Shown: positions 1 through 64,000 of the stretch, piece by piece
Position numbering within the stretch: position 1 is the stretch's first letter
How the letters are laid out: each line of letters opens with the position of its first letter
Origin: Evansella sp. LMS18
Lineage (GTDB): Bacteria > Bacillota > Bacilli > Bacillales > Salisediminibacteriaceae
Reading direction: 5' to 3'
DNA length: 64,000 nt
Assembly: GCF_024362785.1 (NCBI RefSeq)
Contig: NZ_CP093301.1
Coordinates: forward strand, 3,224,001-3,288,000
The notes under the pieces: generated by a model
Told to the model about the DNA's origin: nothing
What the model saw: the letters and a program-made list of their open reading frames with translations, nothing else
Databases searched by the model: none
Program-made: the position numbers and the translations under genes

Positions 1-1008
1 TTTGCAAACCTTGGAGGCAATCTTCTTGCGGGGCTGTCAATCGACAGGACAGGCCCTAAGCTTTTTATAGTTATACCATTAATATTGCTTGCAATATCTT
101 TTTTTGCCCATGTTTTTGTTCAGGAGACAAGCCATTTGTTTATTTTGAGAGTACTCAACGGCTTTATACTGGCTTTCTTAACTCCTGCATGTATGGCCTT
201 TTTATCGTCGTTTGCACGAAACAGTGAATCGCAGAGCAGGAATATGGCACTCAATACGTTTATGATCACCCTGGCAATGGCGGCTGCTCCGGCACTTGGC
301 GGCTGGGCAGGGGAAAACTACGGGGCTGATGGTGCTTATTTAATCATCTCTGTCCTGACAGTAGCAGCTTTCTGTTTAGCAGTATTATTTCTGGAACAGC
401 CTCCAGTGCGCGTAAAACGTAAGGCAACGAAGCCGGGGTCCAGGAGCACTGCCTTGAATTCTCTCTTTTATCCGGTTTTTCTGACTGCATTTGCCATTAT
501 GTTCGCTCAGAGTATCTTAATGTACGAGCTTCCGTTTTTAATAGTGGAACAAGGTGTTTCGAAAGGAGAAGCGGGAAAACTGACAAGCCTGCTGGGAATA
601 GGTACGATGCTCGTGCTCGCATTTGTTTTCCTCCACCGGATCCGGAGTGACATCAGAGCTTTTTCCGGTTTAACCTTAATGGCTGCAGCTCTTGGAATAA
701 TGATGTTTTTTGATAAAATGCTTCCGTATTATAGCATTCTTTTATTCGGAGCTGCCTCAGGCGTTATTTTTCCCGCATTGATGACTCTTGTGACAGAAAA
801 GACCGGGGAGGGAAGCCGAGGAATGGCTTTTGCATTCCTGTCTGCTATATTTTCTACAGGGACAATTACCGGGCCATTTGTGGCTGCAGCAGTGAGGGAT
901 TTTATCTCCCCATATTTTGCTGCGTGGTTTGTTCTGATGGCTGTAGTCGCTGTGCAAGGGTCTTACATGCTGAAACAGGCTCATCCTGCCTCTGTCTCCC
1001 GCACTTAA
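1..1008 (+). CDS. MFS transporter, 5'-truncated by window edge
   Basis: The frame is open from base 1, so the true start lies upstream; 335 residues are visible. The first residues carry the cytoplasmic loop signature of major facilitator proteins (a Gly-x5-Ser-x-Asp-Arg-x-Gly pattern near residues 11-18), followed by about ten hydrophobic spans. It is an integral membrane exporter or importer, most like drug-type MFS permeases. The substrate cannot be read from the sequence. It ends 64 bases before ecsA and no clear terminator separates them. An internal ATG at 85 is not a credible start because the homologous reading continues upstream of it. Confidence 0.85.
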   Translation, partial: FANLGGNLLAGLSIDRTGPKLFIVIPLILLAISFFAHVFVQETSHLFILRVLNGFILAFLTPACMAFLSSFARNSESQSRNMALNTFMITLAMAAAPALGGWAGENYGADGAYLIISVLTVAAFCLAVLFLEQPPVRVKRKATKPGSRSTALNSLFYPVFLTAFAIMFAQSILMYELPFLIVEQGVSKGEAGKLTSLLGIGTMLVLAFVFLHRIRSDIRAFSGLTLMAAALGIMMFFDKMLPYYSILLFGAASGVIFPALMTLVTEKTGEGSRGMAFAFLSAIFSTGTITGPFVAAAVRDFISPYFAAWFVLMAVVAVQGSYMLKQAHPASVSRT

Positions 1009-1072
1009 CTTTTCAAGCCTGCCGGAATCATTTATAGTAGGAAATGGACGAACCTTTTAAAGGAGAATGTGT

Positions 1073-1822
1073 ATGGAACCTATTCTTAAAGTAGATAAAT
1101 TATCAGGCGGTTATCAAAGGAGCAGGCCTGTGCTCCATGAAGTTAGTTTTACAGTGAAGAAGCATGAAATTGTCGGTCTCATCGGCCTGAATGGTGCCGG
1201 TAAAAGCACAACGATTAAACATATACTTGGACTTATGGAACCGCACTCCGGGGAAGTGAGGCTTTCGGGAAAGACCTGGGCGGAAAACCGGGATGAATAC
1301 AGGCAGAGCATGGCTTACATACCTGAAATGCCCCTTCTCTATGAGGAAATGACCTTATGGGAGCATCTGGAGCTTACAGCCATGGCTTACGGACTGGATG
1401 AAAAAACTTTTAAAGAACGGGCGGAAGCTCTTTTAAAAGAATTCAGAATGGAAAAAATGGGTAACTGGTTCCCGAGCCATTTCTCAAAAGGGATGCGTCA
1501 AAAAGTGATGATCATGTGCGCATTTCTCGTCAGTCCTGCTTTATATGTAGCGGATGAGCCGTTTGTCGGCCTCGACCCATTAGGGATAAAATCCTTTCTT
1601 GACCGGATGCTGGAAATGAAGGAACAGGGCTGCGGCATACTTATGTCCACACATATTCTGGCTACTGCGGAAAAATATTGTGACCGGTTCATCCTGCTTC
1701 ATAATGGAAGGATCATTCTTCAGGGAACGTTGAGTGAACTTCAGGAACAGGCTGGTATGCCAGGATCAGATCTTGATGATATATACACTGAAATGACTAA
1801 GGAAGATAACCATGTGGAATGA
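1073..1822 (+). CDS. ecsA: ABC transporter ATP-binding protein EcsA
   Basis: 249 residues, close to the 247 of B. subtilis EcsA. Visible motifs are Walker A GLNGAGKST (38-46), signature FSKGMRQK (136-143), Walker B LYVADEP (156-162) and the H-loop histidine at 193. It is the cytoplasmic ATPase of the Ecs exporter, which in Bacillus affects protein secretion, intramembrane proteolysis by RasP and competence (family knowledge). The start is ATG 1073, seven bases after AAAGGAG; an in-frame ATG at 1067 lies too close to that site. The end overlaps ecsB by 11 bases, which suggests translational coupling. The ecsA-ecsB-ecsC order supports the assignment. Confidence 0.93.
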   Translation: MEPILKVDKLSGGYQRSRPVLHEVSFTVKKHEIVGLIGLNGAGKSTTIKHILGLMEPHSGEVRLSGKTWAENRDEYRQSMAYIPEMPLLYEEMTLWEHLELTAMAYGLDEKTFKERAEALLKEFRMEKMGNWFPSHFSKGMRQKVMIMCAFLVSPALYVADEPFVGLDPLGIKSFLDRMLEMKEQGCGILMSTHILATAEKYCDRFILLHNGRIILQGTLSELQEQAGMPGSDLDDIYTEMTKEDNHVE

Positions 1823-3032
1823 AAAGAAGCTATGGGATAAACGACGATCTGATTACTGGGCGATGGCCGTTAAGTACTTAAGGCTCATTGCAAACAGCGG
1901 CTTCCTGTTCACCATTTACCTCCTGTTTGTCTTTGGAAGCTATTATTACGGCCAGTTTCTGGAATGGCTTCCGGAAACTTTTCCTGCTGTTTTATTTTTC
2001 ACAGCCCTTTTTTCATGGTTTATTACAAGGGGACGAGTAAGAACTTTTGCCAAAACAGGGGACTTATTTTTTCTCACTCCGAGAGAGGGGAAAATGGCTC
2101 CCTATTTCCGGTCTTCCATTATCTACAGCTGGCTGATGGAAACCTTTTACATGGCTTTCCTGCTTCTGATTCTGGCTCCGTTATTTTTTGACCGGATCCA
2201 TCCTTCAGGCAGTCTGCTGCTGAGTATTTTTCTCCTTCTGAGCGGCCTTAAATGGTGGAACCTGGCCAGCGGCTTTGAAGAACAGCGGATACAGGAACAA
2301 TCCCGTTACAGGCTTCATACAGCTATCCGGGCGGGCCTTAACATTGTTACTGTGTATGCTTTGTTTTCCGTGCAGCCGATTTGGCTGATCGGCGGGATGG
2401 TGGTTTTACTGGTTATTTTTTATTTTGCCTACTTCTATAAGCTTTCTAAAACACATAGTCTTAAATGGGACCGTTTAGTCGATATTGAAGACCAGACGGT
2501 AATGACCTTTTACCGGATAGCTAATTCATTTACAGATGTTCCGGCACTGAAGTCAAAGGTTAGGACGAGAAACTGGCTGTCCTTCCTTTTCAGGTTTGTG
2601 TCCTACAAGCAGGGCAATGTGTACAGATATTTATTCAGCCGGGCTTTTGCAAGGTCGAATGATTATTTCGGAATTTATATGAGGCTGACATTACTCGGCC
2701 TTCTGTTTCTGTATGTTGTGCAGCTGGACTGGGGACGCTGGCTTATCGCTGCTGCGTTTGCCTACATGACTGCCCTTCAGCTGGAAACGTTAAGGCATCA
2801 TTTTAACATGAGCAGTATGGTGGAACTGTATCCAGGCCAGGAGCAAGGGAAGTTTGAAAGCCATAAATTCTGGGTGCAGGTGCTGGGAAGTTTCCAGACG
2901 GTCATTTTCGGTGTATTCAGTACAGTTTTATACGGCCCGGTCAATGGCCTGGTTGTATTGCTTCTTGCTGCTGCCGTTTATTATTACCATAGCTCTGTCC
3001 GCCTTGGAAAAGTGTACGGGAAGGTTTCATGA
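1812..3032 (+). CDS. ecsB: ABC transporter membrane protein EcsB
   Basis: 406 residues (B. subtilis EcsB has 408). The protein is strongly hydrophobic, with clustered membrane spans in the first 200 residues and again from about 285 to 395, separated by a charged cytoplasmic stretch. It is the membrane partner of the EcsA ATPase. The start ATG 1812 lies inside the ecsA end and follows AAGGAA with seven-base spacing. The substrate of Ecs is not known from sequence. Position, size and the partner gene make the identification firm even though the family lacks short signature motifs. Confidence 0.9.
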   Translation: MWNEKKLWDKRRSDYWAMAVKYLRLIANSGFLFTIYLLFVFGSYYYGQFLEWLPETFPAVLFFTALFSWFITRGRVRTFAKTGDLFFLTPREGKMAPYFRSSIIYSWLMETFYMAFLLLILAPLFFDRIHPSGSLLLSIFLLLSGLKWWNLASGFEEQRIQEQSRYRLHTAIRAGLNIVTVYALFSVQPIWLIGGMVVLLVIFYFAYFYKLSKTHSLKWDRLVDIEDQTVMTFYRIANSFTDVPALKSKVRTRNWLSFLFRFVSYKQGNVYRYLFSRAFARSNDYFGIYMRLTLLGLLFLYVVQLDWGRWLIAAAFAYMTALQLETLRHHFNMSSMVELYPGQEQGKFESHKFWVQVLGSFQTVIFGVFSTVLYGPVNGLVVLLLAAAVYYYHSSVRLGKVYGKVS

Positions 3033-3076
3033 GCTGCTGAATAAAGTGATTTAGTCCAGATTACAGAGGTGGAAAA

Positions 3077-3817
3077 ATGCCAGCGTACAGCGAAAAAGCA
3101 TTTAGTGAACTGGAGCGGTGGGAGAGAAAAACACTCAGGTCTCCGTCAGCTGCCAGTAAAATAGCAAAAAACTGGCAGAGGAAAATCAATGAGAAAATTC
3201 CGGAAAGAATTCATCGTACTGTTTCGGAAAGTGTGAAACAGATGGTGCGTGCTGCTCTGGCAGGGAGTGATTACCTGTCAGACCAGAAAAGGCTGGAAGA
3301 GGGATCGCTCGAGGAGCGGGAGAAAGTGCTGGCAGACCGTATTGCCATGTATAAAAGAACAGCGGCGGTTGAAGGAGCTGGGACCGGTGCAGGTGGGCTT
3401 GTACTGGGTGCTGTGGATTTTCCTCTTCTCCTTACTATAAAAATGAAGTTTTTATTTGATGCGTGTAAGATTTATGGTTTTGATCCTGCCGATTATCGTG
3501 AAAGGCTGTTTCTTCTCAATGTATTTCAGCTTTGTTTTTCAAAAGAGGAAAAGAAGCGGGAGGCATTTTTGAAAATAACGAACTGGGAAGAAAAGAAGGA
3601 AGATTTGCCGGATGAAGCAGAATTTCTGAATTCTGTTGACTGGAAGACATTCCAGCTGGAGTATCGGGATTTTATCGATCTGCCAAAAACACTTCAGCTC
3701 ATTCCTGGTTTCGGTGCGATTGTAGGGGCAGCAGCAAACTATCATTATCTTGATGTTCTTGCTGAATACGCTAAAAACAGCTACAGGCACAGACTTCTTA
3801 AGCAGCTGAATGAGTGA
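3077..3817 (+). CDS. ecsC: EcsC family protein
   Basis: 246 residues (B. subtilis EcsC has 236). It is mostly helical and charged, with a Gly/Ala-rich hydrophobic segment around residues 95-115 and another Gly/Ala-rich stretch near 213-225, typical of the EcsC family. Its biochemical role is unknown. It is the last gene of ecsABC, 44 bases after ecsB, with its own GAGGTGG site before ATG 3077. A strong hairpin terminator follows at 3838-3879. Confidence 0.9.
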   Translation: MPAYSEKAFSELERWERKTLRSPSAASKIAKNWQRKINEKIPERIHRTVSESVKQMVRAALAGSDYLSDQKRLEEGSLEEREKVLADRIAMYKRTAAVEGAGTGAGGLVLGAVDFPLLLTIKMKFLFDACKIYGFDPADYRERLFLLNVFQLCFSKEEKKREAFLKITNWEEKKEDLPDEAEFLNSVDWKTFQLEYRDFIDLPKTLQLIPGFGAIVGAAANYHYLDVLAEYAKNSYRHRLLKQLNE

Positions 3818-3837
3818 AAACGGGTGACAGGCAAAAT

Positions 3838-3879
3838 AAAAACCACCGGGTGCAAGCATGCTTCCCGGTGGTTTTTTTA
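3838..3879 (+). terminator. Bidirectional terminator between ecsC and yhaA
   Basis: AACCACCGGG (3841-3850) pairs with CCCGGTGGTT (3864-3873). A T run follows on the plus strand and an A run precedes, so it can end both the ecs operon and the convergent minus-strand gene. Confidence 0.9.
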
Positions 3880-3884
3880 TACAT

Positions 3885-5090
3885 TTAAGCGTATTTGCTG
3901 AAAGCTTTTAAAGTGACTCTTCCTAAAATTTTCGCTGCATGGAGCATCGCCCGCTCGTCAATATCAAACTTTGGATGGTGGTGAGGATATGTCTCCTCGT
4001 CAGACCAGTCAGGATGCTTAGCTCCAGTGAAGAAGAAGGCACCTTTTACATGCTGTAAGTAATAGCTGAAGTCTTCTCCGCCCATCTGTGGTCTGGAAAG
4101 CTCCACTTCTTCGATTCCAGGCGTTTCTTCAGCAGCCTGGCTTACGAATACCGCTTCTGGTTCATGGTTAATGAGGGCAGGATACCCTTTATAATAGGTT
4201 AGTTCTGCTGTTGCTCCGTAACTTGCAGCAACTCCGTCGGCAATCCGCTTCATGTCACTGATCACCTGTTCCTGTACTTCAGGGGAAAATGTACGGACAG
4301 TCCCTGTGAGTTTCGCGCTGTCGGCTATCACATTAAAAGCATTTTTTGCCTCGAAGGCACCGACACTTACCACTGCAGAGTCGATAGGGTCGACGCTTCT
4401 GCTCACAATATGCTGAAGTGACTGTACAATCTGGGAACCTATCAGAACGGAATCTTTCGTTTTATGAGGCTGAGCACCGTGGCCGCCTTTACCTTTTACA
4501 ACAATCTCAAATCGGTCAGCTGCTGCCATCATGGCCCCTTTTGTATACTGTACCTTCCCAAGAGGCTCAGTTGCCCACAGATGCGTTCCAAATATTACAT
4601 CAACGCCTTCAAGACATCCATCTTCGATCATTGCGATAGCGCCGCCTGGAGCAAACTCCTCTGCGTGCTGATGAATAAAAACTATAGTTCCTGCGAGGTC
4701 TTCTTTAATTCTGTTAAGAGCTTTTGCAAGAACCAATAATTCAGCCGTATGGCCATCGTGACCGCAGGCATGCATTACACCTGGGACTTTTGATTTGTAC
4801 GGCACATCTTTTTCATCCTGAATCGGAAGTCCGTCAAAATCGGCTCTTAACGCTACCACAGGGCCCGGTTTTCCACCTGTAAGCCTCGCTGTAACACCTC
4901 GGCCGCCAACATTTTCCTTTACTTCAAGACCAAGTTTCCGGTGATACTCGGCTATATATTTTGGCGTCTCCACCTCTTCAAATGATAACTCAGGGTGCTG
5001 GTGCAGATATCTGCGGATTTCGACCATTTCCTCATAAAGACCTTCGATAAGCTCATCTAACTGTTCTAACTGTGCTGCCTGTTCAAGCAT
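3885..5090 (-). CDS. yhaA: M20 family amidohydrolase (YhaA-like)
   Basis: 401 residues. It has the dinuclear-metal layout of the M20D aminoacylase/amidohydrolase group: HACGHDGHTAEL near residue 107, HQHAEEFAPGGA near 140, a GTHLW motif, and a C-terminal GGEDFSYY segment. It should hydrolyse an N-acyl or peptide-like amide in the cytoplasm; the substrate is not readable. The best start is ATG at 5090, eight bases after AAAGGAG. An in-frame GTG at 5099 is part of that ribosome site and is unlikely. In B. subtilis yhaA also neighbours ecsC, which supports orthology. It converges on ecsC across a shared terminator. Confidence 0.88.
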   Translation of the reverse strand: MLEQAAQLEQLDELIEGLYEEMVEIRRYLHQHPELSFEEVETPKYIAEYHRKLGLEVKENVGGRGVTARLTGGKPGPVVALRADFDGLPIQDEKDVPYKSKVPGVMHACGHDGHTAELLVLAKALNRIKEDLAGTIVFIHQHAEEFAPGGAIAMIEDGCLEGVDVIFGTHLWATEPLGKVQYTKGAMMAAADRFEIVVKGKGGHGAQPHKTKDSVLIGSQIVQSLQHIVSRSVDPIDSAVVSVGAFEAKNAFNVIADSAKLTGTVRTFSPEVQEQVISDMKRIADGVAASYGATAELTYYKGYPALINHEPEAVFVSQAAEETPGIEEVELSRPQMGGEDFSYYLQHVKGAFFFTGAKHPDWSDEETYPHHHPKFDIDERAMLHAAKILGRVTLKAFSKYA

Positions 5091-5099
5091 TCTCTCCAC

Positions 5100-5748
5100 T
5101 CCTTTTTGTTTCGTTCCCCGAACAAATTCTACAGAATTCTTAAGGAATCCTGTCTGGTAAGTAAAAAAACTTTTTAAATTTTCTTATGATATAACGTGAA
5201 TATTATTAGTGTACTATAAACAGACGGATAAGGGTGCAGAAAAGTCTGAAGAAATATAAAGTAAAATCTCACTAACTTGATGAAGGGGTCACCGTAATGC
5301 CATCAATCTTTGATTTTAAGATAAATCTTGCTGGAAGATAAGTTGGCTTATCCTTCGTGGGAGTGATCAGTAAAGTAAAATAACCGGAGATTTTCCGTTT
5401 AAATGCAGGTGAGGCTCGTTTCGGGGTCATATAAGGGGAGGTTTTCCGGTTATGTGAAGCAAAGTGGTCCATTTTCGATTTTTAAGAGCTAATAGGCGGA
5501 ATCTCTCCGTCTATTTCGGCGTTTTTTCATACGAATTAACAATTAAACGGAATTCTTCCGTCTATTAAATTCGGGGGAGGCAATTCCTGCGCTGAATCAC
5601 CCTGATTCAGGAATCCAGAGGAAGCAATCCGTGAGCTGAAGGTATGAATCTCCTTCAGCACTGGAATTATAATAATTTATCTCTATCGTAAAAAAATCAC
5701 AACTGCTATGGTCATAGTTAATGAAATTTTTCCCCAAACTTTATAAAC
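5100..5748. repeat. Intergenic hairpin cluster, no credible gene
   Basis: The gap upstream of yhaA and downstream of ccdA carries several short inverted repeats. ATAACCGGA (5380-5388) faces TCCGGTTAT (5445-5453). AATAGGCGGA (5491-5500) pairs across five bases with TCCGTCTATT (5506-5515). ACGGAATTCTTCCGT lies within 5541-5565. CTGAATCA (5592-5599) pairs with TGATTCAG (5603-5610). GCTGAAGG (5635-5642) pairs with CCTTCAGC (5652-5659). The second and third share the CGGAAT...TCCGTCTATT pattern, so they look like degenerate copies of one motif. A 66-codon minus frame at 5272-5472 lacks a ribosome site. Confidence 0.6.
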
Positions 5749-5835
5749 AAAAAAAGACGTATGCCAATTCATACGTCTTTTTTAATAAGAAAGCCCCTGA
5801 TAAAGGCATCCTTTAACAGCACGCGTACGCTGTTT
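5749..5835 (-). terminator. Terminator of ccdA
   Basis: AAAAAAGACGTATG (5750-5763) pairs perfectly with CATACGTCTTTTTT (5770-5783) around a 6-base loop, giving a T run on either strand. A second hairpin, AACAGC/GCTGTT (5815-5834), lies directly after the ccdA stop on the minus strand. Confidence 0.85.
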
Positions 5836-5840
5836 TAAGC

Positions 5841-6587
5841 CTAAATATTAAACGGGATATACTGTGACAGATAAGAAGCCATTCGGAAAAATAGTCCCGT
5901 AAATAACAGTATCCCAAGGATAACCATTATTACCCCGCTCGTTTTCTGGATAATTGGCAGGAATTTATTAAGGTTCCGTACTTTATCAAGTGATTTGGAA
6001 TAAAGGATAGCCACGATAAGAAACGGTATCCCAAGCCCGAGCGAATACATCAGCAGCAGGAACATTGCTCCAAATGTATCGGTGCTTTGAGCCGCCAGGG
6101 TGAGAATTGAACCTAATACAAGTCCAATGCAGGGAGACCAGCCGGCAGCGAATACGAGGCCGAACAGGACAGACCGTCCGAAGCTCGTTGTTTTTGTCGG
6201 TTTCATCAGCCTTTTTTCGCTCAGAAGAAAGTTCAGGTTGAAAATCCCCATCAGCTGAAGGCCGAATAAAACGATAATGATTCCTCCCAGCCTTTCAAGG
6301 AGGTCCCTGTTCTGAAAGAATATATGTCCTATATATGAGGACGAAGCTCCGAGAATGAGAAAGATAGATGTGAAACCGATAATGAAACCTATACTCCTTG
6401 ATAAGATCAGCCTGCGGTCGGCCATAACCTTGTTATCCGAAATGCCGCTTCCAGTTAGCTGTGCAACATAGGCCGGTACAAGGGGAAAAACACATGGGGA
6501 TAAAAAAGACACTACTCCGGCGAACAGTGCCACCCACATAGTAAGGAAAGTCAGTTCATTAATGTGAAATATGCTCAGCAATTGCAT
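5841..6587 (-). CDS. ccdA: Cytochrome c biogenesis / thiol-disulfide relay protein CcdA
   Basis: 248 residues, with about six membrane spans. The two conserved cysteines of the CcdA/DsbD core are visible: SPCVFPL near residue 30 in the first span and WSPCIGLVLG near residue 155. It passes reducing equivalents from cytoplasmic thioredoxin to extracytoplasmic thiol proteins, needed for cytochrome c maturation and, in Bacillus, spore formation (family knowledge). The start follows GGAGGT with good spacing. It is a single-gene unit with its own terminator. Confidence 0.92.
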   Translation of the reverse strand: MQLLSIFHINELTFLTMWVALFAGVVSFLSPCVFPLVPAYVAQLTGSGISDNKVMADRRLILSRSIGFIIGFTSIFLILGASSSYIGHIFFQNRDLLERLGGIIIVLFGLQLMGIFNLNFLLSEKRLMKPTKTTSFGRSVLFGLVFAAGWSPCIGLVLGSILTLAAQSTDTFGAMFLLLMYSLGLGIPFLIVAILYSKSLDKVRNLNKFLPIIQKTSGVIMVILGILLFTGLFFRMASYLSQYIPFNI

Positions 6588-6805
6588 TTAAGGTACCTCC
6601 AGTATAATTCATACTGCCACATGTTATATAGACAGTATATGAGAACAAACTACTGCCTAGTATATTATAACGGATATTTAATAGCCAGGACACAGCAATC
6701 AGAGATCGTCATATTTATGTCACTTTTGGTATCCATCAGGCATGTTTAAGAATAAATCCAGAGGGGAAAAAGCTGATTAGACTTCAACAGAAAGGGTGTT
6801 TATTC

Positions 6806-7318
6806 ATGAGTAAAAAAATAGCCTGTGTTATGACAAGTATGTTTGAAGACTCCGAATTTACAAGTCCTAAGGAGGCTTTCGAAAAAGAAGGCCATGAAGT
6901 AATAGTAATCAGTGATCAAAAAGGAAAAGAACTTGAAGGTAAGCAGGGAGAAGAGAAAACAGAGGCTGATCTCGGAATCGATGATGCAAAACCAGAAGAT
7001 TTCGATGCATTGTTTATTCCAGGTGGTTTCTCTCCGGATATGCTCAGAGGCGACGAGAGATTCGTAGAGTTTGTTAAACCATTTATTATGGATGATAAAC
7101 CTGTATTTGCTATTTGCCATGGCCCGCAGCTGTTAACGAATGCTAAAGTAGTAAGAGGGCGCAAAATGACAGCATTTAAATCTGTACAAACAGAAGTGGA
7201 AAATGCTGGAGCAAACGTTTTTGATGCAGAAGTAGTAGTATGCGGGAACCTCGTTACAAGCCGGCAGCCGGATGACCTTCCTGCGTTTAACCGCGAAGCT
7301 GTAAAGCTATTAAAATAA
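6806..7318 (+). CDS. DJ-1/PfpI family protein (general stress protein type)
   Basis: 170 residues, a single DJ-1/PfpI type-1 glutamine-amidotransferase-like domain. The nucleophile elbow ICHG places the reactive Cys at 104 with His105, and the acidic partner is likely Glu15. Members include B. subtilis YfkM/Gsp18 and are described as stress proteins with glyoxalase or deglycase activity; which activity applies here is unknown. Start ATG 6806 follows AAAGGGTG. The gene stands alone and ends at a clear terminator. Confidence is high for the family and low for the exact reaction. Confidence 0.88.
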   Translation: MSKKIACVMTSMFEDSEFTSPKEAFEKEGHEVIVISDQKGKELEGKQGEEKTEADLGIDDAKPEDFDALFIPGGFSPDMLRGDERFVEFVKPFIMDDKPVFAICHGPQLLTNAKVVRGRKMTAFKSVQTEVENAGANVFDAEVVVCGNLVTSRQPDDLPAFNREAVKLLK

Positions 7319-7327
7319 ATAACTGGC

Positions 7328-7361
7328 AAGCCCTGGTTCATTAGGAGCCAGGGCTTTTTTT
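7328..7361 (+). terminator. Terminator after the DJ-1/PfpI gene
   Basis: AGCCCTGG (7329-7336) pairs with CCAGGGCT (7348-7355), followed by a run of seven T. Confidence 0.9.
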
Positions 7362-7509
7362 GATTGCCACGAAACTGATAAAATGAAACATTTTTCATAA
7401 AATAACGTATATATAGTCAAAATACAGCTTTTTTTCTTACTTAGAGCAGGGAGTCTGTCGCCAAACATCATAATATGAAGTATTATAGTTTTGTAATGGA
7501 GGTGGAGCG

Positions 7510-9675
7510 ATGGCTAAGTTAAAGTTTATAGTTACATTCTTTCTTCTGCTTGCAGCCGGAGCACTTACTGTCATTTTTGGTATCGTTCTGTTTGGCAATT
7601 ATGCTATTGATAATAAAGAACTTGTGATGGATGCGGCAACATCTATTGAAGATACAGAGGGAAATGTTATAACTAGTTTATATTTGGAAAACAGGGAGTT
7701 AGTTTCCCTTGATGAAATCCCTAAGCACGTACAGCATGCTTTCCTTGCTGTAGAGGACCACCGTTTTTATGAGCATAAAGGGGTGGACCTCCGTTCGGTT
7801 GGACGAGCTGCATACAGGGTTATCACGTCCGGAGCGAAAGTAGAGGGGGGCAGCACGATAACCCAGCAGCTGGCTAAGAACGTGTTTCTCTCCCCTGAAA
7901 AAACATGGTGGAGGAAAATACAGGAAGTGCTGATCGCAGTTAACCTTGAGGTTCGCTATGATAAAGAAGAAATACTTGAAATGTACCTGAACCGAATTTA
8001 TTTCGGGCATGGAGCTCATGGGGTTCAGGCAGCGAGCAAGCTTTACTTCGATAAACATGTAAGTGAACTGACCGCAGATGAAGGGGCATTGCTTGCGGCG
8101 CTTCCGAAAGGCCCCAACAATTATTCACCGTTACAGCATCCGGAGAGAAGCAAGGAAAGAAGGGACCTTGTTCTCGGGTTGATGGAAAGGCACGGCTATC
8201 TTTCTGCTGATGAAACCGTCAGGCTGCAGGGCAGGACGGTTCCAACAGAGGGTGCAAGGATGACAGAGAATCCTGCTTACTTGTCTTATGTGGATCTTGT
8301 TTTGGAGGAAGCAGAGGAACGGTATAATCTGACTCAGGAGGAAGTGTTGAAAGGCGGATACAGAATTGTCGTTGAAATGGATCCTGAGATACAGCAGGCT
8401 GCTTACAATGCATTCCAGGAAGATGGGAATTTCCCTGCAGCAGCAGGTGAAATTAAGCCTGATGGCGGTTTTGTACTCATAAATAACGAAACAGGGGGAG
8501 TATTAGCGGCTCAGGGAGGAAGGGAGTATGTCAGACAAGGGTTTAACCGGGTAACCGCCAAGAGACAGCCAGGTTCGGTTTTTAAACCCCTTGCAGTTTA
8601 TGCCCCGGCTCTCGAAACAGGGGAGTATGAGCCATATTCTCTTCTGAAGGATGAGAAGCTCTCCTACGGCGATTATTCTCCAGGGAATGTGGACGGGAAT
8701 TATCGTGGAGAGCTATCCATGTATGACGCTGTGAAAGATTCTGCGAACGCGCCGGCAGTCTGGCTCCTGAATGAGATTGGGCTGGAGACGGCGAAAGACA
8801 GCCTGGAGAAGCAGAATCTTGTTTTTGAAGAAGAAGGTCTGGGGGTTGCTCTTGGAGGTCTTGACGGAGGTGTCAGTCCGCTTGATATAGCAGCTGCTTA
8901 CACTACATTCGCGAATAACGGAACATACAAAGAACCTTACTTTATTAAAGAAATTGCTGACCGCAACGGAGAAGTCTATGCGAGCCACGAAGAAGCAGAG
9001 CATGAAGTATACTCCCCGCAAACTGCATGGTACATGACAAGGATGCTTGAAGCTGTTGTCACTGAAGGTACCGGACGGGAAGGGAATTATGAAGGGCCTC
9101 TTGCGGGGAAAACAGGTACAACCCAATTTGAAGGTATATCTGGCGCAAACCGTGATGTTTGGTTTGCCGGCTATACCCCGGAGGTGTCCGGAGCCCTGTG
9201 GATGGGGCAGGACAGGACCGATGAAAATAATTATCTTACAGGGGGAAGCAGTGCCCCCACCAGGGTTTTTAAGTCAGTATTGACAACAGGGTTGGCCGGG
9301 GACGAGTCACTGAGTACGGCATTCGAGCCCCCTGAAGAAGTAAGCGACCTGTCAGATCCGATTCGCTTTGTGGAAATTAACGACTTGACCGCAGAGGTTT
9401 CACTTGGCTGGAGAGGGGCAAGGGTGGAGCTTAACTGGAGCGGCAGTGACGACGAACGGCTGCAGTATAATGTATATGAAGTAACTTCTTCCGGAAATAA
9501 TAAAATCGCCGAGGTTGCTGGAGAAACAAGCTATACAGTTCAAAGTGCCAATGTTTTTTCTCCAGGTTCTTACGTGGTCGTTCCTTATAATCCCCAGATT
9601 GACAGGGAAGGCGAAGCATCAAATACTGTTCACGCGAATTACAGCTTATTTTCAAGCTCAGAAGATGCATCATAA
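7510..9675 (+). CDS. pbpF: Class A penicillin-binding protein PbpF
   Basis: 721 residues (B. subtilis PbpF has 714). There is one N-terminal membrane anchor (about residues 5-30). The glycosyltransferase domain carries EDHRFYEHKGVD near 83 and GGSTITQQLAKN near 117. The transpeptidase domain has SVFK with the active Ser near 356, SAN near 413 and KTGT near 534. The last 100 residues look like a fibronectin-III-type domain. It builds and crosslinks peptidoglycan at the outer membrane face; the B. subtilis protein acts mainly in the forespore. The start follows GGAGGTGG. Its position just before hemE matches B. subtilis. Confidence 0.92.
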   Translation: MAKLKFIVTFFLLLAAGALTVIFGIVLFGNYAIDNKELVMDAATSIEDTEGNVITSLYLENRELVSLDEIPKHVQHAFLAVEDHRFYEHKGVDLRSVGRAAYRVITSGAKVEGGSTITQQLAKNVFLSPEKTWWRKIQEVLIAVNLEVRYDKEEILEMYLNRIYFGHGAHGVQAASKLYFDKHVSELTADEGALLAALPKGPNNYSPLQHPERSKERRDLVLGLMERHGYLSADETVRLQGRTVPTEGARMTENPAYLSYVDLVLEEAEERYNLTQEEVLKGGYRIVVEMDPEIQQAAYNAFQEDGNFPAAAGEIKPDGGFVLINNETGGVLAAQGGREYVRQGFNRVTAKRQPGSVFKPLAVYAPALETGEYEPYSLLKDEKLSYGDYSPGNVDGNYRGELSMYDAVKDSANAPAVWLLNEIGLETAKDSLEKQNLVFEEEGLGVALGGLDGGVSPLDIAAAYTTFANNGTYKEPYFIKEIADRNGEVYASHEEAEHEVYSPQTAWYMTRMLEAVVTEGTGREGNYEGPLAGKTGTTQFEGISGANRDVWFAGYTPEVSGALWMGQDRTDENNYLTGGSSAPTRVFKSVLTTGLAGDESLSTAFEPPEEVSDLSDPIRFVEINDLTAEVSLGWRGARVELNWSGSDDERLQYNVYEVTSSGNNKIAEVAGETSYTVQSANVFSPGSYVVVPYNPQIDREGEASNTVHANYSLFSSSEDAS

Positions 9676-9686
9676 TTTATTCATTG

Positions 9687-9719
9687 CGGCTGACAGGGTG
9701 ACCTGTCAGCCTTATTTTT
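9687..9719 (+). terminator. Terminator of pbpF
   Basis: GGCTGACAGG (9688-9697) pairs perfectly with CCTGTCAGCC (9702-9711) across a GTGA loop, followed by TTATTTTT. Confidence 0.9.
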
Positions 9720-9726
9720 ACTAATA

Positions 9727-9742
9727 ATTCTAACATTAGAAT
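9727..9742. promoter_or_regulatory. Operator-like inverted repeat before hemE
   Basis: ATTCTAA and TTAGAAT flank two bases, 15 bases upstream of the likely -35 box. The half-sites resemble those of Per boxes, but in reversed order. Binding is an inference only. Confidence 0.35.
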
Positions 9743-9757
9743 AAGTGTAGCGATTTT

Positions 9758-9786
9758 ATGACATTTTTCCCGATTATGTGTACAAT
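9758..9786 (+). promoter_or_regulatory. Sigma-A-type promoter of hemEHY
   Basis: ATGACA (9758-9763), a 17-base spacer and TACAAT (9781-9786). Each box is one base from consensus, and the site lies between the pbpF terminator and hemE. Confidence 0.6.
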
Positions 9787-9895
9787 ACATGTGAGCTTTT
9801 AGTATAGTTAAAAAGATTTGTATGAGAATCAGAGAAACGAAAAAAATCAACTTTTTCTGCACAAAATAAGGGTTATTAATAAAGGAGTGGCCAAA

Positions 9896-10951
9896 ATGAG
9901 TCAGACTTTCAATGATCAGTTTCTGAAATCATGCCGAAAGGAAAAAATCGACCATGTTCCTGTATGGTATATGAGACAGGCGGGACGTTCCCAGCCGGAG
10001 TACCGGGAACTTAAGAAGAAATACTCTCTTGAAGAGATTACCCATCAGCCTGAGCTCTGCGCGTATGTTACTAAACTCCCGGTTGACCAGTACAATAATG
10101 ATGCTGCGATTCTTTATAAAGACATAATGACACCGCTTCCTGCTATCGGAGTGGATGTGAAAATTAAATCAGGTGTAGGCCCGGTGATTTCCAACCCGGT
10201 CGAAAACATTCGCGACGTGGAAAAATTAGGAGTAATCGAGCCTGAAAAAGACGTGGACTTTGTGTTGGAAACAATAAAAATACTGAGGAATCAGCTTACA
10301 GTACCTTTAATCAGCTTCAGTGGTGCGCCGTTTACACTGGCAAGCTATATGATTGAAGGGGGTCCTTCAAAAAACTATAATAAAACGAAAGCTTTCATGT
10401 ACTCCCAGCCTGAAGCATGGTTTTTGCTAATGGACAGGCTTGCTGATACAACAATAACTTACGTAAAATCACAAATCAAAGCCGGAGCGCAGGCCATCCA
10501 GATTTTTGATTCCTGGGTAGGCGCCCTGAACCAGGAGGATTACAGGAAATTTGTTAAGCCGGTGATGGAGAGGATTTTCTCTGAGCTGAGAGAAGAAGGA
10601 GTTCCATTAATTACTTTCGGTGTAGGAGCCCGGCACCTGACGAAAGACTGGCATGATCTCCCGGTTGACGTTGTCGGACTGGACTGGCGTTATCCGATTG
10701 CAGAAGCAAGACGGGACGGAATTACGAAGACGGTGCAGGGAAATCTTGACCCTGCAGTGTTAATGGCTCCGTGGGAAGTGATTGAAGAAAAAGCGAAAGC
10801 GATTGTCGACCAGGGGCTTGAACAGCCAGGATTTATTTTCAACCTGGGACATGGAGTCTTCCCGGAAATTAAACCAGAAACACTGAAACGTCTCACAAGC
10901 TTTGTACATGAGTATTCAGCAGAAAAGCTGGCTAAAATGGAGCAGAACTAA
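9896..10951 (+). CDS. hemE: Uroporphyrinogen decarboxylase HemE
   Basis: 351 residues (B. subtilis 353). The N-terminal substrate-binding signature [14 protein letters not shown] and the [14 protein letters not shown] segment are diagnostic. It removes four carboxyl groups from uroporphyrinogen III to give coproporphyrinogen III. Start ATG 9896 follows AAAGGAG; the frame is open 26 codons further upstream without a ribosome site. It is the first gene of hemE-hemH-hemY, with 14 bases to hemH. Confidence 0.96.
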
Positions 10952-10965
10952 AAGAGGTGCAGAAG

Positions 10966-11895
10966 ATGAAAAAAACGACAGGATTACTAGTGATGGCATA
11001 CGGAACTCCAAGAAGTCTCGAGGAGGTCGAGCCTTATTACACTCATATTCGCCGGGGAAGAAAACCTTCGGAAGAACAGCTGAACGACCTTATTGAACGT
11101 TATGAAGCTATCGGGGGAATCTCACCTCTGGCAAAGATAACTGAAGATCAGACGAAAAAGCTTGAAGAAGAGCTGAACAGAAGATATGAAGACAGAGAAT
11201 TCAAATCTTATCAGGGTCTTAAGCATATCGATCCGTTTATCGAGGATGCAGTACACCAAATGAAGGAAGACGGGATTGAAGAAGCAGTGAGTATCGTCCT
11301 TGCTCCTCACTATTCAACTTTCAGTGTTAAATCCTATAATGGACGAGCGAAAGAAGAAGCTGCAAAAATTGATGGCCCTGAAATCACCAGTGTCGACAGC
11401 TGGTATGAAGAACCAGGATTCATCGAGTACTGGGCGGACCAGATTCGAAAAACGAGGGAACAAATGACAGACGCGGAGCGGGGAAATCATGTAGTGATCT
11501 TCTCTGCGCACAGCCTTCCGGAGAAAATTCTCCAAAGCGGGGATCCATACCCTGAACAGCTGAGAAAAACTGCAGATTTGATTGCAGAAAAAGCAGACAT
11601 CGAAAATTATGAAATAGGCTGGCAGAGTGAAGGGAATACACCGGAGCCCTGGCTCGGCCCTGACGTTCAGGATTTAACAAGGGACTTGTATCATGAACAT
11701 AAGTATGAAGCATTTGTTTACTGTCCGGTTGGTTTTGTCGCTGATCACCTGGAAGTGCTTTATGATAACGATTATGAATGCAAAGTGGTAACTGACGAAG
11801 TTGGCGCAGGCTACTACCGTCCGGAAATGCCAAATTCCAAAGCAGAATTCATCAGTACTCTCGCAGATGTAATCGAAAAACATTTAAAGGGTTGA
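10966..11895 (+). CDS. hemH: Coproporphyrin ferrochelatase HemH (CpfC)
   Basis: 309 residues (B. subtilis 310). Conserved ferrochelatase blocks include the [10 protein letters not shown] segment with the metal-site His, and [13 protein letters not shown] with the conserved Glu. In Gram-positive bacteria this soluble enzyme inserts iron into coproporphyrin III rather than protoporphyrin (established for the coproporphyrin-dependent pathway). ATG 10966 sits eight bases after GAGG; the in-frame GTG at 10957 overlaps that site and is rejected. hemY follows six bases after the stop. Confidence 0.95.
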
Positions 11896-11901
11896 TCAAG
11901 A

Positions 11902-13323
11902 ATGGCTAAAAAACGCATTGCTGTTATTGGCGGTGGAATCACAGGTCTGAGTGCTGCTTTTTATTTAAAAAAAGAAATAGAAGCTAACCAGCTTGATGCA
12001 GAGTATGTGCTTTATGAAGCATCCGGCCAGCTCGGAGGAAAAATCCAGACAGTGAAAAGAGACGGCTTTACGATTGAACAGGGGCCGGACTCCTTCCTCG
12101 CCCGTAAAAAGAGCGCGTCTGTCCTGGCAAAGGAAACTGGTATCGAAGACAAACTGATTCGCAACAGTTCGGGCCAGTCGTATATCTTGTTTAACGATAA
12201 ACTCTATCCTATGCCAGGGGGAGCCATTCTGGGAATTCCCACAAAATGGGGGCCGTTTCTACAGACAAAGCTTTTCAGCCCTGCAGGTAAATTACGCGCT
12301 GCCGGGGATCTGGTCAGGCCAAGGGTAACGCAGGAGGGGGAAGATATTGCTCTCGGGGAATTCTTCAGGAAAAGACTTGGGAATGAAGTTGTGGACCGTC
12401 TGATTGATCCGCTGTTATCAGGAATTTATGCTGGAAATCTGGATAAATTGAGTATGCAGGCAACATTCCCCCATTTTCAGCAGCTGGAAGAAAAACACCG
12501 CAGCCTGGTTTTAGGGATGAAATCTTCCATCGCTAAACAGGGAGCCCAGTCCCAGAAAAGTACAAAGGGCAAAAAAGCTCCTGGAATGTTTCTGTCCTTT
12601 AAGGGCGGACTGCAGACCCTGGTGGATGCCGTAGAAAAGCGTCTGGATGCGGATTCAGTTAAGAAAAATGCGGTGCTCTCAAGTATTAACAAGCTGGATG
12701 GGGGCGGCTATCTCCTGAAATTTCAGGATGGTTCTGAGGACAGGGCAGATAAGGTGATTATGGCAACTCCGCATAATATAACCTATGGTCTCCTGAAGGA
12801 CAGAGCAGATATCAGTTATCTGAATGAGATGCCATCCACATCTGTTGCTACAGTAGTTCTGGCTTTTCCGGAGTCATCCTTAAAAAAGGATATCGATGGT
12901 GCTGGTTTTGTCGTTTCAAGAGCTTCAAATTATTCTATCACCGCTTGTACATGGACCCATCGGAAATGGGAAGAGTCAGCTCCTGAAGGTTACGCCCTTC
13001 TTAGAGGCTATGTAGGACGGGCAGGAGATGAGGAGATTGTTTACAAATCTGATGAGGAGATTGTAGATGCTGTACTCAAAGATCTCAGCCACATAATGGA
13101 GATTGACGGCAAACCTGAATTTCACCTGATTAAACGCTGGAAAAAATCAATGCCGCAATATGAAGTGGGCCATCTTAAGAAACTGGAGGATGTATACAAG
13201 TCCGTGGAGGCTGAATTGCCTGGTCTCCTTATAACAGGAGCATCCTATGGGGGAATAGGAATACCTGACTGTATCGACCAGGGAAAAGCTGCCGCTGAAA
13301 AAATCTTATCCGAAGCTAAATGA
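11902..13323 (+). CDS. hemY: Coproporphyrinogen III oxidase HemY (CgoX)
   Basis: 473 residues (B. subtilis 470). An N-terminal FAD-binding motif VIGGGITGLSAAF (residues 8-20) and the C-terminal GASYGGIGIPDCIDQGK block mark the protoporphyrinogen-oxidase-like flavoprotein family. In Firmicutes it oxidises coproporphyrinogen III to coproporphyrin III, feeding HemH. It is the last gene of the hem unit and is followed by a long hairpin terminator. Confidence 0.95.
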   Translation: MAKKRIAVIGGGITGLSAAFYLKKEIEANQLDAEYVLYEASGQLGGKIQTVKRDGFTIEQGPDSFLARKKSASVLAKETGIEDKLIRNSSGQSYILFNDKLYPMPGGAILGIPTKWGPFLQTKLFSPAGKLRAAGDLVRPRVTQEGEDIALGEFFRKRLGNEVVDRLIDPLLSGIYAGNLDKLSMQATFPHFQQLEEKHRSLVLGMKSSIAKQGAQSQKSTKGKKAPGMFLSFKGGLQTLVDAVEKRLDADSVKKNAVLSSINKLDGGGYLLKFQDGSEDRADKVIMATPHNITYGLLKDRADISYLNEMPSTSVATVVLAFPESSLKKDIDGAGFVVSRASNYSITACTWTHRKWEESAPEGYALLRGYVGRAGDEEIVYKSDEEIVDAVLKDLSHIMEIDGKPEFHLIKRWKKSMPQYEVGHLKKLEDVYKSVEAELPGLLITGASYGGIGIPDCIDQGKAAAEKILSEAK

Positions 13324-13354
13324 GACAGGGACTTGACCGCCTCTCTTGATCAAG

Positions 13355-13397
13355 AAAGGTTTCTATTATCGCAAATAGATAATTGAAACCTTTTTTG
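13355..13397 (+). terminator. Terminator of the hem operon
   Basis: AAAGGTTTC and ATTATC on the left pair with GATAAT and GAAACCTTT on the right, separated by a 7-base loop, followed by six T. Confidence 0.92.
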
Positions 13398-13679
13398 TAC
13401 TTTAAGTATAAAATTTTAGCAAGGAAGTTGATTCGGCGCAGAGAAAATTTTTAGGGCTAAAGTATAAGTGCAACTAAAGCAATCTTCGCCTCTTTTAAGG
13501 CTTGGCTTGCCAAGTTTTCTTTATGTACATATTTTTGGGCAAAAAAAATACCGCACGCTAACCGGACGTGCGGCTTTCCACAGGGAGAGGAAATATGAGA
13601 AAGTGGGGGGAGTTATATTAGCTATATACCTTGTACTCAAATAACTTAAACCTCTTTTTAAAACTTTTTTTATTTTTTT
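13398..13679. other. Gap between convergent hemY and ureohydrolase genes
   Basis: No gene is seen. It holds a small hairpin CTTGGCTTGCCAAG (13501-13514) followed by TTTTCTTT, the terminator of the minus-strand gene, and a T-rich stretch of about 45 bases ending at the ureohydrolase stop. Confidence 0.5.
13541..13575 (-). terminator. Terminator of the ureohydrolase gene
   Basis: On the minus strand CCGCACG pairs with CGTGCGG around a 9-base loop and is followed by TATTTTTTTT. Confidence 0.85.
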
Positions 13680-14639
13680 TTAATTTTTTTTGTTTTTTCT
13701 TCTTTCAATCTCTCCAGCCATTGCATAAAGCAATACTGTGGAGACGAAATGGGAACTGAAATCATTGCCATCCTGCTGAGGATAGACCTCTACGAAATCC
13801 ATGCCTGCAGCGCCTTGTTTGCAAACTTCGTGAACAATTGTCACAAGTTCGTGTGATGTAAGGCCATTTCCGTCAACGGGTCCGCCAGGGTTATAAGCGT
13901 GGTCCAGCACATCACTGCAAATACTTAAATAAACTACATCTGTATCTTTGGAGGCAATTTCATATGCTCTCCTCGTTAAAGCTCTCAGATCATCTGTATC
14001 TTTTATATCATTCACGGTAATGGTTGTCGCGCCAGCTTCGTTTGCAGCTCTGCCGTTTTCCGGCTTATTTCGCGGACCGTGTATGCCCATGTGCACGAGA
14101 CTTTCATTTCTTACATTATCAGATTCATATAACCTGGCAAAAGGCGCGCCTCTTCCGTATGGGTCCCCTTCTGAAGATTCGTTGTTGTCGTAGTGGGCAT
14201 CCAGGTGTATGATGCCAATTTTTTTATCCTGGCTTGCCGCCAGCCCCTCAAGTATTGGGTAGGTTATCCCATGGTCTCCCCCAAGGGCGATTGGAAAGGC
14301 GCCGGAATCCCAGATCTCTTTAGAGAATTCTTTAATCCTGTCCATTGTCTTTGGCGGTTCGGCAGGGACCACATCTACATCTCCTTTATCACCGAGCTTA
14401 AGATGTTCGAAAATATCCAGATGGTTCAGTTCCGGAAGGTAGCCGCTGTACCTCGCTGAACACAGACGGATCACTTTCGGCCCTAACTCACAGCCAGTAT
14501 AATCACCCCATGTTACAGCGCCTTCCCATGGTACCCCATATACCACCACGTCCATATCCTTCATCTTTTCTGGATTCTTTACAAGGTTTTCTCCGCCAAG
14601 AAAACTAGGTGTATTTCCATAAATAATTTTATCGCTCAT
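13680..14639 (-). CDS. Ureohydrolase (arginase/agmatinase) family protein
   Basis: 319 residues. Family motifs are GGDHGITYP near residue 117 and HLDAHYD near 141, which supply binuclear-metal ligands. The third motif, usually SxDxDxxDP, reads SICSDVLDH near 240: the first metal-binding Asp is replaced by Cys and the trailing Pro by His, followed by NPGGPVDGNG. The enzyme probably hydrolyses a guanidino or formimino compound (agmatine, guanidinobutyrate, guanidine, formiminoglutamate or similar), but the substrate cannot be assigned and activity may differ. Start ATG follows AAAGGAGGT. The C-terminus is Lys/Asn/Arg-rich, reflecting the A-rich DNA. It is a lone minus-strand gene between hem and spo0B. 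Confidence 0.85.
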   Translation of the reverse strand: MSDKIIYGNTPSFLGGENLVKNPEKMKDMDVVVYGVPWEGAVTWGDYTGCELGPKVIRLCSARYSGYLPELNHLDIFEHLKLGDKGDVDVVPAEPPKTMDRIKEFSKEIWDSGAFPIALGGDHGITYPILEGLAASQDKKIGIIHLDAHYDNNESSEGDPYGRGAPFARLYESDNVRNESLVHMGIHGPRNKPENGRAANEAGATTITVNDIKDTDDLRALTRRAYEIASKDTDVVYLSICSDVLDHAYNPGGPVDGNGLTSHELVTIVHEVCKQGAAGMDFVEVYPQQDGNDFSSHFVSTVLLYAMAGEIERRKNKKN

Positions 14640-14782
14640 TTATGTAACCTCCTTTTATTTGTTAAACTGTTTTAAAAAAAGTATGCTGTTAATACGGAAC
14701 TATTATGAAATTTAATGTTAAAACCAGTACCCTTTCCTATAAGGGACTAAACTTCTCTCTTTTCTTCATGAAAAAGGAGTTA

Positions 14783-14794
14783 TTTGTCGACAAA
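14783..14794. promoter_or_regulatory. Palindrome resembling a Spo0A box
   Basis: TTTGTCGACAAA matches the 0A-box core TGTCGAA at six of seven bases on both strands. It lies about 70 bases before a sporulation-type kinase gene. Function is inferred. Confidence 0.35.
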
Positions 14795-14862
14795 TTATTA
14801 ACAAGTTGCTGCTGATTTTATCATATACTTTAGTTTGGATATGAAATGAGGTGAAGGCAGAA

Positions 14863-16014
14863 ATGAATCCAATTACGAGCAGTTTAAGGGAACAACTGGG
14901 TAAGATAGAATGTACAATCGTGAGTGAATTAGTTGAAAGCTTTAATGCAAGGTTCGGTTTCCATACCCATTTAGACGACCTGGTATATAATATCCGGACT
15001 TTATTTGGATACTTCCTTGAATTTATAACAGAACCAAATGAGGAAAAAATCTCCCAGGCTGGTAAAGGAATTGAGAAATACCGAATTTCAAAGGGAATTG
15101 ACTGGAAGGAGCTGGCTCTCTTTCTGGAAGACTCCAGAACAATAATTGAAGCCTGGATAACAGAACAGAAGCTTCCGGATGTAGAAAAAGCAAATGGCAT
15201 AGCAAATCTGAATAAATTTTTCTTCTACCTGCATAAATCAGTTTCTCTGTACGCAGATCAGGTTAAAAATGATGAACTAAGAAAAAAGAATGAGCAATTA
15301 AGACAGCTCGAGACGGAGCGAATGAAAACACTGACTAAACTTTCCAATACTTTTGCGCACGAAATTCGTAATCCTCTCACATCGATAAAAGGATTTGTCC
15401 AGCTGCTGGAAAGCCGTCTTACTGCACCTTCAGAAGAACATATGTATTTCCACTATATAAATCAGGAAATCAACGAGCTGGAAGAACAGGTTAATCAGAT
15501 TTTACTACTGTCAAATAATAAAAACCATCAGGATACAAACATTACTGCCGTCTCTTTAAAGAAATTAATTCAGAATACTGCATATGCATTTCATCCGGTT
15601 TTCCAGGAACATATGATTGAACTGGAAGCTTCTTACGACAAAGATGTCATCATACCAGGAATAGAGGACCAGCTTAAACTGGCTCTTTATAAACTTGTCC
15701 AGAATGCGGTAGACGCGCTGATAAATAAACCTTCGGACAGGAAAATTAAAATATCACTTGATGTGAAGGAAGACGAGGAAGTCATCCTCCTTATAGCCAA
15801 TAACGGGCCGCCCATACCCCAGATGCTGAAAAGCAGTCTCTTCGACCCCTTTGTAGGAACGAAAGAGCTGGGGAAAGGCCTGGGCCTTGCAATAACTAAG
15901 CAAATTGTCAGCAAACATAATGGCTATATCTCCGTTTATTCAATTGACAACTGGACAAGCTTTAAAATAACTTTTAACAGCAGCCTTTCATCCATTAAAC
16001 AGAATAAAATATGA
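14863..16014 (+). CDS. Soluble sporulation-type sensor histidine kinase
   Basis: 383 residues, no membrane span. Residues 1-130 form a helical sensor-like region of unknown ligand, then a short coiled stretch (135-160). The HisKA H-box FAHEIRNPLTSIKGF has phospho-acceptor His166. The ATPase domain has N-box LVQNAVDAL and G-box GKGLGLAITK. The H-box is of the KinA/B/C/D/E phosphorelay type. ATG 14863 lies nine bases after GAGGTG; a GTG at 14851 overlaps that site. It sits 66 bases before spo0B in the same direction, so it may feed phosphate through Spo0F to Spo0B. That link is inference. No response regulator is adjacent. Confidence 0.88.
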   Translation: MNPITSSLREQLGKIECTIVSELVESFNARFGFHTHLDDLVYNIRTLFGYFLEFITEPNEEKISQAGKGIEKYRISKGIDWKELALFLEDSRTIIEAWITEQKLPDVEKANGIANLNKFFFYLHKSVSLYADQVKNDELRKKNEQLRQLETERMKTLTKLSNTFAHEIRNPLTSIKGFVQLLESRLTAPSEEHMYFHYINQEINELEEQVNQILLLSNNKNHQDTNITAVSLKKLIQNTAYAFHPVFQEHMIELEASYDKDVIIPGIEDQLKLALYKLVQNAVDALINKPSDRKIKISLDVKEDEEVILLIANNGPPIPQMLKSSLFDPFVGTKELGKGLGLAITKQIVSKHNGYISVYSIDNWTSFKITFNSSLSSIKQNKI

Positions 16015-16080
16015 AAAAATTTACTGATCCTGTGTTAAGATGGAAACTGCACCAGCAGATGACGATTTAGGAGTGTTAAT

Positions 16081-16617
16081 ATGGCAAGGGAACGGGAAAT
16101 ACTTGAGGTATTAAAAAACTACCGCCATGATTGGCTGAACAGATTACAGCTGATTAAAGGGAATATTGATATGGGAAGAATAGACAGAGCGGCCACTATA
16201 ATCGACGAAGTAATCCAGCAGTCCAGAAATGAAAGTCATCTGACAAATATGAACATCCCTAAACTCGCATCTAAGCTAGTGACATTCAACTGGGAAAGTC
16301 ATCCTTATCTTCTTGCGGTTGAAACTGTAACAGGAGAGAAAGACTGGTCTGAATTTGAGCATAATATTAATGAAATACTATCCGGACTGTTCAGCCTGTT
16401 TGACAGCTACGCAAACTATGGTGATGATAACCATCTGTTAATCATTTTTAAAGATATTGACGGATTCAAATTAGAACTGGATTTTCAGGGGGAATTGCTT
16501 CTGGATTCTTCTGCAGAAAAAAAATTCCTGGATTTCAGGAAAAAAAATGAATATTATATTGAAAAAATGGAATGGGATAACAAGAGCTGTTTTATAGTGC
16601 TGGACCCAGACGTTTAA
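16081..16617 (+). CDS. spo0B: Sporulation initiation phosphotransferase Spo0B
   Basis: 178 residues. The helical-hairpin motif YRHDWLNRLQLIKGN places the phosphorylated His at 16, and the C-terminal half is a degenerate ATPase-like fold lacking nucleotide-binding boxes. It moves phosphate from Spo0F to Spo0A in the sporulation phosphorelay. Start ATG 16081 follows GGAG with seven-base spacing; the N-terminus is shorter than in B. subtilis, where this His is residue 30. obg starts 33 bases later, the classic spo0B-obg pair. Confidence 0.9.
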   Translation: MAREREILEVLKNYRHDWLNRLQLIKGNIDMGRIDRAATIIDEVIQQSRNESHLTNMNIPKLASKLVTFNWESHPYLLAVETVTGEKDWSEFEHNINEILSGLFSLFDSYANYGDDNHLLIIFKDIDGFKLELDFQGELLLDSSAEKKFLDFRKKNEYYIEKMEWDNKSCFIVLDPDV

Positions 16618-16650
16618 ATGCTGGTTCAGTGAAATATGAGGTGAGAAATT

Positions 16651-17934
16651 ATGTTTGTGGATAAAGTAAAAGTATATGTGAAAGCCGGAGACGGAGGCAA
16701 TGGAATGGTTGCTTACCGCCGCGAAAAATATGTTCCTAACGGCGGACCTGCCGGAGGAGACGGCGGAAAAGGCGCCGACGTAGTTTTTGTTGTTGATGAA
16801 GGATTAAGGACATTAATGGATTTCCGCTACCAAAGGCATTTTAAAGCGGAGCGGGGAGAAAATGGCCGCCCGAAAAACCAGCACGGAAAAAGCCGGGAGG
16901 ATATGACGGTACGTGTTCCTCCCGGGACGACTGTAATCGATGAGGCAACAGGAAAAATTATAGCCGACCTGACTGAAGCGGGACAAAAAGCGGTTATTGC
17001 TCATGGAGGAAGAGGAGGACGGGGGAATTCCCGTTTTGCAACTCCTGCAAATCCGGCCCCTGAAATTGCCGAAAACGGACAACCAGGCCAGGAACGGGAA
17101 ATTGTACTCGAGTTAAAGGTACTGGCTGATGCAGGTCTTGTAGGATTTCCAAGTGTAGGTAAGTCAACATTGCTTTCCGTGGTTTCTGCAGCAAAACCCA
17201 AGATTGCAGAATATCATTTTACAACCCTTACTCCAAATCTCGGAGTAGTGGAAACGGATGACAACAGGAGTTTTGTACTTGCGGATCTTCCGGGGCTTAT
17301 TGAAGGAGCCCATTCAGGCACAGGGCTGGGGCATCAGTTCCTCCGGCATATTGAACGGACAAGAGTTATTGTCCATGTCATTGATATGAGCGGTCTTGAA
17401 GGACGCGATCCTTACGAGGATTATCTGACCATCAATGAAGAGCTCAAAGAGTATAATCTCCGTTTAACAGAAAGGCCGCAAATCATTGTTGCCAATAAGA
17501 TGGACCTGCCTGAATCTGAAGATAATCTCGAGCGTTTCCGTGAACAGGTTGGGGATGAGGCTGAAATTTTCCCTATCTCGGCTGTAACGAAAAAAGGGCT
17601 GGATCCTCTGTTAAGGGCAGTAATGGATAAAGTGGAAACAACGTCTGAATTCCCGCTTTATGAGGAAGAAGAAATGGAACAGCGTGTTGTATATAAATTT
17701 ACTAAGCGGGAAGCTCCATTTACAATTACCCGTGATGATGACGGCGCTTATGTGATTGAGGGACATGAGATAGAAACCATGTTCAAGATGACTAACTTTG
17801 ACAGGGAAGATGCTGTAAAGAGATTTTCCCGTAAAATGAGGCATATGGGCATAGACGATGCTTTAAGGGAAAAAGGAGCGACAGACGGGGATACAGTCCG
17901 GATCCTCAGTTATGAATTTGAATTTGTTGAATAA
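16651..17934 (+). CDS. obg: GTPase Obg
   Basis: 427 residues (B. subtilis 428). It has the Gly-rich Obg fold (1-158), a GTPase domain with P-loop GFPSVGKST, switch [14 protein letters not shown] and SAV boxes, and a C-terminal OCT domain. It is an essential ribosome-associated GTPase in large-subunit assembly and stress signalling. The start follows GAGGTG. It is followed by a terminator at 17942-17976. Confidence 0.97.
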
Positions 17935-17941
17935 CCAGCAT

Positions 17942-17976
17942 AAGGCGGTTCCGGTAAATGGAGCCGCCTTTTCTTT
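17942..17976 (+). terminator. Terminator of spo0B-obg
   Basis: AAGGCGGTTCC pairs with GGAGCCGCCTT (one wobble), then TTCTTTTT. Confidence 0.88.
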
Positions 17977-18053
17977 TTCCTTGTAAATGCCAGAGGCAAG
18001 CGAGCGTCTTTTAACGAAAATCAACAGCTGCCCTCTCACAACCTTGCTAAGTG

Positions 18054-18082
18054 TTGTCAATCCAGCATGAGCTCATTATAAT
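18054..18082 (+). promoter_or_regulatory. Sigma-A promoter of pheB-pheA
   Basis: TTGTCA (18054-18059), a 17-base spacer and a perfect TATAAT (18077-18082). Transcription would start near 18089, which argues against an upstream pheB start at 18094. Confidence 0.8.
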
Positions 18083-18117
18083 GAAGAAACAGTATGAAAA
18101 TTCAGGTGGTGTGCAGG

Positions 18118-18567
18118 ATGCGCAAAAGGATGGACCAGTTTTATCTCGTCCGGGAGGATATGCTGCCGGAAGCGATGCTGAAAACAGCAGAAGCAAAGAG
18201 AATGCTTGAAAGCGGGGAACTTGATAAAATTAATGAAGCCGTTAAGAAAGTGGATTTAAGCAGAAGTGCTTTCTATAAATATAAAGATGGAATTTTCCCC
18301 TTTCAAACAATGGTAAAAGAAAAAATCATTACTCTTGGTATTCAGCTGGAAGACCGCTCTGGAACGCTATCCAAACTTCTTTCACTTATAGCGCAGACCG
18401 GCGCGAATGTTTTAACAATCAACCAGACTATCCCATTACAGGGAAGGGCTGCAATAACAATATCAATAGAAACTGCTGCCATGAACTCTGAAATTACTGT
18501 GCTGCTTAATAAAATTGAACAGCTTGATTCAGTAGTTAAAGTAGAGATCATCGGTTCAGGCACATAA
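18118..18567 (+). CDS. pheB: ACT domain protein PheB
   Basis: 149 residues (B. subtilis 147). An N-terminal helix-turn-helix-like region includes the [13 protein letters not shown] block. A C-terminal ACT domain (about 70-147) has [12 protein letters not shown] and ends in the family's VEIIGSG. It is thought to modulate aromatic amino acid metabolism with the neighbouring prephenate dehydratase; its exact role is not settled. ATG 18118 lies eight bases after AGGTGG and about 29 bases after the predicted transcript start. Confidence 0.93.
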
Positions 18568-18584
18568 AGTAGGTGGAATGAATA

Positions 18585-19481
18585 ATGAAAAAAGTAGGGT
18601 TTTTAGGCCCAAAGGGGTCTTTCACAGAAGCAGCCGCAAAGGAAATGTTTTTTGGCAGCGAGCGCATTCCGTTCAGTAATATACCGGACAGCATTGATGC
18701 GGTTAAAGAGAAAAAGGTTGACTACGCTGTAGTCCCGCTGGAAAACGCCATTGAAGGCTCAGTCAATATTACTCTGGACTATCTGATTCATCATCAAAGA
18801 CTGGAAATAGGCGCGGAAATTATTGAACCAATCCAGCAGAATTTACTGGTAAGACCTGAAAACATTTCCAGGCTGGAAAGCATATCGGAAGTTTATTCCC
18901 ATCCTCACGCAATTGCTCAATGCAGGAATTTTCTTCGGGAGCGTCTGCCAGGGGCAAAAATTATTTACACTAATTCCACCGCGGAAGCAGCCCAGTATGT
19001 AAGTGAGCAGCGTGGGAAAAACATAGCAGCTGTTGCAAACTTTACAGCAGCAGAAGAGTATGGGCTTGAGGCAGCCGTAAATGAAATAAATGATTATAAT
19101 AACAATTCAACCCGTTTTGTTGTTTTGTACGACGGTGCTGATAAAGCCAACGTAATAAATATTGAGAATGACTATCCTGTTTCAGGGTATAAAACTACCA
19201 TGATGGTAACGTTACCCTCTGATTATTCAGGCGCACTCCACCAGGTGCTTTCTGCATTCGCCTGGAGAAAAATTAACTTAAGCAAAATCGAATCAAGGCC
19301 AATGAAAACAGGATTGGGGAATTATTTCTTTATTATAGATGCTGATATGGAGATGGATCAGGTGCTTCTTCCGGGGGTTTTCGGGGAAATTAAAGCACTG
19401 GGATGCGGAGTTGAAATACTCGGGAGTTACCCTTGTCTTAACTGGGCTTCTGCCGTGGAAAAGAAAAAAGCCGTTAAATAA
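18585..19481 (+). CDS. pheA: Prephenate dehydratase PheA
   Basis: 298 residues (B. subtilis 285). The catalytic domain has FLGPKGSFTEAA at the start and the NNSTRF motif holding the catalytic Thr. A C-terminal ACT domain carries the ESRP feedback-binding motif and GNYFFIID. It converts prephenate to phenylpyruvate for phenylalanine synthesis and is expected to be inhibited by phenylalanine. It is cotranscribed with pheB (17-base gap) and ends at a terminator. Confidence 0.96.
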   Translation: MKKVGFLGPKGSFTEAAAKEMFFGSERIPFSNIPDSIDAVKEKKVDYAVVPLENAIEGSVNITLDYLIHHQRLEIGAEIIEPIQQNLLVRPENISRLESISEVYSHPHAIAQCRNFLRERLPGAKIIYTNSTAEAAQYVSEQRGKNIAAVANFTAAEEYGLEAAVNEINDYNNNSTRFVVLYDGADKANVINIENDYPVSGYKTTMMVTLPSDYSGALHQVLSAFAWRKINLSKIESRPMKTGLGNYFFIIDADMEMDQVLLPGVFGEIKALGCGVEILGSYPCLNWASAVEKKKAVK

Positions 19482-19503
19482 CAAGTATCAGTGAAAGCCA
19501 TCT

Positions 19504-19534
19504 GGCCGCATGTTTAATTCATGCGGCCTTTATT
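19504..19534 (+). terminator. Terminator of pheB-pheA
   Basis: GGCCGCATG (19504-19512) pairs perfectly with CATGCGGCC (19520-19528), then TTTATT. Confidence 0.9.
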
Positions 19535-19791
19535 AATTATTTTGAATAAGGTAAATTAAGTTTTGTGTTTTTTTTCAAGTTCCCCCGGTAACTTCTCATT
19601 TCGTAATATTCCTCTTTTTTTCTTTGTACTACAATGATTTTCCGAGGCATACATTTTATTGATAATTAAATCATTGTATGCGTCGCTCAGGCAAATCTGT
19701 CCTTAAAATGATTATTTTGCCTGGAAAAGAGTGACGATTCGCCCACCTAAGCATAGGATATAGTGACATTGTATGGGAGGGATCCGAGAGA
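19535..19791 (+). other. Upstream region of safA
   Basis: No gene is seen. CATACATT at 19648-19655 resembles the -10 element of mother-cell sigma factors E or K, but no good -35 partner is evident. In B. subtilis safA is sigma-E dependent. Confidence 0.25.
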
Positions 19792-21000
19792 GTGAGAATT
19801 CATATTGTACAAAAAGGAGATACGTTGTGGAAGCTTTCGCAGAAGTACGGCGTTAATTTTGAAGACTTAAAAGCAGCGAACAGCCATCTTAGCAATCCTG
19901 ACTTAATTATGCCAGGTATGAAAATAAAAATTCCAACTGGAGGGGTCCAGGCAAAAAAGGAGGCTGTTATAAAGGAACAGCCTAAGGAAATGCCAATCAA
20001 GGAAGCGCCTGTAAAACCCAAGGCTCCGCCTCCTTCACTGCCGGAGGAAAAAGAAGGGCCGGTGGCTATGCCTTCACCTCCGCCAATGCCCCAGCCTTCC
20101 TATCATATGCAGAATATGAACTTTAATTTTTATAAACAAAAGACACAAACGACAAAGGTTACAGCACCTCCTAAGATGCCTGCAGCAAAAGAGCCGCCAA
20201 AATTAAAAGAAAAGCCGCAGGTGATGCCTGCTCCCAAAAAGCCAGCGCCTGTAAAGGCACCTGCTAAGCAGATGCCAGCAAAAGTGCCTGTAAAGCCAAT
20301 GGTTAAACAACCGCCTGCAAAGCAGATGCCTCATATGGCAGACTGTTACCCTGTTACACCTGTGATGATGAGCGGCTGCAGTCCATGTCCGCCTGCTGTA
20401 CCATACAACTGGCCTTCAGCAATGGGGCATGGCCATATGCCAGCACAGCAAGGGTTTGCTGGGCAGCCACCTATGCACCAAGGATACCCGGCAGGAATGA
20501 TGCCTGTACCGCAAGGACATTCAATGTATCCCCATGGAGCAGGTATGCCGCAGCAGCATATGCAGGGCATGCCAATGAATGATGATGATTTTGATATGGC
20601 GGATGGGCAGATGACAAGTGGCGAGTTCCCGCCTTCCCATCCGATGGGGCAGGCTTTTGGTGACCTCACCCCACAGTACCAGATGCCGCCATCTTTCCAT
20701 CAGCAGGGCCAGCCAATGATGCACATGCCTTCCCATCAGCAGGGCCAGCCAATGATGCCTTTCCAGCCGCAAATGCAGCAGATGCCAGGCCAGTATCCAA
20801 TGCAGCAAATGCCAGGCCAGATTCCAATGCAGCCACAGGCGCAAGGGCAGTTCCCGATGCAGGCCCATGGTCAGCAAATGCCGCAATTCCAGACGCCAGG
20901 CATGTATCCAACAACTTTCCAGCATGGGTATAATACCGGACAAATGGCTCAGCCTTTCAGCTGGAGAGACGAAGATGAAGACGGGGATGAAGATATTTAA
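19792..21000 (+). CDS. safA: Spore coat morphogenetic protein SafA
   Basis: 402 residues (B. subtilis 387). Residues 1-48 are a LysM peptidoglycan-binding domain. The remainder is low-complexity: Lys/Pro/Ala-rich to about 185, then Met/Gln/Pro/His/Gly-rich, with two copies of a HQQGQPMM block and two of a Pro-Gly-Gln-x-Pro-Met-Gln block, ending in an acidic tail. SafA links cortex and inner coat in the mother cell. GTG 19792 follows GGGAGG, giving the family N-terminus MRIHIVQKGD. Sporulation-specific expression is inferred from the family. Confidence 0.92.
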   Translation: MRIHIVQKGDTLWKLSQKYGVNFEDLKAANSHLSNPDLIMPGMKIKIPTGGVQAKKEAVIKEQPKEMPIKEAPVKPKAPPPSLPEEKEGPVAMPSPPPMPQPSYHMQNMNFNFYKQKTQTTKVTAPPKMPAAKEPPKLKEKPQVMPAPKKPAPVKAPAKQMPAKVPVKPMVKQPPAKQMPHMADCYPVTPVMMSGCSPCPPAVPYNWPSAMGHGHMPAQQGFAGQPPMHQGYPAGMMPVPQGHSMYPHGAGMPQQHMQGMPMNDDDFDMADGQMTSGEFPPSHPMGQAFGDLTPQYQMPPSFHQQGQPMMHMPSHQQGQPMMPFQPQMQQMPGQYPMQQMPGQIPMQPQAQGQFPMQAHGQQMPQFQTPGMYPTTFQHGYNTGQMAQPFSWRDEDEDGDEDI

Positions 21001-21105
21001 ACCTGACTACAGGGCGGATGGCAGCATGCCATTCGTCTTCTCGTATTTCAGCCGGAATATTAGGAAGAGTGAACCAGTAAATTGCATATAACTGACAGAA
21101 TCAAA

Positions 21106-21140
21106 CTCCTTTCTCCTAGGCAACCTATGGGGGAAAGGAG
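21106..21140 (+). promoter_or_regulatory. Hairpin sequestering the ribosome site of the YhcN-type gene
   Basis: CTCCTTTCTCC (21106-21116) can pair with the segment GGGGGAAAGGAG ending at 21140, with TAGG/CCTA pairing inside. The right arm contains the Shine-Dalgarno AAAGGAGG, so translation would be blocked when the hairpin forms. There is no T run, so it is not a terminator. Confidence 0.6.
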
Positions 21141-21148
21141 GTTAATGA

Positions 21149-22153
21149 ATGAAAAAAATTGCACTTAGTTTAACTGCAGCAAGTATGTTATTAACAGGAC
21201 TGGCTGGTTGTGGTGATGCAAACGACGCCGGTATGAACGATACGCAGACTGGATATAACCAGGGAAGAGGCTATGGAAATCAGACCGGTTTAGGGGTCAA
21301 TCAGAGGGAAACAAGGAATGGCACTCTCCAGCATGGTTATACAACAGAGAGAGGCGTCGGCCAGGGGACCGGACAGGGAAGAGGTTATGGCACAATGCAG
21401 GGCGGTGGAGCTGGCCAGGGCACCGGAATGGGTGGACTCTTTGGTAATAACGCAGCCAACCGTAACGATGGTACAGGTTTTGCAGGCAACAACAGAGGAT
21501 TTGGGTCAGAAAACCGCGGTATGATCGGGCAAAATAACAACAATCGAGGATTTGGCCGAGGCATTACTGGTGATGACCGTCCAGGAATGGTTGATGAAGA
21601 TGGTATTCTGAATGGCCGTTTTGACAGAGACACAACAAGAGGTCAATTCACAGGAAGGCAGCACCGTGGCCTGATGAACAGAGGTACTGGCCAGGGAGAT
21701 GAGCTTTCCGGCCTGCGCGGTCAAAATCGTATGCAGGGCAATGGACGTACTATCCCGCGTGGAGAGCAGGGAAATGTACGCGGGCAGCAAGACGGCGGAT
21801 ATTATAATGGTGAAGATGGCCGACTGGCCCGCAGAATCGAAAACACTGTCAGCGGAATGGATGCTGTTGATGACTGCAGTGTTGTAGTAAATGGCGATGA
21901 TGTCATCGTCGGAGTAGATGCAGACGGAAGAAACGGGCGTCAGCTGGAAGATCGAATCCGGTCAAAAGTTGAAGATATTTCGGACGAGCTTGATGTCCAT
22001 GTCGTGACTGATGAGGACCAGGTCAGGGACGTTCGGGGTATGAATGACAGGCTCCGTGCAGGTGAACCATTTGAAGAAATTGGAGCTACGTTTGAGGATA
22101 TGGTGCAGGACCTTGGAAGAGCCGTACAAAGGCCTTTCGAAAGAAGCAGATAG
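21149..22153 (+). CDS. YhcN/YlaJ family sporulation lipoprotein (CoxA-like)
   Basis: 334 residues. A lipoprotein signal ends in the lipobox LAGC (Cys near 21). Residues about 25-225 are low complexity, rich in Gly, Asn, Arg, Gln and Thr with repeated GQGTGxG and NNRGFG motifs. The C-terminal 105 residues form the YhcN/YlaJ domain (LARRIENTVSGMDAVDDCSVVV onward). The position after safA matches B. subtilis coxA, a spore cortex protein of about 200 residues; this copy is much longer because of the Gly-rich insert. The ribosome site AAAGGAGG is strong but lies in a hairpin. Confidence 0.85.
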   Translation: MKKIALSLTAASMLLTGLAGCGDANDAGMNDTQTGYNQGRGYGNQTGLGVNQRETRNGTLQHGYTTERGVGQGTGQGRGYGTMQGGGAGQGTGMGGLFGNNAANRNDGTGFAGNNRGFGSENRGMIGQNNNNRGFGRGITGDDRPGMVDEDGILNGRFDRDTTRGQFTGRQHRGLMNRGTGQGDELSGLRGQNRMQGNGRTIPRGEQGNVRGQQDGGYYNGEDGRLARRIENTVSGMDAVDDCSVVVNGDDVIVGVDADGRNGRQLEDRIRSKVEDISDELDVHVVTDEDQVRDVRGMNDRLRAGEPFEEIGATFEDMVQDLGRAVQRPFERSR

Positions 22154-22160
22154 CGTTAGA

Positions 22161-22194
22161 AAAGACCAGGCAGGTAACGTCTGGTCTTTCTTTT
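22161..22194 (+). terminator. Terminator after the YhcN-type gene
   Basis: AAAGACCAG (22161-22169) pairs with CTGGTCTTT (22181-22189), then CTTTT. Confidence 0.85.
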
Positions 22195-22359
22195 CGTTCA
22201 ATGGACCACTGCCCGGTTCATCATGATGTACGCCTCCCTGAAAAATATTGTTTAGATGAGCCAGATGGTCTTTATTGGATAAATTCTATTTTTTTGGTCA
22301 AACCTAATAACAAGGAACCAAAAACAGTAAAAATCCGTCATTTAAGGGGGCGTCATATT

Positions 22360-22917
22360 ATGCTTCTGTTCAAACGGGCAGCGAAAAACGGTAACCATTC
22401 AGTTTTTCTTATTTCAAGCTATCTGCTTATGGTTTTCTCATTTGTTGTTTTATACTCCGCTTTTCCGGGAGTAATAATGGCTGAAAAACCTGAGGCAGCG
22501 GATTATAATGCGAAAACTATTGAAGTAATTCTGCAAAGGGAATATTTAGATGGGGAAATCAGCGAGGAAAGGGTTGAAGAAACAATCTGGTCGGTTGAGG
22601 ACTTCTGGGCTTTGTATGAAGACTGGCAGCTTATAGACCAGAACGAGGATCAGATAGTCTTTCGGATGGCTCTGAACGATATCTCACCGCTTTTGAAAAT
22701 TAATGGGTATTTCGGGCTTTCAGAGGATGGAACTTTAAGTATTTATAATGGGAGGCCTGATGCGAACGAAGTAATTCAGTCTTTTTTTCAGGTAAATACA
22801 AGCAGGCTTAAAAGCCACCATTATGAAAGTCTGAAAGACGGCATACCAGTATCTTCAAAAGATGATTACCTGGAAGTATTGAAAACGTATGAAAAATATG
22901 CGATTAGAGAGCTATAG
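22360..22917 (+). CDS. bofC: Forespore regulator BofC
   Basis: 185 residues. An N-terminal signal or anchor (about 14-40) is followed by the BofC domain, with YLDGEISEE, VEDFWALYEDW, MALNDISPLLKINGYFG and GRPD...QSFFQVN blocks that align with the B. subtilis protein (170 residues). BofC acts in the forespore to restrain SpoIVB signalling in pro-sigma-K processing. ATG 22360 follows AAGGGGG with nine-base spacing; the frame is open 53 codons upstream but without a ribosome site. The order bofC-ruvA-ruvB is as in B. subtilis. Confidence 0.9.
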   Translation: MLLFKRAAKNGNHSVFLISSYLLMVFSFVVLYSAFPGVIMAEKPEAADYNAKTIEVILQREYLDGEISEERVEETIWSVEDFWALYEDWQLIDQNEDQIVFRMALNDISPLLKINGYFGLSEDGTLSIYNGRPDANEVIQSFFQVNTSRLKSHHYESLKDGIPVSSKDDYLEVLKTYEKYAIREL

Positions 22918-23279
22918 AGCTGCCTTTTAGTTTCGGTTTCGTGGAGAAAGCGTATGGCTTTATAAACAGCAGACAAGGGACGCCTGGATTATATTTTCCA
23001 GGCGTTTTAGCCATTTAACGGAACGAGGAACCGTACCGCCAATTTTTTCGGGCCCTCCTTCCGCTATGTCATTAAATTCCATTGTCTGCTAACAGACAGG
23101 CCCGCAAAAACTTGGTCTGTTAATTAATTCTGTATTCTGTGAGCTGCCTTCCTCCAGGCAATCTGAAGAAAATAAAATATGATTGACAGAAGGACATTTA
23201 CAGCGGGCTGCAGCTGTTATGTGTTAAAATAGAAATGTGTGTTCTCATTTCAAGAGTGAAAAGCAGAGGAGAGTTTACT
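22918..23279 (+). other. Gap between bofC and ruvA
   Basis: No gene is seen. The only clear element is a terminator hairpin, ACGCCTGGA (22980-22988) with TCCAGGCGT (22997-23005), followed by a short T run. A lone TTGACA at 23183 has no well-spaced -10 partner. Confidence 0.6.
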
Positions 23280-23888
23280 TTGATTGAATTTTTAAAAGGT
23301 AAAGTAACATATATTGAAGCAGAATATATCGTTATTGACGTAAATAATACAGGATATTTAGTTTATTGCGGCAATCCATATCAATTCCAGGAATGGATGG
23401 ACGAGACGATTACAGTGTATACATACCAGCATGTGAGAGAAGATGCGATAAAACTGTTCGGTTTTTTAAGCCGGGAAGAAAGGCGCTTGTTTGAAAAACT
23501 TCTGCAGGTTTCCGGCATCGGGCCAAAGGGAGCTCTGGCGATCCTTGCTTCAGGTAAACCAGCAACTGTAGTACAGGCGATTGAAGAGGAAGATGAAAAA
23601 TTTCTCGTAAGATTTCCTGGAGTGGGGAAAAAAACAGCCAGGCAGATTATCCTCGATTTGAAAGGAAAGCTGCCTGAATTTATTGCCCCGCTCTTCCAGA
23701 CAGAAGAAGAGAATGATACACTTTCTTTCTCCAGGGAAAGTGTTAATCTGGACGAAGCGGTGGAAGCACTCAAAGCTCTGGGGTATGCCGATAAGGAAAT
23801 CAATAAAGTGATGCCGGAGCTCAAGAAGGAAGAAATGACTACTGATGCATACATTAAAAAAGCTCTGCAGCTGATGCTCCGGAGATAG
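23280..23888 (+). CDS. ruvA: Holliday junction helicase subunit RuvA
   Basis: 202 residues (B. subtilis 201) when started at TTG 23280, which lies eight bases after GGAG and yields the family N-terminus MIEFLKGKV. The OB-fold domain is followed by two helix-hairpin-helix motifs ([13 protein letters not shown] and [13 protein letters not shown]) and a C-terminal RuvB-binding helix region. RuvA tetramers bind Holliday junctions and load RuvB for branch migration. The frame is open 15 codons upstream but lacks a start with a ribosome site. Confidence 0.95.
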
Positions 23889-23915
23889 TAATAAAACGAA
23901 AATGGAGGAATCATC

Positions 23916-24917
23916 ATGGAGGACCGATTAGTAGGCGGCGAATCCCAGGGCCATGAAGAATGGGAAGAGCGAAGCCTCAGGCCGCAAACCCTCTCCCAGT
24001 ATATCGGACAGGAAACAGTCAAAGAGAATTTAACTGTTTTTATTGAGGCGGCTAAAATGCGGGAAGAAACACTGGATCATGTGCTTTTATATGGTCCCCC
24101 TGGCCTTGGGAAAACCACTCTCTCAATGATTATCGCAAATGAGATGGGGGTTAATTTAAGAACTACTGCCGGCCCGGCGATTGAACGGCCTGGTGATCTT
24201 GCGGCAATACTTACAGGGCTCGAACCAGGTGACGTGCTGTTTATCGATGAGATTCACCGTTTGAACCGGTCTGTGGAAGAAGTGCTGTATCCGGCGATGG
24301 AGGACTTCTGCCTTGATATTGTTATAGGAAAAGGCCCTTCAGCAAGGTCGGTGCGTCTAGACCTGCCTCCTTTCACACTCGTCGGGGCCACAACGAGGGC
24401 AGGTATGCTTTCCGCTCCCCTAAGAGACAGGTTTGGGGTTGTGAGTCGTTTGGAATACTATACACATGAAGAACTTACAGAAATAGTAGAACGGACTGCC
24501 GATGTGATGGAAGTGGATATCGTCCATGAAGCGGCTCAGGAGATTGCAGGAAGGTCAAGAGGGACGCCGAGGATTGCTAACCGGCTTCTTCGCAGAGTCA
24601 GGGATTTTGCCCAGGTTCTCGGTGACGGGGCAATTAACCTTGAAGGAACTAAGAAAGCACTGGAACTTCTGCAGGTCGACAAGCTGGGGCTTGACGAGAT
24701 TGACCATAAGCTGTTAAAAAATATAATTGAAAAATTCCGCGGAGGACCAGTGGGGCTTGATACGATGGCTGCTACTATTGGAGAGGAAGCTCATACAATT
24801 GAAGATGTGTATGAACCATATTTACTGCAAATCGGTTTTCTGCAGCGGACGCCGAGGGGGCGTGTAGCCACCCATCAGGCTTATCATCATTTGGAACTGG
24901 AGGTGCCTGGTTCATGA
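23916..24917 (+). CDS. ruvB: Holliday junction helicase ATPase RuvB
   Basis: 333 residues (B. subtilis 334). AAA+ motor with Walker [11 protein letters not shown], Walker B LFIDEIHR, sensor GATTRAG and C-terminal winged-helix domain. It drives branch migration with RuvA. The start follows ATGGAGG. The stop overlaps the next gene by four bases (ATGA), implying coupled translation. Confidence 0.97.
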
Positions 24918-25132
24918 GCCAGCTGCCAAAACTGCTGGTAATTGCCGGTGTAGTCCTTATTGTAGCCGGATTGCTCTGGCAGGTTGGAGGAAAATATATT
25001 AACTTAGGGAAACTTCCCGGGGATATTTTAATAAAGCGGGGAAATACTACCTTTTATTTTCCCCTTATGACTTCAATTATTATCAGTGTTGTTTTATCAT
25101 TAATTTTATTGCTATTAGGCAGGTTCAGATGA
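24914..25132 (+). CDS. DUF2905 family small membrane protein
   Basis: 72 residues: two hydrophobic spans (about 8-25 and 50-68) flanking a polar loop with [14 protein letters not shown], the DUF2905 signature. Function is unknown. The gene typically follows ruvB in Bacillaceae and here starts inside the ruvB stop. A GC-rich hairpin CCGGC/GCCGG (25138-25152) follows and may act as a weak terminator. Confidence 0.88.
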
Positions 25133-25188
25133 GGACCGGCGAAAAGCCGGCTTCCTTTTATGGCTGCCTGGAAAGAGGTTGAATGACA

Positions 25189-27371
<2,183 letters not shown>

Positions 27372-27402
27372 ACGGAAATTTCGATTTAACACACTGTTTT
27401 TA

Positions 27403-27432
27403 TTGATTTTCTCTCCATATTTTGTCTAAAAT
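27403..27432 (+). promoter_or_regulatory. Probable sigma-A promoter of yajC
   Basis: TTGATT (27403-27408), an 18-base spacer and TAAAAT (27427-27432), in the 207-bp gap after tgt. Confidence 0.5.
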
Positions 27433-27587
27433 AGAACAGGAGAGACAACTGCTTATGACAATATATAAATAAATATTGGATTACTCTCAGGAAATATGAT
27501 GAATGAGTGAGCTTTTGCCCGGCAATCTGCCGGATTACCCATAAATAGCAAAAGCAGCGGTGTTTATCACTGAAAGGGGTGAAGTTG

Positions 27588-27854
27588 GTGGAAGGTATTT
27601 TTGGTGCGTTATTACCGTTACTTTTAATGTTCGCAATCTTTTACTTCCTGTTAATTCGTCCGCAGCAAAAACGACAGAAGAAAATTCAGGAAATGCATGC
27701 GGCACTTCAAAAGGGAGATAAAATTATTACTATTGGCGGCTTGCACGGTACGATTGATGCAATCGATGAAGATCGAATTATCGTTACAGTGGACGGCGGA
27801 AATAAACTGACTTTTGATCGTCAGGCGATCCGTGAAGTAGTAAACCAGAACTAA
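27588..27854 (+). CDS. yajC: Preprotein translocase accessory subunit YajC
   Basis: 88 residues. A single N-terminal membrane span ending in FYFLLIRPQQKRQKK is the YajC signature, followed by a small cytoplasmic domain with GDKIITIGGLHG. It associates with SecDF in protein export. The start is GTG 27588, eight bases after AAAGGGG; TTG 27585 is an alternative, and GTG 27579 overlaps the ribosome site. The queA-tgt-yajC order is conserved. Confidence 0.92.
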   Translation: MEGIFGALLPLLLMFAIFYFLLIRPQQKRQKKIQEMHAALQKGDKIITIGGLHGTIDAIDEDRIIVTVDGGNKLTFDRQAIREVVNQN

Positions 27855-27856
27855 TA

Positions 27857-27895
27857 AAAAAACCGATTTCCATTGAAAAGGAAGTCGGTTTTTTG
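27857..27895. terminator. Bidirectional terminator between yajC and the TIGR04086 gene
   Basis: AAACCGATTTCC pairs with GGAAGTCGGTTT with one mismatch, with A and T runs on both sides. Confidence 0.85.
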
Positions 27896-27931
27896 CATCC
27901 TGTGGTGGGGCCCATGGTCCACTATCTCGTT

Positions 27932-28309
27932 TTAATATGCGCCGCCTCTGACGTTTACCCCCAGCATTCCTCCTAAAATAGCTGCAAACAAATAACCACA
28001 ATGGATAAGCAGCTGTTCTGTATCAAACCCCTGGTTGTAGCCTAAAAACTGCACGAGGAATATTATTATGGTAAAAAGGAGTGCTGTTACTGCTCCGGTC
28101 AGCCAGCCTCTTTCTCCGGACCGGCCTCCGGAAATAAATCCCCCCGTAAACACCGCGATGAAAGAAAAGCCCAATAAGACCCAGGTGAAACTCCCTTCCT
28201 GCATTGATGTGAACCTTAATAAAAGTGAACTGATAAAACTGGCTGCTACTACTAATATCAAAATCGCCAGTATACCGTATAAAGCACTGCTTAGCATCCG
28301 CTGGTGCAT
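27932..28309 (-). CDS. TIGR04086 family membrane protein
   Basis: 125 residues with four hydrophobic spans and a Gly-rich connecting loop (GGFISGGRSGERGWLTGA). This is the pattern of the TIGR04086 family, found near yajC and spoVB in Bacillaceae (YrzE in B. subtilis). Function is unknown. ATG 28309 follows AGGAGGGG. It converges with yajC and diverges from the ArsB-type gene across the repeat region. Confidence 0.85.
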   Translation of the reverse strand: MHQRMLSSALYGILAILILVVAASFISSLLLRFTSMQEGSFTWVLLGFSFIAVFTGGFISGGRSGERGWLTGAVTALLFTIIIFLVQFLGYNQGFDTEQLLIHCGYLFAAILGGMLGVNVRGGAY

Positions 28310-28447
28310 GGATTATTCCCCTCCTGTAAAAATTCTTTTATAAAATTTATATTCGGACAGACAAAAAATAGACGGGCTTTTTTGGAGGGTGTTTAAACTG
28401 AATCAATTTCATAATTCAAGATTGTCATTTTTAATACGAACATTAAT

Positions 28448-29215
28448 TTAAAATGTTACTTTGTTGTCCGCTTTACGTTTCAGACGGACGCTTTCAGCGG
28501 GCACGGCTTCAACTAATTTTTGACGGCTGAACGCCGTCAAAAATGGATTTTCAGCTTTTCATGCTTTTCCCGCAGGAACGAGCATCTTCTTCACCGCAAA
28601 TGATCGAGTTGTCTCGACGGATATTCTACGGAGTTAAGCTGGCAAAACTTTTTTTGCGACGAGTAATCGCAGGAGCAGGTCACTTTTTGCGACGAGTAAC
28701 CGCAGGAGCAGGTCACTTTTTGCGACGAGTAATCGCAGGAGCAGGTCACTTTTTGCGACGAGTAATCGCAGGAGCAGGTCACTTTTTGCGACGAGTAACC
28801 GCAGGAGCAGGTCACTTTTTGCGACGAGTAACCGCAGGAGCAGGTCACTTTTTGCGACGAGTAACCGCAGGAGCAGGTCACTTTTTGCGACGAGTAATCG
28901 CAGGAGCAGGTCACTTTTTGCGACGAGTAACCGCAGGAGCAGGTCACTTTTTGCGACGAGTAACCGCAGGAGCAGGTCACTTTTTGCGACGAGTAACCGC
29001 AGGAGCAGGTCACTTTTTGCGACGAGTAATCGCAGGAGCAGGTCACTTTTTGCGACGAGTAACCGCAGGAGCAGGTCACTTTTTGCGACGAGTAACCGCA
29101 GGAGCAGGTCACTTTTTGCGACGAGTAACCGCAGGAGCAGGTCACTTTTTGCGACGAGTAACCGCAGGAGCAGAGGAAGGGACAATCGCCGTCTTACACT
29201 GCAATGAAAAGTATG
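28448..29215 (+). repeat. Dispersed element copy A, interrupted by a satellite array
   Basis: The left arm (28448 to about 28650) and right arm (29174 to about 29215) match the copies at 46910-47146 and 53732-53891. It contains a perfect hairpin TTTTTGACGGC/GCCGTCAAAAA around TGAAC (about 28517-28543) and a smaller TCGAG-TTGT-CTCGA hairpin. Between the arms, where copy B has nothing, sit 16 copies of a 33-bp repeat. One base is missing relative to copy B near 28609, so no common reading frame is kept. No transposase gene and no obvious terminal inverted repeats were seen. Confidence 0.8.
28656..29173 (+). repeat. 33-bp tandem satellite, 16 units
   Basis: Units start every 33 bases from 28656 to 29151; the last is truncated at 29173. 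They are identical except for one T/C position (GTAATCGC or GTAACCGC). In order this reads T C T T C C C T C C C T C C C C, so units 4-15 are three copies of a four-unit TCCC block, a 132-bp higher-order repeat. As 33 is divisible by three and the unit is stop-free in several frames, long frames of 183-232 codons cross it on both strands. None has a ribosome site and they are not called as genes. Confidence 0.95.
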
Positions 29216-29366
29216 TGCGACGCTACCGGCAGTTCACTTAGGATATTAAGGTCCCCATACCCAATAAACAGCAGCAATCCGCCCCTGGCGCTTCTCCTAA
29301 CAAAAATACATGTTTGTCCTTTTTCAGTCATACAATGTATCGAACGACCGGGGGAGGGACTGGTTC

Positions 29367-30656
29367 ATGGATTGGGTTTTGGCTTTAGTGATTTTTATAA
29401 TAAGCTATGTTTTTATTATCAGCGAGAAGATTAACAGAGCGCTGATTGCATGTCTGGGCGGAGTATTTATGCTTTTTGCAGGAGTCATTGACCTGAATTC
29501 CGCTTTTTTGGAACATATCGACTGGCATACAATCGTGCTTCTTTTATCGATGATGATACTTGTATCAATTACAAGCCAGAGCGGCTTTTTTGAATTTCTT
29601 GCGGTGTCACTGGCAAAGTTGATCCACGGAAGGCCTGTCCCCTTGCTGATTGTGATTTCCACGTTGACGGCAATCGGTTCGGCATTCCTGAATAATGTGA
29701 CAACTGTGCTCCTAATCGTTCCTATCGTGCTTACTCTTACTAAAATGCTGAACATAACGGCTATACCTTATTTGATGGCAGCAATCATAGCCTCGAACAT
29801 AGGGGGGACTGCCACATTAATCGGGGACCCTCCTAACCTCATGATTGGCCAGGCTGTAGATCATTTAACTTTTAATGCCTTTCTCGTCAACCTTGGTCCC
29901 ATTGTCATTGTCATTTATATTGTGATAATGGCGGGAATTACTTTTCTGTACCGTAACCAGTTAATTGTGGCAAGAAAGAACCAGGAAATGCTCATGTCTG
30001 TCAGTCCGAAAAGTTATTTGAAGGACCGCCCGCTCCTGTTCAAGTCTGTCACAGTGTTAGTGCTTACAACGGCCGGTTTTATCATTCAGCCGCTTCTGAA
30101 CGTAGATATAACAAGTATTGCCATGGGAGGGGCTCTGCTTTTGATGCTCCTGACTCATGAAGATAAACAAACGGAAGAAATTTTTCAGACAATCGAATGG
30201 GTCACTTTGTTTTTCTTTGTGGGATTGTTTATGTTGGTTGGGGGATTAAAGGAAACCGGAATTATTGACGAAGTGGCAAAATCGATCATTTATTATACAG
30301 AAGGGGACCTGCCGAAAACTGCGATGTTGATTTTATGGGCGTCTGGGATCCTTTCTGGTTTTGTGGATAATATACCTTTCGTAGCAGCCATGATTCCTGT
30401 CATTCTTGAGTTCCAGGAATATGGTATGAACAATCTTGATCCCCTCTGGTGGGCGCTTGCCCTTGGAGCCTGTCTGGGAGGGAACGGAACATTGATAGGA
30501 GCAAGTTCCAACTTAATAGTAGCCGGACTGGCTGTAAAAGCGAAGCAGCCATTCACCTACATGGACTTTTTGAAAGTAGGGGCTCCTACAGCAATTATTT
30601 CCTTCGTGCTGTCGAGTTTGTATTTATACTTCCGTTACCTGGTTTATTTTCAGTAA
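29367..30656 (+). CDS. ArsB/NhaD-type (SLC13-like) membrane permease
   Basis: 429 residues with about eleven membrane spans. Two family repeats are visible: NNVTTVLLIVPIVLTL with SNIGGTATLIGDPPN near residues 130-165, and DNIPFVAAMIPV with LGGNGTLIGASSNLI near 335-390. This is the ion transporter superfamily of arsenite permeases, NhaD antiporters and P-protein. The transported ion cannot be determined; no arsR or arsC is nearby. ATG 29367 follows GGGGGAGG by about nine bases. Confidence 0.87.
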   Translation: MDWVLALVIFIISYVFIISEKINRALIACLGGVFMLFAGVIDLNSAFLEHIDWHTIVLLLSMMILVSITSQSGFFEFLAVSLAKLIHGRPVPLLIVISTLTAIGSAFLNNVTTVLLIVPIVLTLTKMLNITAIPYLMAAIIASNIGGTATLIGDPPNLMIGQAVDHLTFNAFLVNLGPIVIVIYIVIMAGITFLYRNQLIVARKNQEMLMSVSPKSYLKDRPLLFKSVTVLVLTTAGFIIQPLLNVDITSIAMGGALLLMLLTHEDKQTEEIFQTIEWVTLFFFVGLFMLVGGLKETGIIDEVAKSIIYYTEGDLPKTAMLILWASGILSGFVDNIPFVAAMIPVILEFQEYGMNNLDPLWWALALGACLGGNGTLIGASSNLIVAGLAVKAKQPFTYMDFLKVGAPTAIISFVLSSLYLYFRYLVYFQ

Positions 30657-30670
30657 ACCAGGTTTTTTTC
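30637..30670 (+). terminator. Terminator overlapping the permease gene end
   Basis: ACCTGGTTTA pairs with TAAACCAGGT around a 7-base loop and seven T follow. The permease stop codon lies at the start of the right arm. Confidence 0.88.
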
Positions 30671-30857
30671 GTTAATAAAGACTCATCAGCGATTAATTGT
30701 AAAGATAAGCTTGGTTAACTATCGTTGTTTATTTTCAGTAAAAGACGCTCGCTTGCATTATTTTGGTGCACTTCCCATAATTACCACCCCTTTATGTTCA
30801 TTTATAAGGAGCCAGTTGTTAAAGATAAGAGGAGAATATGGAAAAGGGGCGTTCACT

Positions 30858-31520
30858 TTGGAATACGGTACAATCATTTCGAGGACCATCGTTATTTATA
30901 TTGTGATCCTCCTTGTTTTTCGGTTCATGGGAAAGAGGGAAATAGGAGAGCTTTCTGTAGTAGACTTTGTAATCTCCATTATGCTTGCTGAGCTTGCGGT
31001 GCTGTCCATTGAAAATGTCAGTGTTCCTCTGGCAAGGCAGATCACTCCTATGCTCATATTAATGGTGATTCAAATCAGCCTCGCCTATATATCACTGAAA
31101 AGCCGTAAGCTCAGGAAGCTGATTGATGGCTCACCTTCTGTGATCATCCGCAATGGAAAAATTGACGAAAAGGAAATGAGAAAACAGCGCTATAATTTTG
31201 ACGACTTACTGCTTCAGCTCCGGCAGAAGGATGTCAGGTATATGTCTGACGTGGAATTCGCTATTCTCGAGCCGTCCGGTGATCTTTCAATTATAAAGAA
31301 AGAGGAAGGGAAGGAACAAAATCCAAGTGCTGTATCTTACCTTCCTCTTCCGTTAATACTTGACGGGAGAGTGCAAAATGACCATTTAAAGGAGATCGGC
31401 AGAAATCAGCTGTGGCTGAGGCAGGAACTCAGGAAGCTTGGCTACAGGGATGTGAAAAAAATTTCATACTGCTCTCTGGATAGAAATGATCAGTTATTTA
31501 TCGACCTGATTGATGAATAG
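30858..31520 (+). CDS. DUF421 (YetF-like) membrane protein
   Basis: 220 residues. Three N-terminal membrane spans include VFRFMGKREIGELSVVDFVISIMLAELA, the hallmark of DUF421. A cytoplasmic domain holds VIIRNGKIDEKEM and RYNFDDLLLQLRQKDV. Members include the YetF and YdfS/YkjA proteins of spore formers; biochemical role is unsettled. The best start is TTG 30858, eight bases after AAAGGGG, matching the family N-terminus (EYGTII); the frame is open 49 codons further up without support. Confidence 0.85.
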   Translation: MEYGTIISRTIVIYIVILLVFRFMGKREIGELSVVDFVISIMLAELAVLSIENVSVPLARQITPMLILMVIQISLAYISLKSRKLRKLIDGSPSVIIRNGKIDEKEMRKQRYNFDDLLLQLRQKDVRYMSDVEFAILEPSGDLSIIKKEEGKEQNPSAVSYLPLPLILDGRVQNDHLKEIGRNQLWLRQELRKLGYRDVKKISYCSLDRNDQLFIDLIDE

Positions 31521-31563
31521 AAAAAGGACATGGTTTCCACACGGGAGCTCCATGTCCTTTTTG
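31521..31563. terminator. Bidirectional terminator between the DUF421 gene and spoVB
   Basis: AAAAAGGACATGG pairs perfectly with CCATGTCCTTTTT (13 bp). Confidence 0.88.
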
Positions 31564-31593
31564 GTTTTTGACTTCAGCATGCAGGCTGCGGGC

Positions 31594-33147
31594 TCACCTG
31601 ATGAAGTTCCGCAGAAGGGGAATGCGTGCAGCTTCTTCTTTCTTGATCAGCCCCATTCCGGAAATGATCAGGAAGTAAAAGAAACCGGCTAGTACTATAA
31701 GCAATAACGTCCTCGGCAAAAGATCAGCCTGGGTGAATGAATGGTCCCAGAGCCAATGGGCGAGAGCACCGGTGATAACTATTGCTGTTAACACTTTAAA
31801 TATATCCCTGATGTTTAAAGTAAAGCTGATTGTTTTAACGAGAGTAGCGAAATGCAGCAATGTTACAAGGAGAAAACCGATAACGATAGCGAGTGCTGCT
31901 CCCATAATACCAAGCTCGGGTCTTGAGGCAAGGACAAATATTGCTGCTATTTTTACAAAGGCTCCGATAAAACTGTTTATCATTGCAGCTTTGGCGAGGC
32001 TCAGAGCCTGGAGAGCAGCCTGAAGCGGGCCCTGAAGGTACAGCATAAGGCTGAAAGGCGCCATGATTTTCAAATAGGCAGCTACTGTAGGCGCATTATA
32101 TACGAGTTCCATAATAGGTTCTGCAAAAACATATAGAATGACTACAGAGCAGCCCCCTGAGACAAAAGCGAGCCTCAATGCCTGTTCAAGCCGGTGGTGT
32201 ATCATTTTATAGTTGTTCTGGTGGGCGGCTTCACTGATGGCTGGCACGAGGGAGACAGACAAAGAATAAGTAATGAAAGTTGGCAGCAAAAGCATCGGGA
32301 TTACATAACCGGCTAGTTCTCCGTACTGTGATGTCGCCACGACTGTGGCCACTCCAGCCAGAGCCAGTGACTGGGCTACAACAATTGGTTCAAAGAAGAA
32401 AGAAACAGAACCAATCAGTCTGCTTCCTGTTGTTGGCAAGGCTATTGCCAGTAAATCATTAAGAGTATCCCTCCCGTCTTTTGCGTAAGTGAAAAAACGG
32501 CGCCTTACCCGGAACTTCTTTTTCCGTTTGAACGTATATACCATGTATAGTAATGAGGCGAGCTCTCCAAGCACAGCGGAAAGCATTGCTCCGGCGGCAG
32601 CATACTCGATGCCATACGGTAAAAAAGCAGTTGTGAATGTGGCTACGAGTGTAATTCTTACCATCTGTTCGATAATCTGCGAATAAGCTGTGGGTTTCAT
32701 ATTCTGAAGGCCCTGGAAATACCCTCTTAGTACAGAGGATAACGCGACGATCGGCACTATCGGAGAAATGGCCACCAAAGGATAAAAAGCCCTCGGGTCT
32801 GTGAGGAGATGCCGTGAAATTAACGGTGCACCGATTATCATCAAAACTGTAAATATAATACTCAGAACGGCAGTGACAGACAATGAAACTACGAGAATAC
32901 GTTTTATTTTTGTCCGGTCATTATCTGCATCCGCTTCAGCTACAAGCTTGGAAATTGCCACCGGAAGGCCGAGCTGTGTCAGGGTGATTATCAGCAATAG
33001 GGTGGGCACTGCCATCATGTACAGCCCAACCCCTTCAGCCCCCATAATTCTTGCCACGACAATTTTATTGGCAAACCCAAGAATCCGGGTTATGAGCCCG
33101 GCCATTATTAAAATGAATGCTCCTTTCAGGAAAGACTGCTTTGTCAT
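31594..33147 (-). CDS. spoVB: Stage V sporulation protein B (MOP-family flippase)
   Basis: 517 residues (B. subtilis SpoVB 518). About 14 membrane spans of the MATE/MOP polysaccharide-exporter fold. The N-terminus MTKQSFLKGAFIL, LGFANKIVVARIMGAEGVGLYMM and RGYFQGLQNMKPTAYSQIIEQ are typical of SpoVB. It is needed for spore cortex synthesis, proposed to flip lipid-linked peptidoglycan precursors. ATG 33147 follows GCAGGGGGG at short spacing; the 43 additional upstream codons lack a start signal. Location near the TIGR04086 gene, comN and secD matches B. subtilis. Confidence 0.92.
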   Translation of the reverse strand: MTKQSFLKGAFILIMAGLITRILGFANKIVVARIMGAEGVGLYMMAVPTLLLIITLTQLGLPVAISKLVAEADADNDRTKIKRILVVSLSVTAVLSIIFTVLMIIGAPLISRHLLTDPRAFYPLVAISPIVPIVALSSVLRGYFQGLQNMKPTAYSQIIEQMVRITLVATFTTAFLPYGIEYAAAGAMLSAVLGELASLLYMVYTFKRKKKFRVRRRFFTYAKDGRDTLNDLLAIALPTTGSRLIGSVSFFFEPIVVAQSLALAGVATVVATSQYGELAGYVIPMLLLPTFITYSLSVSLVPAISEAAHQNNYKMIHHRLEQALRLAFVSGGCSVVILYVFAEPIMELVYNAPTVAAYLKIMAPFSLMLYLQGPLQAALQALSLAKAAMINSFIGAFVKIAAIFVLASRPELGIMGAALAIVIGFLLVTLLHFATLVKTISFTLNIRDIFKVLTAIVITGALAHWLWDHSFTQADLLPRTLLLIVLAGFFYFLIISGMGLIKKEEAARIPLLRNFIR

Positions 33148-33316
33148 AAACCCCCCTGCTTTCTGTAAAAAATCATGGATTTTTTCATTAAGAATGTATA
33201 TGCTGAAAAGGGGGTCAAGCATGACAAGTTTGAAAATATAACCTTTATATATTACGTTTTTAATATAACGCCGCACTTTGACTGCAGAATTTTGTACAGA
33301 GAAGGAGAATGTTTAA

Positions 33317-34123
33317 GTGGAATGGAGAAATTTATACCGCGGAGCAATGATGGGGACCAGCGATCTCATACCTGGTGTCAGCGGGGGGACCATAGCGGTT
33401 TTGCTTGGAATATACGATCAGTTTATAGGAGCGATTAGCGGGATATTCAGTAAAGACTGGAAAAGGCATCTGCTTTTCCTTATCCCATTGGGAATGGGAA
33501 TGGTCCTGGCAATATTCTCGCTGAGTAACCTGATAGAATGGCTTCTTACATATCATTTTGAACCGACACAATTTTTCTTTTTGGGACTTATTATAGGAAT
33601 CATTCCATTACTCGTCCGGAACGCCCGTTTAAAAGAAACATTTACTGTAAAACATTATGCCGCCCTGATAGCCGCTGCACTCCTCGTAGGCAGCATGGGG
33701 CTCCTTCCCGCAGAGGAATCCTCGGCTCTGATTGAGTTAACATCATTTTCAGCAGCAGCAGGGCTGTTCTTTTCAGGCTGGCTGGCAAGCATGTCCATGC
33801 TTCTTCCCGGGATCAGCGGTTCTTTTGTTCTTCTGCTGCTCGGTGTATACCGGACTGCAATAAACGCATTGGCTACTCTCAATTTCCCTGTCATTTTGAC
33901 TATCGGGGCAGGAGTTGCTATAGGATTTATCGTCAGCAGTAAATTGATTAAATTCCTGCTTCAGAATTATCCTGTGATGGTGTATGCGGTGATTATTGGG
34001 CTTGTGGCAGGGTCAACTGTCGTGGTTTATCCGGGAATTACAAGTATGGCTGCTCTGTTTCCCAGCATCATTACTTTTATTGGAGGCGCAGCTACAGCGC
34101 TGCTCCTTGGCGGTAAAAATTAA
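33317..34123 (+). CDS. DUF368 family polyprenyl-phosphate transporter (PopT-like)
   Basis: 268 residues with eight or so membrane spans. The two DUF368 repeats are visible as GTSDLIPGVSGGTIAVLLGIYD (near 13-34) and SMLLPGISGSFVLLLLGVY (near 158-176). The family has been shown to recycle undecaprenyl phosphate across the cytoplasmic membrane, a role important at alkaline pH in some bacteria. GTG 33317 follows AAGGAG. It is divergent from spoVB and upstream of comN. Confidence 0.88.
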   Translation: MEWRNLYRGAMMGTSDLIPGVSGGTIAVLLGIYDQFIGAISGIFSKDWKRHLLFLIPLGMGMVLAIFSLSNLIEWLLTYHFEPTQFFFLGLIIGIIPLLVRNARLKETFTVKHYAALIAAALLVGSMGLLPAEESSALIELTSFSAAAGLFFSGWLASMSMLLPGISGSFVLLLLGVYRTAINALATLNFPVILTIGAGVAIGFIVSSKLIKFLLQNYPVMVYAVIIGLVAGSTVVVYPGITSMAALFPSIITFIGGAATALLLGGKN

Positions 34124-34189
34124 TTTAGTCAGTGGGGGATGAACAAACCCCACTGATTAAAGGTTCACTTTATCTGGGGAGGCATTGAA

Positions 34190-34498
34190 ATGGAAAAAGA
34201 AAAAATACAGGTATGGAAAGAGGAAATTGAGCCGGTTTTAAATAGTAAAGCGGAAGAATTACAAATGCTGGGCTATGAGAATGTGTCTCCGGAAGATGTC
34301 TGGGAATGCTTCACTGCGAAACTTCCGAGAATTGAAGTCCCGGAAGAGGTCAGGCCGCACTGGATTGTAGCTGAAGTATTCAGGCTTAGAGCCCATGATT
34401 ATATGAACTGGCTGACTGTTGCTGCATATAAGGGGCCGGATTGGTTTAAAGACGATGAGCCGGTTGATGGCCGTCTTAGTACTCGTAAAAATAGTTAG
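34190..34498 (+). CDS. comN: Post-transcriptional regulator ComN
   Basis: 102 residues (B. subtilis ComN 98). It is a small soluble helical protein with PEDVWECFTAKLPR and HDYMNWLTVAAYKG blocks typical of the family. In B. subtilis ComN controls comE mRNA and localises with DivIVA. The start follows GGGGAGG. Its place between spoVB and secDF is conserved. Confidence 0.88.
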   Translation: MEKEKIQVWKEEIEPVLNSKAEELQMLGYENVSPEDVWECFTAKLPRIEVPEEVRPHWIVAEVFRLRAHDYMNWLTVAAYKGPDWFKDDEPVDGRLSTRKNS

Positions 34499-34621
34499 TC
34501 CAGGGATAAAATGGTAATTTCATAAAGAAAAGTGATTGGGAAACTGGGGATAACGGTTCATAAAGAAAAGGAAGCATTGCACGATTTTTTTTGAATCGCT
34601 ATAATAAGACTATTGATTTTA

Positions 34622-34650
34622 TTGATATAGTAACGATTATTCAGTATATA
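34622..34650 (+). promoter_or_regulatory. Sigma-A promoter of secD-secF
   Basis: TTGATA (34622-34627), a 17-base spacer and TATATA (34645-34650), giving a leader of about 128 bases. Confidence 0.65.
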
Positions 34651-34784
34651 AAGGGAACTTTAGCAGTTCTGCGGGAAAGGTCTGCAGGACAGCTTCTGAT
34701 ATTAACTTTCTAAACATCCATCATCGCCGTGCAGGGAGATCAATATCTCTCCAGGAAGCAGCATTTAAGGAGGATCATTCGTTC

Positions 34785-36095
34785 ATGAAGAAAAAGAGAG
34801 GGGTCAAAAAAGGGTATATTGCCGCATTTTTTGTGATTGTGGCTGCGTTTGCTGCGTTAATAGCTTCAAATGTCCTTGACCATGCGGAAGAAATTAGCTT
34901 AGGTCTTGATTTACAGGGAGGATTTGAGGTCCTTTACGAAGTGCACCCTATTGATGAAGGGCAGCAGATGGACCGGGAATTGCTCACTGATACAGTTGCG
35001 GCCCTGAATGCCCGGATTAACGTCCTTGGTGTATCGGAGCCGAACGTAACTATTGAGGGGGACGACCGGGTACGTGTCCAGCTTGCGGGTGTTACAGACC
35101 AGCAGGCCGCCCGGGAACTGCTTGCAACTGAAGCACGATTATCGTTCCGTGATGTAGACGATAACTTAATGCTTGACGGGTCGGACCTTGTGGAAGGCGG
35201 GGCGAGACAAAGCTTCCATCCGGACACGAACCAGCCGATTGTTACAGTTACTCTTGAAGATGCAAATCTTATGGGTGATGTCAGCCAGGAGATAATGCAG
35301 AATCCGGATAACCGTATGGCTATCTGGCTTGACTACGATGAAGAGGATTCTTTTTACGAAGAAATCCAGAAAGAAGATTCAAAAATAGTTTCTGCCCCTA
35401 CGGTCAGAAGTGTTCTTCGTACAACTGATATTATGATTGAAGGTAATTTCACTGTGGAATCTGCTCAGCAGCTTGCAGGAGTTTTAAATGCCGGAGCACT
35501 TCCTGTTGAACTTGAGGAGCTTTCTGCTAACGCAGTAGGTGCTTCGCTCGGTGAGAGGGCGATGGACCAGGCAATCTATGCAGGCTTCATTGGGATAGGC
35601 CTGATATTTGCTTATATGATTTTTTACTACAGGTTTATGGGGCTTGTCGCTCTTGTTACTTTAAGTATATATATTTACCTGGTGCTTGTTGTATTCAACT
35701 GGATGAATGCTGTTCTTACGCTTCCAGGTATAGCGGCGTTAATCCTTGGAGTGGGGATGGCAGTTGACGCCAATATTATTACTTTCGAGCGGATAAAGGA
35801 TGAGCTGAGATCCGGCAAGTCTACTATGAGTGCTTTCCGGGCAGGAAGCCGCCGTTCCTTATCCACTATCCTGGATGCTAATATAACAACCATTCTGGCC
35901 GCTGCCGTACTGTTCTATTTTGGTACAAGTGCTGTTCAAGGTTTTGCTGTCATGCTCATTGTTAGTATTCTTACCAGTTTCCTGACTGCAGTATTCGGCT
36001 CAAGATTACTTCTCGGACTTTGGGTAAACAGCCGGGTGCTCAACCAGAAACCGCGTATGTTTGGTGTAAAGGAGCGTGAAATCAGTGAACTTTGA
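34785..36095 (+). CDS. secD: Protein translocase subunit SecD
   Basis: 436 residues. It has an N-terminal span, the LGLDLQGG motif near residue 42, a large extracytoplasmic P1 region, and five C-terminal spans with GMAVDANIITFERIKDE. SecD uses the proton or sodium gradient to assist late steps of Sec export. Start ATG follows AAGGAGG. B. subtilis has one fused SecDF; here secD ends in a different frame from secF, with an 11-base overlap. Confidence 0.94.
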   Translation: MKKKRGVKKGYIAAFFVIVAAFAALIASNVLDHAEEISLGLDLQGGFEVLYEVHPIDEGQQMDRELLTDTVAALNARINVLGVSEPNVTIEGDDRVRVQLAGVTDQQAARELLATEARLSFRDVDDNLMLDGSDLVEGGARQSFHPDTNQPIVTVTLEDANLMGDVSQEIMQNPDNRMAIWLDYDEEDSFYEEIQKEDSKIVSAPTVRSVLRTTDIMIEGNFTVESAQQLAGVLNAGALPVELEELSANAVGASLGERAMDQAIYAGFIGIGLIFAYMIFYYRFMGLVALVTLSIYIYLVLVVFNWMNAVLTLPGIAALILGVGMAVDANIITFERIKDELRSGKSTMSAFRAGSRRSLSTILDANITTILAAAVLFYFGTSAVQGFAVMLIVSILTSFLTAVFGSRLLLGLWVNSRVLNQKPRMFGVKEREISEL

Positions 36096-37014
36096 ACATG
36101 AAAATACAAAAATTGATTTTGTAAAGCACAGAAAGAAGTTTTTCATATTTTCCGGGCTTTTGCTTATGACGGGGGTAATACTCCTGGTGACGCTCGGCCT
36201 GAATCTGGGAATTGATTTCCGCAGCGGTACAACGGTTGAAGTTCTTGCGGACGAGACTGTAACTGCCGAAGAAATTGCCGGGGAGTTTCAGGAGCTCGTG
36301 CTAGAGCCTGATGACATTACTTTGGCCGGAGGGACAAATGATATTGCGAGAGCTGCATTTATCGGGGCTTTAGGCCAGCAGGAAACGCTGGAAGTCCAGG
36401 CCCACTTTGAAGAGCTGTACGGGAATACTCCAAACGTGAGTACCGTTACTCCAATTGTTGGGGAAGAGCTGGCGCGGAACGCTATAATATCTGTTCTTAT
36501 TGCTGCGGTGGGAATAATAATTTACGTGACAATAAGATTCGAGTTCCTGTATGGTATATCGGCAATCATCGCCTTGTTCCATGATGCTTTGTTTATATTA
36601 ACGGTTTTTGCCATTGCGCAAATGGAAGTTAATATTCCGTTCATTGCGGCAGTGCTAACGATAATAGGTTATTCTATAAACGATACGATTGTAACCTTTG
36701 ACAGGATCAGAGAAAATATGAGTTATGAAAAACGGGTCAAAACGTTTGATGACCTGGCGAGAGTGGTTAATAAAAGCCTTGTGCAGACTCTTGCAAGATC
36801 TATTAACACGGTGCTTACTGTTGTTTTCGCTGCAGCTGCTTTATTTATCTTCGGCGGTGAAGCAATCAGGACATTCTCTTTCGCTCTCGTAGTGGGGCTT
36901 GTAGCTGGTACTTATTCATCTCTGTTTATAGCTGCTCAGCTATGGATGGTGCTGAAATGGAAACAGCTCCAGCGTAAAAAGAAACAGCGGACAGCAGAAC
37001 CGACAGAAGCATAA
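36085..37014 (+). CDS. secF: Protein translocase subunit SecF
   Basis: 309 residues. The LGIDFRSGTTVEV motif near residue 45 and six spans with GYSINDTIVTFDRIREN mark SecF. The start is GTG 36085, nine bases after AAAGGAG located inside secD; GTG 36076 is too close to it. The 11-base overlap with secD suggests coupling. The tail is Lys/Arg/Gln-rich. A perfect terminator follows. Confidence 0.93.
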   Translation: MNFEHENTKIDFVKHRKKFFIFSGLLLMTGVILLVTLGLNLGIDFRSGTTVEVLADETVTAEEIAGEFQELVLEPDDITLAGGTNDIARAAFIGALGQQETLEVQAHFEELYGNTPNVSTVTPIVGEELARNAIISVLIAAVGIIIYVTIRFEFLYGISAIIALFHDALFILTVFAIAQMEVNIPFIAAVLTIIGYSINDTIVTFDRIRENMSYEKRVKTFDDLARVVNKSLVQTLARSINTVLTVVFAAAALFIFGGEAIRTFSFALVVGLVAGTYSSLFIAAQLWMVLKWKQLQRKKKQRTAEPTEA

Positions 37015-37020
37015 TTTGTA

Positions 37021-37047
37021 AGAGGCGCCTTGGCGCCTCTTTTTATT
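37021..37047 (+). terminator. Terminator of secD-secF
   Basis: AGAGGCGCC pairs with GGCGCCTCT, then TTTTATT. Confidence 0.92.
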
Positions 37048-37204
37048 GATGAGGAACTATAAAACTGCCGTATGTATACGGATTGGAGAGTTGCATGAAC
37101 AGTAAGGTAATTTGCATTCTTTAACCTAAGTAGCTCTCAAGAATGATCTTGTTTCCTGTAAGGTAGTTGATTAACTTAGTAAAAGTACCTCAAGAAGGCC
37201 TTGC

Positions 37205-37612
37205 GTTCCCTGAGAGAGGCGTTTCGTTAGTCTGAGGGAACGAAAGAGGCATATTCGTTCCCTGAGAATTGCGTTTCGTTAGTCTGAGGGAACGAAAGAG
37301 GCATATTCGTTCCCTGAGAATTGCGTTTCGTTAGTCTGAGGGAACGAAAGAGGCATATTCGTTCCCAGAGAGATGCGTTTCGTTAGTCTGAGGGAACGAA
37401 AGAGGTATATTCGTTCCCTGAGAGATGCGTTTCGTTAGTCTGAGGGAACGAAAGAGGCATATTCGTTCCCAGAGAGATGCGTTTCGTTAGTCTGAGGGAA
37501 CGAAAGAGGCATATTCGTTCCCTGAGAGATGCGTTTCGTTAGTCTGAGGGAACGAAAGAGTAAGAAACATTCCCAAAGAGATATGCTTTATTAGTCGGGG
37601 ATAAAAAAAGGA
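37205..37612. repeat. 52-bp tandem hairpin array, 7 units plus a degenerate eighth
   Basis: GTTCCC recurs at 37205, 37257, 37309, 37361, 37413, 37465 and 37517, exactly 52 bases apart; a decayed copy follows to about 37612. Each unit has TTCGTTCCCT, a 23-base centre, the inverse AGGGAACGAA (37235 to 37547) and a 9-base linker, so each can form a 10-bp hairpin (the first left arm is imperfect). The centres are almost identical. It lies between the convergent secF and the NERD gene. There are no unique spacers, so it is not a CRISPR array. Confidence 0.95.
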
Positions 37613-37637
37613 AGTTCAAGAGATGAAAACATCTCGT

Positions 37638-38555
37638 TTATAAGTAATATGAATTTTTCCCCTTATGGATTAATTGATAGTTGGTTTCTAATACACTCCA
37701 AATGGCTTTCCTCGAATACAAGTAATCACACCAGCGCTCTATGGCCTTCACGGTTAGCACCATATCTGGAAACAGAAGCTTCAAATCTTTAGCTGCCTGG
37801 AGTATACATAATTTATTTTCTTCTGTGTGACCGCAAGCGGAGCATTTTGTGGTGTATTTGCTGATTGCAACCTTAAACGATTGGCACATTCTGCAAGTAA
37901 CGCCTTTTTGCAACTCCTCATATTTGTACGAAGGGAGGCGATCATATGGTGAATCAATTACATGCCTGCTTAACAGGAATTGCGTCAGCTGCTGATGGCT
38001 TCCATTCAATTCAGATGGGGCTTGATTCAGTTTTTTCAACAAATAATTTAACTGTCCCGGGAAAAAAGCAGGCAGATCAAGCGGGGTCTGGTATAAGGTG
38101 AAAAGAGGGTTTGTAAAAACTAGGTAAGGTTCAATTGCCATTTTGATATTCCGTGCATGAAGCAGCGAGCGAAGAAGTGTTTCACACCGCTTCAACTGGT
38201 GAAACGGATTTGTAATTGCCTTGCCTGTCGTTTTTCTGAACCAGTCGCCATTTTTAATGTAATAATCGCCTTCAAAGTTTTTCACTTCAAAAAGGTAAAT
38301 CGTCTTCTGAGAAAGCAGCAAGGTATCGATCTGGAAAGTGGTATTATTTTGCTCTAAGAGGAGATCGCAGAGGATGAGAGAGTTGCTCGTTAAAGTTGCC
38401 AGCAGGGAGTCCAGGTAGCATTCGCCTTCATATCCTTTTAATTTGCTGAAATAATAGTCGTTGGTCTCTTCAGGGAGGAGAAAACGGGAACGCAGGAGTT
38501 TAAGGAGTGCCAGCACAGGAGGTTCGGTACGGAGTTTGATGAAATTTGGCTTCAT
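37638..38555 (-). CDS. NERD domain nuclease-related protein with zinc ribbon
   Basis: 305 residues. Residues about 45-160 match the NERD domain: an ID...LL core and EVKNFEGDYYI, containing the ExK-type catalytic signature of restriction-like nuclease folds. The C-terminal third has a CxxC...CxxC zinc-ribbon (CRMC at about 222, CSAC at about 238) and a helical tail. Substrate and role are unknown; NERD proteins are usually plasmid or DNA-metabolism related. ATG 38555 follows AAAGGGG. It interrupts the usual secDF-to-recJ order and converges on the 52-bp hairpin array. Confidence 0.85.
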   Translation of the reverse strand: MKPNFIKLRTEPPVLALLKLLRSRFLLPEETNDYYFSKLKGYEGECYLDSLLATLTSNSLILCDLLLEQNNTTFQIDTLLLSQKTIYLFEVKNFEGDYYIKNGDWFRKTTGKAITNPFHQLKRCETLLRSLLHARNIKMAIEPYLVFTNPLFTLYQTPLDLPAFFPGQLNYLLKKLNQAPSELNGSHQQLTQFLLSRHVIDSPYDRLPSYKYEELQKGVTCRMCQSFKVAISKYTTKCSACGHTEENKLCILQAAKDLKLLFPDMVLTVKAIERWCDYLYSRKAIWSVLETNYQLIHKGKNSYYL

Positions 38556-38931
38556 GGCTCAGCCCCTTTCTTGTATTTATCCAGATGTAAGTGTACGTAA
38601 AACTCGCCATCTTTAAACATGAGTGGGAGATAACGGAGGCTACATCCGGCTTGGTTCATATAAATCAGTGGTGAGGATTCACTTAATAATAAAAGTAATC
38701 CAGACAGGATGAAAAGGCAAGCACAAATTTTTGATACGGGTATGGAATCGTCAAAATTGTCGGGACACAAAAACCAATTAATGCACCCGAACCGCCCTTC
38801 CTGATAAAGAGGAGGTGGCTCCATGAGTTTTGAATGTCATTAATTTAAAAGAAAGCTAATTAACAGGAGGGAAATAGCAAATAATGTTATAGTAGTTAAA
38901 ATAAGCGGAAATGTTCAACGAGGTGTATAAA
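38556..38931. other. Divergent gap between NERD and CDF genes
   Basis: A 90-codon minus frame (38552-38824) overlaps the NERD start by four bases and encodes one hydrophobic span, but has no ribosome site at its ATG. I do not call it a gene with confidence. No repeats or terminators are obvious. Confidence 0.4.
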
Positions 38932-39849
38932 ATGCTTGAAGAAAACAGACATGATGAACGGTACAAGAAAGTCCGGTTTGGTGCCTGGGTCGGAATCATC
39001 GGAAATATTCTGCTGGCGGCAATTAAAGCTATAGTCGGTGTTATCGCAGACAGCCGGGCTCTGGTGGCGGACGCTGTCCACTCAGCTTCAGATGTAGTCG
39101 GGTCTGTGGCTGTACTAATAGGCATCAGGGCTGCAAAGATGCCGCCTGATGAAGACCACCCCTACGGCCACGGAAAAGCAGAAACCGTTACCGCGATTAT
39201 CGTGGCGGTATTATTATTCATCGTTGGTCTGGAAATAGCAATTAATGCCGGTAAATCATTCTTTGAACCCATTGCTGTTCCAGGCACGGTGGCAATATAT
39301 GCTGTTATCTTTTCGATTATAGTTAAAGAATTGATGTTTCGCTATAAAATCCATTTGGGTAAAAAATACCGAAGTGATGCGTTGATTACAGATGCATGGC
39401 ATCATCGTTCAGATGTCTTTTCTTCAATCGCTGCTCTTATTGGAATCGGAGCCTCTATCTTTGGGGGGATGGCAGATATTCCATGGCTCGTTTACGCAGA
39501 TCCCCTTGCCGGATTATTTGTTGCTGTCTTAATTATAAAGATGGCCTGGAAACTTGGCAGTGAAGCGATTCATAATACTCTCGACCACGTTCTTCACGAA
39601 GAAGATACTGTTGAGATGGAGAAAATGGCCAGAGGAGTACCTGGTGTTATGGCAGTGAATGAGCTCCTTGCAAGGGAACACGGACACTATGTCATCGTGG
39701 ATATCAAGATTGCAGTAAATCCACATATAACTGTAGAAGAAGGGCACACAATCGGGAAACAGGTGAAGAAGAAACTGATGGAGGATGATTATGTTCAGGA
39801 TGTCAGGATTCATATAAATCCTTATTCTGAGGAGGAGAGTGATGGATAA
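38932..39849 (+). CDS. Cation diffusion facilitator (CDF) family transporter
   Basis: 305 residues. Six spans carry HSASDVVGSVAVLIG and the metal motif DEDHPYGHGKAE, with a second HHRSDVFSS site, and a cytoplasmic C-terminal domain. It exports a divalent metal (Zn, Mn, Fe, Co or Cd) in exchange for protons. The pattern resembles Bacillus MneP/MneS manganese exporters, but the metal is not certain. ATG 38932 follows GAGGTG by six bases. The stop shares one base with the next start. Confidence 0.9.
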   Translation: MLEENRHDERYKKVRFGAWVGIIGNILLAAIKAIVGVIADSRALVADAVHSASDVVGSVAVLIGIRAAKMPPDEDHPYGHGKAETVTAIIVAVLLFIVGLEIAINAGKSFFEPIAVPGTVAIYAVIFSIIVKELMFRYKIHLGKKYRSDALITDAWHHRSDVFSSIAALIGIGASIFGGMADIPWLVYADPLAGLFVAVLIIKMAWKLGSEAIHNTLDHVLHEEDTVEMEKMARGVPGVMAVNELLAREHGHYVIVDIKIAVNPHITVEEGHTIGKQVKKKLMEDDYVQDVRIHINPYSEEESDG

Positions 39850-40202
39850 TGAAACGCCAGTGGGCCATTATTACAGGCATTATTATTGTTTTGATTATTG
39901 CTATCTTTGCCGTTATAAATGTTGATCCTGTAGAAGTGAATTATTTATTCGGCCGGGCCGAATGGCCGCTTGTATTAGTAATTATTAGTTCTGTTCTTAT
40001 GGGTGGCTTAATTACAGGAAGCGCAGCTATGTATAAACTGCATAAACAGAAACAGGAGATAAAACGCCTGAAAAATCGTCTCCAGTCGCATGATGAAAAC
40101 TGGAGTGAACAAGAAAATGAAAATGAGGTTGCTTCAGGCAAAGAAGAAGAAGAAGATCTTCCAGGGGGAAGGGTTGCCAGAAAAAGAAAGAAATCAAAGT
40201 AA
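39849..40202 (+). CDS. LapA family (DUF1049) membrane protein
   Basis: 117 residues. Two hydrophobic spans (about 6-23 and 40-63) with FAVINVDPVEVNYLFGRAEWPL between them are the LapA/DUF1049 signature, followed by a coiled-coil, highly charged tail. In E. coli the LapA relatives help LPS assembly, which cannot apply to a Gram-positive; the role here is unknown. It is translationally coupled to the CDF gene and precedes recJ. Confidence 0.85.
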   Translation: MKRQWAIITGIIIVLIIAIFAVINVDPVEVNYLFGRAEWPLVLVIISSVLMGGLITGSAAMYKLHKQKQEIKRLKNRLQSHDENWSEQENENEVASGKEEEEDLPGGRVARKRKKSK

Positions 40203-40223
40203 AGAGAAATAGTATATGAATCA

Positions 40224-40252
40224 TTGCCACCTTTGTTGACCTTATGTATAAT
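40224..40252 (+). promoter_or_regulatory. Sigma-A promoter of recJ
   Basis: TTGCCA (40224-40229), a 17-base spacer and perfect TATAAT (40247-40252). The start point near 40259 rules out an upstream start codon at 40224. Confidence 0.75.
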
Positions 40253-40277
40253 AATTTGGTCAGGGGTGGTTTTTTAT

Positions 40278-42629
40278 ATGTTAACATCAAAGGCACGGTG
40301 GAAAGTTTCAGAGACTGATGAATTAAAAGTCAACTATTTTTCTGAACAGCTGGGGCTTTCAAAAATAGCCTCCCGTTTTTTAGTGCAGAGAGGTTTTACG
40401 GAAGCGGAAACAGCTAAAACTTTTTTGAATATAGACGAATCATGTATCCACAGCCCGTATTTGTTAAAAGATATGGAAAAAGCAATAGAGAGAATTAAAG
40501 AAGGCATTAGAAATAAAGAAAAGATACTTATCTTTGGTGATTATGACGCAGATGGAGTAACGAGTACCTCTCTTATGTTTTTAACGCTCAGGGAGCTTGG
40601 AGCTCAGGTAGGGTACTACGTTCCGAACCGGTTCACAGAAGGATATGGTCCGAATGAAGGTGCATTCAGGCAGGCGAAAGAAGAGGGAGTTTCTCTTATT
40701 ATAACGGTGGATACTGGTATTTCAGCAGTATATGAGGCAGAAGTTGCAAAAGATCTGGGAATCGACCTGATTATCACAGACCACCATGAACCTCCTCCAG
40801 AGATTCCTGATGCCTATGCAGTCATTAACCCTAAGCAGGAGGATTGCTTCTATCCTAACCCTAACCTCGCTGGTGTGGGAGTTGCCGGAAAGACAGCTCA
40901 CGCCCTGCTTGGTGGTCTTCCGGAACAATATCTGGATCTGATTGCCATTGGTACCATTGCAGATTTAGTGCCTTTAACGGATGAAAACAGATTTTTTGCC
41001 TCCGAAGGTATCAGGAGACTGTCAAAGGTACAGCGCCCAGGTCTGAAAGCACTTATGGACCATTGCGGAATAAATCCTCAGGAATTAACGGAGGAATCTG
41101 TCGGCTTTGGTATCGGCCCACGGCTGAACGCTGCAGGGAGAATGGACTCTGCTGATCCGGCAGTACAGCTGTTGATCAGCGAAGATATGCTGGAAGCAGA
41201 TGAGCTGGCTGTAATGATAGACGATTTAAATAAAGAACGGCAGAAGGTTGTTGCTGATATCGCTGAAGAAGCGGAGCGGCAAGTGGAGGAACAAGGCCTC
41301 TCTTCTGTCATTATTGTTGGGAATGAAGGCTGGAACGCAGGCGTTATTGGAATTGTTGCAAGCAGACTGACCGAAAAGTATTACCGGCCGTCTATTGTTC
41401 TGAGCATAGACAGTGAAACAGGGCTTGCAAAAGGCTCTGCAAGGAGCATTGAAGGATTTGATATGTTCAGGTCCCTGTCCCAGTGCCGTGATTGGCTCCC
41501 ACACTTCGGCGGGCACCCAATGGCCGCCGGGTTAACGATGAAAACAGAGCATATACAGCCGCTGCAGAAAAAAATGAATGAAATAGCTGAAGCGACAGTT
41601 CAGCCTGAAGACTGGATAAGATCATTATCTGTGGATCTCCCGGTAAAATTATCAGAAGTAACAGTGGAAGCAATAAAAGATTTACAAATGATGGCCCCAT
41701 TTGGGGTAGGGAACCCCTCACCTAAAATACTTCTCGATGGTGTGAATTTATCGGTTCTGAAAAAAATCGGGTCAAAAAAGGATCACCTTAAGGTAACGTT
41801 TAAAGAGAGTAATAACATGGTAGACGGAATCGGTTTCCGCATGGGCGAGCTTTATGATGAAATATCGCCTAATGCTAAGGCCTCTGTTGTCGGGAAGTTA
41901 TCGATTAATGAATGGAATGGCCATGTAAAACCACAGGTCATTATTGAAGATATGAAGGTTGATGAATGGCAGCTCTTTGATTTAAGAGGGCTGAATGATC
42001 CCTGGAAGCAAATGGAACATCTTGCGCCTGAAACAGTGCTAGTAACCATGTGGAATAAAGAATCCGGAGAAATGGCTAAAAAACTTCCTGATAACTGGGA
42101 AATTCTTCAGCTGCCGGAAGGTCCAGAACATACAGTGACAGATCTTACGAAAAAGAATGTTTTACTGTTTGATTTACCCGGGAGTATGGAAGACCTGAAA
42201 GAACTCTTCCAGAAGCACGGTAAACCAGGAAGGATTTATGCAGCATTCATACATGATAAAGATCACTTTTTTGAAATGCTCCCAACAAGAGATCACTTTA
42301 AGTGGTTCTACGCATTTTTAATTAAACGAAAGTCCTTTAATTTACAGGAGAATGCTGAAAGTCTTTCTGCTCATAAAGGCTGGCCCGTAACGGCAGTTCA
42401 TTTTATATGTAAGGTGTTTTTTGAACTGGGATTTGTTACAATAAACAATGGAGTTGTTGAGCTTAAAGATAACCCTGAAAAGAAGGATTTGACAGAATCA
42501 GCTTCATACAGGCGTCAGCTTGAGCAGAGCGACATAGAAGACAAGCTGTTTTATTCATCCAATGCTGATCTGAAACAGCTCTTCGAAGGTCTGCTGGAGG
42601 AAACTTCATTTCCTGTATCAGCGGAGTAA
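40278..42629 (+). CDS. recJ: Single-stranded-DNA exonuclease RecJ
   Basis: 783 residues (B. subtilis 786). DHH phosphoesterase motifs IFGDYDADGVTSTS, TVDTG and TDHHEPP, then DHHA1 with GGHPMAAGLT, an OB-fold, and the long C-terminal domain found in Bacillus RecJ. It degrades single-stranded DNA 5' to 3' in recombination and mismatch repair. ATG 40278 follows AGGGGTGG. It is followed closely by apt. Confidence 0.95.
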   Translation: MLTSKARWKVSETDELKVNYFSEQLGLSKIASRFLVQRGFTEAETAKTFLNIDESCIHSPYLLKDMEKAIERIKEGIRNKEKILIFGDYDADGVTSTSLMFLTLRELGAQVGYYVPNRFTEGYGPNEGAFRQAKEEGVSLIITVDTGISAVYEAEVAKDLGIDLIITDHHEPPPEIPDAYAVINPKQEDCFYPNPNLAGVGVAGKTAHALLGGLPEQYLDLIAIGTIADLVPLTDENRFFASEGIRRLSKVQRPGLKALMDHCGINPQELTEESVGFGIGPRLNAAGRMDSADPAVQLLISEDMLEADELAVMIDDLNKERQKVVADIAEEAERQVEEQGLSSVIIVGNEGWNAGVIGIVASRLTEKYYRPSIVLSIDSETGLAKGSARSIEGFDMFRSLSQCRDWLPHFGGHPMAAGLTMKTEHIQPLQKKMNEIAEATVQPEDWIRSLSVDLPVKLSEVTVEAIKDLQMMAPFGVGNPSPKILLDGVNLSVLKKIGSKKDHLKVTFKESNNMVDGIGFRMGELYDEISPNAKASVVGKLSINEWNGHVKPQVIIEDMKVDEWQLFDLRGLNDPWKQMEHLAPETVLVTMWNKESGEMAKKLPDNWEILQLPEGPEHTVTDLTKKNVLLFDLPGSMEDLKELFQKHGKPGRIYAAFIHDKDHFFEMLPTRDHFKWFYAFLIKRKSFNLQENAESLSAHKGWPVTAVHFICKVFFELGFVTINNGVVELKDNPEKKDLTESASYRRQLEQSDIEDKLFYSSNADLKQLFEGLLEETSFPVSAE

Positions 42630-42732
42630 GGACTTTTTAGTCCGGAAAGCTGACATAAAATAACCACTAAACGAATTAGTATATTTGCTGCAGATCTGGA
42701 CGGACGATGCAGAAATTAGGAGGAAATTGAGT

Positions 42733-43245
42733 ATGGATTTTAAAGAGTATATAACAGTAGTGCCGGACTGGCCAAAAGAAGGTATAAAATTTAAAGATAT
42801 CACTACTTTGATGGATAATGGAGCAGTTTATAAAAAGGCAATTGATGAAATGGCGGACTTTGCCCGGGAAAAAGATATTGATATCGTCGTTGGCCCGGAA
42901 GCCCGTGGGTTCGTTGTAGGCTGTCCTATCGCATATGCGCTTGAGGTAGGCTTTGCTCCTGTTCGTAAAGAGGGAAAGCTTCCAAGAGATGTCATTAAAG
43001 TGGACTACGGACTTGAATACGGTAAAGATTCATTAAGCATGCACAAGGACGCCATTAAGCCTGGACAGAAGGTACTTATTGCCGATGACCTTCTTGCTAC
43101 TGGCGGTACGATTGAAGCGACAATCAAAATGGTTGAAGATCTTGGCGGCATCGTAGCAGGTATTGCATTTATGATCGAGCTCAGCTATCTGGATGGCCGT
43201 GATAAGCTGGAAAACTACGATGTATACTCTCTTATGACTTATTAA
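42733..43245 (+). CDS. apt: Adenine phosphoribosyltransferase Apt
   Basis: 170 residues, the same as B. subtilis. [15 protein letters not shown] and the PRPP-binding loop [16 protein letters not shown] are diagnostic. It salvages adenine to AMP. ATG 42733 follows AGGAGG; a further 16 codons upstream lack support. The recJ-apt-relA order is conserved. Confidence 0.96.
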
Positions 43246-43279
43246 AATCCGGCAAATTGTCTTGCCGGCAATAAAACAG

Positions 43280-43309
43280 GAAGGAGGTGCCCTCACAGGC
43301 GCCTCCTTC
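43280..43309 (+). other. Long hairpin in the apt-relA gap
   Basis: GAAGGAGGTGCC pairs with GGCGCCTCCTTC (one wobble) around a 6-base loop. It lacks a T run. A weaker CCGGCAA/TTGCCGG hairpin precedes it (43249-43268). It may end or stabilise the apt mRNA. Confidence 0.5.
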
Positions 43310-43320
43310 AGTCAATATAA

Positions 43321-43349
43321 TTGCACTGTTATTTTTTCTGTACTATACT
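43321..43349 (+). promoter_or_regulatory. Sigma-A promoter of relA
   Basis: TTGCAC (43321-43326), a 17-base spacer and TATACT (43344-43349), giving a leader of roughly 155 bases. Confidence 0.6.
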
Positions 43350-43512
43350 ATTTTCATCCTATTTTGCATCATAATATGTTATGCTTGTATAAAGTCTTTT
43401 CTTCGGAAGAGACGCTTTTTTTATAGAACTTTCGACAATATTTTCAAACTTTACTTTTAAGTTGAAATATATTAATAATAAAAGAAATATATACTGGATG
43501 TTAGGTGATTTC

Positions 43513-45693
43513 ATGACTTATGAACAGGTGCTAGAAAAGGCAAGTGAATATTTATCTGATAAAGATGTCGCTTTTTTAAGGGAAGCGTATAAATTGGCGG
43601 AGTCTGCCCACAGTGAACAATTTCGTAAGTCAGGTGAGCCTTATATTTGGCATCCGGTTCAAGTTGCAGGAATATTAACTGAGCTTGGTATGGACCCGAA
43701 TACTATCGCAGCGGCTTTTCTTCATGATGTAGTGGAAGATACAGATATTTCGCTGGATGTCCTTGAAGATAAATTCGGTAAAGAAGTAGCCATGCTCGTT
43801 GATGGTGTCACAAAACTTGGAAAGATTAAATATAAATCCAAAGAAGAACAGCAGGCGGAAAACCACAGGAAAATGTTCGTGGCTATGGCAAAAGATATCC
43901 GTGTCATTTTAATTAAGCTCGCGGACAGACTTCATAATATGCGGACGTTAAAACATCTGCCTCCTGAAAAACAGCGGAGAATCGCAAATGAAACACTGGA
44001 AATCTTCGCGCCCCTCGCGCACAGACTTGGTATTTCAAAAATCAAGTGGGAACTTGAAGATACTGCTTTAAGGTATTTAAACCCGCAGCAGTATTACAGA
44101 ATCGTCAATCTCATGAAAAAGAAACGTGCGGAACGTGAGCAATACATTGAAGAACTGCAGAACAAAATCAAAGAGCGCCTCGAAAAACTGGAAGTAAAGG
44201 CTGAAATTCACGGACGGGCAAAACATATTTACAGCATCTACAGAAAAATGGCTCTGCAGAACAAACAATTTAATGAAATTTATGATCTCCTTGCGGTGCG
44301 TATCATTGTAAGCAGTATAAAAGACTGTTACGCCGTACTTGGCATTATCCATACACACTGGAAGCCAATGCCTGGAAGGTTTAAAGATTACATCGCCATG
44401 CCAAAGGCGAATATGTATCAATCCCTTCATACGACAGTGATCGGGCCTAAAGGCGACCCTCTGGAAGTCCAGATCCGCTCCGAGGAGATGCACAAGATTG
44501 CTGAATTTGGGGTTGCGGCACACTGGGCGTATAAAGAAGGCAAAACATTGGACTCAAAAGAAACGCTGGAGACAAAGATGTCGTGGTTCCGTGAAATTCT
44601 TGAATGGCAGAATGATACGAGTGATGCACAGGAGTTTATGGAATCCCTGAAAATTGATCTGTTCAGCGATATGGTATTTGTCTTTACTCCTAAGGGAGAT
44701 GTCATTGAACTGCCTAAAGGTTCGGTGCCCCTCGATTTTGCTTACAGGATTCATACGGAAGTAGGCAATCGCTGCATAGGAGCGAAAGTTAACGGCAAGA
44801 TGGTTCCTCTTGACTACAAACTGCAGACTGGGGACATTGTGGAGGTTCTTACTTCCAAGCATTCCTACGGACCGAGTCAGGACTGGCTGAAAGTAACCCA
44901 GAGTTCACATGCAAAAAATAAGATCAGGCAATGGTTCAAAAAAGAACGCCGGGAAGAAAATGTGGATAAAGGCCGGGAAATGGTCGAGAAAGAGCTGGAG
45001 AAAAAAGGCTACTCCCAAAAAGAAGCTTTAACTGCTGAAAACATTAACAGGGTTGCCAATAAATTTAATTTTACAGCAGAAGAGGATATGTATGCAGCTG
45101 TAGGGTACGGGGGGATAACTGCTTCCCAGATTGTTACGCGGCTGACAGACAACATCCGAAAAAAACAGGATGAGCTGAATGAAAACCAGACACTCACGGA
45201 AGCGGTAGAAGAGTTAAAAAAATACGAACCAACCAAAAAAGCAAGCACTGGTGTACGGGTGAAGGGAATAGACAATTTATTAATCCGTCTTTCACGCTGC
45301 TGCACACCTGTTCCAGGCGATGATATCGTCGGTTATATCACGAAAGGCCGGGGAGTATCCATCCATCGCAGCGACTGTCCTAACATTAATACAGAAGAAG
45401 CGAATACCCGCCTTCTTCCGGTAGAATGGGAAGGGACGAAGGAGCAGTCCAAGAATTATAATGTGGATATCGAAATCTCAGGCTACGACCGCCGTGGCCT
45501 GTTAAATGAAGTCCTGCAGGCAGTAGCGGAAACGAAGACGAATATTAATGCCGTCTCCGGCCGGTCTGACAAAAATAAAATGGCTACAATTAATATGACT
45601 ATATCGATTCAGAACGTTGCTCATCTGCAGAAAGTTGTTGAGCGGATTAAACAAATTTCCGATATATATTCAGTAAGAAGAATTATGCACTAA
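43513..45693 (+). CDS. relA: Bifunctional (p)ppGpp synthetase/hydrolase RelA
   Basis: 726 residues (B. subtilis 734). HD hydrolase domain ([21 protein letters not shown]), synthetase domain (GRPK-like region, [19 protein letters not shown]), TGS domain ([15 protein letters not shown]), zinc-finger-like [12 protein letters not shown] and C-terminal ACT. It both makes and degrades (p)ppGpp at the ribosome. ATG 43513 follows TTAGGTG; 17 upstream codons are unsupported. dtd follows after about 106 bases. Confidence 0.97.
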
Positions 45694-45799
45694 CCTTAAA
45701 GGTATGCTGGGCTGTTCATTACAGTCTGGCCGGCGAATGCATATACAGCTGGCTTATATGTGAGGAAATAGAAGAAACTGTTGGGATTGAGGGATTGTT

Positions 45800-46240
45800 A
45801 TGAGGGTCGTTGTACAGCGCTCACTCCAGGCCAAAGTAGAAGTGAATGGAGAAACAGCAGGTAAGATAGAATCCGGTTTAATGCTGCTCGTCGGTGTTAC
45901 TCATGACGATACAGAAGAAGATGCGCAGTATCTTGCTGAAAAAATCGTCAACCTGCGTATATTTGAAGATGAAAATGAAAAGATGAATCTCTCTGTAAAA
46001 GATAAAGAGGGCCAGATTTTGTCCATTTCCCAGTTTACATTATACGGTGACTGCCGCAAAGGCAGGAGGCCGAATTTTATGGCTGCTGCGAAACCAGATC
46101 AAGCGGAGAAGCTTTATGATTTCTTTAATGAAAAACTCAGGGAACACGGAAGTCATGTGGAGACTGGAAGATTCGGCGAGATGATGGATGTTTCTTTTAC
46201 AAATCACGGGCCTGTGACACTTATTGTGGAAAGCAGGTAA
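45800..46240 (+). CDS. dtd: D-aminoacyl-tRNA deacylase Dtd
   Basis: 146 residues (B. subtilis 147). The SQFTLYGD and NHGPVTL motifs form the chiral-selective active site (cis Gly-Pro). It removes D-amino acids and glycine from mischarged tRNA. The start follows GAGGG. It typically follows relA in Bacillus. Confidence 0.96.
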
Positions 46241-46303
46241 AATATTGTGAGTAACTTCCTGCTTTTTCGGTAAAACTGTATAAAAAAGCGGAGGTACAGT
46301 TTC

Positions 46304-46480
46304 ATGAGGTCAGGACGGCAGCAACAGCGGTTCACCAGCCACTCCTCCCGTGTATTCGGGGTGGATGGCAGGCATTTTACCGGACCCGATGAGGGAGCAG
46401 GCTATATTGAACAGGCTTCAGAATTTGGCGTCTCATCAAGGGAAATGAAAGCAATTAAAAAGCGAATGGAGAGAGGGTGA
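46304..46480 (+). CDS. Small uncharacterised basic protein, 58 residues
   Basis: This is a short frame with a strong GGAGGT seven bases before ATG 46304. The product is basic at both ends, with a central Gly/Asp-rich segment (FGVDGRHFTGPDEGAGYIEQ) and a C-terminal helix EMKAIKKRMERG. The codon use and patterned composition look genuinely coding. It has no recognised domain. It lies 63 bases after dtd and directly before the hisS promoter, possibly as the last gene of the relA-dtd unit. Confidence 0.7.
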   Translation: MRSGRQQQRFTSHSSRVFGVDGRHFTGPDEGAGYIEQASEFGVSSREMKAIKKRMERG

Positions 46481-46504
46481 ATTTTTACCTGTTAACATTT
46501 ATGC

Positions 46505-46533
46505 TTGACAGTTAATAATTCTCTTCGTATGAT
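46505..46533 (+). promoter_or_regulatory. Sigma-A promoter of hisS-aspS
   Basis: Perfect TTGACA (46505-46510), a 17-base spacer and TATGAT (46528-46533), just upstream of the T-box leader. Confidence 0.85.
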
Positions 46534-46554
46534 TATAAAAAATTGAACGTTTCA

Positions 46555-46815
46555 AAACCGGTGAGGGAGCACAGTAGTGAAGGTCCCCCATGCTCAGAGA
46601 GGAAATGCCGCGGCTGAAAGCATTTCTGCATGGCCCTGCACGAATGAACACTCCTTAGGTATCTCTCTGAAAGAAGAGTCGATTAGGAGAAATCGTAGAT
46701 CAGGCGTTAACTGATTAAGAGGAAATACATTTGTGAAGAACCGTATTTCAACTAGGGTGGTACCACGGGAATAAACTCTCGTCCCTGACTTGTTCAGGGA
46801 TGGGAGTTTTTTGTT
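46555..46815 (+). promoter_or_regulatory. T-box riboswitch of hisS-aspS
   Basis: Stem I contains an AGTA segment, an AGAGAG bulge, a distal GAAATGC/GCATTTC helix with a GGCTG loop, and a specifier strand reading GAATGAACACTCC (46642-46654). The T-box sequence AGGGTGGTACCACGG (46754-46768) is followed by a terminator, ACTCTCGTCCCTG with CAGGGATGGGAGT, and a T run to about 46815. Uncharged tRNA should favour the antiterminator. The specifier triplet is ambiguous: AAC (46647-46649) by position, or CAC (His, 46649-46651) by gene function. Confidence 0.93.
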
Positions 46816-46909
46816 TTTTTTCAGGACCGCCTGCTTTTATCAAGCTATTAATAATTTACATATTTGAATGAATTTCATATATAGACTTTGCATAAAAAAA
46901 AGACGAACA

Positions 46910-47146
46910 TTACTTATCGATTGCAGCGTAAGACGGCACTGTCTCTTCCTCTCCCAGCTTAGCTCCGAAGAATATACGTCGAGACAACTCGATGCATTTG
47001 CGGTGAAGAAGATGCTCGTTCTTGCGGGGACAGAGCGAGCTGAAAATCCATTTTTGACGGTGTTCAGCCAGCAAAAATTAGTTGAAGCCGTGCCCGCAGA
47101 ACGCGTCCGTCTGAAGCGTAAATCGAACAACCAAGTAACTTTTTAA
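46910..47146 (-). repeat. Dispersed element copy B, inside the hisS leader
   Basis: About 237 bases, in reverse orientation to copies A and C. It is the uninterrupted form: where copy A holds the 33-bp satellite, this copy reads straight through (near 46960). It lies between the T-box terminator and hisS, so it is transcribed in the hisS-aspS mRNA whenever antitermination occurs. The stretch on the plus strand is open in one frame (ending in KLVEAVPAERVRLKRKS) but has no ribosome site. Confidence 0.85.
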
Positions 47147-47233
47147 GATAATATTCGTATGATGGAAATCCTGAATTATGAAATTGATTCATTTTATAAA
47201 ATTATATTGAAGTAAATGAGGAGGTAAAGAGCC

Positions 47234-48505
47234 ATGAATTTTAAAATCCCGAGAGGAACACAGGACATTCTTCCTGAGAATTCCCCTAAATGGCAGTACA
47301 TCGAACAAAAAGCACATGACTTGTGCAGAAGATACAATTACAAGGAATTAAGAACACCTATATTTGAACAAACTGAGCTGTTCGCAAGAGGAGTAGGGGA
47401 CACCACAGATATCGTCCAGAAAGAAATGTACACCTTCGAAGACAGGGGGGGGCGAAGCCTTACGCTCCGGCCTGAAGGCACCGCTTCAGCAGTTCGGTCA
47501 TATGTGGAGAACAAAATGCACGGCTGGGCTGACCAGCCTGTCAAGCTCTATTATATCGGGCCAATGTTCCGCTACGAGCGGCCGCAATCTGGAAGGATGA
47601 GGCAGTTTGTACAATTTGGCGTCGAAGCAATGGGAAGTGATGATCCCGCAATCGACAGTGAAGTAATCGGGCTAGCAATGGATTTATATAAAGAACTTGG
47701 ACTGAAGAATCTGAAGCTGGTGATAAACAGCCTTGGTGATAAGGAGAGCCGCAATCAGCACCGGAATGCCCTTATCAACCACTTTAAACCAAGAATCTCC
47801 GAGTTCTGCGGCGATTGTCAGGACCGTCTTGAGAAAAATCCGCTGCGCATTCTTGATTGCAAAAAAGACAGGGACCATGAATTAATGAAGAGTGCGCCTT
47901 CTATTCTCGATTACCTGAATGAGTCATCAAAAGAGTATTTTAATAAGGTGCAGAGTTATCTGGGCGATATGGGAATTGCATATGAAGTGGATTCGACTCT
48001 TGTGCGTGGTCTGGACTACTACAACAACACAGCTTTTGAAATTATGGTAGATGGAGAAGGTTTTGGAGCAATCACAACCTTGTGCGGCGGTGGCCGGTAT
48101 AATGGGCTTGTGGAGGAGATTGGCGGCCCTTCTGCACCAGGCATTGGATTTGCCCTTAGTATTGAACGTCTGCTCATGGCTCTTGAAACACAGGGAGTGG
48201 AGCTCCCGCTGAATGTGGGACTTGATGCCTACTTAGTAGTTATGGGAGATGAGGCGAAGAAACGCGCACCTAAGCTCCTCCATGAAATGAGGGCAAAAGG
48301 GCTTACTGTTGACGGTGATTACATGAACAAGAAAATGAAAGCTCAGATTAAGGCAGCCGACAGACAAAATGCAGCTTATGCCCTGATTCTTGGTGAAGAA
48401 GAATTAGCCAATAACAGCATCATGGTAAAAGAACTGGATACCGGAGATCAGGAGCTTGTCTCACTGGATGAAGTATCAGGTTACTTATATTCAAGGCAGT
48501 CTTAA
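47234..48505 (+). CDS. hisS: Histidyl-tRNA synthetase HisS
   Basis: 423 residues (B. subtilis 424). Class II motif 1 and 2 ([19 protein letters not shown]), the His-specific [14 protein letters not shown], motif 3 ([11 protein letters not shown]) and a C-terminal anticodon-binding domain. It charges tRNA-His. The start follows AGGAGGT. It is expressed with aspS (77-base gap) from the T-box leader, whose terminator ends more than 400 bases upstream because of the inserted element. Confidence 0.97.
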
Positions 48506-48582
48506 AAGCCACGGATAAATAGTTCTAATTTATCTAAATCACAACTACACGCAATTAAGGGATACAGAAAGGGGATAAAAAA

Positions 48583-50367
48583 GTGAGCGAGAGAACACAT
48601 ATATGCGGAGAAGTAACAGAGCAGCTGACAGGAGAGAAAGTCCGCCTGCAAGGCTGGGTAAAAAAACGCCGGGACCTGGGGGAGCTGATTTTCATTGATC
48701 TCAGAGACCGTTCAGGATACGTGCAGATTGTTTTCAATGGAGAGAACAACCAACAGGCCCATGAAACCGCTGAAAAAATCAGAAACGAATATGTAATCGA
48801 AGTCTTTGGGTCAGTAGTTAAGAGAGATGAGGCAAACGTAAATGAAAAAATACCAACCGGCAGAGTGGAAGTGCTGGTAGATGAGGTGTCCATCTTAAAC
48901 GCAGCAAAAGGCTTGCCGTTTAACATAGAAGACAACGTGGAGGTTTCCGAGGATGTCAGGCTGAAATACCGTTACCTGGACCTGCGCCGCCCAAAAATGT
49001 ACGAAACGATGAAGCTGCGCAGCCGTACTACCAAATTTATACGTGACTTCTTAGATAATGAAGAGTTTATGGAAATGGAAACACCAATGCTGACAAAAAG
49101 TACACCAGAAGGAGCGCGTGATTACCTCGTCCCTTCCAGAGTCCATCCAGGGGAGTTTTATGCTCTTCCTCAGTCACCGCAGCTTTTTAAACAGCTTCTG
49201 ATGGTTTCAGGTTTTGAAAGATATTTTCAAATTACTCGTTGTTTCCGTGATGAGGATCTCCGGGCTGACCGCCAGCCTGAATTCACCCAGGTGGATATTG
49301 AGGCTTCTTTCCTTGGAAAAGAGAACTTGCTGGAAATGATGGAAACAATGATGGTTAAGCTGGTGAAGGAGCTGAAAGGCATTGAAGTAAAGGCTCCTTT
49401 CCAGCGTTTAACGTATGATGAAGCAATGAATCGCTTTGGCTCAGACAAACCTGACACAAGGTATGGAATGGAGCTTGTGGACATCTCCGAAACAGTTGAA
49501 GACAGTGGATTTAAAGTCTTTTCGAACACAGTGAAAAATGGCGGAGTGGTCAAAGGCATTTGTGTCAAAGGGGTAGCAGATCAATACTCCAGAAAAGATC
49601 TGGATAACCTTGGTTCCTTTGTTGAAATATACGGGGCAAAAGGACTTGCATGGCTTAAAGTGGAAGAGAACAACAGCCTGAAAGGCCCGATTGCCAAATT
49701 CTTCGACGAAACAGAAGCGGCCGGGCTTTGTGAGGCATTTGAAGCAGAAGCGGGAGATATCCTGTTCTTTGTTGCTGATAAAAAGAAAGTAGCATGGGAT
49801 GCTCTTGGCGCCCTGCGAATTAAATTTGCGAAGGAACTTGATCTTGTTGATCCTGAACAGTTTAACTTCCTTTGGGTTACTGAGTTCCCTCTCCTTTCTT
49901 ATGATGAGGAAGAAGGACGTTATCATGCGGAACACCACCCGTTCACACGTCCTGTGAAGGAAGACCAGGCTAAGCTTCTTGACGCACCTGAAGAAGTCAG
50001 GGCTGAGGCATATGACCTTGTATTAAATGGCTATGAACTTGGTGGTGGGTCCCAGAGAATTTACGAGCGGGAACTTCAGGAACAGATGTTTAAAGCATTA
50101 GGTTTTTCAGAGGAAGAGGCAAAGGACCAGTTTGGCTTCCTTCTTGACGCATTTGAATACGGAACGCCGCCTCATGGTGGTATTGCACTCGGTCTTGACC
50201 GTTTAGTTATGATCCTTGCAGGCAGAAGCAACTTACGGGAAACGATAGCATTTCCTAAGACAGCAAGCGCAAGCTGCCTGCTGACTAATGCCCCTGCAAA
50301 AGTCAGTGAGGCACAGCTGGAAGAGCTGTCCCTGACTATCAAGGAAAAAAGTAAAGATAAAGAATAG
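48583..50367 (+). CDS. aspS: Aspartyl-tRNA synthetase AspS
   Basis: 594 residues (B. subtilis 592). N-terminal OB-fold anticodon domain, class IIb motif 2 ([20 protein letters not shown]), the bacterial GAD insertion (about 290-420) and motif 3 ([16 protein letters not shown]). It charges tRNA-Asp. Whether it also charges tRNA-Asn cannot be read by eye. GTG 48583 follows AAAGGGG. A terminator follows at 50421-50452. Confidence 0.96.
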
Positions 50368-50420
50368 TAATTTGTTTGTCCCTGTACGTAAAGCAGGTAT
50401 GGAATAAGTAAGATGAAAAG

Positions 50421-50452
50421 ACAGGTCTCTTTATAAAGAGGCCTGTTTTTTT
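50421..50452 (+). terminator. Terminator of hisS-aspS
   Basis: ACAGGTCTCTTT pairs with AAAGAGGCCTGT around two bases, then seven T. Confidence 0.92.
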
Positions 50453-50522
50453 GAACGGCGGCCAGCTTCGCAAGGAGTCTTTGATTAGCCAAAATTTACA
50501 TTTACTAACATAAGGGGGGAAT

Positions 50523-50980
50523 TTGCAGGACAAATCTGACAATCGTGAGGCTAATTTGTCCCGCAAAAATGATTTGCAGGACAAATTTCAGAAAGAAGGA
50601 AAAGATTTGTCCTGCAAAAACAAGTTAATTGTAAGGGTATTCCATTTCAGGTTGTTATTCAGGACAAATGCTTGGTTATCAGGAGGGATTTGTCCAGCAA
50701 ACAGATAATGCAGGACAAATCATGCTGTAGAAAGGCTAATTTGTCCCGCAAAAATGATTTGCAGGACAAATTTCAGAAAGAAGGAAAAGATTTGTCCTGT
50801 AAAACAAGTTAACTGTAAATATATTCTATTTCAGGTCGTTATTCAGGACAAATACTTGGTTATCAGGAAGAATTTGTCCAGCAAACAGATAATGCAGGAC
50901 AAATCTTGCTGTAGAAAGGCTAATTTGTCCCGCAAAAATGATTTGCAGGACAAATTTCAGGGAGAATATAAAATTAGTCC
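50523..50980. repeat. Array of eight hairpins within a 184-bp direct repeat
   Basis: GGACAAAT and its complement ATTTGTCC alternate strictly, 16 half-sites in all. The left sites start at 50528, 50579, 50662, 50713, 50764, 50846, 50897 and 50948. Seven loops are exactly 18 bases; the last, with a decayed right arm, is 17. Arms often extend to GCAGGACAAAT or 14 bp. Hairpin starts are 51 bases apart, or 82-83 at two places. The whole pattern repeats about every 184-185 bases (2.5 copies). No gene is called here; frames of 60-90 codons follow the repeat and lack ribosome sites. Confidence 0.95.
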
Positions 50981-51219
50981 TGCTTTTCATCTCTTTCCAA
51001 CACCATGTAAATATTTATAAGCCCTTATTAAAACAAAGCTGCCTCCCAATTCCTCTGGCTGACAATATACACTGTTCAAAAAATATTCAGTATTTTTTAA
51101 AAATGATGTTTATAATTAATAACACCGGGTATAATACCGTCAAACAAAGAATTATCAGACACTTATTTTAGTAACTTTCAATTAGATAAAAACAACATCC
51201 CATAATCGTTACTTATTTT

Positions 51220-51414
51220 AAGGGTCCTGTAGTGTACGATGTTCATCCAACGTTTTGAGCCAACACTTTTACATTGGGAGCACAGCGTTCCGGCAGGGAG
51301 AGCAGGCCTTTCATTAACATAGTGTGAGGAAGCTTGAATCGGCGGGCATGGCACCCACGTACTCAGGTCCAGGTTCAAAGCCAGGAAACCTGAAACGGCA
51401 CATATGGGATCCTT
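51220..51414 (+). ncRNA. ssrS: 6S RNA
   Basis: About 195 bases. The ends AAGGGTCC and GGATCCTT pair to close a long, interrupted rod. Inside are segments I recognise from Bacillus 6S-1 RNA: TTGAGCCAACA, GGCATGGCACCCAC, and GGTTCAAAGCCAGG followed by AACCTGAAACGGCACAT. In B. subtilis the 6S-1 gene (bsrA) also lies beside aspS. 6S RNA binds sigma-A RNA polymerase as a promoter mimic. CATAAT (51201-51206) is a possible -10. It ends before the bidirectional terminator at 51430-51470. The identification rests on memory of the family and on synteny. Confidence 0.82.
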
Positions 51415-51429
51415 AAATTAAAAGCTACA

Positions 51430-51470
51430 GAAAAGGCTTTACGCTTCCCCAGCCGGAAGTGTAAAGCCTC
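51430..51470. terminator. Terminator shared by 6S RNA and the RsfA-type gene
   Basis: AGGCTTTACGCTTCC pairs with GGAAGTGTAAAGCCT, with T-rich flanks on the plus side and TTTT on the minus side. Confidence 0.85.
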
Positions 51471-51474
51471 TTTC

Positions 51475-52194
51475 TTATTTCGCAATTTTTTCCAGGTTGC
51501 CGTTTTTATCCATTCTGAATTTTGGAGAATGGTGCTCCTCCGGTTCTTCTTCAAGAAGGGCCATCCTTCTTGCACGATTCATAATCTGAATAATGGATTG
51601 ATAGTCTTCTTCAATAATCTGGTGCTCTTCCTGAAGTTTATTTAAGTGTGCTTCAAGATTTTTAACTTTTTCCGTTAGTTCATTATTTTTGAGTTTTAGA
51701 GCTTCATTTTCCTGCTTAAGCAAGCTTTCCTGATATCCGTTGCCGCTCATTTTCTGCAGGAATCTGATTACATCTTTTAATGTAATCTCTTTTTCCTCTG
51801 TCACAGCAGCAGGAGGAGGAGTTACAGATGCAACGGTAGGAGTTACAGATGCAACGGTAGGAGTTACAGATGCACTCTCCATGGCTTCGGCTGGTTTGAA
51901 TAACTGAGGCTCGGGCTGTTGTGGAGCTGAATATGCTGCCACTGGCTTCGACTGGTATGCCAGCTGGCGTTTTCTGTCTTTTCGATGCTTTTTTGCTAGT
52001 TTGATTGCATCGTCATACTTATCTCTTACAACTGCATTCCATCGGAAGCCGCATGCTGCTGAAGTGCGGTTCAGAGCATCTCCCACCTCGTCAAATGCTT
52101 TTAATTGAGTACTGCCTTCACGAATATGTCGAAGCACTGTTTCTGCCAATAATAGATCATCTTCTTCTGACCATGCGTCCTGTCTGACTTTCAT
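51475..52194 (-). CDS. RsfA family prespore transcription regulator
   Basis: 239 residues. Residues 1-60 form a Myb/SANT-like DNA-binding domain (RQDAWSEEDDLLLAETVLRHIREG and NRTSAACGFRWNAVVR) typical of RsfA/YlbO proteins, which tune sigma-F/G genes in the forespore. A linker with three tandem copies of a 21-bp repeat (peptide SVTPTVA, DNA near 51811-51875) is followed by a C-terminal coiled coil (about 165-215). ATG 52194 follows AAAGGA; longer upstream frames lack a signal. In B. subtilis yrvM occupies this position, so the locus differs. Confidence 0.85.
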   Translation of the reverse strand: MKVRQDAWSEEDDLLLAETVLRHIREGSTQLKAFDEVGDALNRTSAACGFRWNAVVRDKYDDAIKLAKKHRKDRKRQLAYQSKPVAAYSAPQQPEPQLFKPAEAMESASVTPTVASVTPTVASVTPPPAAVTEEKEITLKDVIRFLQKMSGNGYQESLLKQENEALKLKNNELTEKVKNLEAHLNKLQEEHQIIEEDYQSIIQIMNRARRMALLEEEPEEHHSPKFRMDKNGNLEKIAK

Positions 52195-52314
52195 AATGTC
52201 CAATCCTTTCTTATTCATAGACTTTGCTAAAAATGAATTTACTAATAAGATGGACATTATGTTTAAAAAATATACCATTCTACTGGAAACTTCAGAGTTT
52301 TGCTCAGAATCTGT

Positions 52315-53649
52315 CTATTTATCTCTTTCCCTCTGCTGGCGCATTTTATAATAATCAAGCCTTTTCTGCACCGTTTTTTCATAGCCGTTTGCTGAGGGAG
52401 AATAAAACTGTTTTGAAACCAGGTGATCCGGCAAGTACTGCTGGGGAACATAATTATGTTCAAAATTATGAGGATATTTGTACCCCTCACCGTGACCAAG
52501 CTTTGAAGCTCCTTTATAATGGGCATCCCGTAAATGGAGAGGGACTTCTCCTGTTCTTTCTTTTTCCACAGTGCTTAGTGCGGCGTCTATTCCGCTGATG
52601 ACGGCGTTGCTTTTCGGCGCTGTGGCCAGGTAAATCGCAGCCTCGGCAAGAGGGATGCGGGCTTCAGGCATACCGATGAATTCAACTGCATACGCAGCGG
52701 ACTGAGCGATCAAAAGCGCGTTTGGGTCTGCCATTCCTATATCTTCCGCTGCATGTACATAAAGTCTCCGGGCAATAAAACGAGGATCTTCACCTGCATA
52801 AATCATTTTTGCCAGCCAGTAGAGGACTGCATCCGGATCGGAACCGCGGATACTTTTTATAAAAGCAGACACAGTATCATAATGCTGGTCGCCTGTTTTA
52901 TCGTATTTTACTATTCTTTGCTGAATGGAGGCCTCAGCGGTTTCCGTATCAATAACTATCTTACCTTCATCGTTTGGATCCGTCGTCAGGATGGCCAGTT
53001 CCAGAGCATTAAGGGCAGTTCGGGCATCCCCGTTTGAAACGTTAACAACATGGCTTAATGCTCTGTCTTCAATGTCAATATCGTATTCCCCGAAGCCTCT
53101 TTCCTTGTCTTTTACCGCTTTCAGGAGCACTTCTTTTATTTCCTCGTCTGTAAGTGACTGGAGCCTGAACAGTCTGGAGCGGGAAAGAAGGGCCGGATTC
53201 ACTTCAAACATTGGGTTTTCAGTGGTCGCCCCGATGAGGATAACCGTCCCGTCTTCCACGGATGGAAGGAGTGCGTCCTGCTGTCCTTTATTAAAGCGGT
53301 GGATCTCGTCGATAAAAAGCACTGTTTTTTCTTTATCATACTTCAGGCGCTCTTTGGCGCGCTGAACTATTTCCCTTACATCTTTGATACCTGCTGTTAC
53401 TGCATTCAGCTGTTCAAAACGGGCTGAAGTCGTATTCGCGATTACCTTAGCGAGAGTGGTTTTTCCTGTGCCGGGAGGTCCGTAAAAAATCATCGGTGTT
53501 AACCGGTCAGCTTCAATAGCCCTTCTCAGAAGGGTTCCCTGTCCCACAATTTCTTTTTGCCCAATAACTTCATCTATTGTTCTCGGCCGCATTCTCGCAG
53601 CAAGTGGCCCTTTCGGCGTATCTTTTTCGGAGTGGTCGAATAAATCCAT
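52315..53649 (-). CDS. rarA: Replication-associated recombination ATPase RarA
   Basis: 444 residues (B. subtilis 421). Walker A IFYGPPGTGKTT, Walker [19 protein letters not shown] sensor and the C-terminal tetramerisation domain with RLYVHAAEDIGMADP. It is the MgsA/WRNIP1 relative acting at stalled forks. ATG 53649 follows CAGGAG by eight bases; an ATG nine codons further up overlaps no site. The C-terminus is Lys/Arg/Gln-rich. Confidence 0.94.
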   Translation of the reverse strand: MDLFDHSEKDTPKGPLAARMRPRTIDEVIGQKEIVGQGTLLRRAIEADRLTPMIFYGPPGTGKTTLAKVIANTTSARFEQLNAVTAGIKDVREIVQRAKERLKYDKEKTVLFIDEIHRFNKGQQDALLPSVEDGTVILIGATTENPMFEVNPALLSRSRLFRLQSLTDEEIKEVLLKAVKDKERGFGEYDIDIEDRALSHVVNVSNGDARTALNALELAILTTDPNDEGKIVIDTETAEASIQQRIVKYDKTGDQHYDTVSAFIKSIRGSDPDAVLYWLAKMIYAGEDPRFIARRLYVHAAEDIGMADPNALLIAQSAAYAVEFIGMPEARIPLAEAAIYLATAPKSNAVISGIDAALSTVEKERTGEVPLHLRDAHYKGASKLGHGEGYKYPHNFEHNYVPQQYLPDHLVSKQFYSPSANGYEKTVQKRLDYYKMRQQRERDK

Positions 53650-53731
53650 TTCATACTCTCCTGTCTGTATATTCATTATAATCTGGTTTTGATAAACCTT
53701 GAGTTAACTCAATTTTAGTACGAGTATTTCC

Positions 53732-53891
53732 TTAAAATGTTGCTTTGTTGTTCGATTTACGCTTCAGACGGACGCGTTCTGCGGGCACGGCTTCAACTAA
53801 TTTTTGCCGGCTATACGCCGTCAAAAATGGATTTTCAGCTCGCGCTATTCCCGCCAGAGTCGCCGTCTTGCGCTGCAATCGATAAGTCATG
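53732..53891 (+). repeat. Dispersed element copy C, internally deleted
   Basis: About 160 bases matching the left 125 and right 35 bases of copies A and B. The middle, including the satellite insertion point, is missing. It lies upstream of rarA (minus) and of the yczE-like gene (plus), a divergent promoter region. The central hairpin GCCGGC-type arm is partly kept. Confidence 0.82.
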
Positions 53892-53923
53892 AAGAGACAG
53901 TCTTGAGCTGTTTTCTCCAATCA

Positions 53924-53955
53924 ACATACATGTATGTATCTTATCACCATGATAA
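53924..53955. promoter_or_regulatory. Two operator-like palindromes
   Basis: ACATACATGTATGT (53924-53937) is a perfect 14-bp palindrome, followed by TTATC-ACCAT-GATAA (53941-53955). Both lie just upstream of the extended -10 promoter of the yczE-cymR unit. Confidence 0.4.
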
Positions 53956-53972
53956 CGATGATTCCATTTCTA

Positions 53973-53981
53973 TGCTATAAT
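53973..53981 (+). promoter_or_regulatory. Extended -10 promoter of the yczE-like/cymR operon
   Basis: TGCTATAAT matches an extended -10 (TGn plus perfect TATAAT). No strong -35 is seen. The transcript would start about 50 bases before the TTG start. Confidence 0.5.
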
Positions 53982-54038
53982 TGAAAAGGTATATAAGGTA
54001 AACGGAAAATTCAGGGAACAGAGAAGAGGGAGACGAGA

Positions 54039-54698
54039 TTGAGAGGTTTACAGACAGAGAAACAGACCGACTTTAGATTATTGTTCCGGTGGGGGATATT
54101 TATCATTGGATTGATAATTATGAGCTTAGGCATTTCATTAACGATTCTTGCAGGACTGGGAAGCGCTCCTTGGGATGTGCTTCACATTGGCCTGACTGAA
54201 CAGCTGGGATTGACGGTAGGCACCTGGACGATCATTATGGGTTTCCTTCTGTTAGTTGCTGCGACGATTTTGACGAAAGAGAAACCGAAACTCGGAGCTT
54301 ACCTTAATATGCTCCTTGTAGGATTGTTCGTTGATTTTTTCCTGTTTGTTCTTCCACAGCCTGACGTTCTGCTTGTTCAGGCTTTAATGCTTACATCTGG
54401 AATTCTTGTTATGGGTTTCGGAATAGGCGTTTATATTTCTCCGCAGTGCGGAGCAGGCCCCAGGGACAGCCTTATGCTCGCAGTAGCTGAAAGGACCCGT
54501 TTTACAGTAGCCCAGGTGAGGGTTACAATGGAAGTAATTGTGCTCTTCTTCGGCTGGCTGTTAGGAGGGCCGGTGTTTATCGGTACGATTTTATTCAGTC
54601 TCACAATCGGGCATGTGACAGGTGTCTCACTGACATGGTGCAGAACCTGGGTAGACCGGCGTATGGAAAGAGGGATTAAAATTGAAAATATCAACTAA
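54039..54698 (+). CDS. YczE/YitT-like integral membrane protein
   Basis: 219 residues with five to six spans. LAGLGSAPWDVLHIGL and GAGPRDSLMLA are the paired motifs of the YczE family (COG2364). Function is poorly known; B. subtilis YczE affects lipopeptide production. TTG 54039 follows GAGGGAG. Its end overlaps cymR by 17 bases, so cymR translation may depend on it. This gene is not beside cymR in B. subtilis. Confidence 0.85.
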   Translation: MRGLQTEKQTDFRLLFRWGIFIIGLIIMSLGISLTILAGLGSAPWDVLHIGLTEQLGLTVGTWTIIMGFLLLVAATILTKEKPKLGAYLNMLLVGLFVDFFLFVLPQPDVLLVQALMLTSGILVMGFGIGVYISPQCGAGPRDSLMLAVAERTRFTVAQVRVTMEVIVLFFGWLLGGPVFIGTILFSLTIGHVTGVSLTWCRTWVDRRMERGIKIENIN

Positions 54699-55101
54699 AG
54701 GCAGATACGGTTTAACAATAATGATGGCACTGGCGAAAAAATACGGGGAAGGCCCTGTCTCGTTAAAATCCATTGCCAAGGAACATAATTTATCTGAGCA
54801 TTATCTTGAACAGCTTATCGCTCCGCTTAGAAATGCGACTCTGGTTAAAAGCGTCCGCGGTGCATACGGGGGATATATGCTGACAAAGGCACCTGAGGAA
54901 ATAACTGCAGGCGATATAATCCGGGTGCTTGAAGGCCCTATAAGCCCGGTGGAAGTGATGGATGACGAAGAACCTGCGAAGCGGGATTTATGGATAAAAA
55001 TCAGAGATGCTGTAAAAGATGTACTTGACAGCACCACACTGGCTGACCTTGCAGATTACGAGGGAGAAGGGGATCAGGAATACTATATGTTTTATATTTG
55101 A
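54682..55101 (+). CDS. cymR: Rrf2-family cysteine metabolism repressor CymR
   Basis: 139 residues (B. subtilis 138), nearly identical over long blocks (MKISTKGRYGLTIM, LSEHYLEQL, GAYGGY, LEGPISPVEV). Winged helix N-terminus, and no cysteine at all, which separates it from the Fe-S regulator IscR. CymR with CysK represses sulfur-uptake genes. TTG 54682 lies inside the yczE-like gene after AAAGAGGG. iscS follows. Confidence 0.95.
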   Translation: MKISTKGRYGLTIMMALAKKYGEGPVSLKSIAKEHNLSEHYLEQLIAPLRNATLVKSVRGAYGGYMLTKAPEEITAGDIIRVLEGPISPVEVMDDEEPAKRDLWIKIRDAVKDVLDSTTLADLADYEGEGDQEYYMFYI

Positions 55102-55224
55102 CAGGGCAGAACGGCCTGTTAAAGTGAGCGGGGGGATGGTGAATGGATTTCATCAAAACACCTCGCTTTTCTTTTTGGTGAAAAACATGTATTCTTATTA
55201 AAGCTAATTACAGAGGTGGAAAAA

Positions 55225-56364
55225 ATGAAACATATTTATCTTGATCATGCGGCAACATCTCCTGTTCACCCGGAAGTTTTTGAAGCAATGAAGCCGTATT
55301 ATGAAACTAAATTTGGCAACCCGTCAAGCATCCATCACTTTGGAAGAGAAGCAAGGCGGGGGCTTGACGAAGCACGTGAATATATAGCAAAGTCCATCGG
55401 AGCATCGTTTGAAGAAATCATCTTTACAAGCGGCGGGACGGAGGCGGACAACCTGGCTATTATAGGTTATTCCATGGCTCATAAAAATAAGGGGAAGCAC
55501 CTGATAACCACAAAGGTAGAGCACCATGGTGTCCTCCATGCTTTTGAATACCTGGAAAAACAAGGGTTTGAAGTTACGTATACAGATGTTGATGAAAATG
55601 GCTCAGTCAGTCCTGAGGCCATTGAAAGAGAACTGCGGGAAGACACGATACTTGTATCCTGTATGTTTGGAAATAATGAAGTGGGGACTGTTCAGCCAGT
55701 GAAAGAAATAGGCAGAGTGCTCTCGGAGCATGAAGCTGTTTTTCACACAGATGCTGTTCAGGCCTTTGGCATTGAGGAAATAGATGTGAATGAGATTCAG
55801 GCTGACTTCCTTGCCTGTTCCGCCCACAAAGTAAACGGGCCAAAAGGGATTGGCTTTTTGTACGCAAAATCCGGTCTCACTTTTAACCCATTGCTTTACG
55901 GTGGGGAGCAGGAAAGGAAAAGAAGAGCAGGAACGGAAAACGTTGCTGCCGCTGCAGGGTTTAAAAAAGCAGTTGAGATTGCTTTAGGAGAACGGCAGGA
56001 CAGACGCAGAATTTATGAAGGTTACCGGCAGGCAATCCTTCAGACCCTCACCCAGGAGGAGGTTCCCTATGAGATAAACGGGGACACTGAAAACTATCTG
56101 CCTCATATTCTGAACCTTAGTTTTCCAGGCATAAATGTAGAATCATTGCTCATGAATCTCGATCTGGAAGGGGTGGCAGTTTCCAGCGGATCAGCTTGTA
56201 CAGCAGGAAGCATTGACCCTTCCCATGTGCTCACTGCCATGTGTGAGGACGAATCGAGAAGCCATTCAGCGATCAGGTTCAGCTTTGGCTATGGGCTTTC
56301 TGAAGATGATGTCAACACAGCAGCGCTAAAAACAGCCCAGGTTGTAAAGAGACTCATGAAATAA
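55225..56364 (+). CDS. iscS: Cysteine desulfurase IscS (YrvO type)
   Basis: 379 residues. PLP-binding Lys in SAHKVNGPKG near residue 200 and the reactive Cys in SSGSACTAGS near 324. It supplies persulfide sulfur, with the following mnmA indicating tRNA thiolation as a main sink. ATG 55225 lies eight bases after GAGG; the in-frame GTG 55216 is part of that site. The cymR-iscS-mnmA order is conserved in Bacillus. Confidence 0.94.
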   Translation: MKHIYLDHAATSPVHPEVFEAMKPYYETKFGNPSSIHHFGREARRGLDEAREYIAKSIGASFEEIIFTSGGTEADNLAIIGYSMAHKNKGKHLITTKVEHHGVLHAFEYLEKQGFEVTYTDVDENGSVSPEAIERELREDTILVSCMFGNNEVGTVQPVKEIGRVLSEHEAVFHTDAVQAFGIEEIDVNEIQADFLACSAHKVNGPKGIGFLYAKSGLTFNPLLYGGEQERKRRAGTENVAAAAGFKKAVEIALGERQDRRRIYEGYRQAILQTLTQEEVPYEINGDTENYLPHILNLSFPGINVESLLMNLDLEGVAVSSGSACTAGSIDPSHVLTAMCEDESRSHSAIRFSFGYGLSEDDVNTAALKTAQVVKRLMK

Positions 56365-56407
56365 AGCGAATCCTATAACAGCATCAACTCAGAATAACAG
56401 ACAGTAA

Positions 56408-57538
<1,131 letters not shown>

Positions 57539-57606
57539 TGAACTTGTCAGTCCTTTTTCCACGTCCGGACCAGGAATACAGATGAGAACAAAAAAGGAGC
57601 TAAACG

Positions 57607-58278
57607 ATGAGCACAGATAAAAATGAACTTGCAGTGAAAGAAATGAGAGAAGGAAATATCGAACAGGCAGCAAAATTATTAAATGAAGCGATCGAAGAAA
57701 ACCCAAAAGATGCGGTGGCCTACACTAATTTCGGCAACCTGCTGACAGCAGTAGGGGAAAATGAGAAAGCACTAATTTTTTACAATAAAGCAATTGAACT
57801 GGATAAAGATCTTGCCACAGCCTATTACGGAAAGGGCAATCTGCTGTATAATAATGAGAAATACGTCGAAGCAATTGATGCGTACCAGGAAGCCCTGAAC
57901 AAAGGCCTGAATGAAGGTGACGTTTATTACATGCTCGGTATGAGTTTTTACCAGCATGGTGATCTTGGTAGAGCCCTTCCCGGCCTTCAGCGGGCGGCAG
58001 AACTGAACCCGGAAGATACAGAGGCGAAATTTCAGTACGGGCTTACTCTTGCCCAGCTGGAACAGATCGATGAAGCGATTCGGGTACTTAACGAAGTGAT
58101 TGAACTGGATGAGAATCATGCAGACAGCTATTTCAACTTAGGTGTAGCATACACGTATAAACAAGAGCTGGAAGAAGCGCTTCGCATGTTTGACAAGGCA
58201 CTTGAGATTCAGCCTGATCACATGCTCAGTGCCAACGGAAAAAAACAGGTTGAACAGTTGCTTGAACAAGGCGAGTAA
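57607..58278 (+). CDS. TPR repeat protein (YrrB-like)
   Basis: 223 residues made of about six tetratricopeptide repeats (AYTNFGNLL, AYYGKGNLLY, VYYMLGMSFY, AKFQYGLTL, SYFNLGVAYTY). No signal peptide or membrane span is seen. It is a soluble scaffold whose partners are unknown. It lies between mnmA and recD2, as B. subtilis yrrB does. The start follows AAAGGAG. Confidence 0.92.
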   Translation: MSTDKNELAVKEMREGNIEQAAKLLNEAIEENPKDAVAYTNFGNLLTAVGENEKALIFYNKAIELDKDLATAYYGKGNLLYNNEKYVEAIDAYQEALNKGLNEGDVYYMLGMSFYQHGDLGRALPGLQRAAELNPEDTEAKFQYGLTLAQLEQIDEAIRVLNEVIELDENHADSYFNLGVAYTYKQELEEALRMFDKALEIQPDHMLSANGKKQVEQLLEQGE

Positions 58279-58296
58279 TAGAAAGAAGGTTTTTAC

Positions 58297-60609
58297 ATGG
58301 CTGATACCCCCGCTCAAGAAGAGAAAAACTTTATAAAAGGCGAGCTGGCACATCTCATATACCATAATGAAGAGTCTCTCTACACGGTGGCTAAAATAAA
58401 AGTTTCCGACTCTTCCCAGCCAGTGGAAAATAAAGAGGCGACCATTGTAGGAATTATGCCGGCTCCTGAGCGGGATGTTGCTTATCTTTTTCACGGCCAT
58501 TTTACGGATCATCCCAGGTTTGGGCGCCAGTACAAAGTAGCACAGTTCAAGAAAGTGATGCCTGAAACAGAACAGGGGATTATTCTGTATCTTTCCAGCG
58601 ACCGTTTTCCCGGAATAGGGCGAAAAACGGCGGAGAAGATTGTTGGTACTCTCGGAAAGCAGGCCGTATCCCTGATTATCCAGGACAAAGGCGTGCTGGA
58701 AAAGATTCCAGGTCTTAAGCCGGAAAAAGCAGAGGAAATTTATGATACGCTGCTAGAAGACCAGGGTATTGAGCAGGTGCTTGTACGGCTTTACGAGTTC
58801 GGTTTTGGACTCCAGTTAGCTATGAAGGTTTACCAGACATATAAGGTTCAAGCACTCGACGTAATAGAAAACAATCCCTACAAGATGATTGAGGACGTGG
58901 AGGGGATTGGTTTCGGAAAAGCCGATTTAATCGGCAGGAAGCAGGGACTGACTGGCAACCATCCGGACAGGATTAAAGCGGCAATTCTATACACTGTCAA
59001 CGAGAGTTCAATGAACGAAGGCCATGTATATGTGAAGACCGAAGACATGATTGAAGAGGCAAAAGAGCTGCTCGAACGTGAAGGGGGAGAAATCATTACT
59101 CCTCTTGAGATTGCTGATCAGGTCATAGCCCTCGGCGGGGAAGAGAAAATCATTGTGGAAGAAAAGAGAGTGTATTTACCATCTCTATATTTCGCAGAGC
59201 AGGGTATCGCTACTAATATTAACCGGCTTATTGAACAGAAAAAAGAGCAGGATGTATTTCCGGATGCTGAATTTTTAAAGGCGCTGGGCAAGGTGGAAGA
59301 ATCCCTGGGGATAAGTTATGCTCCTTCCCAGCAGGAAGCGGTGAAACAGGCGCTTCATTCTCCTGTCATGATTCTGACAGGAGGCCCTGGTACTGGGAAA
59401 ACTACTGTCATTAAAGGACTTGTAGAGGTATTTGGCCAGCTTAAAGGAATCTCTGTAAATCCGGAAGATTATGATAAAAAATCAACGTTTCCTGTACTGA
59501 TGGCTGCTCCTACAGGAAGAGCCGCCAAACGGATGAGTGAATCAACAGGGCTGCCTGCCTCAACGATTCACAGGCTTCTGGGGTTTAAAGGAACCGAGGA
59601 TGATTTCGACCATGATGAACATGAACAGCTTGAAGGGGAGCTTATTATCCTTGATGAAATGTCCATGGTGGACACGTGGCTGGCGAACCAGCTTTTTAAA
59701 GCCATACCGGACAATATGCAGGTAATTATGGTAGGGGACGAAGATCAGCTTCCTTCAGTAGGCCCTGGCCAGGTTCTCTCTGATTTGCTCACATCAGACA
59801 GGATCCCGTCTGTGCAGCTCACAGATATTTACAGACAGTCTGAAGGATCCAAGATAATTGAATTTTCACATGACATAAAGGATGGCAGCCTTCCCGAGAC
59901 TATCGATGGAGCCAGCAAGGATCTTCGTTTCTTTCCGTGCGGCCAGCCGCAGGTGCCTGAAGTAATCCGGCAGATTTGTGACAGAGCGAGAAATAAAGGA
60001 TATACAGCCAGAGATATACAAGTGCTTGCTCCTATGTACAGAGGAGTTGCAGGTGTGGAAAATCTGAATGAGATGCTCCAGTCCCTGTTTAACCCTCCTT
60101 CTGAACAGCGGCGGGAAGTGACTTTTGGCAGTTCTGTCTACCGGGTGGGGGATATGGTGCTCCAGCTTATCAATAATCCGGAAGAAAATGTTTTTAACGG
60201 GGACAGGGGCGAAATAGTAGCCATATTTACAGAAAAGGAAAATACCGATCGGGAACTCAAGGTCATCATATCTTTTGACGGTACAGAGGTTTCCTACACG
60301 AAGCCCGACTTATCACAGATCACCCATGCTTACTGCTGTTCCATACACAAATCCCAGGGAAGCGAGTTTCCAATTGTAATTATGCCAGTGGTAAAAGGTT
60401 ATCACCGAATGCTCAGAAAAAAACTTATCTATACAGGGATTACCAGGGCAAAGGATTTCCTTCTCCTTTGCGGGGACTGGAGTGCTCTGGATTACGCAGT
60501 AAAAAATGACAAAGACCTTGAAAGGCATACCACTTTAAAAGAAAAACTCACTAAAGACTCTATGGAAGAGATATACCAGCATGAAACTAACGGTGTATCC
60601 CCAGACTAA
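58297..60609 (+). CDS. recD2: ATP-dependent DNA helicase RecD2
   Basis: 770 residues (B. subtilis YrrC 798). An N-terminal OB/HhH region (IPGLKPEKAEEIYDTL) marks the RecD2 rather than RecD class. The SF1B helicase has Walker A LTGGPGTGKTT near 363, APTGRAAKRM, ILDEMSMVD, GDEDQLPSVGPG and a C-terminal IHKSQGSEFP motif. It is a 5'-3' helicase in repair without RecBC. It is cotranscribed with the TPR gene (18-base gap). Confidence 0.95.
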   Translation: MADTPAQEEKNFIKGELAHLIYHNEESLYTVAKIKVSDSSQPVENKEATIVGIMPAPERDVAYLFHGHFTDHPRFGRQYKVAQFKKVMPETEQGIILYLSSDRFPGIGRKTAEKIVGTLGKQAVSLIIQDKGVLEKIPGLKPEKAEEIYDTLLEDQGIEQVLVRLYEFGFGLQLAMKVYQTYKVQALDVIENNPYKMIEDVEGIGFGKADLIGRKQGLTGNHPDRIKAAILYTVNESSMNEGHVYVKTEDMIEEAKELLEREGGEIITPLEIADQVIALGGEEKIIVEEKRVYLPSLYFAEQGIATNINRLIEQKKEQDVFPDAEFLKALGKVEESLGISYAPSQQEAVKQALHSPVMILTGGPGTGKTTVIKGLVEVFGQLKGISVNPEDYDKKSTFPVLMAAPTGRAAKRMSESTGLPASTIHRLLGFKGTEDDFDHDEHEQLEGELIILDEMSMVDTWLANQLFKAIPDNMQVIMVGDEDQLPSVGPGQVLSDLLTSDRIPSVQLTDIYRQSEGSKIIEFSHDIKDGSLPETIDGASKDLRFFPCGQPQVPEVIRQICDRARNKGYTARDIQVLAPMYRGVAGVENLNEMLQSLFNPPSEQRREVTFGSSVYRVGDMVLQLINNPEENVFNGDRGEIVAIFTEKENTDRELKVIISFDGTEVSYTKPDLSQITHAYCCSIHKSQGSEFPIVIMPVVKGYHRMLRKKLIYTGITRAKDFLLLCGDWSALDYAVKNDKDLERHTTLKEKLTKDSMEEIYQHETNGVSPD

Positions 60610-60635
60610 AAATGTTCGGTAAGGAGGAGATTCCT

Positions 60636-61112
60636 TTGCGGACATTCGAAAAAGTCAGGGGAGCACCGGTTTTTTTTGCCAATAATGAAAATCAGGCAGG
60701 ATATATCGCAGACATTGTTTTTTCATTTAAAGAAGCTAAAATTGCCGGTTACTGGGTGCACACAAAGCGCTGGTGGTCAAAAAAAAGGTTTTTATCCTTA
60801 AACAGGGCAGTGCATGAACCTGGAGGTGCCATATCTGCGGAGTCAGAGGCATTTCTGGAAAGGGCCCCGAAAGAGTGCAGCAGATTTTCCGACGGTAAAA
60901 AACGCATTCTTGGAACTTTGCTGTTAAATGAAGCAGGTTCAGTAATCGGCCTTGTAGAGGATGTATATTATCTTCCGGAAACGGGCATGATTGTAGGGTA
61001 CGAACTGACGGAAGGTTTATTTGCAGATTTCCAAAAAGGGATTAAGGTGATCAAGCCTAAGATTCCAGTTGAAATTAAAGGCAGAACCTTCATTGTCCGG
61101 ACCGATTTATAA
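60636..61112 (+). CDS. PRC-barrel domain protein (YrrD-like)
   Basis: 158 residues. Two PRC-barrel-like halves are visible: VRGAPVFFANNENQAGYIADIVFSF and LLLNEAGSVIGLVEDVYYLP. B. subtilis yrrD occupies the same place after recD2. Function is unknown. The best start is TTG 60636, six bases after AAGGAGGAG; an ATG at 60612 precedes the ribosome site and is unlikely. Confidence 0.85.
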   Translation: MRTFEKVRGAPVFFANNENQAGYIADIVFSFKEAKIAGYWVHTKRWWSKKRFLSLNRAVHEPGGAISAESEAFLERAPKECSRFSDGKKRILGTLLLNEAGSVIGLVEDVYYLPETGMIVGYELTEGLFADFQKGIKVIKPKIPVEIKGRTFIVRTDL

Positions 61113-61127
61113 ACTCTGGAGGACCAT

Positions 61128-61319
61128 ATGCGCTGCCCTAACTGTAAAGGAAAAGATATAGGAAAAATTGGAACAAACCAGTATTACTGCTGGACGTGCT
61201 TTATCGAGCTTTCGATAACGGACGGGCGTTTCTGCCTTCATCAGGTGGAAGCTGACGGTTCATTAAGCTCTCTTGACGATTTGTTTGGTGAAGAAGAGCG
61301 TCAGATTAAAGCTGAGTAG
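61128..61319 (+). CDS. Small zinc-ribbon protein
   Basis: 63 residues with MRCPNCKGKDIG...YYCWTCF, two CxxC pairs 15 residues apart forming a zinc ribbon, then an acidic C-terminus. A similar small gene sits here in B. subtilis. Function is unknown. The start follows CTGGAGG 15 bases after the PRC-barrel gene. Confidence 0.85.
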   Translation: MRCPNCKGKDIGKIGTNQYYCWTCFIELSITDGRFCLHQVEADGSLSSLDDLFGEEERQIKAE

Positions 61320-61383
61320 CCGAACAAGGAAGCCGGTCTTTTATAAGGCCGGCTTATTTATGCTTGGTTAGGGGAGGATAATA

Positions 61384-62457
61384 TTGGAGACACAATTTAA
61401 GCAGCTCGCATTAAAGCTTGCAACTTTCCTGCTGGCAGGGCTGGCAGTTCTGCTGTTTATCCATATTTTCACCCTGCTGCAGCCCCTGTTGATAATTGCA
61501 GGCAGGATTTTTCTGCCCTTTTTAATCGCAGGGCTGATTACTTATTTACTGCACCCTGTTGTAGAATTTCTGGAAAATCAGAGAATACCCAGGGCTTTAA
61601 GCATTTTGATTATTTACAGCCTGTTCCTGGCTGGTTTTGTCTGGATACTCTTAAGAGGCACCCCTTATATCCTGAAGGAAGGCCAGGAATTGCTGGATCA
61701 GCTGCCTTATATGTCAGAAACATACAGGAGTTTTGTTAACACAATACATGAACAGACAGAGACACTCCCATCGGCCTTCCAGGAAAGGGCTGATTCATGG
61801 GTGGAAAACGTAGAAATATGGATAGCCGAATCCCTGGAACACATGGGCGGGTTATTAAAACAGTTGTTTGACTGGCTCTTGCTGCTGATAGTCATCCCCT
61901 TTCTTGTTTTCTATCTATTGAAAGATATAAAGCTCCTAAAGAAAATCAGCTGGTATCTTACCCCTGATAAATACAGGCATGAAGGTGCACAGATGATTAA
62001 AGAAATTGATCACTCCCTCGGTAATTACATTCGTGGACAGCTGATAGTCTGTGCAGTTGTGGGGATACTTGCCTATATTGGTTTTTTACTGATTAATATG
62101 CCTTACGCTGTACTTCTGGCAGTTTTCATAGGCTTCACAAATATCATCCCGTATTTTGGCCCGATTATCGGCACCGTCCCTGTTTTGTTTATCGCTCTGA
62201 CTGAATCTGTCGAACTTGTAGCGCTGGCACTCGCTGTGACAGTTGCCGTTCAGTTAGTGGAAAGCAATCTGCTTGCTCCTGTAATTGTTGGGAAAACGCT
62301 TCATATGCACCCGGTCCTGATTATTTTTGCACTGGTGGCAGGAGGGGAACTGGCTGGTATCGCCGGACTGATCTTATCTGTTCCTTTACTTACAGTGATA
62401 AAAGTAATTTTGCTTCATGTTCGGGGAACGATGAGGAAACGGAGAGGGGTTTACTAA
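61384..62457 (+). CDS. AI-2E family transporter (YrrI-like)
   Basis: 357 residues with about eight spans; FIGFTNIIPYFGPIIGTVP and SNLLAPVIVGKTLHMHPVLIIFALVAGGELAGI are the family signature. The name comes from an E. coli autoinducer-2 exporter, but relatives include Na+/H+ antiporters, so the substrate is open. TTG 61384 follows GGGGAGG. It precedes the alaS leader as in B. subtilis. Confidence 0.9.
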   Translation: METQFKQLALKLATFLLAGLAVLLFIHIFTLLQPLLIIAGRIFLPFLIAGLITYLLHPVVEFLENQRIPRALSILIIYSLFLAGFVWILLRGTPYILKEGQELLDQLPYMSETYRSFVNTIHEQTETLPSAFQERADSWVENVEIWIAESLEHMGGLLKQLFDWLLLLIVIPFLVFYLLKDIKLLKKISWYLTPDKYRHEGAQMIKEIDHSLGNYIRGQLIVCAVVGILAYIGFLLINMPYAVLLAVFIGFTNIIPYFGPIIGTVPVLFIALTESVELVALALAVTVAVQLVESNLLAPVIVGKTLHMHPVLIIFALVAGGELAGIAGLILSVPLLTVIKVILLHVRGTMRKRRGVY

Positions 62458-62521
62458 AGGTGCCACTATTTTACGCATGTGAGATTCACGAGCGTGCCAG
62501 AAATGGATTTACGGACATTTG

Positions 62522-62551
62522 TTGACAAAGGAAGTTGTTATTTTTTATAAT
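62522..62551 (+). promoter_or_regulatory. Sigma-A promoter of alaS
   Basis: Perfect TTGACA (62522-62527), an 18-base spacer and perfect TATAAT (62546-62551). Confidence 0.88.
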
Positions 62552-62559
62552 GCATATAT

Positions 62560-62817
62560 ATTTAACGATATTGAAATTGATGACGGAACAGGATTGTTAA
62601 AGTCCATCACCAGAGAGGAATTTCCAAGGCTGAAAGGAATTCCGGATGAAGGTTAACAATCAGCTACTCCTGAGAGCAGGCAAAAACCTGCCGGTACACG
62701 GCCGTTATTCGTGTCGAGGTGGCAAATCATTAAGGAAAGTGTTCCTTTATGTTTGTAACCAGGGTGGTACCGCGTGATTTATACTCTCGTCCCTGTTCAG
62801 GGATGGGAGTTTTTTTG
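62560..62817 (+). promoter_or_regulatory. T-box riboswitch of alaS
   Basis: Stem I has an ATTGTTAA/TTAACAAT helix, an AGAGAGG bulge and a GGCTG loop. The specifier strand reads CAGCTACTCC, giving GCT (Ala) at 62663-62665. The T-box AGGGTGGTACCGCG (62761-62774) and the terminator from 62783 with a run of seven T follow. Uncharged tRNA-Ala should allow readthrough. Confidence 0.93.
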
Positions 62818-62851
62818 TACAAAAAAACTTAATAACAAGGAGGAAATACCC

Positions 62852-64000
62852 ATGAAACGGCATAGTTCTGCTGAAGTAAGGCAAATGTTTTTGGATTTTT
62901 TCAAAGAGAAAGGCCACAATATTGAACCTAGTGCCCCTCTTGTACCACACGAAGATCCGTCTTTATTATGGATCAACAGCGGGGTTGCAACTTTAAAGAA
63001 ATATTTTGATGGAAGAGTAATTCCTGAAAACCCGCGTATCGCTAATGCCCAAAAGTCCATCCGGACGAACGATATTGAAAATGTAGGGAAAACTGCAAGG
63101 CACCATACGTTTTTCGAGATGCTAGGCAATTTTTCCATTGGAGAGTATTTCAAAAAGGAAGCAATCCACTGGGCATGGGAGTTTCTTACGAGCGAAAAAT
63201 GGATTGCCTTTGACGAGGATAAGCTGTCCGTAACAATCTATCCGGATGACGATGAAGCATTCGAGATCTGGAATAAGGAAATAGGGCTCCCTGAAGAGAG
63301 AATCATCCGCCTTAAGGAAAACTTCTGGGATATCGGAGAAGGCCCATGCGGACCGAATACAGAGATTTTCTATGACCGTGGAGAAGAGTATGGTAACGAC
63401 CCGGAAGATCCGGAACTTTTCCCAGGTGGAGAAAATGAACGTTACCTTGAAATCTGGAACTTAGTTTTTTCCCAGTTTAACCATAATGCTGACGGCAGCT
63501 ACACTCCTCTTCCTAAGAAGAACATTGATACAGGTATGGGGCTTGAGAGAATGGTGTCTGTTATCCAGGATGCCAGGACTAACTTTGACACAGACCTGTT
63601 CCTCCCTATTATTGGTAAGACAGAAGAGATTTCCGGGGAAAAATACGGGGAATCTAAAGAAAAAGATACTGCTTTCAAGGTAATCGCCGATCATATTCGT
63701 ACCGTGGCTTTTGCTGTATCTGATGGGGCTTTGCCTTCCAATGAGGGAAGAGGCTATGTATTAAGACGGCTCCTTCGCAGAGCGGTTCGTTTTGCAAAGC
63801 AAATTAATATTGAACGTCCGTTTATGTATGAACTCGTTCCTGTAGTAGGGGAGGTCATGGAGGACTTTTATCCGGAAGTGAAGGAAAAACAGGAGTTCCT
63901 GCAGAAAGTAATCAAAAATGAGGAAGAGAGATTCCATGAAACCCTGAATGAAGGACTCTCCATTCTGAATCGTATACTGGAACTCGCGAAAGAAGGCAAA
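62852..64000 (+). CDS. alaS: Alanyl-tRNA synthetase AlaS, 3'-truncated by window edge
   Basis: 383 codons are visible with no stop before the end; full bacterial AlaS has about 870-880. The class II catalytic core is recognisable: [64 protein letters not shown] and [15 protein letters not shown] 62852 follows AAGGAGG. It charges tRNA-Ala and is controlled by the T-box leader immediately upstream. Confidence 0.97.

Follow-up and report, generated by a model that had tools for sequence, protein, structure and literature searches.

Dispersed Arrays of Alternating Inverted Sites in Evansella: Conserved Sites and Spacing that Suggest a Sequence-Specific DNA-Binding Protein

Introduction

The gap between aspS and the 6S RNA gene of Evansella sp. 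LMS18 raises a simple question: what keeps a row of short sites, each followed by its own complement, at such regular distances from one another? An earlier note on this DNA, made from the letters of the sequence, had offered a multi-site protein-binding array, a structured RNA, or a terminator or insulator before 6S RNA, and had added that no known element with this arrangement came to mind. The latter remark was too strong, as the BIMEs of enterobacteria have the same general layout: they are regularly spaced elements of alternating orientation, present in more than 100 copies per genome (PMC2817692), and are bound by several proteins including gyrase (PMC2817692, PMC3733652). Here, we follow the array from the window, that is, the whole 64,000-nucleotide stretch that was analysed (contig NZ_CP093301.1, positions 3,224,001 to 3,288,000), into the complete genome (4.90 Mb, one contig) and into those of related bacteria.

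The Array between aspS and 6S RNA

Direct reading and a script agree on 16 half-sites (GGACAAAT or its complement ATTTGTCC) at 50528-50980, which alternate strictly, confirming the alternation without exception that the earlier note had described; 15 are perfect, and the last one, ATTAGTCC, carries one mismatch. The loop and linker lengths given there are all correct as well (loops of 18 bases seven times and of 17 once; linkers of 17 five times, of 49 once and of 48 once), the hairpin-to-hairpin period of 51 bases holds inside each group, and the perfect arms of up to 14 bp correspond to one arm pair, 50573-50586 / 50605-50618. What had been overlooked is that the array is a tandem repeat with a unit of 184-185 bp, composed of three inverted pairs 51 bp apart plus one long linker, so that two hairpins come first and two full triplets follow (table 1). 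The long linkers of the family are AT-rich (73% AT in 27 linkers vs. 58% in the array flanks).

Table 1. Coordinates of the Array and of Neighbouring Features in the Window
Feature	Position	Strand	Match
T-box leader	46552..46789	+	RF00230, 115.3 bits
aspS, aspartate--tRNA ligase, flanking gene	48583..50367	+	NF001750, TIGR00459
Intrinsic terminator of aspS, upstream of the array and separate	50421..50454	+	
Whole array, 16 alternating half-sites, units of 184-185 bp	50524..50988	.	
Inverted site pair 1, loop 18	50528..50561	.	
Inverted site pair 2, loop 18, perfect arms up to 14 bp	50579..50612	.	
Long linker between groups, 49 bp	50613..50661	.	
Inverted site pair 3, opens first full triplet, loop 18	50662..50695	.	
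Inverted site pair 4, loop 18	50713..50746	.	
Inverted site pair 5, loop 18	50764..50797	.	
Long linker, 48 bp	50798..50845	.	
Inverted site pair 6, opens second triplet, loop 18	50846..50879	.	
Inverted site pair 7, loop 18	50897..50930	.	
Inverted site pair 8, loop 17, last half-site ATTAGTCC with one mismatch	50948..50980	.	
6S RNA, flanking	51221..51414	+	RF00013, 81.1 bits
RsfA-family regulator gene, flanking, convergent with aspS	51475..52278	-	TIGR02894

Elsewhere in the window, a second hairpin array stands behind a secF-like gene (37204-37560; 6.9 copies of 52 bp, arms CGTTCCCTGAGA / TCTGAGGGAACG), and a CTTGCGTTxC-like word recurs in further arrays of 51-52 bp (L132:2669, L140:17391). 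The protein encoded at 37641-38555 (-) matches the anti-phage protein kinase family MAD6 weakly (32.5 bits, cut-off 460). A 33-bp repeat (GCGACGAGTAACCGCAGGAGCAGG...) occupies 28651-29173 with 15.8 copies, 98% identical, and has short relatives at L131:3256 and L131:8328.

A Family of Dispersed Copies

The genome of LMS18 contains 120 perfect GGACAAAT-N17-19-ATTTGTCC pairs, 116 of which fall into 21 mapped arrays (20 fetched places and the window); one pair each lies at two more places, L197 and L201, and two have no mapped place. The same pattern read backward has no match in this genome, against 120-121 for the true one, and alternating inverted sites were absent from block-shuffled DNA in a sequence-blind scan (one shuffle per stretch); chance is thus excluded for the array. 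The larger arrays obey a common grammar, with sites 26, 25, 26, 25 and 26 bp apart and then 57, giving 185 bp per unit, from which there are few departures (24 or 26 instead of 25, 56 instead of 57, lost sites), while four small arrays (L056, L057, L059, and L063) display part of it only.

Beyond LMS18 the distribution is narrow. Among 100 genomes searched, LMS18 included, pairs occurred in three: LMS18 itself (120), E. clarkii (G003; 164), and G006 (1); seven of the nine Evansella genomes have zero or one copy of the pair motif. A scan of genome contigs yielded 32 stretches with arrays, 27 of them from E. clarkii and one each from Neobacillus niacini PL-B1, N. niacini NBRC 15566, Neobacillus sp. 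DY30, Macrococcus equipercicus, and a Bacillus MAG, with 26, 33, 24, 2, and 6 pairs, respectively (loops of 16-20 allowed). The arrays inspected in Neobacillus, the Bacillus MAG, and Macrococcus use the GGACAAAT half-site with a period of 51-53 or double. The search for site pairs in the full genome and in related ones, which the earlier note had proposed, therefore led to 21 mapped loci in LMS18 and to numerous ones in E. clarkii, and the array is not confined to one locus. Arrays of the GGACAAAT type were undescribed among the literature matches listed for the sequence string, the repeat size, and similar queries. In a scan of viral contigs, seven phage contigs (L202-L208) were found to share a cluster of GGGACAAAT words, which in the three with listed ORFs lies between a RepA-type ATPase-like gene (by ORF reading) and the next gene; these words stand at other distances, and we regard the clusters as unrelated and reject a phage origin.

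An array or a pair occupies the syntenic place in E. clarkii for 18 of the 21 arrays (L056 and L059 being outside the comparison), synteny resting on flank matches for 17 of them (typically ~92% identity, range 72-97%) and on the aspS neighbourhood for the window. At the aspS-6S place E. clarkii has one pair, of which pair 8 is probably the counterpart; the other seven Evansella genomes lack the GGACAAAT motif downstream of aspS, and one congener (G007) has an unrelated 52-bp tandem array in the same gap (L105:10439-10776; also L082). Conversely, two arrays with 22 and 20 half-sites in E. clarkii are represented by 3 and 2 perfect half-sites in LMS18, and L070 is absent from its place in E. 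clarkii, where gain and loss are both possible. As regards the filled and empty sites that a MITE-like mobile element would leave between close relatives, the four places that were compared singly comprise three with a contracted array in the other species and one without an array. Judging from these comparisons, arrays expand, contract, and are sometimes lost or gained. Such strong variation in copy number, together with the absence of L070, implies that no given place requires a large array.

Conservation of Sites and Spacing

When orthologous hairpins of LMS18 and E. clarkii were paired, with the arms masked during the choice of partners, 101 of 136 found a partner, and 93 were counted after removal of eight repeats of the same pair (the window locus is outside this set). 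Differences affect 48 of 1488 arm positions (3.2%) and 234 of 1674 loop positions (14.0%), against 12.8-16.3% in the outer flanks. In 16 of 17 loci the arms have diverged less than the loops; L072, where they have not, contributes a single hairpin, probably a misaligned one. The constancy of loop length is more striking still. With loops of 10-30 bases allowed, the LMS18 genome has 121 pairs, 120 of them with loops of 17-19, and between neighbouring perfect sites, overlapping words omitted (three in LMS18, two in E. clarkii), the loop is 18 in 112/113 cases in LMS18 and in 155/157 in E. clarkii, the latter figure coming from loci collected by a pattern that required one 18-base loop. Short linkers measure 17 in 67/71 and 105/108 cases, and long linkers 49 in 24/27 and 25/26, in LMS18 and E. 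clarkii, respectively. Loops of different loci are 38% identical when they fill the same slot of the unit and 30% when they fill different slots; they share a common ancestor and yet are nearly randomized in sequence, with their length hardly changed.

Genomic Placement and Polarity

The surroundings of the arrays were classified from ORF calls, from which ORFs overlapping an array by more than 15 bases had been discarded beforehand. Seven arrays lie between convergent genes, 12 between co-oriented ones, and two (L056, L074) were labelled divergent, a label resting on small ORFs without a Pfam family. No ORF above 162 aa is overlapped by 20 of the 21 arrays, while the remaining one, L061, extends with its first sites into the far start of a 440-aa ORF, so that, as judged from ORFs alone, the arrays are probably extragenic. 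A Pfam match was obtained for 27 of 30 proteins adjoining arrays, with no common theme (phosphoglucose isomerase, SHMT, catalase, ProRS, UvrC, and fumarase are among the families, and STAS and MFS occur twice each); one of the three neighbours without Pfam match is the RsfA-type regulator, and none of the 30 proteins scanned is a partition protein. Neither are half-sites scattered over the genome, since 399 kb without arrays contain 13 of them vs. 24 of the backward word. Sites that are not scattered and neighbouring genes that share no theme argue against the operator of a regulon, which we reject.

The triplets are polar, and their polarity in most loci follows the replichore. The best-fit orientation agrees with the sign of the GC skew in 16 of the 17 LMS18 loci that have a full triplet (four of the 21 have none), the exception being L056, which is degenerate and weak; in E. 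clarkii it does so in 19/19 (eight of 27 loci have no full triplet), many of these loci being orthologous to those of LMS18 and therefore not independent. Shuffling within the loops of LMS18 rejects mere base composition as the cause. Scored by leave-one-out with correction for composition, 14 of 17 loci come out positive when all triplets are used (L056, L067, and L073 are slightly negative) and 16 of 17 when each locus contributes one triplet; in the latter form, shuffles reach at most 15 of 17, and the score difference averages 14.95 vs. a maximum of 5.69 in 100 shuffles. By GC skew, all seven convergent arrays follow the replichore, although L067 is without support once composition is corrected for. 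L068 is aligned with the replichore contrary to the direction of its flanking genes, in a stretch whose own skew is weak (0.016). Judging from skew, the LMS18 chromosome would have its origin around 2 Mb and its terminus around 4.4 Mb.

Pairing, Drift and Transposition as Explanations

The earlier note had held that the inverted symmetry itself looks maintained. As a statement on pairing, this finds no support in the arms: in 284 distinct hairpins of LMS18 and E. clarkii with at most three mismatches in all, 66 of which have an imperfect arm, the compensatory changes that had been suggested as a check are all but missing, as only 1 of 79 changed pairs stays Watson-Crick and 14 become G-U. Together with conserved sites and distances, these uncompensated changes indicate that site sequence and spacing, not pairing, are what is conserved; the symmetry arises because one conserved half-site is set in both orientations at fixed spacing. 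Hairpins acting in RNA as terminator, insulator, or stabilizer behind aspS and before 6S RNA are for this reason very improbable, even though the array sits behind a gene end and its strand folds far better than shuffles (z = -9.17). In the predicted fold, pair 8 forms and the remaining arms mostly pair outside their own hairpin, which further weakens a structured RNA, and we reject RNA structure as the role of the arrays on the compensation and folding tests. A scan of the whole window against Rfam at gathering thresholds returned the T-box and 6S RNA only, with no match in the array. An intrinsic terminator is rejected likewise: a strict scan along the strand of the neighbouring gene detected no hairpin with a T-run behind it in any of 19 arrays (L056 and L074 being outside the scan), whereas in nine of the 19 places, that of the window included, it did detect a separate terminator, lying between the gene and the array (table 1). 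Nor does a fixed loop of 18 bases with a linker of 17 have an obvious RNA role, and the flanking genes have no theme in common. Functionless, satellite-like DNA, with units spread by slippage or unequal recombination and kept similar by gene conversion, is only a little less improbable. Tandem units within a locus are indeed 78-96% alike (Tandem Repeats Finder), and copy number changes between species; still, across loci and species 8-bp blocks at fixed intervals remain near-identical while the bases between them drift, and neither drift nor conversion of whole units would spare these blocks only, or fix the length of the loops.

REP/REPIN-type repeats, dispersed by a RAYT that copies hairpin DNA via single strands at the replication fork, would read the polarity as a trace of lagging-strand insertion and the conserved site as one of transposase recognition. 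Alternation and more than 100 copies match REPs and BIMEs as described in PMC2817692, the arrays follow the replichore, the triplets share ancestry, and L070 is absent at its E. clarkii place. The LMS18 genome moreover encodes four Y1 transposases, two of which were tested and resemble REP_Tyr_transpos, below its cut-off, and a different array of 101 bp stands directly behind one RAYT. Against this, Y1_Tnp matches occur in all nine Evansella genomes and the GGACAAAT family in number in two, while Macrococcus has two pairs and no Y1_Tnp match. In 40 RAYT neighbourhoods (1.5 kb on each side where available), drawn from 55 matches and including all four of LMS18 and three of four of E. clarkii, there is no GGACAAAT array, and four contain one isolated half-site. 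The two REP super-families set out in PMC3733652 are marked by terminal GTAG and CGTC tags, dRS3 being classed among the CGTC-1 repeats; both tags are absent from the half-site and from the oriented consensus. With 18 of 21 arrays having a counterpart in place, there is little sign of recent movement, and movement in itself leaves near-exact spacing with free loops unexplained. A RAYT link is thus rejected as the simplest account of the family, and as a whole this explanation strikes us as unlikely, if less so than the two before it.

Two RAYT genes do have arrays of other kinds beside them. In LMS18 (L022, about 2084-2714), the 101-bp array consists of nested palindromes and probably represents a true array of the REP type, its transposase being encoded in the same genome; in G007, 24 alternating AACCCGGG sites with a period of 91 bp stand beside a RAYT gene (L165:2257-3284).

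Arrays with Other Half-Sites

A scan blind to sequence looked for 8-mers of any kind that alternate with their complements at a regular period of 20-160 bp, and covered 463 kb of LMS18, 400 kb each of G007, G002, and E. clarkii, and 200 kb of Neobacillus G101. It returned 17 arrays and none in block-shuffled DNA; 12 remain once the window array is set aside along with four GGACAAATC arrays from stretches that had been selected because they contain them. Nine of the 12 have periods of 51-53 bp or a multiple (52, 52, 53, 102, 153, 52, 156, 52, and 104), period classes that span roughly a tenth of the allowed range, and three do not (101, borderline; 86; and 129, coding-like by eye). The arms differ from array to array (TTCCCTGAGA, CTTGCACC, ACTCTGTCCGA, TGATCAGGTATGA in two arrays, GGACAGTT, TGTCGTTA, TTTCGCGT, and TGACCGTA), so that across families geometry appears steadier than sequence, with few arrays behind this observation. 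In a companion scan of the same type, two rows of G007 belong to one array. Tandem Repeats Finder also reports arrays of 20-21, 33, 101, 213, and 227 bp in LMS18 and G007. In those of 20-21 bp, a conserved word of 9-10 bp (TCGCAACAAG, CAACGAAAT, and the like) recurs at a distance near two helical turns with variable bases between (L141:14325-14562, L136:632-795, L137:14751-14865, and L129:1601-1692).

Discussion

Of the answers offered for this locus, the multi-site protein-binding array is the one favoured by the evidence, whereas the structured RNA is weakened and the terminator found no support. Conserved short sites at near-invariant distances, free of any constraint on pairing, are the trace expected of a phased, sequence-specific DNA-binding protein, and we hold it probable, though far from settled, that this dispersed intergenic family binds such a putative protein in a phased assembly, its binding being inferred from sequence. 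The recognized half-site would be GGACAAAT, extended on the linker side to about TTTGCWGGACAAAT. Half-sites would alternate between strands, their centres spaced by 26 and 25 bp in turn, in groups of three pairs that repeat every 185 bp, and, if a helical repeat of 10.3 bp per turn is assumed, an assumption on which the fit depends, sites of the same orientation would be separated by nearly whole turns (51, 83, and 185 bp, or 4.95, 8.06, and 17.96 turns) and opposite sites by nearly half turns (25, 26, and 57 bp, or 2.43, 2.52, and 5.53). One protein could thereby assemble into a regular phased complex along the DNA. What this complex might do is a more tentative matter: by analogy with the enterobacterial BIMEs, we conjecture that it may act behind genes as a site of chromosome architecture or supercoil handling. 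The polarity along replichores could be a mark of dispersal at forks, as in single-strand transposition (PMC6006769).

The resemblance to BIMEs and REPs extends to regular spacing, alternating orientation, more than 100 copies per genome (here 120 perfect pairs), and arrays of varying copy number behind genes. Yet, the unit here is an 8-bp half-site (~14 bp when extended) rather than a palindrome of 20-40 bp, it has no GTAG/CGTC consensus tag and no RAYT beside any array examined, and it is kept at a near-invariant 18/17/49 spacing with free sequence between and a polarity tied to the replichore. Like REPINs, the arrays set two inverted elements around a spacer in genomes that also encode Y1 transposases, but adjacency to a RAYT is nil in the 40 neighbourhoods and one host is without a Y1_Tnp match. 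In Neisseria, the NIME (dRS3, RS) are intergenic clusters in which conserved short inverted pairs alternate with variable sequence, dRS3 being a 20-bp palindrome with an 8-bp core. The arrays share with them this alternation and the clustering between genes, and differ in site, loop length, and period. Superficially, the 33-bp linker palindromes and 18-bp loops even recall the regular repeats and short unlike stretches of a CRISPR. A CRISPR has direct repeats and unique spacers; here, in contrast, orientation alternates, the 18-bp stretches come back with every 185-bp unit, and the genome carries about 21 short, dispersed arrays. Plasmid centromere and iteron arrays (parC, tubC) group short protein-binding sites at helical spacing and leave a longer gap from one group to the next. 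This arrangement is also seen here, but at about 21 chromosomal loci and with no partition gene among the 30 neighbours scanned.

Going further, it is possible, although we consider it rather doubtful and somewhat more so than a BIME-like role, that Bacillaceae carry a general class of chromosomal arrays of phased inverted sites, in which the period (51-53 bp or a multiple) and the alternation are fixed and the half-site is specific to each family. It would be as if related proteins of differing specificity, or one machine that reads structure, built the same nucleoprotein lattice at many gene ends, with a polarity set by replication, the polarity result covering the GGACAAAT family.

Overall, sites and spacing held amid drifting sequence point to a specific DNA-binding protein that may act on chromosome structure, and the polarity along replichores ties the arrays to replication. 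The array DNA itself would be a direct bait for this putative protein, a single fragment with about 100 natural copies. Should the geometry of 51-53 bp hold across unlike half-sites, the arrays would form a class of architectural DNA on a par with BIMEs; and, if true, the general class of phased arrays would correspond, in bacteria, to satellite or centromere-like DNA.
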